Below the pieces are notes generated by a model. The model had not been told where the DNA came from. It made no database searches and saw only the letters and a list, made by a program, of their open reading frames with translations. A stretch of DNA of 64,000 bases from Branchiostoma floridae (lineage: Eukaryota > Chordata > Leptocardii > Amphioxiformes > Branchiostomatidae). Below, in pieces: positions 1 to 64,000 of the stretch. The first letter of the stretch is position 1; every line of letters starts with the position of its first letter. The translations under genes were made by a program, and so were the position numbers. Location: positions 19,585,686 to 19,649,685 of the forward strand of contig NC_049979.1 of the NCBI RefSeq assembly GCF_000003815.2. The letters are read 5' to 3'.

Positions 1-157
1 AATGTTAAGTAAAATAGTCAGCTCAGTTTTCTTACAACAGATCAGTGGAAAAAGCAGCAGGAGCAACTTCAAGGTCACTGGAATCTGTGTCTGACTCTGT
101 AATCTGGGAGGAGAACTGCAGGTATTAGAGAGGAGCAATTAAGCTATTAAGCGTTAC

Positions 158-486
158 CTTTCGCTTCACTACTGTGATGCCCGGGTGTGAGGCGGCATCA
201 TGATAAACACGCATGATGTCTTTGAAGTCCTCCTGAATCATAACAAGTTTACCATTCTTGTGGAGCTTCCCCTCCACATTGGAGTAGCTCCTGGCCTTGC
301 GCTGGAAGTTCAGGGTCTGGCGTTTGGACTCCACACTTGAATCCTTGAGGCCAAATGGAACATTGTTATGTTCCTGGGCTGACAGTGTCCTGAAAACCTC
401 ATGCCCCCAGTCGGTGCCACCGGGCCTTTGTTTATCCCTGTCCAGGTAGTATTGCAGGGCAGCAGCCTCTTCTTTACTGATTGGCA
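158..486 (-). CDS. Internal exon of unknown gene, integrase H2C2-like (partial)
   Basis: An open minus-strand exon with a pyrimidine-rich acceptor just above 486 and a GTAACG donor just below 158. It encodes about 110 residues, starting near PISKEEAAALQYYLDRD. The C-terminal part has a spaced YHD...SHPG pattern followed by basic residues, which loosely resembles the H2C2 zinc-binding module at the N-terminus of retroelement or Ginger-type integrases. No catalytic domain is visible in the window. The family assignment is weak; the exon call rests on the splice signals and the length of the open frame. The gene would continue off the left edge or into unrecognised exons upstream (higher coordinates). 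Confidence 0.4.
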
Positions 487-925
487 CTTGAAAATAAAAA
501 AACAAAACTTGTAGTTGGATGTAGAGTAGTGTTTAAGATTGCCTCCGCCCCCCTCCCCCTATTCAAAACATGAATATCGATCGTCTAAGAGAAACACTCA
601 AATTTCCAAGCTCCATTTTGACTTCTGCGAGAGGCAGTCATAAGCATCATACACAAATGGTTCACAGGAAATGTACAAAAGTTAAAACAACAAGACCACA
701 AAAAAGGACCTTACTTGCGTTGGTGCACGTGGAATTCGCAGTCAACATCAGCCAGCATTCAGCGCAAGAGAAGTTTTGTCGAACTTTTTAAACTCTCGCA
801 AGTAGACTCTCGCGACGTCTCGCGATCGCGAGGTGGAACCAAATTTGGAATACTGGGCGTAAATAATCGCCGCTTGTGGTCCTGTCAATCAACATGATTG
901 ACGGCGACAAAGAAGCGAGTCTGAG

Positions 926-1046
926 ATATCCTGAATGCGCTCTGGTTTAGAGCGCTTTTAGAATAGAAGCGCATTTAGGATGCAGGCCTATCCCAGAAGT
1001 GCTTCTATCCTAAAAGCGCTTTTAGGATAGAGCACATTTGGGATAT
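926..1046. repeat. Imperfect foldback hairpin, ~56-bp arms
   Basis: The left arm (about 926-981) and right arm (about 990-1046) are reverse complements over roughly 56 bases with scattered mismatches, around a loop of about 8 bases containing GCAGGCC. Each arm itself contains an AGCGCT-centred palindrome (GAGCGCTTTTAG / TAAAAGCGCTTTTAGGAT), so the structure is nested. It looks like a miniature foldback element or a hairpin-forming repeat. No target-site duplication was recognised. Confidence 0.65.
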
Positions 1047-1398
1047 ATCATGCCCCTACATGGATCATCTTTAAACACGTGATTAGTGGCCCGCACTGAG
1101 CAGTTTCCTCTACCATTGCAGTTCTAGTCGGTGACCACTTTCAGACTCTTGGTGCTGTTACAGTTGATAGTGAGCACAGGGCCACCACATACACTGCTGG
1201 GGAGTGTCCGGCCGTACAAGGCAGAGATGATGTTGATGTATTGCCCAGTGGAGCACCTCAGTGACAGGATCTTATTTTCGCAAACTCGAGTAGTAGTGTT
1301 AACTCCACACCGTTCTAGAAAGGTTTAATGATTTTTAACACTTTGAATAACATTATATCCAATGAGGAAACCTATAAGACAGATGTAAATATACATAT

Positions 1399-1414
1399 AC
1401 TACTACTACTACTA
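1399..1414. repeat. (ACT)n microsatellite
   Basis: About five tandem ACT triplets inside an AT-rich stretch that otherwise shows no coding signal. Confidence 0.8.
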
Positions 1415-1922
1415 TACATATATAGATATTTATATGAATGTAATGTTTATGTTATGCCCATGAACCTAACCGGTGCGCTACTTGAGTAAAATATTTGCAC
1501 CTATATCTAAGTAACGCTGCAATCATTTTCACTTACATGCTGTTTTGTGTTTCTTTTACGAGCTGTGAGAAGATATTTCTGCTGGTTTTCATTACGCGAT
1601 AGAAATAAAGTCGTTTTCATTGTTCGATATTTGTACACTTACCAAAATCAGAGCTTGTCTCTCCATTATGTACTGCATACAGCAGTAGCAACATGGACGT
1701 CAACATGGTGGTCATGGTCTTCTGTACATAAAAATGGCCTAGTATCTGACGTGTTGCTCTGCTCACAAGAAGACGGAGACTTGCGACAGAATATGACCAG
1801 CCCTGAAAAGAGGAGCCGCGTACTATATTATGCTTAGTAATTCCATTTTCTCCTCAAAACGCATCCCACCAAAAAAGAGTATTTGTTTCTAAAATCGACA
1901 AGGAAGTGAAGTTCTTCCCTAC

Positions 1923-2210
1923 CTGCACGAGTCGTCAGTGTGCCCATGACCTCTGACATGAATATTTGCATGTCCTGAAAGAACCTTTACTTGTGGTGGT
2001 TTGTCTTTTGGTTTGGGTTTTTGGTGTGTTTTAGTGGCGCGTCGACATGAACCAACAATATCGCTGACTTTGCTGTCAGAGAGGGCAAATTCCTCGTTTA
2101 TTTGCAGCAGCAACATTCGAGGCTTTTCTGGGCAAAAATCATTTTGAAAATGAGCATTGTGATCTTTGTCGTTTCTGAGGCTGCCAGGTATGTTGATAAC
2201 AACAAAGAAA
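1923..2210 (-). CDS. Possible exon of unknown protein
   Basis: A minus-strand open frame of about 95 residues ending at a strong donor (CAG|GTAGGG, donor at about 1921-1922). The upstream boundary is uncertain; a TAAG acceptor-like site lies near 2212. The peptide has a protein-like composition, with a KTHQKPKPKDKPPQVK basic/proline stretch, but I recognise no domain. It could belong to the same minus-strand gene as 158-486 or be a repeat relic. Confidence 0.25.
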
Positions 2211-3107
2211 CATCCCTTAGGCACATTTTTGAAGTGTGCTCACCGCTTAATAACAAGTGATGAATTTCGCCATGCCACCTGCCGATAACTGTACAAAGTG
2301 CATAAACTCTACTTAGCCGCAAAATGTAAATAGAAGTGCATTTCTATTTTCGGGGAGATCCTGTGTTCTTAAATTTCAATTCAATTTCAATACCATGACG
2401 CAGAAGGCAAACTATGCATGGCTGTCCATTTATAAGCAACGATGATATGCTCCACAATTGTTGAACCTTGTTTCTTATGACCTCCAATCTGTCCCTCAGC
2501 TGCCATAAGATAAAAAAAAGATACTGCATTATTGGATTCAAAACCCTCAGCCTTACAGCTGTACTTGCACTATACAGAACGAAACAAGACAATGAAAACG
2601 ATTATCTGTATCGTAGAATATCAAAGAAATGTCGAAGCTGCCAAGAATAACATCTAAATTTTATTTAGCACTACTATGATCGGCTTGTATACATGTATAT
2701 GGCCATAACGTTGTACAAAGTTAACGTTTATTTGTCACAAGAGACAACAAAAGTTTAACATGTATTTACGTGCATATTGTAAAAACAAAATGCACTATTG
2801 TGCACATGAAGGTTGATTTAGACACACTGTTGAGTAAATTAATATTTTAGCAGAAATCGCTTGTAATTACGCATTGTATGCCTTACTGTTAATGTCCATG
2901 GTTTCGCTGTCCTAGTAGACATTCTTCATTTTTCTTGTACGTAAAATGACTCTAGTGCACTCTGCAGAGATGTATGATAGAGTAAGAGTAACGAGGCGAG
3001 TGACGTTTTAAGTAAATGCAATAATCAGACTTTAATGATAAAGAATAAAAATGATAAGGATTTGGCATTAGAATATCCTTCTTTCGCGGAAACCAATGCA
3101 CAGTTAC

Positions 3108-3583
3108 CTTTTGATATACAGTGTTCACCTTGACATATGACGTTGTCCACGGTCCAATTGCCGCCGTTGTTGTCAATGACATTAATTGCCCGCGATCTCC
3201 GTACCATCCGGTTGTAGATGGCATTGACCACGAAAACTTCATTTTCAGTGTCGCAGATAATGTTTACGGGCAATAGGTCTAAGAAAGTAATGTAAGATAA
3301 TGTTATTGACCGACCTGTCAGTAGTTGTGTGATAATGCCGCTCTGAATGAATGCCGCTCCGGGACCAGGTTTTTCCAAATCTGTCTTCTCGTTGGAAAAT
3401 GTAGATTGTAAGGTTCAGATGCTGCATGTAGCTCAGGAAGCTAATAATTGAGCTTGTACGATACAAGACACGGTGAAATGATTTCAAGAACTTACTGTTT
3501 TTGTAGTCCATCCCGCACCAAATGGTGCATCGAGTGGCGCCCATCTCCGTTTCTATATAGGTCCACACAGCTCTGCGCAGTCC
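3108..3583 (-). CDS. SUEL (rhamnose-binding) lectin-like gene, two exons (partial)
   Basis: Two minus-strand exons join in phase. The 5' exon ends at 3496 with donor A|GTAAGT and encodes a stretch with TRCTIWCGMDYKN; its upstream limit is uncertain. The next exon is 3108-3278, with a CTTAG acceptor and a GTAACT donor. It encodes a Cys-x(7)-VFVVNAIYNR stretch followed by VDNVICQGEHC. This spacing (IICD..., hydrophobic core, NAIYNR in place of ANYGR, then C-x-G-x-x-C) resembles the first half of a SUEL/galactose-binding lectin domain as in sea urchin egg lectin or latrophilins. The second half of the domain, with the usual DPC-GT-KYL motif, is not seen. The function as a lectin is inference; it could also be an unrelated Cys-rich ectodomain. 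Confidence 0.4.
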
Positions 3584-4842
3584 ACTGGCAGTTTTCTGTG
3601 TGTTCCACTATTATATACTCTTTCCCAGATGCTTAGTGCTAACAAGGAGGTTAACTTCCTTGCATTGACATCAGTATCTTTTCCAAAGCTTCCTGTACTT
3701 CACTCGTGTTCCGCATGGCGTATTTTTAACATGCATTGTGTCGCATTGACAGCAAAAAATCCTCTAATACGTCACATCTAATTTCTTAAAGATGAAAATC
3801 TGTTCAGCTTCTGAATAGCAATGACAAAGACATAGCGTGAGGCAAGTAGTCTTGTTGAAATTAGGCAATCCAGTGATAAATTCAAGATCGATTTAAGTCC
3901 ATTTGTTGTTGATAACCAAACGGTTATCTAAAGAAACATCACAAGCCGCTATACACAGTACGTAATCTTAAAGTTAAAATCGCCAATACTTACACCCTCT
4001 TGAATAATGCACGCTATGGAAGGTTCGTAACATCTGCATGTTGCAATTCTTTATGCAATTAGAAATATTTCAATCATTTCTTGGTTCTTCATATTACAAA
4101 ATTTGATATGAGACTGAAATGGTGACTTATAATAAATAACATGTTTATTGCATAAAATATATAATTCAATTCTCCCCAAAGCTATTGATGTTCATTGCAA
4201 TGCGGGATCACATGCCGGAATGGGAGGCGTATTTGATAACACTCATCACGGTCGGATAACGAAGAGTCACATGACTAACGCCGTGTGCGAAATCACTTCC
4301 TGGTCGAGAGTACAGGCAGCCGACGACGGTTCGGACGTGACGGAAACTACGCTCTGTCGGTATGTTGAAGTGCAAGTTGGAAGCGAAGACGTTATACAAT
4401 ACTTCCGTCATCAAGCAGTTAAACTGGCAATGAATCGTGGCTCCACATGCAAAAAAATGTCTGGCCAAAGGGTGGGTCCCTTCGGAACACTGCTACAGTA
4501 AACAACGCACTACAGAACTCTGAGCTTGCAGCTGCGTTCGTCTTGGATCGCCTCAGCTTGCGGACACACTAGACGATCGAGGATACGAGTTTGAACAACA
4601 TTTAACTTAACTCGCCCAGTGGAAAGTGATTGAGCCCAGCCCAATAGGGAACACTTCAGCGGAATGCGCCCAGTGCTTCACTGTCTGTGATTTTAATCCG
4701 AGTCGATTTTTTTTCTTCGAGAACTTCCGTGTTCGAAGTTTGGAATATACGTGTACATCATATCAAGGGAGAGCTGTCAGTGTACGTTTCATAAAGGCCT
4801 AATTATCGTGTGAGCATTCCAGAAAGCTGATTTTTACGTTCA
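3584..4842. other. Upstream region, no supported gene
   Basis: Lies between the minus-strand lectin-like exons and the plus-strand receptor gene, so it may hold divergent promoters. Bases 4190-4700 are noticeably richer in C/G and CpG than their flanks and are open on both strands, but no splice pattern or protein family supports coding. Confidence 0.4.
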
Positions 4843-7800
4843 ATGGTAAATTCACTGGAGGATACACACTTCGCCATGGGCGGCAGAAAGGCGTGTGTTG
4901 GTTTAAGCATGCAGGCATGGATCATGCTATCCATGATCACCTGCTTCACTGCGACTGTTCTCTCCATGGGGCAATGTGTTGGAAACGAACGTTGTTATGT
5001 CGAAAGGATTTCAGACCCAAATGGACAAGAGGAAGCTGGAGACCGTTTTACAACTGGTAGAACGGACAGCGGTACATGTAACAGCTGTGAGGGACATTTA
5101 AGCACTGACGCAAACAACAACAGTGACAGTGACGATAGATGTTGGTGTCAGTGTTCGTGGCAACATACATTTTGGTCGGATATAAATAAATGCAGTAAAG
5201 AACGGGAAATGCTCGGTAAGTACTGGTGCCAAACTACCGATTGTTAGACACGCGTACGTCTTTCAAGCAAATTCAATCATCATAAAGCATATATGACAGT
5301 AACAGCGGTAGGTAACACAAGACTTCGGAGACCTCATACTTCCATGAAATATTCTTATTATGCAATTGCACATCTGCATAATATGCCTGGTTATGTACAC
5401 CCCATACCAAATATCATTACAATCTATCCAGAGGTTCTAGAGTTATGGTGACAACAAATATCCAGACACACAAACAGACAGACACATAAAAAATGATACC
5501 TCCATTTTATGTAGGTAATAAAGCATGGTATTGCTATCTATACCAGATTGCTATTGGGACTGAGTAAATACAAATTTTGGTAACTGTTATATTGTATTAT
5601 ACTAGTAAGTTGGCCAGAAAACAGTGAATAATTTGCCCAGGGATGTCAAATACAGTGAATAATTTGCCCAGGGATGTCAAATACATTTTTACACATAGTT
5701 GGACTGAGCTATTTACAATAAGTGAACAGTCACCTCGGTCCTGTAACAGTACACTGGTTCCTGACATGCATGGCTACTCTAATGTTAGATTCTCTGTTAA
5801 ACAAATTCATACACACAAGAAAACCTCATTTAATACACTCTTATCATTCCAATTTAAATAAGAAAAAGTGTTTCGGATACTTATGAAATTTATGGCATGA
5901 AATCATGAGCATTCCCAGGGTAATGAGATATGTATGCATGTAATGTTGAATGATGTCCATAGAAAGTATTTGCACACTCTCTTCCTGTAAATTGTAAATT
6001 AGAGCTTAATTTCCATCAATAGTCAATAATTACATACCTGAGGGAATCTGATTCTTTGATTTTATTTCCAATTGCTGTCCTTACATCCTTTTGCATAATT
6101 TAACATACATACATTTTCCTCCCTGATACATGTATCATATAGATGTATGCATTTTTCTTGTGCCACCTCACCTATTAATTACCAAATGATCATACTACAA
6201 AAAGTTTACACCATTCACTTTTTCAACCTTGCAGGCTGCAGAGTCAGAGTAGGGAATTCTGGACTACCCAAAGCTACAACAGTGGGCAATCTAAGAACCA
6301 GGGTGCTGAAGTATATGAAGAATAGAAATGAATGGGTTGATTTGAACAAAAACTGGGGTTGTACAGTTACAAAGCAAGAGTACCTTGAAAATGATGGTCA
6401 TTGGAGGAACCTAACATGTGTCACAGAACATACTTTCAATATAGCTGATCCGTCGGATCAAATATCTGTTGCATCAAACAACCAGATTGCTTTGCAGGTA
6501 AGTTGCATAGCCCTTTCTGCTCCTAATTAAGTCATTCTTGAACTAGACTTTGGCGACCTCATACCTCCATGAAATATTTAGAGCTTTTGTAAATTTTATG
6601 CAAATGACTTGCACATTTACATGATCTTGTTGACACACAGACTGACACACAAATGCTAGTGAAAATATAACTTCTATGACATTTCATGGAGGTAAAAATA
6701 AGTACAGTAACTATATTGTGACTTGCAATAAACATTGATCGATTGACTCTATGAAAGGCTGTATTTCTTTGAGCATGTTAAGGTCACACCAATCTAACTT
6801 CTTTGCTGTCATATTTGCTTTATTTTCATCTGATTTGGAAAAAAAAGATCCCATGTACCATCAACCCTAAATGTATTGTTTTTGACAATATATTTGTTCC
6901 GCTGGCTCCGGCTATTCTTTTCACACAACCAAGATATTAGATTTGTATGGCCTCTTATGGCACCAACAAATGTAAATGTACTTCCTTTTTGCCTTTGTTT
7001 TGCTATTTGGAAATCAGTGGTCTGGATTAGACAATGACAATGAAGATCTTCACGGCTTACTGGTGAAGCTGTCAATATCATGCAGCCGTGATGCAACAAT
7101 GGGGAGCCAATGCCTGCTCTTTAAGCTTGTAGGCACCCACACTTGTGAGTAAACTTCTTTTCTCTGCTTTGCATGTGCTTCATTTGACATTTTGCTATAG
7201 TGTCAAGAAACTTAGGACATAAGAGTTTTCTTTTACACAACCATTGTTTTTCTCACCTGCTGACGTTTCGATGTCTGTCAGACATCTTCCTCAGAGCTCC
7301 TTAATGGAGTTCTGCTTCTTGCCGCTATATGTAGCCGATGTAGGTGGCACTTTTGCGGAGAGAACGCTATCCCAAACGTGGCTGAGTTTGTATCCACCTT
7401 TGTCCTGGTTCATCACTGGGGTGGACTTCCTTACACGTTTGGGATAGTGTTCTCGCCGCGAAAGCGCCACCTACATCAGCTACATATAGCAATGAGAAGC
7501 AGAATTTCAGTTAGAAGCTCTGTCTGACAGACATCGAAATGTCAGCAGGTGGGAAAAAAAAACTGGTTGTGTAAAAGAAAATGGCCTATGATCTACCAAC
7601 CTGATGAAATTATTTACGGAAGTCAAGGAACTTGTCTTAAAATTATTTCTTTCTTGAATACAATGTATCTATTTATTTCAGATGATCCAACAAATTCAGA
7701 ATGTGAAGATGAAGACACAACTACAGAGGAAAGTAAGTTTAGCACAACTTCCTCAACCACTGTGTTTGACTCGGGTGACCAATACACTACATCCAGGAGA

Positions 7801-10800
7801 AATCATTCAACTTTGTTAACATCAAGTCAACCTCTATCGTAGCAGATGCAACATNNNNNNNNNNNNNNNNNNNNNNNNNNNNNNNNNNNNNNNNNNNNNN
7901 NNNNNNNNNNNNNNNNNNNNNNNNNNNNNNNNNNNNNNNNNNNNNNNNNNNNNNTCTAGATCTAGCTTAGCCATGCTGACACCTGGCTCTCCAGGTATGG
8001 TACAATACTGTTTCTCATTTACTCTGACTTTTATCATTACAGATCTAATTTACTAGAAATAATGTGAAAACGTATACATTGGAATTACTAATTAGCCGAG
8101 TAACAATATAATTGTATCTTTCACATCTCTAACTTTTTTTGTACATACAATGATATGGAGTACAGTCACTGTACTCCATATCATTTTTCAGTGGTAAATG
8201 ATTTACCACCCGTTGTAGCAGCTCTATTTGTGTCAGACTGTTTTCCTTCCCTTCAGTCATACGTGCCCTATTCTCAGCATGTAACGTCTTTACTTTAGTT
8301 ACAATGTATATATTGGTATTTATGTTTTCAACCAGTCCTAATGCCATGGTTATGCTCAGAGCAACAACATTATATTTGCTCAGAGTAAAAATGTGCACTG
8401 ACTCATCAATGCACTGACTCATCAATGCACTTTCTTTTGTCCACTTTAAATCTGCCAATTTGTGATTGATAATTTTACTTTTAAAAGTTGTATGATTATT
8501 TTCTGTAAACTCATCATCGTATTAATTCTTCTCACCTCAGACAGCTTACCTATGAGTAGGTACCCAACAGCTGCCATTGCAGGTGGAACATCTGCAGCTG
8601 TTATCATCTTCATTGTGGCAGGTGTGGTACTCTTCATCATATGGCGCAGGAAGTTCAAACCAAGGTAAGAACAACATTTGCACTGTTGGCAGGTTTTGTT
8701 ACTAAAAACACAACATGTGTAACTATTCAAAATTGACAGGGAAGTTATCTTGTAGTGTAATCTTACCATTTAGCAGTTACCTAGCAGTTTTATATCTAAA
8801 ATTTTAATGTAAATACAAATTTCTCTTTTCTTTTGCATAGGAATATGGGAAAGCACAAGACCCAAAGGGTAAGTTACAAAGTGAATCTTCAACAATGTTT
8901 TTCAATAGCTATGGAAGACTTAAGCTTTTATATCGCATCAATACAGTCTTCAATGTCCATTTACCAGTATGTAATGTGTACTGTATTTTTTCTGGCCATT
9001 AACATTGGTGTGATGGTCTGTTGCCATTTAGATTAAGATTCAAGTATATTACAATTGTCAACTTTTTAAAAGGTTAAAATTACAAATGACAAAACATTTA
9101 TTTGCCATAGGTGACCATGAGTAGTTTACAGAATGGACACCCCCACCCTACAGAAGAAGGTACAGTGGATAATGAAATATATGCTGGCGATGACGCGGGA
9201 ATCGTGGACAATGTCATCTACGAGGGAGGGGTGGGAGCGGATGGGGTGTTCTCTAACCCTGGATACGCTGACAAGACACCGCAGTTCAAACCACGCATGG
9301 TGAGGAAGTCAAACTTTTGTTTTTTTTGGCATTATTTTTACATACTCTACAGTGCAGAGTACATAATACATAACCATTTGTTAGATGCCAAATGCATGTC
9401 AGGGAAGTTTGCTGTTCAGTCTTGTTTTTTATTCCTTATAACTTGATGTGCAAGTGTGCATACATTGGTCGAATATGTCAAGCAGCAATATCTTGATGTT
9501 CAGGTTAGTTGTCGATAAATAATGTTAGGGAACTGTCCTATGGCATGCCAAGGGAGTAATGTATGACCTACAAGTTATCCTGAGCATGTAAGTTGAATCA
9601 TATAAAACTGAAAACATTCACCATTACTGTTCTCTTTACTGATATTTCTCCCAGTTCTGAAGTGGCACAGTCAGACCCCCAATCTAACTGTACCACCTCT
9701 ATTTGCCCTGTTTTTGTACCCACAGGAACCCACATTCCCCTATAGGACCACATAGCAAGGACTTTGAACTCAGTTGGTAAACATTCCCAGACAACTACAT
9801 GGTGTAGAATAGATCAGGATAGCTCGATCAATTAACTCATCTTAGCACAACAGCTAGCTATTAATGTATTGTAAATACGTTTTAGACTTTTGAGTGGGAT
9901 GTGCATGGTGATAGCACTACTAAAATGCCTGTTACAGTAGCAAGACCGCATACTCGTTTTTGTTTTCTTTACATCTGTGACTTTGATTACATAGCAAAGG
10001 CCAGCTGTCTTGGCATAGCAAATATGTAACTCAAAGCTCACTCTCAGTCATCAGTGTCAACTTTTCATTTACCAAAATATCCCAGTCCCCAACATCCAGT
10101 ATAACTTTCTCAAACAAAGCATGATATTATAATCTCCAAGCAGATGTAAGAATCCTAGGGGGAAGTGAGTTGTTTAAGAAATACAATACCAGAAGAGTAA
10201 CAACATGTACATGATGTACGTTAAGAAAACTACTTCTGTACAGCGTTAACCAGGTTTACAGTAACCGTTACAACATTCCTTATTTCTCATACATCTCAAA
10301 GTAAAACATTTAACAAAATGCACAGATGAAAACAGAACACTAGGACAAAATGAAAAAATATCACTACAAAAATCCATTCCCTAAAACTGTGTTCAATTTA
10401 AGCTATAAACTTTAACTCCATTTACTTCATCCAATTCGGCATTGTTTCTCTTAAATCCAACAACCAACAAATGAAAATGGTGTGTCCGTGTCCTAGTAAT
10501 AGGACCTAATAAAAATTCTGCCATTTATGATAGTAAATACTTTGTTTTTGCTTCTTTCCCAAGGATGCCCCTGGAGCATTTGTACAGCCCAACCCAGGAG
10601 CAACTGACAAGACCCCCCAACCCCAGCGGAACATTATCATCGATGAGCCTCAGTATGCACAGATAGTTGACGACCAGTACGCGGATCCTCAGAAAGTACG
10701 GGAACGCAAGGACAAGAAAAACAAAAAGAAAGCTGCCAAGGATGAAAACTATTCCAACCTAAAAGGGCCACACGAAAGACAGCCGGGTGCAAACAACTCA

Positions 10801-11139
10801 AACAGCAATCACATATACCAGGGACTGAATAAAGGTGCAGATTATCAAAGTTTACGGGGGCCGAGAGAGCATCACGAAGTGAGACCATCTGAGAATCCCC
10901 AAACTCCGCAAGACGGACACGACTATACTTCTCTTCAACCTGGAAGTTCAAAGCCAAGTGCGGGCACATTGTCGAAGGAAGCAGACTATACAGTGTTGGA
11001 AGGCCCAGACTCCCCTGGGGAGGAGACTGCAGCAGGGCCAGATTACACCACCTTAGATGGACCAGACTCCCCCGGGGATGAGAGTACCTCAGGACCAGAC
11101 TACACAGTTCTGGATGGGCCAGATTCACCAGGGGATTAG
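4843..11139 (+). CDS. Single-pass membrane protein with eight cytoplasmic YxxL/I motifs
   Basis: Eight exons join in phase to 576 residues: 4843-5215, 6235-6497, 7018-7144, 7682-7732, 8541-8664, 8841-8868, 9111-9299, 10564-11139. The N-terminus (from 4843, or the second Met at 4876) holds a hydrophobic signal segment (WIMLSMITCFTATVLS). The ectodomain is Cys-rich (RCWCQCSW) and matches no fold I know, followed by an acidic/Thr stalk. Exon 5 encodes one membrane helix (TSAAVIIFIVAGVVLFIIW) with a WRRKFK stop-transfer. The tail carries DNEIYAG, DNVIYEG and NPGYADK (exon 7), then in the last exon YAQI, YSNL, YQGL, YQSL, YTSL, YTVL, YTTL and YTVL. The last three lie in a 21-residue repeat (DYTxLxGPDSPG). 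Type I topology and signalling through SH2 proteins are inferred. The spacings do not match a canonical ITAM (6-8 residues between motifs). The assembly gap lies in intron 4, so a missed exon is possible, although exons 4 and 5 join in phase. Confidence 0.75.
5320..5525. repeat. Interspersed repeat copy (TACYTCCATGAAAT family)
   Basis: Contains GACCTCATACTTCCATGAAAT near its left side, a CAGACACACAAACAGACAGA tract, and ACCTCCATTTTATGTAGGTA at its right side. The same ordered words recur at about 6552-6694 in the next intron, so both are copies of one dispersed element in receptor introns 1 and 2. Confidence 0.55.
5621..5682. repeat. 31-bp perfect tandem duplication
   Basis: Copies at 5621-5651 and 5652-5682 are identical, starting ACAGTGAATAATTTGCCCAG. 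A simple recent duplication in intron 1 of the receptor gene. Confidence 0.9.
6562..6694. mobile_element. Short TIR element (133 bp)
   Basis: Ends in exact 14-bp inverted repeats: TACCTCCATGAAAT at 6562-6575 and ATTTCATGGAGGTA at 6681-6694. The interior has ACACAGACTGACACACAAA, similar to the related copy at 5320-5525. Non-coding, in receptor intron 2. Confidence 0.6.
7226..7581. mobile_element. Foldback MITE in receptor intron 3
   Basis: Two arms of about 150 bases (7226-7378 and 7436-7581) are diverged reverse complements around a spacer of about 55 bases. Outer words: TTTTCTTTTACACAACC at left, GGTTGTGTAAAAGAAAA at right. Further in, GACGTTTCGATGTCTGTCAG mirrors CTGACAGACATCGAAATGTC, and ATCCCAAACGTG mirrors CACGTTTGGGAT. 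It carries no coding capacity beyond chance frames. It sits between exons 3 and 4 and would form a very long hairpin in the pre-mRNA. Confidence 0.8.
7855..7954. other. Assembly gap (100 N)
   Basis: Exactly 100 N, the usual placeholder for a gap of unknown length. It lies in intron 4 of the receptor gene, so the real intron may be longer and could hide an exon. Confidence 1.
8149..8185. repeat. 37-bp perfect palindrome
   Basis: Arms of 18 bases (8149-8166, starting AATGATATGGAG; 8168-8185) are exact reverse complements around a single C at 8167. It is about 200 bases right of the assembly gap. Such a short-loop hairpin can extrude as a cruciform and often breaks sequencing. Confidence 0.9.
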
Positions 11140-14100
11140 ATAGATAACAGCTTCAAATACAAAAAAATGTACCTCTTCAAAGTCAAGCAATTGACTATGC
11201 TTCCAGAGACAGATATAATACAAATCAAAAGACATTGTATTCAAGCCAGTGCCACTATGTACATTGTATGTTTTGGAGGGAAACAGATTGTAATATCTGA
11301 AAATCGAAAATGTTGATGGGACCATATAGCATAATGATGTGTTAAGTGAAAGATCCTTCTTTAGACTGTAATGTTATATTGTAACATTTTACTTGTTGAA
11401 ATAACTTTGATTCCTGAAAAATTGAATTCGGTGTAGCTTACTTGTTATTTGCTTATGAACCTATGTTATACAAAACCATTCAATTTGAAAGCCAAGGACA
11501 GACACTATAATGTACATGTTTTTATGCAATTTAGATTTACTTTCTTAAACTTGTCAGCAGATTGAACATGATATCAGTTAGTTCAACTGAATCTTGTAAG
11601 AAATTCTTCCATATCTCTTATCCAAGTTACCCCAGACTGAATCAATATGTGCATTTAATCAAGAAGGACAAACTGTATTTTTAGCCAATCTCTCCAGTGA
11701 CATATTTGGAAGCCTGGAGGAGATAATTGTTAACTATTAATAACTCAGTAAGCAGAGAACAAGGTTAGCATGTCTGTGTGGAATGTGAGTCTGGCTGGGC
11801 GAGTGCAAATGTTTGTGGATCAGATCTCATGTCAAGTGCAAAGGTTCATGTTCATGGTGGTGGATCAAGGGTGTCGTTACCATGTGATATAGGGGATATG
11901 TCCTTATTCTGACTTTTATCGTTTCGGACTTACATGTATAGACTAAATCTAAAAGTGTACCACATAGGACTATAAGAAATTCCTCAATTGATGATTAGAT
12001 TTCTGTTACAGTAATGATGGTCAGTACATACTAGTTTACAAAAATGGTGTCTGGTAAAATATGAAAAGGCTACCAAAGCTTGGCAAAGGCAACTTCTAAT
12101 TGCATTTGTGTAATACAATTAGTAATATTTGCAATAAATAGTACAAGATTACAACATTTTGCCATGTGATAAGTTACTGATAACCCCAACAAAATCTACA
12201 TGTAAAAACTGTGACAGTATAACTTCGTTATATCAAAGTTGAGTACATTGGCAATTGCTAAATAAGCTTTGGCAACTGTTAAATTTCATGCTACCAAACT
12301 AATATCTTATCTACTTTTACTAAAGTTTTAGGGATGGTTTAGGAATGATTATAAATGGATATGTTCTAATACAGGGAAATATGACCCTAGAAGTGAAGTA
12401 TGTCAGTGTTTGTGCATGTGTACTCATCTATTTAGTAAGGCCCTGGCAGCTGTAGTGTGTGGTGTCAAAGTGCCATTAATTCTCCTGGATAATATTTACT
12501 TACTGGGACATTTTGTTGATGTAGTTTCAGTGCTGACTATCCTCCAATTTCAACCATGTTCACTATGCATACCTGTGTCTGTGAGGGAAGGCTCCATGGC
12601 CTGGTTTAGATTCAGAGGGATTTGTGCATCAGTCCAGGAAAGTCCAGAGTGTGGGGGGAGGAGCTGTTAGTGTGTCCAATATCTTGTTAATTCTTAAGGT
12701 AGCTATCTATTCATAATGGAAAATGAAAATAGACGTGTCTCATAGAACTGAAAATCTGGTACGTCAGATGCTGTATTGGAAGGAGGAAATTTACCGAAAA
12801 TGAACCATAAAATACCTCTTCATTTTGTACAGGGAAATCAAGTTGAAAAATTAATGTACCTCTCTGTATCCATACACTCACTATCTACCAATACTGACGT
12901 CATACGAATAACCTTCTCCCTGCTAACCTACTTCTTAAACTAATACAAATCCTGTACCAAAAGGCTATCTCAGTTGGGAGAAGGTTAAAAACTGTCTTCA
13001 ATGTAGGTGTCAGGTCCAACAGACTGTGTTAGAGACACTGCAATCTTGACTGCATCAGTTTCATGCTGCAAACTAGGCTTAATTGGTGATAATTTCTCCT
13101 AGAGAAGAAACTACTGAGTGTCTTTGCCTGTTTTGGAGGTGAATAAAAGAAGGGGATATAAAACTATCAAATGATTACCTGTACAAGTGTTCAATAACGG
13201 GAACTTGTCCTTGTAAGTATGATTCACTGTTTTGAGAGAAGATAAATAGGACAGACAAAGATTTTAGTTCTTGTTTTCATAAAATGGTTCCTTTTGTACC
13301 TAGAACAGTGGAATGCAGAAGTTCCCATTTAATCTCATAATCACCAGCATGGGGGTGACTCACTGCCTTCTTCCCTTCAGGCATCTCCTTTATTTGTTTT
13401 ACAGCACTTCAGGAAGTGGAACTCGATATCAGCATTCATGCAAAGATTACTCACTTTGCAACAAGCACCTTTTTAAGGATTTATCGTAATAGATTTATGT
13501 ACATTTTCTACACATTATCACATAACTACCCTTTGTGCATTTCAATCCTATTAGGAACTGGAACTTCCAAAAGATACAGGTGTTTTCATAGGTCACTTCC
13601 TCTTTACACGAGTCATGTGTTTCACATCAAGGTTCTGACAGACTGGCATTTAGAGTTCTCATGCTTATTTAGGTATTGCATGTCCTGGACAACTCTTTCT
13701 CTCTCAACTCTACTTAAAATACAAGCACTGTTACCTTTATTTGGACTGAAAACAAAAATTCCTTAACCCAACATTGATGCTATCCTTAGCCTTAATGTGG
13801 CCTATTAATTATATTTTAACCTAGCTTAATAAGCTAAATAATATTAAGTATTTCAACAAAATTTGATGATTTGAAAATTTTATCCTAAAATATATGACTT
13901 TATACTAAATGGTAATGATTAAATGTTCCAAATATCTTTATTGTTTTTTGACCCAAACATTTCTAGATCATCTTAAATATTCAACATGTCACCACTCTTA
14001 AAAGTTCACTTCTAACTTAAAGCACAAAACTGTTTGGTCATACAGACTCATACTATAATTCATATAATAATATGTATTGCACAAATAGTTAATACTTGCA

Positions 14101-14630
14101 CCAAAACTGCCCAAGTTAACAAGCCCTTTTGCTTTGTTTAATGCAATTCTGATATTTTCCAAACAATAGTTCTATAATGAAACACTATACTAGTCAGTGT
14201 AACTATAATAATATTACTTTTTCTTTGGTATATGTGTATTCTGGGTCGGAGCTTGTCCAACGAAGTATGCTTTGAAGTCTAATCAAATCTTTTGCACCGA
14301 ATCATAATACACTACATACATGTAAATCAGCACAAGTATGCTCACCAGAACATCCATATGTATGTATATTGAGCTCCATGTTGCACAATATGCTTCCTCT
14401 TGTCTTATGTGGCAACATAGACACCAAAATATCAACTTCAATGGTATACGGATGAAAACATGATTTTACACCCCCTGACTTAACATTGATAGGTGTTAAC
14501 CTACTAATAAGGTCTACTAGAGAAAAGTTTTTCTTGTGCTGTATCATTTCATTCCATCCGTAATTTCAACATAACAAGCAAAGAGAACCTTAACAGCAAT
14601 AGCAAGATTGCCACTGATAGTTGCATGTCC
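11140..14630. other. 3' UTR and intergenic DNA between convergent genes
   Basis: Begins directly after the receptor stop codon and ends at the COG2 stop codon. AT-rich with no supported exon on either strand. An AATAAA near 12135 is one possible distal polyadenylation signal for the receptor mRNA. Both flanking genes are transcribed toward this region. Confidence 0.5.
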
Positions 14631-17600
14631 CTACTGTGCCTGTGTAGCGCTGGTCTGTGCTGACTCCACCAGTTCTAACAGCTGTCTGTAAGTGGAGATG
14701 GCATCCAGGGGGACGGACAGGGCCTGGATCTGCCAAAAACACATGACATAAATGACACGAGATACACAATCTAACAGCTACCCTCCCATGTAAGGTAGCT
14801 CTGAATATTCTGAGCCAATATCATAGATACAGAGGATTAGGATAGATTACTAAATACTCATTGCAAAGGATTCACTTTAAGCCCATACAACTGTAATTCT
14901 GGTGCTGATATTTCATATTAGGTATGTCTAACTCTAATTAGGACAGTTGTTACTAAATAATAGTTCAAAGAAGAACTGCATGTACCACACAGTAGACTCA
15001 CAGTGACTCCTTATAATAAGGAAGGTCATATATTTACATGTACCTTAAGTTTGTTTTTAATCAGAGAATTGAGGGAATATGCCCTGTAGCTTCCGCATGC
15101 ACTTCAGGGAGCAGATTCTGCCAAAAGCGGAATATCTAGGTTGACCAAGTTACTGACCATGGCATAGTCTTCATAACCATTATAGTCAAATCATCTCCAC
15201 TAAGCCATAGAATGCTGCCTTTTTACACGAAATTGTCTGAAATAACACTGCCCCCCTCCCCTCAGTTCATCCGCTCCCTTGTGTTGCTGAACAGGTTTTT
15301 GTGGCGATGGTGGTGTCAGCTCTCAGAAGATGAACTGAACTGAACTTAATGTGTTGCCTTTACACTAGCCTTTCTGAGAAAAACCTTCCCAAATGGTACT
15401 ATTTACTGAATAAAACTCACTATTTACTTAGAAGTGAACCACTCATGCATGCGTAGGACTGGTGTTAAGGAATTTTACACATCATCACACAACAATGATA
15501 ACACAGGCCTGACACAAACTGGTACAGTATAGTCAGACTTCTTATCTGCATAAAGGTTCATGGAGGCCAAAGTTGTATGATACAGATACATAGACTATAA
15601 CTTCTAATATTATCACTACAGCCTATAAATCTAAAACAGTATCTGACTACCTTTAGTTTACCTTACATTCCATACCTGTAATATGTTTTTAAGCAGTTAT
15701 TTGTGCATACCTCTTCCCCAAACTGCTTGACGTCTAGGACCAATTGAAGTCTGATCTTGTCGTCATCGCTCATCCCCCCAGAAGACGATGAGTTCCCACT
15801 GTCGCCTTTGCGAAGCTTCTTCAGCCTCTTCAGACTGTCTTCCATTTTCCTCACCGCTGTTAGTATATCATCCGTGACTGAGTAGTATCTGAAAGTAGAG
15901 TACAGCATATTGTTTGTTTGTTTGTTTATTTGTCATCTCATACAGTTTTCTTTAATTTTGTAGTGATACAGAAATCAAAAGGATAAGGAATGTACCTTTA
16001 CCTTTCTGTAACCACCTTCAGAATGCTGACAACCCACTGGCTCCTCCTAGTGGCAGAGATGATAACTGCATGTTCCTCCAGGAACATTTGTAAGGGTTTG
16101 ACTGTGGCAGACACATAAGAGGAAGCCTTGGAGGGTACCTACAAGTATAGAAGACACAAAAGCAGAACAAAAGCCATTACCAATGTGCAACAGACTGTTG
16201 ATTTAAGGGGAAATAACATACTATTAATCAGATATAACGGTTGACCCCCCCCCCCTTGCCCATACAATACTTCCAGTCCCACAGACACAACAGCACTGAA
16301 TTTGTATGTTGGCAATTGCAGAAACACAGACCAGCCAGCAATAATCATAGCGGAAAGTAAACATAAATGAAATCTACATCATGTACGTAAAGTCAATAAC
16401 ATTTTCCAATGATACTGTTATCATACATTTTGTATACTGCTGAACTAAGTGGTAAGTGACCATACCTCTCTGTTTGTTCTCCTGTACAGTCTGGGGATGT
16501 CATTAGCAGGTTTGAGGTTGACCACACAGTGTTCAGCTATCTGCTGTACTATGAAATCACCAAACCCTGGCAGCTCCTGGGATATCAGTTCTTTAGACTC
16601 CCCTAATGCATCTACATTACAAAACAGAGAAGATTATGTATAAGTATCAAGAACCAAGGGGGTGCAGTATTACATGTACATGTATTGCAAAGCTCTTGTT
16701 TATGAATGGACCTTTTTTCTGCAAAAAAGACACTAGAATTGTTCATTGAATATTTTGACAACTTGATCAAGTGCATGTATATTATGTGAAACAAGTTAAC
16801 ACTGTCACTATGATTCTGGATTTAATTATTAGCTCCGCCTGACTTTAACAACTTATAGCTAAAACTTCAAAGATTTCAATTTACCTGTAAGCACATCTGT
16901 GTTCTTCACACCAATGGCCGCAACCTTGGGTTGGACCACAGTGGAAAAGAATTCATCAACCTGTGTTGCAATACAAGAAGGAATAACAACCTGATGATTA
17001 AGACATTATTATTCCCTCAAGATATTCACCAATTCAAATACATGAAGCTATCATCAAGACCAAGTTGAAGAATACTGTTATTTACCTTGTTGATGATGGT
17101 ATCTGAGTCGGTGACCAGACAAACCATTTGAGTCATTGTGACCAGTGGAGTGCTGGGGGCAGTGCCTTGTGAGGGGGGTCCTGGTGTGGATGCCAGAGAA
17201 GCAGGGGTTGTGGTCACTGTTGTCATAGTAGGTGTGTATATCATAAGAGCATTGGTAGTGGATGGTGTCCCTGTTGATGATTCGCCAGTCTGGTCAGTCT
17301 CCTTCCTAGGAATTTCTTTCTCGCGAATTTCTTTCACCCAGGTGCTATATCTCGCCAGCAGTTGTAGCGTGAGTTTCCAGAAGCGATGACAGAGCGGTGA
17401 TAGGTAGATGTCCTGCGCCCAACATTTCGCCATGCACTGCCACAATGTGTAAGGTGCGTTCAGTTGGAAGAGAGTCTTATCTGAGGCATTGTTGAAGGGG
17501 GACATCAGGGATGTCTCAAGAGCACCACCTATCTCCTGAAACCTGCAGTGCAGGTTTTTAAAAAAAATTATGGTCAGCTTTTTTATCATTTGGAATCATG

Positions 17601-20600
17601 TATGTGGTCAGAAGAACATTGGTAAGTAAAACAGCAACTTTTCTATGTCATAAAATCTTAATTACATAGAATCAATGAGTATTGGTTTCAACCATGACAA
17701 GAAATTTTACTTTTCCTATACCTTATTTGGTAGTATACAGGAAGACTCCATTTTGTCATGAAGGTGTTGTAGCTGGGATGGGACCTCAGTCTCTTGACAC
17801 TGGCCTGGGAACCACACTCCAACTCAAAGGCATCCAGGAAGTTCATACTCGTCAAGTATTTCTACAACAAATACAAAAAATGCCATTTACTAGCTTTAAA
17901 TTAAAAAAACTTTAAGCAAAAAAAATATCAATACATGTATTAAAGACTATTTCTGAGTAAGGGGAATTTCAAAGCTAAACCCATCTAACATCTTAACATG
18001 AAACCGTAGGTTAGAAGAAGAGTGAAAATATCCATGTCAGTATTAGCACTGAGATCAATTCAAATCTTCTGTTAGGTGGTAAAGTTTAAGATCAGACAAA
18101 ATACAGATAATGCCCATTTAAACTTAAAAGAAGCAACAGTACTACATTTCAAATATACTAAAACTTTCAAATGACAATATTCTACTACAAGCTACAGTCT
18201 ACTTTTTCAGTTTCTTTCTACAAAGTCCCTTCTTGCAATTGCTACTGAATTACATGTCTGGGGAGCACAAGCTGTATGGAACATTAGTTCACAGGCACAC
18301 AAACACATGTAATACTAACTACAAATCTACCACATCTTACCTGGTGAAACATGCTGGGGTTGCCAGGTGCAAAGATGGAGGGTGTTCTCTTCTCTAACCC
18401 TGCTATGACTTCTGGCCACACTGCATTTACTAGGAAATCATACCCTCGCACCACCTCACCCTGGGCAGAGCTACACACAACAAGAAAACAATAGAACACT
18501 GAAGAAGAGAATGTATATCATGAGTTAAAACATAAACACTAGCTCCTCTTTTTAGAATACGTCAATAACAATTCTTTCTTTTCCAAGAGCTACATTTTGA
18601 TTATACATGTATGTACGTATAATACAGTCAGAGCTGTTCAACAATATCTGAAACATACAAGCTTCTAAAAACTGTTCACACTAATGACCCCATTTTGCCA
18701 AATTATTTCACAAGACTAATTTCATCATCACCTGTATGTACATGTGTGTAAAAAGTTCAACAAAACATTGACTTTTCTAGAGTATTGCATAAACAATGTT
18801 TATGTGATACATACACATATATATATATACATGTACAAACAACTTGCACAGAATATTACAGCAAAAATTAGGCAGAAAACAACATCATATTTTAGTGTAG
18901 TTCATAACCTATAATCAGTTGGAACATAAAACCCTGTACCTAGGCACCAGGCCAGTAGTAACCTCCCTAAGAGGTTTACAGTGTGCAGGGATGAAGTCTA
19001 ACACCCTGCTGTACAGACCCCTCAAACCCTGGGGATGGGACATCAGCACTGCTTCTGTAATCACCTGTACACACACAGAAAAACCTGTATGATTATGTGT
19101 ACAGTACAAATGATATTCATCAAAATACAAAGTACTTATTATATTCCAATTACTGATACATTGAACCCAAGTGTATGTATCAAGAGAATATATCATTCTT
19201 CTTATCAATTTTCTTCCAATCTATATAAAAAGGGAATCATCTGACTACATCCAAAAAAACAAACAGTTAGACATTGCCTGCATTTCTTACCTCTTCCATA
19301 TATGGTCTAACAATGGTCTGTCTGAAGAGAGCCTCTGCATCCTTGATCTTGTCTATGGTGGCATATGTCCTGAGACACTGCCTGAGGATGTCCCTGTTAC
19401 TGGTCCTCAGACCCTCCAGGAATGACGTCTCCAAACTGTGCTGTAAGGTGGTCGTTATGGCTGCTATTCTCTGTGGAAAATAGTCATGCTATAGTCAAAC
19501 GTGTTCAACTTAAGGGGCTTGGAGAAAATGGTCACTATGGACTAGGAGTCCACCTAGACAGGTGGCTACTATGGACAGGATTCTTAGTGCTTGTAGCGAA
19601 CCAACAAAAAAAATACACTGGCCGATCAGCGGATAAATCTTTAATCCTTACACAGAAGTGGTCATTAGTTGGACTGTAATATGTGTCTTAAACTGTAAAT
19701 CTTGAAATGTTTGCAGTGCTCTTATCTTTGCATTTTTTGTGACATCCTTTCCCTCCTAATACAAAACCTCCTTTCCCCTTCTAATGCAAAATTTAGGTTT
19801 CCACAAAAATTAAGGAATTTACAGTACAATGGAACTGAAAAGTTTTTGAAGACTCACAGGTCTAATTTTCTCCACCAATGGCAGCCCTTTACTCTGTGTG
19901 ACGTAGAACTGCAGCTGGTTGAACTCAGTGGCCACTCTTTCAATCAGCTGGCCTGTCAACTCCCTAAACACAGGCAGCAAATTGTAGCAAATTAGCATAA
20001 AGGCACGAATACATTTAGATCGTAATTACATGTTGAAAAACAACAATGTACAGGCTTTGCTACATATTATTTCAAGTCCTTAATATATGTGTAATGTTGA
20101 GGTGATGATGTTTACCTTTCCCCATCTCCCTGCCCTTGGTCCTGGATGTCCAGTATCTTTTCAATCTTCTCCACAGAATGGGTGATGTTCATCAGCCTCT
20201 GTAAACAGGCCTGGACAATATAGAAAAATCATCCATTAGCAATTGAGAAAGATAGCTAAAAGACAAAGGTTTCATATGTTGAATTTCAATGAGAATGGTA
20301 TATGAGATTAATTCTGAAGCCTAGAGTAGGAAACAATAAGAGATGTGACCTTCTTGTCCCTTATAGCAGCCCTGGTAGCCAGTCTGTTTTCTATCTCCTG
20401 TACTGCTGTGTCCATTGCTGTTCTCACTGTCTGCTGGCAACACAAGTACATGTCAGTGTCTGTTTGACTGTTCAAGTCATATACATAGTCATAGCAGTAT
20501 ATCAGAACCGCAATACATATACTACGGGGAATGTATTTCTGATATAAGTAACTATACAATCAGACTGTACAACAAATCAATGACTGGTGCCTAAGTATTT

Positions 20601-21448
20601 TTATTTGTCTATGTACTGTGTATGTCATGCGTACTGTTGTCTAGTCGTTGTAAGAATTTACTCTGAGTCACATTGTAAGATCAACGGCATTCAGAGGTGC
20701 TTCTGCTAAGAATTAATCTCTGTAAGGTTGATTTTGATGAATAAAGAAGAAGAACTACAAAACAGGAAAATAAAAAACCAAACTTGTGTACAGTATATAT
20801 AGTACTTGCCAAATGTACCTTCCTTGTCACTGGTAAAGCTCAGATTCAGTTTTTGTTGTTTTGACTACTGTGCGAATTCATGTATCAAAAGGTACTCTAA
20901 CATTGCTGTTGCAATACTAGATAATAAAGACCTTACCATGACTTCTTCCCTGAGTTGCCCCAGTGGCACAGACAAATTGTTTATGGCCTTGTCCATTCCA
21001 ACCTGTGAATGCAAAATTATTTATTAATTCTACATAACCATGAATAAAATGCAGCAATACACAAAGATAGCTCTGTCCAACAATCACTTAGAAATAAAAG
21101 GTAAATCATCCTCAAATACAGAATAATACATTTTCATGTTCTGTAGACTAGTAAGTGAACTAAAATATGAGAATTTAGATGAGAATTTTTCTACCTTGAT
21201 AATATTATGGCAAATTACAAGGTACTAATAGTAGTTTCCTAGAAGAAAAGTCTTCCATTAACTAAGTGTCTGATGAATTATCTTACAAGGTTTGTGGACA
21301 GGTTAACGAAGTCTGCATAGTCTTTGTTGATGAGTTCTATCATGGCGCTGCGTAGGAGTTTGTAGTACACCTCCAGGTCTTCCCGCAGGGTTTCCAGTGA
21401 CACTCGCCGCCGACATTCCGCAACAAACTGGTCCACGTCAAAATTTTC
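14631..21448 (-). CDS. COG2: Conserved oligomeric Golgi complex subunit 2 (first exon missing)
   Basis: COG2 is a lobe A subunit of the COG tether for retrograde vesicles at the Golgi. Fifteen minus-strand exons join in phase to 725 residues plus stop: 21287-21448, 20937-21002, 20350-20430, 20116-20210, 19858-19963, 19291-19470, 18940-19064, 18341-18470, 17722-17861, 17086-17542, 16885-16960, 16466-16611, 16002-16138, 15711-15888, 14631-14729. Diagnostic segments include FDVDQFVAECRRRV, LLRSAMIELINKDYADFVNL, VGMDKAINNLSVPLGQLREE, LRTYATIDKIKDAEAL, GYDFLVNAVWP, ECGSQASVKRLRSHP, IPRLYRRTNRE and GGMSDDDKIRLQLVLDV, all recognisable from vertebrate COG2. The family is about 740 residues, so only a short N-terminal exon is lacking; I could not place it above 21448. 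The central exon (17086-17542) holds a Thr/Pro-rich insert (TMTTVTTTPASLASTPG) that looks like a disordered linker. All introns shown use GT-AG. Confidence 0.95.
15907..15932. repeat. (GTTT)n microsatellite
   Basis: Short run of GTTT/ATTT tetranucleotides in a COG2 intron. Confidence 0.7.
20590..20760 (+). repeat. Probable retroelement 3' tail
   Basis: Ends in GATGAATAAAGAAGAAGAAC after a stretch with GTCTAGTCGTTGTAAGAATT. The AATAAAGAAGAAG-type ending resembles the 3' end of non-LTR retroelements or processed inserts. No reverse transcriptase frame is present, so this is a weak call within a COG2 intron. Confidence 0.3.
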
Positions 21449-21563
21449 CTACAGTACAAATAAAACAAGTTCATAACTCATAGCCAGTGAACAGGTAGTA
21501 AACCAGGGTTGTATATTACCATTAGACAAGACAGATAGGGTTGATCTACTCATGCCAGGTAAT

Positions 21564-23100
21564 GTAACGCGAGTTAACCTTTATTCGTTCAGTTACCTTA
21601 ATTCGTTTTTTCAAAAACAGGGAATCTACGGAGACACGGTAAATGCAACATCAGTAATAACCACAGGAATGCATAACCAAGAGACTTAAGTGTTCAGAAT
21701 ATTCATGAAAAGGCTCCGATGACCACGCATTTGAAAACAGCGAGGTCAAAAACGTACCGTCCTTCATTGTAATAGCCTACCGCTCCGTGGGAGGATTGCG
21801 TCACCGTGTTGTTTGCCGGAATGGCAGAGATCTATCACATTCGCTTCCAGTTCACAATTATCATGCACAAGACAACTAAATAAAGTTTGTGTTGCTAACC
21901 AGTAACTAGACTCAAAGTGTGATCAATTGTCGAAAACCGTCTCTTTGTTGCCACAACCTCCCGCACTTGTGGCGCACGATCGAACGACGCCATGTTTTTT
22001 CCAAGAAACCTACGGTCGCAACCGCGGGAAAAAGATTGGATGACGACATTACAAGGTATTTGTATTTATTAAACTTACCTTTAACCTTTAATAACTCACT
22101 AACTCGCCTTTTTCTCTTAGATCATTAAGCAGCCATCTATTAAACAATTTATGCACCACCAAGAATGGAAATGATATTGAACATCGACAAATTAATTTTT
22201 ACTCTGGTCCCCTTTTTTTAAAATGTGAAAGTCCCAAGCCAGATCATGTAAACTGTTGCAAATACGGCCTTGAAGACGATACCAACTGTCTCAGTACGGG
22301 TATGGTACACCGATAACAAGATTTGCACTGCATATTTGTCGACCACAAGTCTGACAGCAATGTTTTATATCATTTATTGTGGAATCTTTCGTTCTTTGAT
22401 CCAGGGCATTGACAACAGCGGCATATCAGACTTCACACCCCTTCATCTTTAGTGTTGTTGGCCGCCGGAATAGACCTTTGACACAAATATATCGGGTTAC
22501 ATTTTGCCGTGTGGAGGGTGCAAAACACTGTACAGATGGTTGTACTGCAAACTGATGATTACCCGCTTGGAAGTAGCCACAGCACGCCGTTCAAGTTGCA
22601 ACGAAAGGTGCATAAGTTTCATGGAACGACCATGGCGCCAGGATCGATTTTACGTCACGGTCTACTGACCGAAAAACCTCATTTTTTTTACCAACGCGCT
22701 ACTGCGTGCGACGGTAAATACTCAGCGGTAGTTGTCGGGATTTTTTTGTTGCCTGAATAAGTTTGTAATCTAGAGCACTCCATTCATGTCAAGAAAGGAA
22801 CAATAGCTTCAGCATAAAGTAAGTAGCAGCGGACAAACATAACGAGTCTCGTCAGAACGAATAAAGGTCACGCCCTCCGGGAGCGCCGTCGTTCTCAACG
22901 CAACGCGACGGTGTTTTCAAATTGAGACATTTTCATATTAGCATGGTAGGAGAGAAAATATATCGTGGATGGGATGAATGGCAAAGGTAAACAACAATAC
23001 CACCATGTTGAATACAGAAATTATGCTTTGTTCTTCTGCCAGATTGGAATAAGCTGACTCTTGGTAAAAAACGCAACGAATAAAGGTTAACTAGCGTTAC
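21564..23100. mobile_element. 1.54-kb DNA-transposon-like element with 26-bp TIRs
   Basis: The left end (21564-21589) reads GTAACGCGAGTTAACCTTTA...; the reverse complement of the right end (23075-23100) reads GTAACGCTAGTTAACCTTTA.... They match over 26 bases with one mismatch, ending in TTCGTT, and both are followed by a CGTTTTTT-like block. A degenerate internal copy of the same word occurs near 22857. No transposase frame was recognised, so it is non-autonomous or only a pair of flanking repeats. It lies just upstream of the first identified COG2 exon and probably spans or borders the missing exon 1. Confidence 0.55.
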
Positions 23101-25295
23101 CCGTCTTATCAATTAGATGACTCTTGTGCTTGGGGTAACAACACACATTTATTTACAATATTTCCTAGGCTTGCTACAATACCTTACCCCAAGAGTGACC
23201 ATGGCCAATCAATATGTCAAACGGGATCTTAGCCCTTTTCTTTCACCCAAATAGTTAAACGATGAAATTTGTTTGTAATGTTATCTGATTATAAGGAATT
23301 ACTCCTGATCCTGGACCTCAAATTTATCAAGATCTGCCACCACCCCCACCCCTCTATTAGAAAATATCATAACATAAGATCATGGCATCATGTAACGTTA
23401 TATAATCTGATAATACAATATGTAATGTTCAATGCAATGGCAAGTTATTATAACGTCATATACCCTGCTAAACATCGTCTACCCTGCGCCCCTCCCCCTC
23501 TCACACACACACAACCAACCTTCATAAACACGTCCTTATCGAAACACAGGGACCTGGGGCTGATCGGTAACGTGGTTAACGCCATCCTGGTCGCGTAAGG
23601 ACAGGTGGATACCTTTAAGCCGTAAAGAAAGATGTGTTTCAGGTGTTAATACGACTGTAACACCTGTCTGCAACTTGAATCTTCCTCCACGTAGCACTGG
23701 TCATACAGTACCCTGGGATCAAGACCTGCCCGGCTGGACGAGTCTACTATAAGGAGGATGTTACTAAATTATCATAAAAGTTTGAGGCTAAAAAGATTTT
23801 TTCATAATGTCTATAACTTGACGAAATTATCTATTTAGTTAAAATAGCAAATTTGACAAATACGTTAAATCTTTATCATTATAAAACAATATGACGCTAC
23901 ACCCCTTCTGATATTATGAAATCGTCACCGCCTCGTTGCCGGGGCACTCTCCACTTGTTGCAGTTCTGATTCATTCCGCTCTATGATAGTGGCGTCCTTG
24001 TACCGCAACGAGTTGGAGACTGAGAAGCTTGAATGAATAAATGAATGGTAGCTATTGGTTGAACTTTCGTATCACCTACGGACAGATGCTCGTATAGACT
24101 CACAAAGGTAACTTATCATAGTTGACGGTGCTTACAGGTGCTTCGCCGAAGCCGTTTAGGTCGATATCCAAGTTGCTTGTGTCTGTTTATACAATGAGCT
24201 TTTAAAGCGCCTTGGTTTATATGGGTTTGTTATTGCTCCTCCTTGAAGGATTTTTTAACAGCCATCTTATCATAGAGATTGACTTAATCCTAGCATTGTG
24301 TTGTCGAATTTGTGAGTGAGTTTAATGATAAACTGGAAAGGGTAGCGTTACAACTTACAACCAAGCTGCCAGAATGAGATTTTGTACAAACAACTATGAG
24401 CAGGGATGCTAGTGTTAACGTTACCAAAATGAAAACAGAATTGCAGTAGAAAATGTCCAGACTTTGCATGATGTACAAAATGACCAATAAACTGGTGGAC
24501 GGTACCAACTAATAAGTATCTGATACCAGCTCAAAAAAGAACAAGAAACAGTCATACCTTCAAATACCAGAGTTACCAACCTAGGATTGATGTGTTCGTA
24601 CTTTCCCAGAACTATTGTAGAGTGGAATTTGTTATCACCAAGTACAGTAGGGGCATCTTCTCTGGGTGGTTTTAAAGAAAGCTTACAGATAGATGTGCAA
24701 AAGTAAGGTGTGACGGGTCGTTCAGTGTAATATAACGAGCGGCTACCGCGCCGCGTGCCTGCGAAGCCGATGTGTTACGCCGAAGGGCGGTTTATATACC
24801 GGCTATATAAAATTTAGATACAGATACGGTCTCTGACAATCTAAACCATCCGTAACAAAATATTTTACAAAACTTTCATATCGCATAGTGAGCGAAATAT
24901 CTCCTGTTGTTCGTTTCAAAGGCTAAAGGATCTAAACTATGTTAGATTTGGGCATGTCACGTGTTGCTTCAGGATGTAACATACTACTAGTAGTAGTGGC
25001 GCTGTGCGAGTTGTGCGACACTGACTCAAAACATTATGGACTCACTGACGCCAGGCGAAGACGGGCCAAATTTCGCCGGCAAAATATTTTTTAAAAAATG
25101 TTTCTTGTATCTTTTGAGTTTAATACTTTCACTACAAAATCAGCACTTAACGTTATAAGTTAACGGCACGCAAAACATAACCGTCCTGTCAGCGCCGCAA
25201 TATCGGTTATTCACATAATACCGCTACGTTATGTGGGTAATTAAATTACGCATGCGGTTCCCACTGATGGGTACAGCACCTTCATCATCATCAAC
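23101..25295. other. Intergenic region upstream of the KLHL-like gene
   Basis: No supported exon. The stretch near 24715-24830 is CpG-rich with GTTTATATACCGGCTATATAA, which looks like a dispersed repeat rather than a clear core promoter. The promoters of COG2 (minus) and the KLHL-like gene (plus) should lie here. Confidence 0.4.
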
Positions 25296-28200
25296 ATGGC
25301 AGCCGCAGACCAAAAACCTCACGCCAGCGCAGTTCGTCCTCGTTCCTACCAAGACGAGAGCTATCTGCGCGGTTTTTTTGGAAGTGTGGGTGACTTACAG
25401 AAGGCTGAGGAACTGCAGGATGTCGTCCTTGAAGTCGAGGGTTGGCAGTTTCCCTGCCATCGGCTCGTTCTGTCCGCGGCCAGCCCCTACTTCAGGGCCA
25501 TGTTTACATGTGGCATGGCGGAAAGTCGACAGAAGACAGTCGTTTTACAGGTAAGGTTATGATTGGAATGAAAGAGGAAACTTTTAAAGAATGTTACATA
25601 TCTGTATCTTACGTTTTATCAAGGACGTTATGTGATTTATAACAGTTATAGTCAAAACGCATTGTTTATACCGAAACCAACACGTGTGTTTCTCGCCATG
25701 CCCCCCTCCCCACTTACTCAGTTACTGAGTGCTTTTGCTGTCTTAAAGAGGTAGGATCAACTTAACCAACTACACTGAGAATTATTCACTGAAAATAATA
25801 TTCTCACTTGTAACAAACAGGTTCGTAAGTGTGCAAGTAGAATTTTAGATATAATAATACATGTACTATTAATAGAATATGATGAAAAATTTATTTGTGA
25901 TATCTTTTCCTGCTATTTACTATCACACTGGTTACCCCTACTCTTTTCGATAAGTGTGTTAGGTTCTTTGACATGCGGAAGTTTGAGGAAAACGCCGGAA
26001 ACTCCCTTATATTATACATGTCACTAAATTACTGCATTATCCAAAATGATGAATGCTGCTGTTAATGACAATGTGAAAGTTCAAAAGATCTATTGCCCTG
26101 CAGGGTTTGGATCCAGCCATGTTTGGGGAGATCCTGAGTTACATGTACTCTGGAACCGTCCATGTGTCCCTGGACACAGTGCAGCCCCTGTACCAGGCAG
26201 CCGACCTCCTTCAACTGGACTATCTACGAAACACCTGCAGCAGCTACATGGCCAAGAATGTGGAGGACTCCACCTGTGTGGACCTGTACAAATTTGCCGA
26301 TGTATTTTCTGTGAACATGGTCCTGAAACAGTGTCTGCAATATATCTGTAGTCACTTTGTGAAGGTTGGTCATCTTTTATGTGATTACAGGCTCTAACAT
26401 TGCTCTATATATAAGACACTTAATGGCTCTCAGGAGACTTGATGATATGAATTCAGCACAGTTGAAACAGATACTCAAAAATCACTGACAAAACACTGAC
26501 TTGACTCAGAAAAGCTTTTGTAAACAAGATGAAAACTTTGGTATTAGCTACCATATTAGCATACTAGTACTTACATGTATATGTAAATTGCCAAACCAAC
26601 AGGTTGCCTCCAGTGAAGAGTTCTGCAGCCTGAGTGTGAATCAGCTGACTGGGATCATCAGCCAAGATGAGCTGGATGTTAAAAAGGAGACAACAGTGTG
26701 GGAGGCTGTGGTGAGATGGGTGCAGCACAGCAGGGAGGACAGGTGGGTATCACTATTATGATTATAGGTGTCTGATATTTATTTAATCAGTCAGCATATG
26801 CAGGGTTCAAAATGCCACCTGCATATGCAGATTAGTGCAGGTAAAATTAAAGCTGTGCAGGTGTTTTGAAGGTCTACTTGCACCTATCCTGCGCTGGTCC
26901 ATGTACTGGGTTTTATACATAAATGTCCTATGATGTAGGTGTATGCGCTGAAGTGACTGTTACCACCTATAAAGTATAAAAGAAAAAAATAGCAATGGTT
27001 CCTGAACAATGTAAGTATGATCCATACTTTCAAAATTCAGAGTGATGCAGGTAAAATTTGTCTGGTGCAGGTAATTTTCAATGTTACGCAGAAAGTATTT
27101 CGAGCCCTGATATGTACACAATATATGACTGCAAAAACTTAATTGTAATGATGACATTCACATGGATATTAGTTTGGTCAATTCGGCTTCTAGTTACATG
27201 TTCCAGAATTTTCATCACTAAATTACTCTACCCTACCCTGTACCTTACAGACTGCACCACCTACCCAGCATCCTCCCTCACATCCGCTTCAACCTGCTGA
27301 CCCCATACAACATGCAGATGGAGGCCATCTTGGCTCACCCCTTGGTTAGGGAGGATCCTGGGAGTTCTGCCATTAGGAATGTGGTAAAGGAGACTTCCAA
27401 CCTGAAGAGGAGAGTTGGAATGGACACACGGGAAATGGCTCTGCTTTTTGGTGATTCAGAGTATGGGTAAGAAAAAACAGGATTATGCCTTCTTCGCCAA
27501 ATCAGCAATCCTCAAGCAGATCTACCAGTGGCAAGACAGTATTCATGGCAACCAGTGGATACTATTTCAGTCCATGGGTACTTTCTTTTTCCCTGGGTAG
27601 ATCTGGTTGGAGATTATTTTTCCCAAAAGAACCAGTGTCAGTTATAAGTATATAATCATTGATCTTATCGATGACACCTGCAATTTTGGTCTTCAATGCC
27701 AAAGAAAATATGATTCCCATTTACAGTTGAACAATGATGACTGCATTTTTTCTGTCTTACTTTCAGATTTCTTCAAATCTTTTTTAAAAAGCAGGCTTAA
27801 GTTATTGCATCTTATTTTTGCTCTTTGTGTTAACTTACAATTTACAAGATTTGCAGCACTTTGCAAATGAGACAGAAAATTTTAGTTGCAATCATTCTTC
27901 TCCCTGCATAAATGTGTAATAAAGTTTGAAGCCACACAAATTTAGTATCTTGGTTTGTGTAGAGATTTCTTAGATGACTGCAACAAGAGGGTCAGACAAA
28001 AGAGGGCCTTCTAGTTCTCTAAAACTATCAGACTTTCCTTCCAGACGTTTTATGTTGATATTTGTCTTCACAATCAGCATTGTTGTGATGTACCCATATA
28101 CATACATGCATCCATCCATACATACATACATACATAGATACATATACATACATGCATACTTACATACACACATTCATATATATGTTATATCATAAGTCCA

Positions 28201-29171
28201 AGAAAAGAATTGTTGTGGCCTGATTATTGTATGCCCTTCACAGAGCACGTATCGAAATGATGTGGATGAACCCCCGAGAAGAGGAGTACATCACGTGTGA
28301 GTACAACATAACTTCTCGTACAGCAACAGTTACTAGTGATAATGACATCTACATCCTGGCTGAAGAGTCCGACGATTTTAGAACATACGCCCTGCTGAAG
28401 TACAACCATGTGGAGAACAAATGGGAGAAGAAGTCTTCAGTACAAGGGGTCCCACCAGAAGACCCAGATGATGACATGCGGTATGAGTACTATGACTACC
28501 TTATGGAAGTCAATGGACATCTTTTCTACCTTGTGGTGAAGACATCAGATTCAGAAAATGATGAGGTGGTGTTGAAGAAATACAACAAGGACACCAACAC
28601 GTGGCACTGCTGTTCACAACCTCAACACGTTGGGGGTTTGGACATCAATGTGGCAGTGTCCTGCAATCAGCACATTTATCTCTTCACAAGGACAGAAGCA
28701 CATTGTTATGACCCCAAAGAGGACCACTGGTGTATGAAAACCAATTCAGACTACATTCCTGACATCCTTTATACCTATAAAGCTGTTGCCATGGGAACAG
28801 AGATCATCTTTCCGAATACTAACTTCAGCAAGACAATGGTGTATGACACAGAGAAAGACAGATGGTTGGAGCGTCCTGTCAAGCTGATGATGAATTCAAA
28901 CAGAGATCATCGAGGTGTTCATGAAGTCACTCTCTTTGTACTTGAAAACAAGCTGCATGCAGTGACAGACAACTTCACTTACTTATCAAGTTCAGAGGAG
29001 TTCATACATCTCTGGCTGGTGTTTGTGTATGACAGCTGTGAGGATGTTTGGAGGGAGCTAACTGTCCTGCCTTATTGGGTGTGGTATGCAATCATGGCAA
29101 ACCCTATGTTCCCTGTGGCTCGTATGTACCTACCCTATCTGGATGCCAGCCGTGGCAACAAACATCTATAG
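25296..29171 (+). CDS. BTB-BACK-Kelch (KLHL-like) protein
   Basis: Proteins of this family are substrate adaptors for cullin-3 ubiquitin ligases. Five exons join in phase to 599 residues: 25296-25550, 26104-26364, 26603-26742, 27251-27466, 28244-29171. The ATG at 25296 has a good context (AACATGG). Exons 1-2 encode the BTB domain (LQDVVLEVEGWQFPCHRLVL, SAASPYFRAMF, ILSYMYSGTVHV, AADLLQLDYLRNTC). The end of exon 2 and exons 3-4 encode the BACK domain (CVDLYKFADVFSVNMVL, FCSLSVNQLTGIISQDEL, WEAVVRWVQHSREDR, LHHLPSILPHIRFNLLTPY). The large last exon encodes about five degenerate Kelch blades recognisable by YxxxxxxW patterns (YNHVENKWEKK, YNKDTNTWHCC, YDPKEDHWCMK, YDTEKDRWLER, YDSCEDVWREL). The usual Gly-Gly doublets of Kelch blades are almost absent. 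The exact KLHL orthologue is not assigned. Confidence 0.92.
26801..27109. mobile_element. hAT-like MITE remnant in KLHL-like intron 3
   Basis: Starts CAGGGTTCAAAATGCCACCTG and ends with the inverse of CAGGGCTCGAAATACTTTCTG. The interior repeats TGCAGGTAAAA three times. CAGGG-type ends suggest a hAT-related element, but no clear 8-bp target duplication remains. A similar word, CAGGGTTTGAAATTC, occurs at about 48882. Confidence 0.5.
28085..28190. repeat. (CATA)n-rich microsatellite
   Basis: Degenerate CATA/CATC/CATG tetranucleotides, e.g. CATACATACATACATACAT, in intron 4 just before the Kelch exon acceptor. Confidence 0.9.
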
Positions 29172-30798
29172 GGTGCAGCAATCCTCAAGATCAGGCTTGG
29201 TGAATAAACAGTTGCCCATGTTTTATTGCAACCAGTAATGCTAGAATGTAATCAACAGGTATGTGTTCCTCAGGGATTACATTTAGATTCAGCAAACTTT
29301 GAAGAATTCCTTGTTGAAGTTGGTCTGGCTTTATATTACATTTCCATTGAATTGACACTAGGTTCTATGTTGATGTGGACCATTGACCAGAAAGTTCAAC
29401 CGGCAAAAAGGCCAGTGGAGGTAGACATAATGCATTTTGACCTTGAGGGAACAGTACAACAGTGCCATACAGTTGATAACCTAATGAAGTCAGCATTTTT
29501 CTATTGCAATCAATCAGAGAATGTATGGGAACATGCTAGAATGTAGTCCTCAAGGGTGTGTTCCTCAGGAGTTAGATTTAGATTCAGCCAACATTGAAGA
29601 CTTCCTTGTCGAATGGAGAGGAGTTTCTTTGTTGGTGTAGACCATGGACCAGAAAGCACAACCAGCACAAAGACCAATGTTGTTAGTGTTATATTAGCCT
29701 TGACAGAACAGCATTGGGCATTTCCATTATGAACTCAGCAATACATCGCTAATACCCAAGCCCAGGGGACCAATCTTTCACACTGCAAAGCTAGTTCACT
29801 GGGAACAGACCTCTTTTGTATGGATAATGCATTTATTGAGACTATGGTTTAGGATATACAGAGTCAACCTGAGAATACCAATCATGCATGGTTACAAAGA
29901 GGTCTAAAATATTTAAAACTTTCTTTATGGTTAGTAGTGATCCCTGACTCTTTGTACTGGAGGTCATCTACAAGTACTGTTACTATAACATAGCAATAAG
30001 GATATCGTTTTGACAGATACATGTAGCATAGACATCAGCTATAATAAAAAGTGTCATTAAGCTAAATGTTGAAGAATTTTATAGATACTTGTAGATTTAT
30101 AAAGTTTAGTAGTATTATATTACCTAAGGTTAGCTAATGGTTGTAGCTTAACTACATCAATACAGTGGTATTTAGATATATACTGATTATGTTTTGATGA
30201 TGATAATGATAGTACTATATATTAGTAAATGCGATTTACAGTGTTATCATCATATTCCATACAAGTGCAGGTGCATGTATGTTGTTCAGAACTTATTAAA
30301 ATGTTTTAACAGCTAAACCCTTACCAATATGTTATTGCGTGTCATGCATGGGGAGATCCTGGGAAATACAGTGTTAGCATCAGTGTTTGTCTCAAAATGT
30401 CTATTTTGATTTTCATTTTGTCTGGTCACTCTACTAATGTTCTGCCAAAATCCCAGAATCACAAAACATAAATCTCTGTGACCCAATAGTTTGTCTTGCG
30501 ATGGGTTGATTGAAGTAGACATCAGATGAATTCCTCATACACTACAAACTTTAAGATAACTAATGATGAACAAAGAATAGAACATGATCTCACTGAGCCA
30601 CTCGTAGACTGTGTCACACATGTAAATTGTGTAAATTACATAAGATGCATTACAGAACTAAGTATTGTAATACGTACATTTATAAAGGTTAACTTACGAT
30701 TAGTAGTGTTATCTTACTATAAACGTATTTACTGTTGTTGACTTATTGAGCCTTGTACATCTATGGACCAATAAAGTCCATCCGTTTGCAGAGTTTGT
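29172..30798. other. KLHL-like 3' UTR and convergent intergenic region
   Basis: Follows the Kelch stop codon and runs to the stop codon of the minus-strand kinase gene. It contains a diverged tandem duplication (29238-29690). AATAAA words occur near 30048 and at 30770-30775; either could end the KLHL-like mRNA. No coding support. Confidence 0.45.
29238..29690. repeat. Diverged tandem duplication, period ~295 bp
   Basis: GCTAGAATGTAATCAACAGG... at about 29240 and GCTAGAATGTAGTCCTCAAG... at about 29534 begin two copies sharing TGTGTTCCTCAGG, TTAGATTCAGC, GAAGAATTCCTTGT/GAAGACTTCCTTGT and GACCAGAAAG. The second copy is shorter. It lies in the likely 3' UTR of the KLHL-like gene. Confidence 0.7.
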
Positions 30799-33700
30799 TT
30801 AGAGAACCCCCCACTCCTGGATCTCCTGCAGCATCTTCAGCAGGTCCTGGTCGGCAGGCAGGATCACCAGGCCCATGACGCGGCAGAACACCCCGTAACG
30901 GCAGTCGGCTCGGAAGTCTGCCTTCAGCTGCTCCAGTGTGTAGCTCCGTAAGCCTGAGGATTCTAGAGGAAGGTACCATGGCCATGTGTGTTTGTTTAAT
31001 TGAAGTGTTAGAATGCAATTCTTTAGTGTGTAAGTTAATTAAAAGTCTCCAAGGCCTCACCAATTGGATACATTGGTCATTTGATACATTGGTCATTTCT
31101 GAAGCGAAATGAAGAAGCAAGATGGGCAAATGATGATAGAAAAACGTTTAACAATCCGCATGCTCTATACCCAAGTGGTACCGTACATGGGTCTCAGAGC
31201 CAACATACCCGCTGATTAACAACAATATCGAACATTGAATTTCAAAGCATTTGACAAAGACGAAAAATAACCAATTAGGAAAACGACTACCTTTCTTCAG
31301 CTGCTGCTGGCAAAATGTAATAATCATTACCCTACATTGTACATGTGAGTTTTGTTTGAGATACCGCAAAATGAAATGGAGAATCCCAGAACCAAGAAAT
31401 GGGACTGGTGTAACCTAATTAATATGTAGGTTTTGGAAATGTATGCAGTGTCCATAATCATGGATAATGTATTCTTTTAGATGGGAATTCCGGAAAAGTA
31501 GTCCCACAATAATGAAAAATTGTACTTAAGTTTCAGTTACGTTAGTTTCCATACCGACGAATACAGATTCTTACCTCCAGGACCCAGAGTCTTCTGCAGT
31601 TGCTGATGATAGTGTTCAAGGATGGCGTCCCTGTGGTTGTGGAAGACATCCCAACCCATACAGCACAGGAACAGCTGGGCCAGGTCATAGGTCGGCGGGG
31701 AGAGCTTGATCGCCTGCCAGTCCACCAGCTTCACAGCAACCGGGACGTCACCTTCGTACTTTTCAGTTGGGAAACGAAAAGACGACGTTGAATATTCACG
31801 GAATGTGAAAGACAGCAAAAGTTAAGGCCCAACAAAGACGAAGGTCAATACAGGCTTTCTGACATGCTTTCTGATCTGGTCTACTATTGAAGTCACTTGT
31901 CTGTGCGTTTCCCTGTCGTTTCAATGCGTTACTCTTCCTAATAAATGAAAGCCTGAGCTACACAGCTGAGATTTCTGCTTGCACGAAAGTCATTAGTGAC
32001 AATAGTTTTTAATTTTACCTCTCCCCGGCAAACATTAAGGCCCAACAAAGACGGCGGTCGATACAACTTTGACCTATTAACTGAGTCCTGAAAGCCTGAA
32101 TTACAGTTGAGATTTCTGCTTGCACGACATAAGTGACAATAATTTTGAATTTGAACTCCACTACAATGTATATCCGAATTTGAAAAAAAATCTATACATG
32201 CATCATTCACCTTAATCATGATGTTGTTGACCCAGCAGTCTCCGTGGCTGAGCACCTTGATTCTCGGGCTCTTTGAGACATCGAGAAACTTCATGGAGTT
32301 TTCCTGAAGCTTTTCAAGGCGAGCTACAAGGTCAACCTGATCAGGAAACGCTGTTGCGAATTTCTTCAAGCACTTTTCATACTCGTTCATGAAAGCCTTT
32401 AGCCCTGCCTCATTTAAAACGGCATCTAACGGCTGGATCCAGTCGTACTTCTCGGGAAGGGGTTTTCCCAAACGGAGCTCCAGTCGGTGCGACAGGCCGT
32501 GCGCCTGAGCGAAAGCTCCGACTGTCAGGAGCATCTCATCTCGGCTCAGCGTTTGGCGGTTGGGTTTGATGGAGAAACCCTGGCTTTTTAGATTCTCCAT
32601 AACCCTGACGGACACCATGGAACTTGGGTCGGTGGCGGCGAAGTAGCATTTAGGGAGGAACAAGGACTCAGCATGGGCCTGATCTCCGTCATTTGTGGCT
32701 TTTGGCTGCGATTTCGGCTCGCTTTGGACCGACACATTTAGAAGGTCGGGGGCCAAAATGGAGTAAAACTTCACCTCCATCTTTTCCATCTGGATGTGAA
32801 ATTCCTTCGGAAAGTCAGGGATTAAAGGGGGCCCCAAAGCCCTTTTCCGTAGAGCGTAATCGGCGGTTTTAATTCTACGTACTCCGTAGCGGGACCGTTC
32901 GAATTCAACGTAGAGCGTAATCGGTGCATTTTGCGTCGAGCGATATTGGCCCCTTTAATTTAACGTATTACGTAGAAGCTAACCGGATTTTACCGCAAAA
33001 CGTAATTCATATTAAATTTTCCGTCAAGCGTAATCAAAGTTTCATTAAACTTAACTAGTCTACCGGCAAATTTTACCCGCGAAAATGCTGGAAATTGCGT
33101 TTCAAAGGGTCCAGATTTCAAAATTTCGCCGGACATTCCTTGCTATGGCTCAACACTTCGGCACTGGACATGGTGAAAATATGTTGCGGGAGCGTCGTCC
33201 CCCAACTAGTAGAAATCTTTTTACCGACCCTAGCTTAGTTAACAAGCAAAATTTGCCCCTTAAATGCAGGAAATGGCATTTCAGAGGGTCGAGATTTCAA
33301 TTTTTCTCCGGGCGCCGGGCGGCCCTTGCCAAGGCTTGCGACGGCTTGGGCCTCCGGCGCTCACGACTCTCCGGCGCTCGTCGCCCTCAAAGACGTTTCT
33401 CTGACAGAAATGTCATTACATTGAGCATATGCCTGCCAGCAAAATTTGCCCCTCAAAATGCAGGAAATGGTGTTTTAGAGGGTAAAAATTTCCAAATTTT
33501 CCTGCACCTACCTTGCGACAGTTCGACTGTTCGTGCTTTCGGCACTCGAAATCTGAAAATGATGTTTGGGGGCGTTGCCCAGCTTAAAGCTAAAACCATG
33601 TGAATTTCTAATTGGATGCTATTTAACTTAGCTTAGTCTGTGAGCAAAATTTGCCCTTCAAAATGCATAAAATGGCGTTTCAGAGGGTCAGGATTTCACA

Positions 33701-34318
33701 ATATTCCCGGGGGAGCATGCCCCCGGACGGCCGAGGATTGTCGCGCCTCCGCTTTCGGTGCTATAAGTGCTGAAAATTACGTCACATGAGAAATTTGCTG
33801 TCGCCGCCTTTGTCCAGCAAGACGTCTTTAGAAGTTAAGTTTTAATCTTATTGATGGAATTATCAGTTTTGTTTAGATCTCATCTTCACGTGTTCTGCCG
33901 TCGGCGGAGTTCAGCCAAAAGACAATAAAAATTTGCATAATGCATTATGAAATTTCGTAATTTAGCGTAGAGCGTAATAAAGTGTCCATAATTTAGCGTA
34001 TTACGTAGCCGGCCCTCCCGAATTTAGCGTAGAGCGTTGTCGGTACCCCCCCTTGGGGGCCCTCATTAAAGTCTGCGGCCGATTGAAATCCGTCAGTTTG
34101 GCTACGCGACTATAGCGCTGACCCGCACCCTTTCTGGTCCCCACGGCATCAAAAGGGATGATGTCGCTCAAGTATCCATCACCTTCACTGATGGATCCCT
34201 TCACATCGACATCCGTGATGGTGACGTCAGGGAGGTCTGTCTGCAGTACTTGCTGCACCCAGAAGGGGGCGATGTCTTCAGTAGATTGAGGGACAGTGAT
34301 CTTCTCTGGTGTTGCCAT
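30799..34318 (-). CDS. EcKinase/CHK kinase-like protein, coding exon split by a transposon
   Basis: The family (ecdysteroid kinase-like/CHK) phosphorylates small molecules using an aminoglycoside-phosphotransferase fold. Exons on the minus strand: 34318 down to 32211 (containing the insert 32828-34064), 31575-31758 and 30799-30962. The start MATPEKITVP at 34318 has context GCAACACC on the plus complement; the DFPKEFHIQME segment is typical of the family. The catalytic loop is VLSHGDCWVNNIMIK (HGDxxxxN); the following exon gives VKLVDWQAIKLSPPTYDLAQLF, the metal-binding D-W/F-Q motif. All junctions are in phase once the insert and one 7-bp target copy are discounted. The insert (net 1244 bp, not a multiple of three, with in-frame stops) breaks the frame between RPQTL and IPDFPKEF. 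The allele is therefore disrupted unless the insert is spliced out. Ligand unknown. Confidence 0.85.
32828..34064. mobile_element. Non-autonomous DNA transposon, 1237 bp, in the kinase exon
   Basis: Flanked by ATTAAAG at 32821-32827 and 34065-34071 (7-bp target-site duplication). The ends are short GC palindromes: GGGGCCCCAA at left, TTGGGGGCCC at right. Subterminal regions repeat GTAGAGCGTAATCGG and TTTAGCGTATTACGTAG several times in both orientations. The interior holds four diverged direct repeats beginning near 33068, 33246, 33438 and 33642 (GCAAAATTTGCCCCTCAAAA, then CAGAGGGTC and CCGGGGGAGCATGCCCCCGG). No transposase is visible. The superfamily is not assigned. Confidence 0.85.
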
Positions 34319-34561
34319 ATTCTTTTGAATAATGAGGGAAGGTAATTCCAACAAAAGGCCAAAACTGGAAATGCATATGACATATGTTTAATTGACGAGC
34401 ACATGTTAAATGAGTTAACAGGAAGGGGCAGGCTGGGGCCGCGCTCGAAATTGCTGAAAACAGCCCAAAAACTATATACTTAGCGGGGCCCTGTTTGCAG
34501 TTTGACCTACTGTCACCAATGCATTTAGCATATGACTAGCATAGTCGAGATCAGTCTTGGC

Positions 34562-34993
34562 TAGGGCTGGGTATCGGTACAGCGTACCGGTACAAAAACG
34601 GTTTTTCTTATTGGACCGGTCCAGAAAAACCGGACCTGAAAAAATTAGGTGACCGGATGTTGGACCGATTAGAAAATCAACAGATTATTTTATCAGGCAT
34701 TCACACGTTTTGGCGCTTGCAGATGGAAGAAAATAACAAGAGTGAAGTAGAGTAGAGTTTATAGGAATTTCTACCAAGTTTTACAGCCAATCGTACAGGT
34801 GCAGTTAGCGTTGAAGGATTTTAAAACGCCAGTGTAAGTCTAATACTCCTCCAAAGAGATCTCTTTGTAGTGAAATGGACCATTGGTATGAGTCATACTG
34901 CATCAGTTCCAGGTTCAGGTCCGGACCTGGACCTGATCCTTTGGACCTGAACCGGACCTGGACTTGAATTTTCTGTACCGGTACCCAGCCCTA
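34562..34993. mobile_element. hAT-like MITE, 432 bp
   Basis: Flanked by an exact 8-bp target duplication GTCTTGGC (34554-34561 and 34994-35001). TIRs start TAGGGCTGGGTAYCGGTAC and mirror GTACCGGTACCCAGCCCTA. The interior is rich in GGTCCGGACCTGGACCT words. An 8-bp duplication and TAGGG ends are hallmarks of hAT elements. A diverged piece, GGTCCGGACCTGAACCTGAT, recurs near 41910. Confidence 0.9.
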
Positions 34994-35001
34994 GTCTTGG
35001 C

Positions 35002-36404
35002 CATTGAGAAGTTTGATCGAGTACTTCGATTTTCTAATCTCTGTTCCTACCCCGTTGTATTTTTGCCGAGGAGCCAAAATGCTCACTATGCAGCAACAAC
35101 TTTTGTTTGCAAAAGTACCATAATACAACAGAAGGACTTTTTAGACTTCGCAATATGTCTAATCTAATCATATAACAGTAAGCGGTTGCCGATGACAAGG
35201 GTTACCAAGGCAGTACAGCCTATACGGGTTGCATACTTGGTACACATCGACGTTGTCCGAGGTTACATGCGCCAGGGGGATGGAGCTTCGATTGAGATGA
35301 ATGCCCCAAACATTTGCTATATTGTGTACAATCATTCCCAGAAACCTTGATCTTGTAGTTAATAATAAAGATGTATATCTCTGTACTTACGCGAGCTGTT
35401 TCCCTTTCAGTGTTCCTCGCCGTCTGCAAGTAGTGCTGGTCGGTGCTGGTAGGTAAACGACTTCAATGGACTGTGACAGTTCCGGTTATTACAGATTGAG
35501 TATGGGGTGCACGTTCAGAGATGGAAATGAGATTCAGATGGCAGCATGACTTCATGCTGAATGTGACATAATGAATGCATATTAAAGATTTCTAACTTGT
35601 GTGTACCTTTTAAGAAATATAACATCAAATTATGGAAAGAATTGCACCATTTGTATAATCCTCTTGCTTATGCTATTCTTAAGAGGAACTTTATACTTGA
35701 CGTATCAAACGTGGGTGAAGGTAAACAGCATTGGATGTATGAACTGTGTAAATAATACCCTGATTATATGATGAATATGGATGTACCAAGAAAAAGCGTT
35801 TGAGCTTTATTCATGACATCATGTCGCATACTAAAAGCCTGAATTTAATTGGCGTATACGCAAGGAAGCAGTTTACAATTTGATGTCAGTAAAAAGTGTT
35901 GACCATCAAATCGACACGCTATTGCACGCAATCTTATAATGATTTACGACTACATGTAATGACTACATCACCTAAAATACTCGGGTATGAGTCAGTATAG
36001 TCAATAATGTGTTTAAACAATTATTCTATTACTTCATGATCGCTCTATGGATGAAAACGGAGATACTGTGATGAGTTGGTCACCGTGCTTGTTAATTTGA
36101 ATCGCTGTGTGTCCACCGCTATCATGGTGTTGCAAAATGGCAACCTGACAAAATTTAGGTTTGATTCTCTTGTGGATGTGTTTCCCAAGAACTAAGATGT
36201 CGTAAAAATATAATGAAATGTTTTCGGTCAGCCAACCCATTTGTCTGGAACAACCACTCCTACTTGATGACCACTTTTCCTTGGTCCGCTGAGTGGTTGC
36301 TGATGTTTGACTGCATCATTCTTGGCACGTTATTTTATACAGATTGTAGATCTATGTATCGACGTGTTTTTTTTTATCTTTCTTGAATCCCGGTGCTCAA
36401 GTAT
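35002..36404. other. Intergenic, nothing recognised
   Basis: No exon with family support on either strand. Promoters of the kinase gene (minus) and perhaps the ancestral copy of the P450 fragment (plus) lie in this interval, but no motif is clear. Confidence 0.4.
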
Positions 36405-36689
36405 TTCCTGTACCCCTCTATACTGGATCCTGCCTACTCAGCCGGATAAGAACCGGTTTGACCTGCCATTTTTAAGGTGCAATTGTCGGGCTACTATAGG
36501 ACGTATCTGACCAGAGTAATGAGTACACCATTTCCATGCAACGGTTCACTGATCTTACTGTTATTTCCAGGCCGACGTGTGTGTCTTGGCGAGTTGACCA
36601 GGATGGAACTTTTCCTGTTCTTCTCCACCCTTTGGCTGTCCTTCACATTCAAGACGCCAGAGGGCACGCATACTTTACAACAATTTTAG
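36405..36689 (+). pseudogene. Cytochrome P450 fragment (last two exons)
   Basis: Bases 36405-36470 (CTCTATACTGGATCCTGCCT..., AACCGGTTTGACC) match the exon of the intact downstream P450 that encodes [15 protein letters not shown], but are frameshifted. From 36570 the haem-binding exon is preserved in frame ([28 protein letters not shown]) behind a TTTCCAG acceptor, then runs to an early stop at 36687-36689. The preceding intron bases (CACTGATCTTACTG) also match the intact gene, so this is a truncated segmental duplicate. The upstream exons are absent. Confidence 0.85.
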
Positions 36690-36853
36690 AAGACAAATCT
36701 TTTATTCCATATACTACAATGTATAACGCAAATATCTCATGCAGAAACCTTTGTCATGACAACAAGTACCACAATGTATTATAATATATATACGCACAGG
36801 TAAAGTCTAGTTTTTGGAATCGGCTCTGCATTATATCTTTATAAGAATAATCG

Positions 36854-36868
36854 TATATATATATATAT

Positions 36869-36906
<38 letters not shown>

Positions 36907-36919
36907 TCCCGTGTGTGTG
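36854..36919. repeat. (TA)n(GT)n microsatellite
   Basis: A TA run followed by about 16 GT dinucleotides and a short interrupted GT tail. Confidence 0.95.
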
Positions 36920-36978
36920 TTCAATTTTCATAAATTCATGTATAGTAGTCCACTATACCAGAATTTATGAAAATTGAA
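36920..36978. repeat. Perfect 18-bp inverted repeat with nested stem
   Basis: TTCAATTTTCATAAATTC (36920-36937) and its exact reverse complement (36961-36978) enclose a loop that itself pairs (TATAGTAG/CCACTATA). Directly adjoins the GT microsatellite. It may be a small element or a hairpin RNA structure. Confidence 0.85.
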
Positions 36979-37523
36979 CAGTAGAAAAATATGGCCACAT
37001 GAAATTAACAAGTACGTAATGTGGTATGGCGATGATGCTTCTGTTCACTGGAAGCCAAAGATATCTGTTCACGATCACACTGTGACAGTACTAGTTTGAT
37101 AGAGTTGTTCTACGCTACATTCTTAGTGTTAGTGTGTTACCAAATTAGACTAAGCACTTAATGAAAATTTAGTGTAACCTAGAAATTGGCTACTTCAGTG
37201 GAGTGGTGCTTTATATAGCAAAACTGTACATGTAACTCGACCTTTGGCTGAAAGATTGCTTGCTTGTTTATTACATACATCATTCTTAATCCCGGAAATT
37301 TTCTTCTGTCTTCGAGTGAAAAAAATAACCAGGATGATACCTAGGCAGGCTAAGCAATATGACGCCGGGCCGAAATCGACCTTGTTTCTACCGGTAGTCG
37401 TATGACCTCGTTCATCGCAACAATGGTATTGCGCTGTAGTAAAAATGTTGTCTGTATTCTAATAAGTCGGACAACCTCTCTAGCCACCGACAATAGCAAG
37501 GGTGTTGCGCACGCGCAAAAAAA

Positions 37524-40500
37524 ATGTTGTCTGCATTTTTGGAGAAAAAAATGGCTGTAATTGTCAGCTGGATAGTTGAGTCCGTCCTGGAGATTTTGCA
37601 GATCTCCGGGCTGACTCTGCAAACAATTCTCGTCTTCTGTGTGGCCTTCCTCATTGCGTGCACGTTCTTGTTAAAGCGCCCCAGGAACCTGCCACCTTAC
37701 CCGGCAGGACGCGTGCCTGTTCTCGGGCACCTCCTCGCCTTGGGCCGAGCGCCTCACCTCACGCTGACGGCGTGGAGGCGGCAGTACGGGGACGTCTTCA
37801 CCGTCAGGATGGGGATGGAAGATGTGGTGGTTCTGAACGGCTACACTGCCGTCAAGGATGCGCTCGTGGACATGTCCGAGCTGTTCGCGTCCAGGCCGCC
37901 AAACTACCTGTTCGATTTGACAGTTGGATTCGGAGAAGGTAAAATTTCAGTTCCTTTCACTTTAGTATATCGTCAGATTCGAAACTGCTAGTATTTGAGA
38001 GAGGCATTTGATATATCATACAGTACAATCACCTTCGTCAATAAGTTTATAGTTTGGGCATCGTTTATGGGTATTTTTTGTGACGTATGTAATTGAGAAA
38101 GAGAGGAACATTGACATATATGAATGTGAAAACCTAATTGGAATAGTCAACGAGAAAAGGGTATGATTCCTTGGACGGTAGATGAGGTGAATTTCATATC
38201 TACAGCATGCAATTGGAATTCAAAGATGACCAACATTAGACATAGATTAAGCAAATCACAACCTCATTTGCATAATTGATGGGAAGGAAATGGCTTCTTT
38301 CCTTAAGTATGATTTCCATACGTTAAACAACTTGCGTTCTTCGGTTGGAGAGGATGATTAATTGATGGACATGGACATGAGGACCTTATCTGCAGAATTA
38401 AGGATACTGGGCATTTATAATATGTCACTAGAAAAGAGCAAACATCATTTGACAAAGGTATGAGATCGTGTATCCTATTTATGTCATTTCTTTGTTCCTG
38501 AAGACATTGTTACTGCACGTTGGGGGAGCAAGTTCAGACAGAGACGGAGGTTTGCTACCACGGCGTTAAGGAACCTCGGCATGAAGGTCGGCACTGGCAG
38601 CATTGAAGAGAAAATCCGAGAGGAAGCTATACGTCTCCGCAACAGGGTAAGATCAGAGTAAAGTAGGGATGATTTGGCTTCTCTGTACGATACAGTGTGC
38701 CGAAATATTTCTTTAAAATGAACTGTGCTGCTTGCAAGATTCTGAATTTTTAAGCCCTAGCGTCTGATGGAAAACTCGCTAATTTTTTGACGAAGGAAAT
38801 CTATTTAGGTTGCAGAATACGAGGGAAAACCTATTGATATCGCCCATGGTATCAACGTGGCGGTCGCGAACGTCATCTGCTCCATGACGTTCGGAAAGCG
38901 CTACGACTACGAGGATGAAACGTTCCGGGAGCTCTCTGAGGCGGTTGTGACAATAATGTCTGAGCTTGGAGCGGGGCAGATTATCAGTGTCTTCCCCCTG
39001 TTACGGTTTGTTCCAGGAGGTCAGTACTTTAACTAGCTATAGTAGGCTTCGAATCCTTTGAAGAGCGTTTCATATTGACTATCTTTGGGCCGAATGCACT
39101 ACAACCTTCTTCAAGTTTGGATGACCGATCGCTTAGACGTATGACACGTGGCGTTCAGCAATCAATGAGAAGTGTTCGGAAGTTTATATATACCCGCCTC
39201 TTGTGATTTCTGGTCCGTATGGCCGTATGTAGATGGTCTTTTTACTGACCGAGGTATTGGTCATTAAAATCAGATGAAGACGTTGTAGCATAGAGTGCCG
39301 AATTTTGTTGGTAATCACAACACACACATATACATTTTCATGCTTTAGTTTTCCATAATGTCAGAAAGTATTACTTTGCCGATACATTGTGTACATCAAT
39401 ATATCAAAATCCCCATGTACAGTGAACCGAGCCAGCTACAGTGTATCTGGACAACTGGCGAAGATCCAAAAGGTGTTGAGGGAAGAAATGTCTCGCCATC
39501 GAGAACACCTGGATCACGAGAACCCACGAGACTTCCTCGACTTCTGCCTGCTGGAGCTGGAACTGCAGGAAAAGGTGGCTGGTCTGACGGAAGAGAACGT
39601 CCTGTATATGACACAGAACCTTTTCTTCGGTGGAACAGACACGACCACCAACACATTGCTGTGGAGTCTACTCTACATGATTTTGAACCCAGACATCCAA
39701 AAGAAGGTACTCATCAGCATCAAATGTTATACCCTGTTTTTCCATGTCAAATTCCATTTCCATTCCGTCTGGCAAAAAAGTAAAGATCACAATTTACGTT
39801 AAATCTAGGATACAGTCATTTTTAAACTTCATATTCCCTTCCTCTGTAGCCCTACTGGCTGCCAAATACACATTTTTCTGTATTTTTTTTTTCGACTTCT
39901 ATACGATGATTTTAAGGATGACTTCAATACAATACCAACTTAAAGTAACTTTGCTTCGACAGGCACAAGAGGAGCTTGATGCCGTTGTTGGTGAGAGTCT
40001 GCCCACCCTGTCCCACCGTTCCCAGCTGCACTACGTGAACGCCTGCCTGTTGGAGGTCATGAGGATCCGCCATATCGGGCCTCTTGCCGTTCCCCACGCC
40101 ACCACAGACACGGTCAAAGTGAAGGAGTACGACATCGCTAAGGGAACCCAGGTATTGCTACTGTATAAGATCAAAAGTTCTGTAACGTTTCAAAATGGTC
40201 CATTCACTTTAAACTAGCCACATGGTCATGAGTTAATGGCTTCTTCTGATCAATTCTTGAAACTTTATAGTATACGTATTATATCAACATATTTTTATGA
40301 GACGGGAGAAGCGGTTCTTTCAACCCTTCGTTTGGTTTGCATGGATGCATGCGTGGATGCATGGATCGGTCAATTTAACCAAACCCTTCTAATAGCCCTT
40401 CTATACGCCCAATTGCGCCAGCGTGGCCGAGCGGTCTACAGCACGATATCAATTGGAGCAGTTTGCTTCTCCAACCGTAGATCGTGGGTTCGAACCCCGC

Positions 40501-41660
40501 TTGCAAATTTTTTTTCTTTGTTAGACAAATCTCATGTAGTGTTTTTTTAATAGAAGATAGACCAATTCAGTAATTCGATGTTTAAAAACTCTTTTTTCGT
40601 GTGATTTGTTTAACATCCAGGCTTTTTCCAAAATACGCACCGGCCAGCTTTTTTCAGAAGCTTTCTTGTTCCTCTTGGATCCAGGTACTACCGAACTTGC
40701 ACTCCCTCCACATGGACCCCGCCTACTGGCCTGATCCGGACCGGTTTGACCCCGTAAGATTCCTGGACGCGGAAGGGAACGTCATCAACAAGCCTGAGTC
40801 CTTCATGCCTTTTTCTGGAGGTAATTATCAGATTACTGTTAGGCGTATTTGACCGCAGTATCCCTCTGTCTCGGAAGACAATGGTAGACAGACAGGGTGG
40901 GTTTTTAAGGCGACCCGTCTGCCTGGCCTGCACTTGGTTTTTTTAAGGTGAAGGAGGGGTGTGCACTTCCTTATCCACCCTCTACTCCACTGGCGCACTA
41001 TACATATATAAGTCCTACAGGGGCAACTGTTTGCATTGTATAAGACGGCCCCCGCAGTGGATGAAGGTTTGTTATTTGGAGTTTCCGTCTCCTAGGAGGA
41101 CTTCCGACCAAGCATGCAAGGGGTTCCTCCTACCCCTGACTCATGTGTCATGGCGGGTGCGTCATGCCCGAACATGCCCCTATGACCTGTCACTGCCACA
41201 ATTCCTGTTACTGCCCCTAGCCGCAGCTAGGTACTCATTTTCACCTGAGTTAAGTGAGGAAAGTCGTGTAAAGTGCCTTTCCCAAGGACACAAGATCGGT
41301 GACACAGCAGACGGATTTGAACTCATGATCAGGACCTCTTGGGCCTGAGACCAATGCGCTGCTGATTGCACCACATGATCCCACCGCAGTGATGACTGCA
41401 GTAAGGATTACACCAAAATGTCAACATATTTCTATTCAACGATTTGCTGATCTTACGATTGAGCATTTTTTATACTTCCAGGCCGACGTGTGTGTCTTGG
41501 TGAGCAGCTGGCCAGGATGGAACTTTTCCTGTTCTTCTCGACTCTACTGCAGTCCTTCACCTTCAAGACGCCAGAGGGCGCCCCTCCTCCAAGCACTGAC
41601 GGCATCTTTGGGATAACATTGACACCGCATCCGTTCCAGCTTTGTGCAATACCACGTTAG
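37524..41660 (+). CDS. Cytochrome P450, CYP2 clan
   Basis: A haem monooxygenase of the ER membrane; substrate unknown. Seven exons join in phase to 518 residues: 37524-37938, 38504-38646, 38809-39019, 39423-39706, 39963-40151, 40685-40820, 41482-41660. The N-terminus is a hydrophobic anchor ([20 protein letters not shown]) followed by the proline hinge [17 protein letters not shown]. Exon 2 gives W[15 protein letters not shown] (C-helix). The I-helix is [14 protein letters not shown]. The K-helix ExxR is present (EVMR), then HATTDTV. The PERF-like region is DPVRFLD. The haem loop spans exons 6/7: [11 protein letters not shown], with the Cys ligand. Start at 37524 or the second Met at 37551 (better context AAAATGG). 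The closest families by feel are CYP2U/2-like. Confidence 0.95.
40416..40512 (+). tRNA. tRNA-Leu-like sequence, probably a pseudogene
   Basis: Perfect internal RNA polymerase III boxes: A box TGGCCGAGCGG at 40424-40434 and B box GGTTCGAACCC starting at 40488, then an eight-T terminator at 40508. The D arm resembles tRNA-Leu. The T arm pairs, but the 3' acceptor strand does not pair well with the 5' GCCAGCG. The middle forms unusual nested stems (CACGAT/ATCGTG enclosing TTGGAG/CTCCAA) in place of a normal anticodon arm. It may be a decayed intron-containing tRNA or the head of a SINE. It lies in P450 intron 5. Confidence 0.4.
41060..41383 (-). mobile_element. tRNA-derived SINE, minus orientation
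   Basis: Flanked by CCGCAGTG at 41052-41059 and 41384-41391. Read on the minus strand it begins with a tRNA-like head (A-box-like GTGGTGCAATCAGC, B-box-like AGTTCAAATCC), then TGTCCTTGGGAAAGGCACTT and GAGTACCTAGCTGCGGC. The same body occurs in the plus-strand copy at 53911-54430. Located in intron 6 of the P450. Confidence 0.8.
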
Positions 41661-42313
41661 TTTATTCTCTCATGGGAGTGTATTGTAGCCCCTTGAAAAC
41701 TAATGTTGTTTTTTTTACTATTCAAGAATGAGCCACAAAAATGAGCCACATTCACTGAGCAGCTAAAAATGTTGCATGTTTTATTACAATGTTACCTTTC
41801 TGCATCTTAGCTGCTTGTGCATTGGAAATAATGGTATCATTCCAAAATACAATTTGAACATAATTTCAGTCATATTTCCTGTTATTGTATATTGCTATAA
41901 TCAGGTCTAGGTCCGGACCTGAACCTGATCCTCTGGTCGTATGTTTTCCGTACTAGTACCTACTATTAATTAAGATACATGTACATATGTTTGCTTGTAA
42001 GGTAACTGTTTAAGTTCTCTGGACTTATTCACATGAACCAATAGTTTCTTCTTTTTAGACCTCTGGACATTTTTCTCAAATGAAAATAAAACATGATCTA
42101 TCAAATCTACTGGGTTTATAGCTACTGGTTTTGCAACTTTCTGGGGTATCTTTACATACAAAAGCATGTACAAATGTTGTCAATGCCTTGTGCTTTTGAG
42201 GCTGGAAAGAAAAAGAGATGACTGATCCCAATACACAACAAATTACCATGTAATCCTACAGCATACACATATGCATGGAATGGCCAAGTGGAACATATGT
42301 GCAAATGTAGATC
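41661..42313. other. Intergenic between convergent P450 and NUP133
   Basis: Holds the 3' UTRs of both genes. A degenerate piece of the 34562-34993 hAT-like MITE lies near 41905-41960 (GGTCCGGACCTGAACCTGAT). AATAAAACATG near 42086 is plus-oriented. No coding support. Confidence 0.5.
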
Positions 42314-45300
42314 TTACTCCTGAGCCATGACTCTCTGTATGTGTTCATATCCTGCTCTGACTAGATACTGGAAACTGGAGTTGTCTTTGAGACCTCCTAG
42401 TTCTTCTGAAGACAGGAGCACGTCTACATCAGGCAGGTACTCTTGTAGGTCCACACCTGAGGAAAACCAGTTTGTGTCAGAACATATCGGGTACACTGTA
42501 TACATACGTATAGATCATTCAAAATAACTTTCACATTACTTGCCATTGCATACATCTCTGACAGGCCACACCAGTTCAATTGTTACACATAATACATTTG
42601 TATTCTTTGGTTCAATGTAGAGTACAAGACTTGAACAAGTACAAGGGACTTGCAACTGTTGGTAACAAAGTGTGAACATCTTGAGGTAGATATACAATGT
42701 ATGCACCTATCGTTTTTTAATCAAAGGCAAGCAAATCTGAGAAGTAACACAAGAATTTGTGTAGCCAAAACATTGTTAAACTAGGAAATATAATAGTTTA
42801 AAGCTAATATCGCACTAACAAAGAGAACAAATGAAAAATAGCAACATGTACATGTAAGTACTTTTCGCCAGCCTACCATTTTTGAATGCCAGCTGCACAG
42901 TTTTGAAGAACACTGTGTGACTACTGGCAAACAGGGGCTCATCTGTGGAAATACTGGACCAGCTGAAACAAGAGATTTTTATCAATTATTCACAATTGAA
43001 AATGGCAAAAATACAATATTTGCTACCCATTCAAGCAAAACCATAAGCATATGAATATATTTATCAAGAAATACACACTGAATTATAATATCTAAATGTG
43101 TATTTTAATGCCAGTTTTCCTCATACATTTTGGGATTACAACTTTCTATGCTTGCCAACACAATCAATCTGTGTACAAAATGTGCAGCTATGTTTATATA
43201 TATATCCTCCTTCTGTATGAGAATGTGCTGCTATGTTTACTTACTCATCCCTCAGCAGTGCTCTACCCCATATGTGAAGCTTTAGACCTTCATAAGCTGG
43301 ATCATCCTGGTAGTAAAATAAGGATATTCATAATTCAGCATTTGATACATTTCCACAGAATCAATGCCACAATTTATTGAATATCAAGGCAAGGACAATA
43401 AGGATACATGTATCTCCTTTACGCAATAAATCATAGTCAATGTTTTTGCTTCAGAACCTTTAAACTTGATAATTATTGTGTGCTAACAGAAAGTTTCTAT
43501 GTACGTGCTACAACCTACCTCATCAATATACTGCATTAGATCCAGGGCCTTGTTGAAGTCATATTCATTGGCTCTGTCATTTTCTGGTCCAACATACAAC
43601 TGTAAAAATTGTGCCAACATTCTTAAAGTGGTATTGAACACAGACATCAATGAATGCTGATAACAAAAACATACTAGAAAGATGGCAAAATGAATAAAAC
43701 AAGCTCTCATACCTGTATCAGATCATGTGGAGCTAGTACAGGCATGTTGTCTGGTTCCAAACCTTTGCTCTAGAAATACAAAATAAATGGTTTAGGTCAG
43801 CACTCAGCAATAATAAACCATGCCACTGATCCCTTTGCATGCTAAGAGAAACTGAGAAACCTGGGTAATGCAGGGGGCAAGCAAGTCGTTACCATGATGA
43901 CCTAGATGTAGACCTGACCAGACACAGTGCGCATACATCCCATACACAATGCAAGGGTAATGTGTCATATTTAGCATTTCCCTTATCCATCATCCAAGGC
44001 CTATAGGAACACCTACATGTATATTACAAACTGTATTATCCTAGAATTAAAGAACATCAAGGTAGCATTTTCCTACCACACAAATACAAAACAGCCACCC
44101 TACTACACAGGTCAACAAACTACGGTATATTGAGGGGTACAATGACATGAAGGTTAAACATGCATGTGAAGCAAGTTTACTTCCATCATCAACACATGTC
44201 AGCTGCAGAACACCTGCTCACCTGCAGCACTTCTGCAGGTAGGTTCTCCTGGAAAAACAGCAGCTGCAGCTCATTGTTGATTGCTGTAAAAAAACAAATA
44301 AAGATGCCTTTAGATTCTTACTGGAAGGATATTCCAATGGTAAAACAAGATATACTGAATATTCTTTAGAATGATAACTTGGAGACAGTCATGATACTAA
44401 CAGTTGCATCACAACAATTATTGTTTTTATTTGGTGATATGAACTTGACATAACATAAACAATTGCAAAAATTACGTTGAGTAACAATTCTTATGATAGT
44501 AAGATGTTAAATGAAGTATCAAAAACAGGTATTTACCTCCTACTTGCTGTTGTATCGAGTCCTGTGGTTGGTCAGATGCTAGAGCTGCCAGTTTGCTGAT
44601 ACTCAACAGAGTCTGTAAACAACATGTGACAGACAATATTAGAATGGATAGATAAAACAGAAATGTAAATATGAAATGGTTTGAAAATGTCATCATAAGC
44701 AGTTCATAACCTTAGTACAATGCTTAACTTTCTTCCAACACAAAAGTACATATGGATCAAATTTTCAACAACCACTGTGGCCTTATTCAGGATCAATACT
44801 GATGACCGATCACTTCAGAAGGTAAATTCGCAAGTTCCTAACCTTCTTTTTTGCAGCATATTTGGTCTCCCTCTCTGCCAACTTCCTCAGAGTTGAATGT
44901 GCCTGAAAGTAAAAATGTACAGGCAATTTATCAACATGCAAGGAACAAGACTAACATTTCCATAAACATGACAGCAATATGACTGGAAATCAAAAAACTG
45001 AAGAGTAACAAATTCTATCATGCACAATTTTCACAAGACCTGTCCTTGGTGCTGAACTACTTTCAAATTGTGCATCTAACTCAAACTGAATAACATTTTG
45101 ACAGATACTACCTATTCTTTCCAGTGACAATCAGAATAGCCTAGTACTAGTTGAATGCACTGTCCTTGGTCCTGAATAACATGCACATTGGCTATGCCAC
45201 AGAATATCAACACTGATCCTGTCCAAGGCTTTATGTCAGTACTGCCCAAGCTTTTGATTGTACTGAAATGCAATAACTTTAATATACATAAACTGAAAGA

Positions 45301-48300
45301 TTTGACAATATTGAAATGTATTCAAACTTGTCCTGTCCTTGGTGCTGAACAACATTCATACAATGACTATGCCAAATAAAGTTCACATTGATTGTTTTTA
45401 ATAATATGACATTTTCACTGACACTGCCTCACCTTTTGACACATGAATCTTGATACTTTTATTCTACTGACATAAAATAACTCTGCTGTACACATACTGA
45501 AAAATCTTATATTCACAATATACAAGACTTTATTGCTGGCACAATTGTCATAGATTCACAAGATATGTTTGAAAGACCTTGTCCCATTGGCTGGTGTTGA
45601 TGTCATGCAGCCAGCTCAAGTGCCCATGGGAAGCCAGGAACTGGGCCAGCTCGGCATTCTGGGAGGACGGCTGGGACAACAGCTTCCCTCGCTTTCCTAA
45701 TAAGGCAATTCAAACTAGTACAGTTACAAAATTCTAATAACAAGAAAAAAATATTCCAATAGGGTGAGTTGAACAAATAGACGAATGTTATGAAATGTGT
45801 ATTTTGGTGGATTAGGTGATCTGGCAGTATGTACACACACTACCATATTGTAAATGTAAGGATACTTCAGCTCACCTGTATCCATGTACCACTTGAACAG
45901 GAAGTCAGAGAAACCCTGAAAATGTCGGAAAACACAACATTTTGAGAAATATGTATCCATAGCCTAATAGCACTGCTGTCATTTAACAAATCTAAAAAAA
46001 AAAAATCAGAAAAATTGTTTAACATTGGTTGACAAATCCATCTTTTATACAGGATACACCAACTAAAAACGAATGTTTTGCTGAGATGTGTTTAAGTAGT
46101 TACTGCAAATGCAGAAATGTTCACAGTGGATTAATGTTCGCAGTTTTCGCGGTGACCACTGCACCGCGACTGCAGTCTATGGTGTTATCGCAAACTTAAA
46201 TCCACCGCGAAAAGTCATTTTACCCGCTCACCTCACCGGTCCCATAGCCTCACCGGCCGCGAAATTAAATCCCCTGCGAACTTAAATGCATTTACAGTAT
46301 TTGCTACAAATGAACAAAAACAAGTGTAAAACAACAGCTCACCTTGTCAGCAAACTGCACCATGTACCTCTCCAGCCTCTCCTGGTTGTCAGTGTCCTCA
46401 CACAGCTGGACCAGCACACTGAAGTCACAGTACTTCTCAGCCAGGGAGGCTGCCCGCTCGTGCTGTCCTGCCTCAACTATGCAGCATACAAACATCGTGA
46501 AGCAGTTCCAAAAACATGATTGCTCAGGCACTTAACAGTACATCTCTAACTAAATCCATCTCAACTTATGAAATTCAACAGATAGGCCAAAATGACAAGG
46601 TATCTAAATTTTGAACATTTTAATAGCTCTCGTTACAAGTTGAACTTGTATAACACCTATGCTCACTTAAACCACCATGACATCAAAACCATCTTGTTAT
46701 CAAGTGCTTTTCTGTACTTCATATATATTTTGGCTTAACCTTCTCCAAGTTGAATTGTACTGTTACTTTGTAATCAGTTGGAAATGCATCAGAGAGAGTT
46801 GATCTGCTGGAACCTATCCTAAAGGATGATAAAGGAAATACGAGGGGCGTGCAATAAGTAATGGTCCTGACCCACTTCCAGTTGTCTGATCTAAATGAAA
46901 TTTTGTATGTGTAATAATTCATATCTCTATGGGTTATGTTGCAAAAGACAGCTCTGAACTAATTGTGGTTTCTGATTTACTGGTGTTTGAACTTAGTCAG
47001 GTGCGAAATGGACCAGGTGTGAAATGGAACCAGTTGAGTGTCGCGCAGTGATCCGGTTTTTGTATTTGAAAGGACGCACACCAAAGAAGACTTTTGATGA
47101 AATAAATGAAACTTATGGTGATGATGCCCCATCATATGACCTTGTAAAACGCTGGCATCCTGAATTCAAACGTGGCTGGAAGTCTGTGGAAACAGCTCCC
47201 AGACCTAGTCGTCCCTCTTGTGCCATTGATGAGGCATCAGTTGGAGGACCAACCTGGGGTGTCCTACAAAATCGGTGTCCAGAGCTGCATCAAACGATGG
47301 GAGAAATGCATAACTCTGGGTGATTCCTATGAAGAGAAAGACTAATAACTGTGCCAAGTTTCATTAATCTCCTGCTATGGGAAATGGGTCAGGACCATTA
47401 CTAATTGCACGCCCCTCGTATTTTACAACTATTGGTGGTATACAAATGCACATGTATGATACCCTAATCAGAGTAAAACTATAATAACTATAAATGCTGG
47501 TTCACATTAGCAGTGATAGTACTACTAGACAATGAACATCACAGCAGCGATTCCCCTACGTACCCAGAGGTCTGATGTAAGCTGCCCTGTCTCCCTCGTA
47601 CTTCTCCTTGACATCCATGTAGTGCTGGTCCCCCTCCCCGTCCCCCAGGGACTCTAACTGACAGATGTACCCGTCCAACAACAGGTCTGTCAGCTCCATC
47701 AGCTGCTGGAAGAACGTTCCCCTGGTCTGCACGTCTGTAGCCTCCAGCAAGCCCTGTTCTACTGTCACCTCATGCTAGAACATTAAAAACATACACCATG
47801 TCCAAGCACTGTACACATCCAGCTGTTTTCATATCTAGCACTCTTTGGCGCTATTACAAGTGACTTTACTGGTAACACACCAAACATTGTTGTTTGATGT
47901 TAATGCAAAATCTGAAATTGTGGCAGATGGCAAAAGGTCAAGACGAGTCTGTCTTCCTTGTGATGTGTACTTTATACATTTTTACAGTCAATATGAATGA
48001 CTCATACTGTTGAACATGAGTTTACAAAGCATTATAGCCAATATTAGCCTAGTGGGAAACAGTTGCTGAAAGGAGACCTTTTTGTTGAAAAGTCTTCCAC
48101 ATTGTACCTTTTCATATGATTCTAGTATACAAGATCTGAGGCAAGATGTCACATACAGGCATCAAAGAAATCAAAGATAAACTTCAACTCATGCAAACAT
48201 ACAAATAGATACATCCTTTCCATCTGAAAACTATATTCCAAGAAACAAGCTTGTGCTACCAAGCGATTGTACTATACTAATGGTTTATTTACCTGTTTCT

Positions 48301-51300
48301 TGATGAGGGATCGCAGTCCTCTAGAGCCTGAAGAGGCTGAAGATTTTAGAAATATTACCAAAGGTTTAACAAAGACAATACATTGCAAATAAAATGTCAC
48401 CAACTAAAACTAACAACTGGACCATATATGTTATAACATGAAATGTATAACGTAAAAGATCAGATTATTAGAATTGAATGACAGATGAGTATTCTAAAAG
48501 CAGCTGTAGATATAATTTGAATATTCACCTGTCCATGGAATGTACTCTGGTTCCCTGACACCTGTGTCCACATGGGCCTGGTAAACAAGGTTTTTGGACT
48601 GACGCAGTTTCCTGGCTGCCTGTAACATGGCCTGGAAACAGACAAGAATATCAGTGTACATGTACATATAGTTAACATTTACATTTACATACTAAGTTAG
48701 TACTAACTAGATGCCTACTGCCTATATATGTATGATATACAATGTAGCTCTCTTAAATCATTACTTTTCTCTAATGTGAAAGATGAAAACCTAAAGCTTT
48801 GAAAATAGAAATAAATAGACTAAGAATCAAGCACATGAGAATATGCATAGCTTGTACTAGAGCCTCTATAGTCAGGGTTTGAAATTCATTTTTGGTTATA
48901 GGTGTACTGGGGTGCAACTAGCCTAAAAATATCAGTTTGGCGTTCTGTTCAAACTGTCTTTACCTGCATGATAGTGTTGACATTGGCCATAAGATTGACC
49001 ATATCTCTTGTGGACATGTCTCCAGCCATGGCATCTTCCTCATACTCAACAAGTGCCTCCAGAATGTCCTGGATCCGAGACACCTGTGACAAAAATAGAC
49101 AACAGGCCAAAAACTATGATCATGATACCTAAAGACCACTTCCAATACACAAAATTGCATTTAGTGAAAAAACTGAGGACCGACAGAGCAACAGAACAAT
49201 TTTCATTAATCTGCCAAGTATGGGGCTCAAGATAGATCAATGCTTAGGCCACACCAATTTAATTTCTTGGTTCACGGATTTTTCATAAAAAATATGGAGC
49301 GAGAGGGCGAAATAAAAATAAAAATTGTAAAATGGTTGGGGTAAAGGTCACGGCTAATCCAAAAGATAAAGAAAAAAGTTTTCAGCTTGAAAAAAGTGTA
49401 ACAGCACCTGTACCCACACTTTAAGGAGCTTATAATATAAAGGCCAATTTGCTACACCAGAAAGTTGGTGAATGGTTTCATTAATGGTGAAAATTTGCTG
49501 AGTAGTAATTTTTATTTTTATTTTTTTTTCCCAAAAAATAGGAGCGAGCGAATCCGTGAACCAAGAAATTAAATTGGTGTGGCCTTACTTCTCTGTAGAA
49601 GACATCCTGTGGGGTGAGTCCAGAAGGTGGAACAGCTTGTCCCCTCTGTTGTAAGACTCTCTTGATGGCAGCGTCCACCAGACTCGGATACCTAAGGATC
49701 AAGGATGGTATTCAATTTGCAGCCAACAGGATGTACATTTACGCATATAGCAAGATGATGTAAGACATTTGACCATCAAGCCAGTTGGCAATACATTTGT
49801 ACATGTAACAACTATCAACATACAGCAATACCAAAAAGCATGTCTATGGAGAATACAACACTGTACATTTGTGCATACTATACCAAGGTCCAGTCACATG
49901 GCAGAATTCCTCAAAGAAAATTATAAGGACAATTTCAATGTCTGAATCCAGTATTCGTATTGTTGACAGCACAAATACAAAGCATGTGCAAATTATTCTG
50001 CAGATGCTGTGCAGTATGCCTGTGTATGGGATACTGTAAAAAGGCAGAACCATTTGGAGTGATATTTCCCGGATTCTACAAAAGAATGCCTTACTGGGAG
50101 TGTTGGTTCCTGAGGGTGATGGCAGCCTGGAGTTTCTCAGCGTGTTCACACAGGAGGAGACGTGTAGGCATGAAGGTGTCCCTCACCATCACGGAGGTTA
50201 ACTAGGAGAGCACACAAGATTATGTTCTCTTCTGAAGTTATTTCTCAGGTAACTTTGAAATACAGTTTTTCTTACTAAGAAATATTCCAACATCTTTATT
50301 TTACTTACTGCATATTGACTCTCATTCACTGGCATCAGTAAATTTCTTAGAAAAAAACTGGAGTATTTTGTGTGTACCCTGTCCCAGATGCCCACAGTGT
50401 TGAGGAAGGTGACAAGGTAGTCATGGGCCTTCTGTTTGTCTTCCAGCTGGTGCAGCAGGATCAGAGAGCTGGAGGAGGAGCCAGCATCTGTGCAAACATA
50501 TGTACAACTGTCAATCACACTAGCTGGGGGAGGAGCCATCATCTGTACAAAGATATGAACAACTGTCAATCACACAGACTGGAGGAGCCAGCATCTGTAC
50601 AAACATATGAACAACTGTCAATCAAACTAGCTGGAGGAGGAGCCATCATCTGTACAAAGTTATGAACAACTGTCAATCACACAGTCTGGAGGAGGAGCCA
50701 GCATCTGTGCAAATGTATGAACAACTGTCAATCACACAAGCTGGAGGAGGAGCCAGCATCTGTACAAACACATGAACAACTGTCAATCACACTAGCTGGG
50801 GGAGGAGCCAGCATCTGTACAAAGATATGAACTGTCAATGACACAAACTGGAGGAGGAGCCAATATCTATACAAACATATAACAGGCTCCGCTTTAAGTT
50901 CGGAATTCCACTTTTCCCATTTTGACAAGTGCTAATATTTTCAGTATAAAAGCACCTGGTCCAAAAGTCTTTACATATGATTGACAAGTATGATGAACAG
51001 TTGTAAAATATGACAATAACTTTCATGAATATTCATTTTGAAAATTTTCTTCCTGCAGAACTTTTAAACATCTATCAATCACACAAGGTACAAATACCTG
51101 TCAATCAAACTAGCTTGAGGAGCTACATGTGTAGCAACAATACAGCGGTACAATGACCATCAAGTTAAATACTCCTTTGGCTGTTCAAAAAAGAATTACA
51201 GGCAAATCCAACACCGTAAAATATAAGCTTAATGATCAAAGTGTCAAACAAAATCATTACACATGTTGCGCTCCAAGATTCTCCATTATGGATAGTAAAT

Positions 51301-54300
51301 CTAAGGTAATTTCACAATCATTTCTTTAATAGTAACTAAGACACATGCATGATGTTGTATGATACTGAGATATGTTTCATATTGAAACTACAGAAAATTA
51401 ATAGAAAGAAAAATTATTTAGTACCCCTACCATGAGGAACAGACTCCGCCCATCTAGGATCAGAGGCAGGGTAGTCGTCAATCAACTCCTGACTCAACAG
51501 GGCCACAAGTCTGTCCAGCCTGGAGCCTGGCTCTGTGGGGAGGGCATCCTCTGGTGGGAACAGCTCGTCCACTATGGCCTGGGCTTGGACTTCATTCCTC
51601 CTGCAGTACCAGTTTAAGGCAACAGGTGACACTTAAACTATACAGTCTCTAAAGTACATATAGCTAGGAGGACAGAAAGCACTAGGGGTAGCTAGCTTTA
51701 TAGGGAAACAAAACTTTTTTTGTATAGGAACTCAATGTGAACTTAAACAGACCACTAAAGCCTCTCTATTCGTCTAAAAGTATGTATCAAAGTCTAAATG
51801 GAGTTCAACGATACTGCCAAAACTCTTCTTTAAAGTAACATGAACAATATTGTTACCACAGATAAGATGAAGACAGTGTGTGTTGACTTGCCTGCAGTAG
51901 TGTAAGAAGGCACCCTTAAGTCGTGCTGCCTGGTCCTCACTCATACTCAACTCCTCTACCTTGGACTCCATGTCTCCTCCTAGTACAGACTGGGGGGAAA
52001 GGGAAGCTTCGTTTAATACTCTTTATTGACTTGATATGACAATTAAACATTTATGTTTCTGTTAGGAACTTTGCGTATTATTTGTGTATATGACACATAC
52101 ACATACACATACATCTACAAGGGATATTCAAAAGAATCTGTGTCCAAGATAAACATTGCGGATGTCACAGAAGTCAACAACTGTACAAAACTGTCACTAC
52201 TTGCCTCGGGTCTTGAGGATGGCTCAACTGCCATGGAGTCATCCATACTGAAAAAAAAGGATACACAGATTACACCTTACAGTTACACTTATGGCAAAAT
52301 ATGAAGAGCATCAGGCCCAAACAAACAAATGCATGGCATAACTAGACTCTTTTATTTTATTTTACATAAATTTCAAGCCAACATTTTGCATTGTAGTAGT
52401 TTTTACCTGGGATGTACGTCCACCATGCTGACCATGACAATGCCACTGATGTTAGAGAACAGCAAAGTTTGGCCATCACAGCAACCTATGGAAACATGGA
52501 AAATATAAAATTCCAACACATACATGTGTAGCAATACATATCAGTAATTAGCCAAACTAAAGGGGAAGAAAGAAAAAAATTAACAAGATTTCATTTACAA
52601 GTAAATTCTCTCAGTCCGGGGGAACCGTAACATGAAAATTTAATGTAGAAACCCCTGTATCATCATTGTTCATCAGATAAATCTGGTGAAGTAGAGATAA
52701 AGGCCAGTATGAAGATAAAATACTCCATCATCGTAAGCCACCATGAAAATCAGTAACCTACCTGCTCCCAGAATGCGATCACCAGGAGACTGAAACTCAA
52801 CCTTGTCCTGAGGCTGGGGGAAGCCAGACACTGCAGAAGAAAAAAATGCAGAAAAAAATAATAATTTTTTTATCATGACAAAAATGTGTAACATCTATTA
52901 TCATAATACCGGTACGTTTACGACGATTTCTCTAGCCATACTGAATTGACAAATTGTCAACGCATCATTTTCTCCAGTTGCATGTTGCTGTTATAGGTTA
53001 CCCTTGCCACTTCTTCTGTGTAACTTTTCTGCCACTCTTGTCCTGCTAAAAGCGTAATATTGTAATTGTAACACGCCGCGGAATTACACGGCGAACGGGC
53101 GCGTGGTTGGGAGGGGGTAAAAAATACCGGTAGGAAGAAACACGGCACAATCAACTGCCGCTATGTACATTTATACATCCTCTGATGTTCCTTCCTTTAG
53201 TGTCAGTAAATGCATAAAACATAAACCTGCATGAGCATACAAAATGTCATGAGAAAACGGACGTATACTGTCAAGAATTTTCATTTAACTTTTGTCCGTC
53301 ACAACCGCTATGACGTAACACTTCACTGCTAGCGTAGATATAAAAATGGCGGGAAAATGGCTGCGTACGTTCAATTTTGCCCATTCAGTCGTAGATCCGG
53401 GCTATTAAGCAACGGTTCTTCACACTTTTACATGAGTTGTAGGTCACCAACAGAAATTCAAGATTGTTGTTGAATCATGTTCGTCTTGTGCCGTGAGCAT
53501 GTGTAATTATGATCTATAAATTTGGCAATGAATGTGACAGTGTGTTCGTCCCACGACGAGCTGCCTACCCCGAAAAAGATACTGAAAACTTTTGGCCTTA
53601 TTGTCTTCGAATGCATTGTTATCGATGCTTTGTAAATGGTGTATTGGACACCTAGATGTCTGAAGTGTGCACAGCTCAGAAATACCTATTGTTGCATGTG
53701 TAGATCTCTTTAAGTTCCAGTATTTTTAATCTACCGGTATAAGTCTTACTACCGGTATTATGCCAATGCATGTTACCGTTCATATCACTCATATTTGCTT
53801 TAAATAGTGATTTTTTTTTTCATATGCTGCATACTGTAAATCTACTGCATTACATACTGTAGTATTTGTAATTGTTTCATTTTCACTGTGTTTAATGACC
53901 TCTGATCTCCCAGTGGGACCGCGTGGCGCAGTGGTAGCATGTGCGGCTCTGCGTCGAGAGGTGGCGGGTTCGAATCCGCCTGCCGTGCCACCGATCTTGT
54001 GCCCTTGGGAAAGGTACTTAACACGACTTTCCCCACTTAACTCGGGCGAGAGTGAGTACCTGGCTTCGGCTGGGGCCGTCCCTCGGATAGGACGTTAAAT
54101 GGAGGTCCCGTGTATGGGGAGAGCCACACCCCATGCACGTTAAAGAACCCCCACACGTCCGAAGGTGCGGTGTGGATGGAGCAAACCATTCTGTCTGGAG
54201 TTGGTGATTCACTACAAATAAACCGGATGGAGGCCTGGCGAACCTTCGTGTCGTATCAGCCACACGGTGATTACATCATTCACCATGCCCCGGAGAGGAG

Positions 54301-57300
54301 ACAGGCACCGCCAGGGGACTAAAACGCCTATTGATACAGCACAACATGTTGTGCTGCCCCTACGGCTAATTAAAAGCCTATGGCTGATTAAAAGGCTATG
54401 GGACGACTGAATGAATGAATGATGAATAAATGATCTCCACCTACATGTAGGAATCATCCATGCAATAATAAGTGCTCAAAACATAATCAGACCCTTTCTT
54501 TACAGAGAGGTTTTGTCAATCTGGGGTGTTACTTACCTGTTGCAAAGACTACCAGGTTGTTTGTGTAGATGTAAGCACTTTTGCCACGTGCCCCGGGCAC
54601 CAGGAGATGGTAGTTCAGTGCAGCTGCTTGGTCTTGTGGCTGGGTTGGGACAATGTATACATACATACTAAAAAAATAAAATGTGACAAGAAGAGGAAGA
54701 AGCAAAATGTGTCAATGCTTCAAAACTGTCCAAACATATGCCAAGAATTCTACTGTTACAGTGGTTTACCTTCTCCTCCAGCAAGACTTTAAAACTAGAA
54801 AACCATTACCACAACAAGACACAGCAAATTAGATGTCATGTGTCACTTGTTCCTTGTGTTACTCATGATTTGTTTGCACAAGAGGAAGTTTTACCTGATA
54901 CTTTACAGAGTAGTTGACCAAGGAGAAGCTACTCAGCCTGGATGGAGCTGAATCACCCGACGTTGGCAGGGTAGCTGTGAGATAGAGTAAAACATGTACA
55001 TTTTGTACCTAAAACTTGTGTCCTGACCCTAGATTAATCTACAGTGTTTTCAGCAATATCAAATGAAATAAAAAACAGACAGTAAGAAGATAATTCAACC
55101 TACGCTCTACACTGCACAAAGACCACTTCTTTGCCACTTTTACATATGCAATGCAAGTCATACAAAACAACATAGTCATACCAAGAACAAAGTACATCTG
55201 TGCAGGAGTTGCCCCCGGATCCGACACACTTGCCAAGATCACTGTGCCATCCCTGAGGAAAAAAAGAACATCACAAATTATGGTGATCCAAGAATCTATA
55301 ACTGTGTCGGTGTACATGTATGTTGAAACATGCATAAACATTTAAGGACCATGAAATGTGGCCCCATCCATGAAATGATACTAAAAAAATTTGTTGGCAA
55401 ATTTCTGAGTACATTATGATTTTATACAGGCAGGAAAATCTAAGATCTCATTAGCTTCTCAAAGAAAATAACACCTACCTTGTCTGCTGCATGTCCAGAA
55501 ACCACAGCTGAACACGGTTGGCCACCTCAGCAACATCTGGTGATGAGCCCTGGAAGTATGTGATTGCACATGTGCATAAATTCAGGCAAACTGACTAGTG
55601 GTTACTATACTGGAAACTGGACACAATACTAAAATTTGACAATGTCTGTCCAGTCAGAATATATGCATGTACAGCATTGACAAGGACTTTTTTAAAGGCT
55701 AGTTTTAAAATGTGAGGACAACCTGGGTATTTGAATTGTGCATACATTGGAAACTAATAATACTGCATTAGTAGATCTCTTTATATTTCAAGGTTTTGGG
55801 CAGTACTATGGTTGGTGGCAATATCATAAGAGGACAAAGTGTAAGATTATTGTATGTATTTTCACCTTTGTATAGAGTTGACTTTGAAAACTTAAAATGT
55901 GCACACTTACCCAGATGGCTTGAATAGCATTGCTCCTCAACATCTCCCCAAGATCACATTCAAACAAGATCTGAAATTCAAATCAGGATCAAGAACTGTG
56001 AGAGCCTTTAATGATTGTCTACCAGGTTTGCCAATTGAACTTAACACATTTTCTTTGCAGTGCATACATGGCACCAGCAGATCAAGATAGTAAGTGCATT
56101 ACGAATACTTATATCATTACTTTCAGAGGGGATCTGTGACTTAAGTATTTGGAATACATATTACCTTGTCTGGTCCTGTGTACGATATTTCCCACTTCTG
56201 TAGTGAGTTTTCTGTCAGGATGTACAGTGACCTAAAAAGTATAGAGAAATGATACAACAAAGAAACACTTATTAATCGCCAACCATGCTACAAAATGTTT
56301 GCAATATGAATAACAGAAGGTTTTACATGTATATGTAAGAGCCTGTTGTTGTCAATAGTAGTGTACAACTAGTTTTCTTTACAAATGCAGTATATCAGCT
56401 CACACTAAGAAAAATTTCATATTTCAAACTATCCCTATTACCAAATCAATAACTAGTCATGTTACTAATTATAAGTTACCTCGTATCTTCACTGGACTGT
56501 TGGCCACATAGAACTCTTGAAATCTAAAAACAAAGTAATGTTTTGAAATAATAAGTAACTAAACATTGATAGTCACACATCCATTTCCCCAATACATGTA
56601 CATGTACTAGTCTCATTAAAGTCTCCTAACTGTCTAAATTAGTATTTTCACCTTCCATTACTTTACTGATTGCTGATCATAAAAGTATTTTAAATGTGAT
56701 TTTTTTTTTACCACATGGATGACGTCATCAAGTTTTATCGCCTGACTGGAAGTCCCAATACTTGACAGTTGGGCACGCTTTCGTGCTGTTGAGAGCACCA
56801 CTTATTATTTTTAAGATTAATAATCAATGATTAGAGATTAAATACACTTATTAGAATTTTCATGTCAGATGTTAGTTCTTATTTCCATCCAAAAATGGTG
56901 GATGAGATTTTGAGAACTCTCAACAGAACATATCTTTGCAGTGCATGCATGGCACCTAGCATAATATGGTGGTTCTGCAGTACAGGTGGTGAACTATACC
57001 GTACTTACTGTACTGCCTCCAGTGGCTTCTGTAGGCTGAGCTCCAAAGGCGAACAGTGAGGAAACCCTTCTCCCAATTCCAGCAAACACACCCCGTGGAA
57101 CCTGCAGGATCCTGCTGTTAACTGTTGTCTGTAGGAAGGAAGACAAAGATTAATCATAACATTTCTCAGCATTTTTTGTCAACAGAAAAGATCTAACAGA
57201 CTATATGTAGCTTTACAATTATGTAACTTCTAGTCAAAGTATAAAATCCTAAGCAGAATGCATGTTAGGGAAATACAAGACGCATAAGCAGTCTACTCAT

Positions 57301-59645
57301 ACATGTATGTTATCATATATACTGCAGATTAGTGACATCCAGATTCACTTTGAATAATGTTTTCTAAACTAAAATTAGAAGTAGAGCATGCTGTCTCTGT
57401 GTAATGTGATTCTCACCTGTCCAGCCACTGATGCTGGTGTTAGCAACAGGAGCTGCCCAGACACTGTGGCAAGGACATATCCCTGGGGCTAGGCAAAAAA
57501 ATATAGAGGAAACACTTGTTAATAGGCAAAATCAACTATGGGACCAGAAAAGGTGGTCACCTTTGCCGGGTAGTCATTATGTAGTGGTTGTGACTTGTAC
57601 AGATATGACTTTTATGGTCTGAAGACAGATATTCTTCAAGTTCAAAGAACGGTCTCACCTGACAGGCTGTCAGACAGAGGCACTCCTCCCCGTTCACTTC
57701 AGCACTGATCTCCACACACGAGCCCTCGTGGGCCAGACTGGGCCAGTAACGGACGATCCCCTCGGCTGAGGCGGCCATGACGGACACGACATGGCCGTCA
57801 CCACTAGGCTGGACACTGACCAGGTCTGCACTGTGGACAAGGTCACTTGGTGGGAGGGACAGTTCCTTACACAGTGCAGACTGAAATACAACATCACAAA
57901 TCATTAGGGACAATTCACTAATGATCCTTTCATGACTGATACATGTGTAAAATGGCTATCCTACATTAGCAAAAAAATCCATAATTTTGTAACTGTAAAT
58001 TCAAATGTCATTCAAAAATCAAACATTTTTATTATAATGCTATGATTTTAATTGATTTTTATGATTATTATAATGTTAAATGCCTTAATAAGTATAACCT
58101 TTGTGATCCCTTGTTTGAAACGCCATATGAAGAGTTTCCTGTCACAGACAAGCCAAGCCCAGCCATTCTCACTCAGGTGAACACTCAGGTCTGTATCTCC
58201 TGTTAGGATAGAAATAACAACTAAAAATCCAGGTATCTATAACAATAGAACAGTAAACAAATAACTAAAGAAACAGTAAACACCATTCACTTCTTTAAGA
58301 ACAAGTCTGTATGATCTGTGAGCAGAATTGAAACTGTTTGATTGTTAATGAATACATGTCAAACAGGTTACATGTTGTATGCATCATTATATTCATTCTA
58401 CAAATCATTCATAAAGAATTGTGTGTGTCTCTTATTCTCTACAATTTTTCCTATTACAACAGAAATGTTAACATTTCCTGGTTACATGATGTATATCAAC
58501 AAGGCAAAATAAACAACAAAATGACTAGCAAGTGTGAGAAGCTTTATGGTAGACTAATTGATTGATGAATGATTGATTGATTGATTGACATAAAAAAATT
58601 TGACTAAATACATGTGATATAACTATAAACTGACTGTCAGCCAGTGATTAGTTTATGAAAGACTTGCTGGTTGATGGATTCATTTATATCAATGTATGAC
58701 TAAATGAATATAAAATGACTGACGGCCAGTGTGAGGTCCCTGTGAGTCTGTGATTGACTCTTTAACAATACCAATGGGTTCATAATTACATCACTGTCTG
58801 TCAGTGAGAATGCCTCTATGATTGCTCGATTTATTGCTCAATGGATTGATTGATTGAATTATTGATTGATTGATTGAAGTTGATTGAATGAGTAGGTAAG
58901 TCTAAACTGACTGTCTGCCAGTGTGAGCGCCTCCGTGACGAGGACAGGTAGAGATGACCCATAACTCTGCACCACGTGGCCGGTGGTCTCCTCTAGAATG
59001 GACGAGGTATTCAGGCTCCGGTTCTGGGCTGGGCTTCTGGATAAATGACAACAAAAAATGATGTATGGTTGATGAATGTTCATTGTCAGACATTTGCGAC
59101 ATATCTACCCTTCCAGCACTGAGGGTCATTACACTTGAACACAACTTGCAAAGAACACAAATAACTGTCTTAGTTCACCTTACATTATAAGTACTTGTTA
59201 CATGTACTATCACTAGTAGTAGTTATGATAACAAGCAAGAAAGTGACAACCACAAAATGTGGAAACTGTTATGATCTATCAAACCATAAAACGTCACCCG
59301 ATCTGACAAACTCTTGTCAAGGGTGAAACATAAAACAAAACAGGAAATATTCTGAAGCAAAAAGACGTTTACCGATGCTAGTAGCTTTCAGTCTACTATT
59401 TGATAAAACCTTGAGGCAAAAGTCATATCTTGTGGAAACTTGGGGAGGGAGGGCGAAGAGTACATGTGCTTCATCTGTGGCAAATTATCTCCCACTACAA
59501 CAACTTACCTTCCCACAAAAGGTGACCTCTTGCCCGGAGTAAAGATCCCAACACTCCGTCTGCCCGAAGGGGTGTTTCTGGTCACCCTCCCGGCCGTGAA
59601 GGGTGAGAATTTGGGCCGAGTCGCCTGACTTCTTGGGGTAAACAT
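42314..59645 (-). CDS. NUP133: Nuclear pore complex protein Nup133
   Basis: Outer-ring (Y-complex) nucleoporin: N-terminal beta-propeller, C-terminal helical stack. Thirty-six coding exons, all in phase, give 1149 residues (human 1156): 59509-59645, 58912-59036, 58099-58199, 57659-57880, 57417-57488, 57009-57128, 56480-56523, 56165-56231, 55911-55970, 55479-55549, 55182-55252, 54895-54974, 54537-54639, 52762-52830, 52407-52485, 52205-52247, 51892-51989, 51431-51600, 50378-50487, 50095-50201, 49589-49691, 48964-49083, 48529-48631, 48293-48336, 47564-47774, 46343-46476, 45876-45915, 45578-45696, 44843-44902, 44537-44612, 44222-44283, 43713-43769, 43519-43599, 43245-43306, 42877-42962, 42314-42456. 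Landmarks: [117 protein letters not shown]. Introns after 52205 and 51892 start with GC (GCAAGT). Start Met at 59645 gives a basic, Ser/Thr/Pro-rich N-terminus as in the family. Confidence 0.97.
45030..45375. repeat. Diverged tandem repeats with CTGTCCTTGGTGCTGAA
   Basis: The word CTGTCCTTGGTSCTGAA followed by AACAnnATnCA recurs near 45041, 45163 and 45338, with a partial copy near 45218, giving a period of roughly 120-175 bases. Lies in the NUP133 intron between the exons at 45578 and 44902. Confidence 0.6.
46101..46299. mobile_element. 199-bp TIR element (TACTG ends)
   Basis: Left end TACTGCAAATGCAGAAATG; the reverse complement of the right end reads TACTGTAAATGCATTTAAG. Both continue into TTCRCAGKGG. 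The interior is unusually rich in CG words (TTCGCGGTGACCACTGCACC, CCGCGAAAAG). A TA target is possible. Non-coding, in a NUP133 intron. Confidence 0.65.
46841..47418 (+). mobile_element. Internally deleted mariner element, 578 bp
   Basis: Flanked by TA on both sides. TIRs of 34 bp (46841-46874 and 47385-47418, beginning CGAGGGGCGTGCAAT) differ at one base. Inside, a frame from 47024 encodes the mariner transposase N-terminal helix-turn-helix region ([39 protein letters not shown]). It then jumps, in another frame, to what looks like the C-terminal tail ([15 protein letters not shown]). The catalytic DDD domain is missing, so the copy is non-autonomous. Sits in the NUP133 intron between the exons at 47564 and 46476. 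Confidence 0.93.
49247..49584. mobile_element. Harbinger-like MITE, 338 bp, abutting a splice donor
   Basis: Flanked by TTA at 49244-49246 and 49585-49587. The 34-bp TIRs are perfect (GGCCACACCAATTTAATTTC... , ending ...CACGGATT). A 3-bp TTA duplication and GG-starting TIRs fit PIF/Harbinger MITEs. In the orientation of NUP133 the element starts at the fifth base of the intron, so the donor G-TAA uses the target duplication. A related end, GGTCACACCAATCTAACTTC, occurs at about 6782. Confidence 0.85.
50468..50885. repeat. ~54-bp minisatellite repeating a NUP133 splice acceptor
   Basis: About eight units of 51-57 bases with the core GGAGGAGGAGCCAGCATCTG then TACAAACATATGAACAACTG and TCAATCACAC. 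The leftmost unit contains the real 3' splice site and first codons of the exon 50378-50487. In transcription order, seven copies of the acceptor (..TGTACAG|ATGATGGCTCC) precede the real one. Confidence 0.9.
52831..54536. other. Large NUP133 intron with SINE and GC-rich stretch
   Basis: The intron between exons 54537-54639 and 52762-52830. Apart from the SINE at 53911-54430 it holds a CpG-containing stretch (53070-53400) with ATATAAAAATGGCGGGAAAATG at about 53338. No protein-coding support. Confidence 0.4.
53911..54430 (+). mobile_element. tRNA-derived SINE, 520 bp
   Basis: Flanked by TGATCTCC at 53903-53910 and 54431-54438. The tRNA-like head has an A box (TGGCGCAGTGG) and a perfect B box (GGTTCGAATCC). 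The body contains GTGCCCTTGGGAAAGGTACT, GAGTACCTGGCTTCGGCTGG and GGACGTTAAATGGAGGTCCC. The tail is GAATGAATGAATGATGAATA, a tandem-tetranucleotide 3' end typical of LINE-mobilised SINEs. Shares head-to-body sequence with the minus-strand copy at 41060-41383. Confidence 0.9.
58555..58935. repeat. ATTG-rich region repeating the NUP133 exon 2 donor
   Basis: Runs of GATT/GATTGATTG alternate with diverged copies of the exon 2 end and donor. The word CTGACTGTCWGCCAGTG is at 58630-58646 and at the true exon edge (58907-58923); variants ATGACTGACGGCCAGTGTGA (58716) and CTGTCTGTCAGTGAGAATGC (58794) lie between. All but the true copy are intronic. Confidence 0.65.
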
Positions 59646-60157
59646 TTTATTTCGCCAGACAGTCAAATTCGGCGGGATGCACCACACTGCATACAAACGC
59701 GACTCTATAGGCTTCAAATTAATTAAACAAAATACAATAATTCAAAAGCACGATTTAAAATAAAACTAATTTGTAAAAAATATTGATGTCTTATTTATGT
59801 ACAAATAAATTTGTTCAGAGAGTTCTAGAAAGAAATGAATAAAAGGGAAATTCTACATTTTGATACCATCTGGGTGATTACAGTAAAATAAAGGGAGCAT
59901 TACATTTACTATAAAAGTGCTAAGAAAATATCATTTATTGTAAATGGACGTATTTGCATCAATATTGATACATATATTATGTCTAATGATATATTTTCAT
60001 TTTTACTGGCTATCTGAGCAATACATGCTTACGTTCTATCATTCAGTCAACCCTTTAATATAATGTATTCTACCAGGTCAAAGGTTACAAAAGCGGTGCG
60101 GAATTTCGCTCACAATTTTTCAGCTGCGTTTTTTAGTTCCTCAAAATCATTTCCACC
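59646..60157. promoter_or_regulatory. Shared NUP133/ZNRD2 promoter interval
   Basis: 512 bases separate the start codons of the two divergent genes. Mostly AT-rich; no TATA box is placed convincingly for either. The bidirectional role is inferred from geometry only. Confidence 0.5.
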
Positions 60158-63100
60158 ATGAACTCCCATGATATCGGTAAGTACTGTTTTGAAGTTATAA
60201 CATAAGAGCTTCAGCATCAACCTTATAAGTGTTTGGCAAGGTTGTGTGTGATTCTGAACTGATGATATGAAGAAATTTGAAGTTCTCTCCCAGAGGCCAG
60301 ACCATGTGTCCGACAAATAGAATTTCATGTACGCTGTGGCTATTGACACACTCAGTGTGCCAATAGCCAAACAGGCTATTGACACACCGAGATGCCAGCC
60401 AGCCAATCAGAGCTTGTAACATGACTTTCCGACGCAAGTATACAAAAGGAACGGGTTCCGCACTGGTGTTCCAGTGCTAAATCAATGGGTCGAATCGGCC
60501 TCAGCACTGGTTTTCCAGTGCTGAAGAAACGTCAGCACTGGTTTTCCATTGCTGAACGGCCTTGTTCGAGTGCTGAAGCTCCCTCAGCACTGGAATTCCA
60601 GTGCTGAACCCAATGCGAGCACTGGATTTCCAGTGCTGAACTTCTCTGAGCACTGGTTTTCCAGTGCTGAACTGCCGTCAGCACTCGGGTACCAGTGCTG
60701 AACTCGCGGCAGAGGTCATTCAGCACTGGTTACCCAGTGCTGAAACCGCCGTCAGCACTGGAACCGAGTGCTGATATACAAAAGTAACGGGTTCAGCACT
60801 GGATTTACCAGTGCTCGGGAACTTTTCAGCACTGGAAGACCAGTGCTGTAAAAACTTCAGCTCTGGGCTTCCAGTGCTGACGTTTATAAAGCACTGGAAC
60901 GTTCCAGTGCTGAACGTAATATTCGTGTACTAGTAGCATGCGTCCGTACGGCTGTCAGTTATTTCCTTTAGACTTAGGTATATCTATGCGTGTTATTTAA
61001 TCTCCAAGCAGATCTTGCGTGGCACTAGCTTTTACTAGCTTTAGACTAGAGTAGACACTTGTGATATTGTTAATTGTGTATGCAGTTAATGGCACTCAAG
61101 TTTCTTTTCTTTTGGTCAATTGATACAAAAATTTTAAATGAACAAATCACATATTCTATACTTGTGGCAAAGTAGTGTCTTTTTAGTCAGAGGTAGACAA
61201 CTAACAGTTGGTCTATCTGTGTGGTAAAAAGATCGCTTGTTTTTTTTTTTTTTACAAAGAATAGGTAGTTACAGGTGGACGACACATTCTGCTGGGTGTG
61301 CCAATAGCCTCGCTCATCATTAATGTATGTTGTGAAACCATCACCACTGTCACTATCATTCTATCTTTCTGTGTAGACACCAAGTACTAATGTGCTAACA
61401 CCTCTCTTTGGACAATGATTGTAGCACCGCTCTAGGTGATAAATTTCTAAATTCTGACTCATGCTTAGAGGTCAGACTGACACAAACAAAAACACTGTTA
61501 TTCATAATCATACAGTTTACTCTGGCCTGTTACTTTTAGTATAGAATTCCATTGCTTCAAGCAGGTGTTGGGTGGGACCAAACTGTTGTGTATTCCTTTC
61601 AAAATATTTATCCTCCCCAATCTCTGCTTTGAGATAGCATACATGCCCCTCACCTATACATGTTTGATGGGAGCGGGGGTATGAGCCTGTGCGCATCAGG
61701 TCATCCCTACTATTCTCAATATAAAAGTGTGTTGGATTATTTTCGTACAGGTTTGACATTATGAGACTGGCTTCCCCGTACACAGAACCAAATGATCACT
61801 TCTGACATGATGTTTCCTTTTTATTTTTAACTACCAGACCCAGATGATTATGATTGGCAGCCGCCATCAGAGGCTGACTTGAAGGTGATCGAGGCACGTC
61901 GTGAACGTAACGACCAGATCAGTAAGCGGATGGGAGACTATCTCCTGAAGGGGTGGAAGATGCTGGGTACAAACTGTGAGGAGTGTGGGGTGAGTATTCT
62001 GATGTCCTAATGCTACATAATGGTTCAATACATCAGGGGATTTTCTCAAGAGGAAATGAAAGGGGGTGCTGCACACTCATGCTCTAACTACACTACCACC
62101 TTACCCAGAGCAGATTCTCTGAAAAGCTAGTAGGTCACATGTGGCCATATGTGTCCTCAATTATGACCGCTCTTATTGTAAGAAGCCATACAAATTACAA
62201 TACTGGGGAAGGGGCCAAATTTACACCATCCCCCCACTCCCTTGCACTTCCATACAATTCTTTTTTTACAAAAAAAACCTCTAATATACTACCTGGGCAT
62301 AATGTCAGTGATTAATCAAATTTCTTCCTGAATAGTTGAGTTTTGTTTCATAATTACAATCACAGATACCAATGTACATAACTCATCTGTATATTTACCA
62401 TATCTGTTCCCTGTAGTGTATTCTGCTGAGGGACAAGCAGGGAGCTGACTACTGTGTTGCCTGTAATGAACTTGAATCTGATCATGACAAGGATAATCCA
62501 GGTGAGGAGATAATGGCCTTTGTGCTGTACTGTCTGTGTTTGTTTATTTTTGTAGTCACATAGTCTGTGCTAGTGTTAAATTGACATTGTATTGGAGTTT
62601 AGCTTGTCTTAGACTTATAATTTTGCAATTCTCTGGCATTTTGTCAAGTCTCTTGACTTGACAAATTGCCAGAGAAAGGCAAAAGGTCATATGCAAATTT
62701 TGAGTCTCAAACTAAAATATTCAGATTTCCAAAAACTTTGCCCTGAACCTACAGTATTGAATGTATGTTATGCATACATTACTTTTCTGGCAATGCCAGC
62801 ATTTGTAGAGTGGAAAAAAGAGACAAAGGAAAGGGCTTCAGACTTCTCAAGAAGTTTTTATCATGATTTTAAGCAAACTTCTTGGAATTTTTCTTGATCC
62901 AGCGGTGAATGAGGAGGCAGCTAGAGGACTGCATCGAGAGGCCCAGTATGCCACAGCAGCCAAGGACCTGGCTTCCTCTTCACAAGAACATGTCATCAAC
63001 CATGTGGCCTCACCGCCAAGAAACGTCACCCAGCAGGAAGATACCGTGCCAAGGAACAGACTCGTTTCGGCAAATCCAATAGCCGTTGTGTCCAGCGCGC

Positions 63101-63330
63101 CGCAACAGGTCAGCTCGGCCAGTCAGAGCCATGCATACTCACCGACAGAGGCTGCTGGCGAATGGGGAGAGCTGACAGAAGTGGCAGGCATGTCGGTAGA
63201 GGCCGTTCAGAAGAAACTGTCATGGGCAACTGAAGAGTTAGGAAAGACCTCCTCAATAGAGAATAGCATTCAACTCTGCATATTGATAAAGGCTTGTGCA
63301 GAAGCATTGATAGCATTGAAAAAGATGTAG
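60158..63330 (+). CDS. ZNRD2: Zinc ribbon domain-containing protein 2 (SSSCA1/p27-like)
   Basis: Four exons join in phase to 227 residues (human 199): 60158-60176, 61838-61989, 62417-62501, 62903-63330. Exon 1 codes only six residues and a split codon (context TTCCACCATGA, donor G|GTAAGT); this start is inferred from phase and Kozak context. Exon 2 gives YDWQPPSEADLKVIEARRER and RMGDYLLKGWKMLGTNC. The zinc ribbon is CEECGC in exons 2/3 with YCVACNE in exon 3. The C-terminal helix is recognisable (KLSWATEELGKTSSIENSIQ, then ACAEAL). The family is a small conserved cytosolic protein linked to Sjogren syndrome/scleroderma autoantigen 1; its role is poorly defined. Intron 1 carries the palindrome array at 60459-60914. 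Confidence 0.93.
60459..60914. repeat. Array of ~14 short palindromes (CAGCACTGG-N4-CCAGTGCTG)
   Basis: About fourteen units in 456 bases, mean spacing near 33. Each is a self-complementary hairpin with arms TCAGCACTGG and CCAGTGCTGA and a loop of about 2-6 variable bases (TTTT, AATT, ATTT, GGTA, AACGTT...). Spacers between units are unrelated and variable. One unit has lost its left arm (around 60566) and some arms carry single changes. A longer shared word TACAAAAGKAACGGGTTC at 60441 and 60777 shows a 336-base higher-order duplication. It lies in ZNRD2 intron 1. Confidence 0.95.
62631..62674. repeat. Near-perfect 20-bp inverted repeat, 4-base loop
   Basis: CTCTGGCATTTTGTCAAGTC (62631-62650), loop TCTT, then GACTTGACAAATTGCCAGAG (62655-62674). 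One mismatch in 20. Located in ZNRD2 intron 3. Confidence 0.9.
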
Positions 63331-64000
63331 AAAAGATAGGAGCAGTACAGAAGCAGTTATTGTGTAACAATACCACCTTGTTGTAGTCTATAAGGCCAGT
63401 CAATGTTGATTGTTATCTGACAATGACAATCACTCAATTTCAAACCCTTACTTGTAGTACCATGTTTTGGTGCTAGGTGGTGCTGCTGCATCACAATGCA
63501 TGTAAGTGTAATAGTACAACTTGAAGGTGTATGTGTGCTATTCACATTATGTTTTTGTTTACACACCACACCTGGACAGTAGAAAGCCTATAAATTGTTC
63601 ATTACTAGAATAAAATATCTCCAGATAGGTTCAGTTATGGTCCTTGTGTTGCATCTTTTAAGTCAATTAAAGATAAAATTGCAGTGAAAGACCAGCTTAC
63701 ACTCTTGATGCTACCCACAGCTTTAACATTTGCAGTTCAACATCAATGCCTTACCATTCATGCCTTTGTGTCAAATGTACATTGTATGCTGTGTGCAGTA
63801 CTGTAGTTTTCCTGGTTGGTCAAAAATAAAATCTCTTTTTTGATATACTTCTTCATTTCATTCTGCCTGACAGATGGCAAACAAAATTCAAGAGATGCAT
63901 TCTTACCAGGAGGATACTCTTTCTCGATTTAACCAGTTTTACAACAATCCTAAATTTTCAAGCAATGGGGTAATCCAGTATGCCTGACACCTATACAGGC
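63331..64000 (+). other. ZNRD2 3' UTR and right edge
   Basis: AATAAA signals at 63609-63614 and 63825-63830 are plausible polyadenylation signals for ZNRD2. The final ~130 bases look unique but show no recognisable protein. Confidence 0.5.

Follow-up and report, generated by a model that had tools for sequence, protein, structure and literature searches.

Arrays of at least a dozen strong palindromic sites, set about three helical turns apart, are familiar from viral replicons, and similar arrays of palindromic sites are also found in engineered operator arrays. DNA transposons (CACTA and others) carry subterminal repeat arrays, in which a short motif occurs in both orientations with variable spacers. 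Two described systems come closest to the locus studied here. According to PMC2374998, the gypsy (mdg4) insulator of Drosophila packs 12 Su(Hw) sites into 340 bp; these share a consensus and are surrounded by the AT-rich DNA of a transposable element. The family of repeats in oriP of EBV is described in PMC3218044 as 29–32 tandem 30-bp units, each of about three helical turns and with a palindromic core. The open-licence literature on amphioxus and on similar arrays, as far as its partial texts extend, yielded no such array, which is no claim of absence from print; the texts of two amphioxus papers (PMC12500494, PMC9673378) contain neither 'palindrom' nor 'tandem repeat'.

Here we describe a real palindrome array, composed of 13 dyads and one lone half-site, at 60458–60912 of the window (the whole 64-kb stretch of DNA that was analysed), in intron 1 of ZNRD2.

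Genomic context

The array is flanked by two coding segments of ZNRD2:

60158..60176, plus strand: coding part of ZNRD2 exon 1, from the ATG at 60158 to a GTAAGT donor at 60177
61838..61989, plus strand: ZNRD2 exon 2, preceded by a pyrimidine-rich acceptor, its end set at a GTGAGT donor

Exon 1 joins exon 2 (at 61838) in frame, and exons 2 and 3, joined roughly by hand, match the Pfam family PF06677 (Auto_anti-p27, E=2.6e-14); Pfam gave no match for the C-terminal piece of ZNRD2 or for the NUP133 piece. The neighbouring exon on the minus strand matches Nup133 chains (E=8e-13). The array thus begins about 0.3 kb and ends about 0.75 kb past the ZNRD2 start codon, and lies, judged by eye, about 0.8–1.3 kb from the presumed start codon of NUP133. 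Its placement inside ZNRD2 intron 1, as proposed in the preliminary description, is sound.

A separate feature touches the NUP133-like gene. A 55-bp tandem repeat of about 7.7 copies on the minus strand (50460–50884) runs into the start of an exon that, by eye, reads as NUP133-like, and most of its units carry a stretch like TTTGTACAG followed immediately by ATG(C/A)TGGCTCCTCC. The repeat resembles a series of 3' splice acceptors that were duplicated, each with the start of an exon.

Architecture of the palindrome array

Exact CAGCACTGG/CCAGTGCTG half-sites occur 16 times across the 64-kb window, against 0.42 expected by shuffling, and all 16 lie within 60502–60912; exact dyads number four, against none in 100 shuffles. 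When at most one mismatch is allowed, the array contains 13 left and 14 right arms, or 27 half-sites (16 of them exact, the other 11 with a single mismatch), which alternate left-right-left-right with a single break, the lone right half at 60567. The dyad consensus is TTCAGCACTGG-N4-CCAGTGCTGAA, and the dyads, which have no strand of their own, are as follows:

60458..60479, no strand: dyad 1, one deviation in each arm, at different positions
60502..60523, no strand: dyad 2, both arms canonical, loop TTTT
60533..60554, no strand: dyad 3, one deviation, in the right arm
60567..60575, minus strand: lone right half-site, inferred centre 21 bp (2 turns) from dyad 3
60585..60606, no strand: dyad 4, both arms canonical, AATT centre
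60617..60638, no strand: dyad 5
60648..60669, no strand: dyad 6
60679..60700, no strand: dyad 7
60721..60742, no strand: dyad 8, both arms canonical
60753..60773, no strand: dyad 9, 3-nt centre
60794..60816, no strand: dyad 10, 5-nt centre
60827..60848, no strand: dyad 11, both arms canonical
60858..60879, no strand: dyad 12
60889..60912, no strand: dyad 13, 6-nt centre, AACGTT

The place of the array and a mean dyad spacing of about 33 bp agree with the earlier account, while its count of about fourteen units becomes 13 full dyads and a half. The palindromes had also been called perfect, which does not hold, as both arms are canonical in only 4 of the 13 dyads. Loops and spacers had been described as changing. 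This is true of their sequence, and much less so of their length: the centre is 4 nt long in 10 of the 13 dyads (3, 5 and 6 nt in the remaining three), and the gap from a right arm to the next left arm is 9–10 nt in 9 of 12 cases and 20–22 nt in the other three. Spacers therefore vary far more in sequence than in length, and the dyad symmetry with a largely fixed centre length is that of a homotypic cluster of dyad sites.

Outside the array, the rest of the 64-kb window contains no exact half-site, 17 half-sites with up to one mismatch, and no second array. Profile matches there are at chance level (29, compared with 24–42 in five Markov-simulated windows), and the best dyad scores 14.6, compared with maxima of 11.5–16.1 in the same simulations. 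These values bear on the possibility that a self-mobile miniature palindrome inserted repeatedly into neighbouring sites. Near-identical arms separated by unrelated sequence are what such insertions would leave behind, but the surroundings show no excess of copies, and the longest direct repeats flanking the units measure only 0–2 bp in 12 of 13 cases and 5 bp in one. We regard this origin as extremely improbable.

Conservation of arms and divergence of spacers

The arms are far better conserved between units than the sequence around them. Pairwise identity is 634/702 for left arms and 655/702 for right arms (90–93%), compared with 122/468 (26%) over six spacer positions; the 4-nt centres of 10 units are intermediate (76/180), being T-rich with 0.24–1.08 bits per column. 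Information content is accordingly higher in the 18 arm columns than in the 12 spacer columns (Mann-Whitney P=1.6e-6), so that the earlier statement that the arms are conserved while the rest drifts is borne out, and the motif stands above its spacers as in a homotypic cluster of dyad sites. In addition, the 12 inter-unit spacer cores, taken together, show no greater similarity than shuffled versions of themselves (summed score −432, null mean −417, P=0.886, 500 shuffles). An ordinary minisatellite (VNTR), in which spacers would be shared, was rejected on this ground, as the preliminary description had anticipated. Since neutral drift after duplication of a unit would have led to equal divergence of arms and spacers, the arms were either kept by something or made separately. 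Taken together, well-conserved arms and shuffle-like spacers indicate conserved motifs in freely drifting DNA.

Eleven arm changes were found in total, ten of them in full units and the eleventh in the lone half-site. They affect 9 of the 13 dyads, and in none of these nine is the change compensated by the partner arm, although ten changes make a small sample. The half-site had been proposed as the conserved element, its partner often staying intact, and the pattern of changes agrees with this.

The same pattern bears on two further explanations. In the first, the array is a functionless palindromic minisatellite, the arms of which (and not the spacers) were homogenised by hairpin-mediated template switching during replication. 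In its favour, Tandem Repeats Finder detects tandem repetition with a 31-bp period and 70% matches at 60501–60703, a 28-bp segment has been copied within the array, and the single strand of the array has an extremely strong DNA fold (z=−18.8). However, template switching should copy a change in one arm into its partner, which is seen in none of the nine changed units (again a small sample), and the 12 spacers between units show no trace of common descent. Such a minisatellite also leaves unexplained why the units are spaced by 2, 3 or 4 helical turns, as described below, and we consider it quite unlikely.

In the second, the transcript of the intron would form RNA hairpins, acting as a source of small RNAs, an editing target or a structural RNA. 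The predicted fold of the transcript is strong (−283 kcal/mol, z=−19.2), but good folding is trivial in this case, as any array of inverted repeats folds well, and RNA pairing would favour compensatory changes, of which the nine affected units have none. Between 59500 and 62000, Rfam gave no match at gathering score; the six matches (E up to 1) were all below it. Moreover, phasing by helical turns belongs to double-stranded DNA and has no evident reason in RNA, and a role as RNA hairpins appears very improbable.

Helical register of the dyads

Successive centres of the dyads, including the lone half-site placed by its inferred centre, are 44, 31, 21, 31, 32, 31, 31, 42, 31.5, 42, 32.5, 31 and 32 bp apart, i.e., 2, 3 or 4 helical turns. 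Measured against multiples of 10.5, twelve of these 13 distances deviate by at most 1 bp and the remaining one, 44, by 2 bp; the mean deviation is 0.5 bp. In an open scan from 4 to 40 bp, the best period was 10.50 bp with a vector strength of 0.947, which stays at or above 0.92 whichever single interval is dropped. Scanned separately from 9 to 12.5 bp, left arms peak at 10.50 bp (0.940) and right arms also at 10.50 bp (0.919).

Because the repeated intervals of 31–32 bp could have a common origin, they were held fixed in the significance tests, and only the atypical intervals were randomised. This gave P=0.0019 for 13 centres (four intervals drawn from 34–56 bp, 20,000 draws) and P=0.0047 for 14 centres (four intervals drawn from 18–56 bp, 50,000 draws), values that are carried by the four intervals differing from 31–32 bp and obtained with a period fitted to the same data. 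The evidence that the dyads are in register with the 10.5-bp helix of DNA is therefore good, though not overwhelming. The helical period of nucleosomal DNA is 10.2 bp, at which the vector strength is only 0.10 (13 centres), and the phase of the dyads thus fits free DNA.

The preliminary description had left three options for the array, namely sites for a dimeric protein, RNA hairpins and a self-inserting palindrome. The 10.5-bp phase, together with the uncompensated arm changes, favours sites of a dimeric protein on double-stranded DNA over RNA hairpins. The self-inserting palindrome is likewise disfavoured, as the units lack clear flanking duplications, the window holds no excess of copies, and repeated insertion does not predict helical spacing.

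Base composition, nearby repeats and a possible mobile origin

The GC content is 0.52 in the array, 0.48 in the 120 bp to its left and 0.48 in the 46 bp to its right, compared with 0.36–0.40 in the rest of the intron. We also considered whether the spacers are GC-rich overall and dropped this, since the pooled bases outside the arms have a GC content of 37%, which does not exceed that of the window (P=0.80); only the cores of the spacers, after trimming, reach 53% (110 bases). CpGs touching non-arm bases number 14. Matched samples drawn at random from the window average 5.05 (P=0.0018), and the base content of the non-arm bases themselves predicts 7.2; the test is post hoc, devised once the sequence was seen. 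The observed/expected CpG ratio of the whole array (0.58, window 0.53) is ordinary because the arms hold no CpG. The richness of non-arm bases in CpG would fit an unmethylated, protected element occupied by protein. Directly right of the array, at 60915–60960, the CpG ratio is 1.92 (5 CpGs in 46 bases), and it is 0.36 over the next 440 bases.

Two kinds of repeat occur in and beside the array:

60439..60466, plus strand: copy 1 of a 28-bp direct repeat, a spacer-like stretch plus a left arm
60775..60802, plus strand: copy 2 of the 28-bp direct repeat, 26/28 identical, 336 bp (32 x 10.5) from copy 1
60338..60387, no strand: palindromes of a separate family, GGCTATTGACACAC / GTGTGCCAATAGCC, immediately left of the array

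The direct repeat consists of TATACAAAAG-N-AACGGGTTC plus the left arm. A 336-base higher-order repeat had been claimed at this distance; however, beyond the 28-bp copies the register is lost and loops and spacers cannot be aligned, and the repeat is a local copy event without a 336-bp unit. The second palindrome is unrelated to those of the array. It has the form GGCTATTGACACAC-TCA-GTGTGCCAATAGCC with CCAAT-box-like letters inside, its GGCTATTGACACAC copies lie at 60338 and 60374, and the inverse, with one mismatch, is found about 0.9 kb to the right, at 61296–61309. Elsewhere in the window, isolated perfect palindromes are present at 8149–8185 (18-bp arms, 1-base centre) and at 1004–1031 (28 bp without a centre, TCTATCCTAAAAGCGCTTTTAGGATAGA).

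An elevated GC content in array and flanks, and a 14-bp inverted repeat (GGCTATTGACACAC / GTGTGCCAATAGCC, one mismatch) that brackets the array (60338 or 60374; 61309), would be in line with another origin for the same architecture. It might be a remnant of a mobile element or virus stranded in the intron, i.e., an array of sites for a transposase or a replication protein, of which the arms were kept by past selection on the element rather than on the host gene. Helical phasing would suit a transposition or replication complex as well. However, in the search for termini (12-base arms with at most one mismatch, left arm at 58501–60457 and right arm at 60914–63000), flush target-site duplications were 0–2 bp long at every terminus pair listed. 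The bracketing 14-bp pair stands among many other listed pairs, which look like chance. The window holds a single array, rather than one for each end of an element. Viral contigs gave three stretches and no array: one stretch with one dyad and two with one site each in the right-to-left arrangement, all taken as chance. Prokaryote contigs gave six stretches with one dyad each, and since about four are expected by chance in 257 billion bases, these were taken as chance, too. The bracketing repeats keep a mobile-element origin alive without supporting it, and on balance we hold such an origin to be rather unlikely.

A putative array of dimer-binding sites

Conserved inverted half-sites, a fixed centre, random spacers that are quantised in helical turns, and the lack of compensation together make the dyads candidate protein sites on double-stranded DNA. 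We hypothesize that the array is a homotypic cluster of about 14 dyad-symmetric sites, each of which would consist of two inverted 11-bp half-sites (TTCAGCACTGG) flanking a 4-bp centre and might bind the same sequence-specific protein as a dimer. With dyads spaced by whole turns, the dimers would share one face of the DNA and might contact each other, allowing cooperation along the array. As a guess, a multi-zinc-finger protein with a BTB-type dimerisation domain would suit a half-site of 11 bp.

Given the proximity of the array to a divergent gene pair, the most likely role would be in the cis regulation of NUP133 and ZNRD2, as an enhancer, silencer or insulator acting on a promoter that presumably lies between them. 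We give about even chances to the model in which a dimeric protein binds the dyads cooperatively along one face, its likeliest output being the transcriptional regulation of NUP133/ZNRD2. Animal enhancers are not usually known to have as many as thirteen strong 26-bp sites, and by this measure a mobile-element origin is equally conceivable.

A bolder form of the dimer-binding array is that of an operator array occurring naturally in an animal, in which a dedicated dimeric protein would polymerise along the 13–14 dyads in strict 10.5-bp register and form a filament or scaffold free of nucleosomes, next to a divergent housekeeping promoter, with selection on the arms so strong that the spacers have become fully randomised. 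We judge this form unlikely. More generally, an array of a dozen or more such sites in an animal intron would reveal a new protein with an architectural or regulatory role, and the length of the motif suffices for its protein to be isolated directly. The combination of a conserved motif with randomised, turn-quantised spacers separates arrays of this kind from minisatellites, and the spacing statistic could therefore serve as a cheap genome-wide screen for them.

Comparison with known systems

Tandem palindromic minisatellites resemble the array in their period of about 31 bp and their head-to-tail units, from which it differs by its unrelated spacers. In the layout of its motif, it is also like the subterminal arrays of CACTA-type transposons, but it has no target-duplicated terminal repeats and no second array in the window. 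The left half of the RE1/NRSF site is TTCAGCACC, and its first eight bases, TTCAGCAC, coincide with the motif of the array; as this half does not form a dyad in RE1, we take the coincidence as a lead only.

Two systems are closer. The EBV family of repeats shares units of about three turns with palindromic cores, and EBNA1 binds as a dimer; it differs in being a viral maintenance element, the 12-bp core of which, TAGCATATGCTA, is unlike the motif found here. The gypsy insulator packs its 12 binding sites for one zinc-finger protein tightly together under a common consensus. However, that consensus is not an inverted dyad, whereas the present array consists of 26-bp dyads with another motif, in regular helical register and in a host intron. 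Our best reading, by analogy, is that this phased array near NUP133/ZNRD2 would work in the manner of the gypsy insulator or of the EBV repeat family while being a member of neither, as its motif and setting differ from both.
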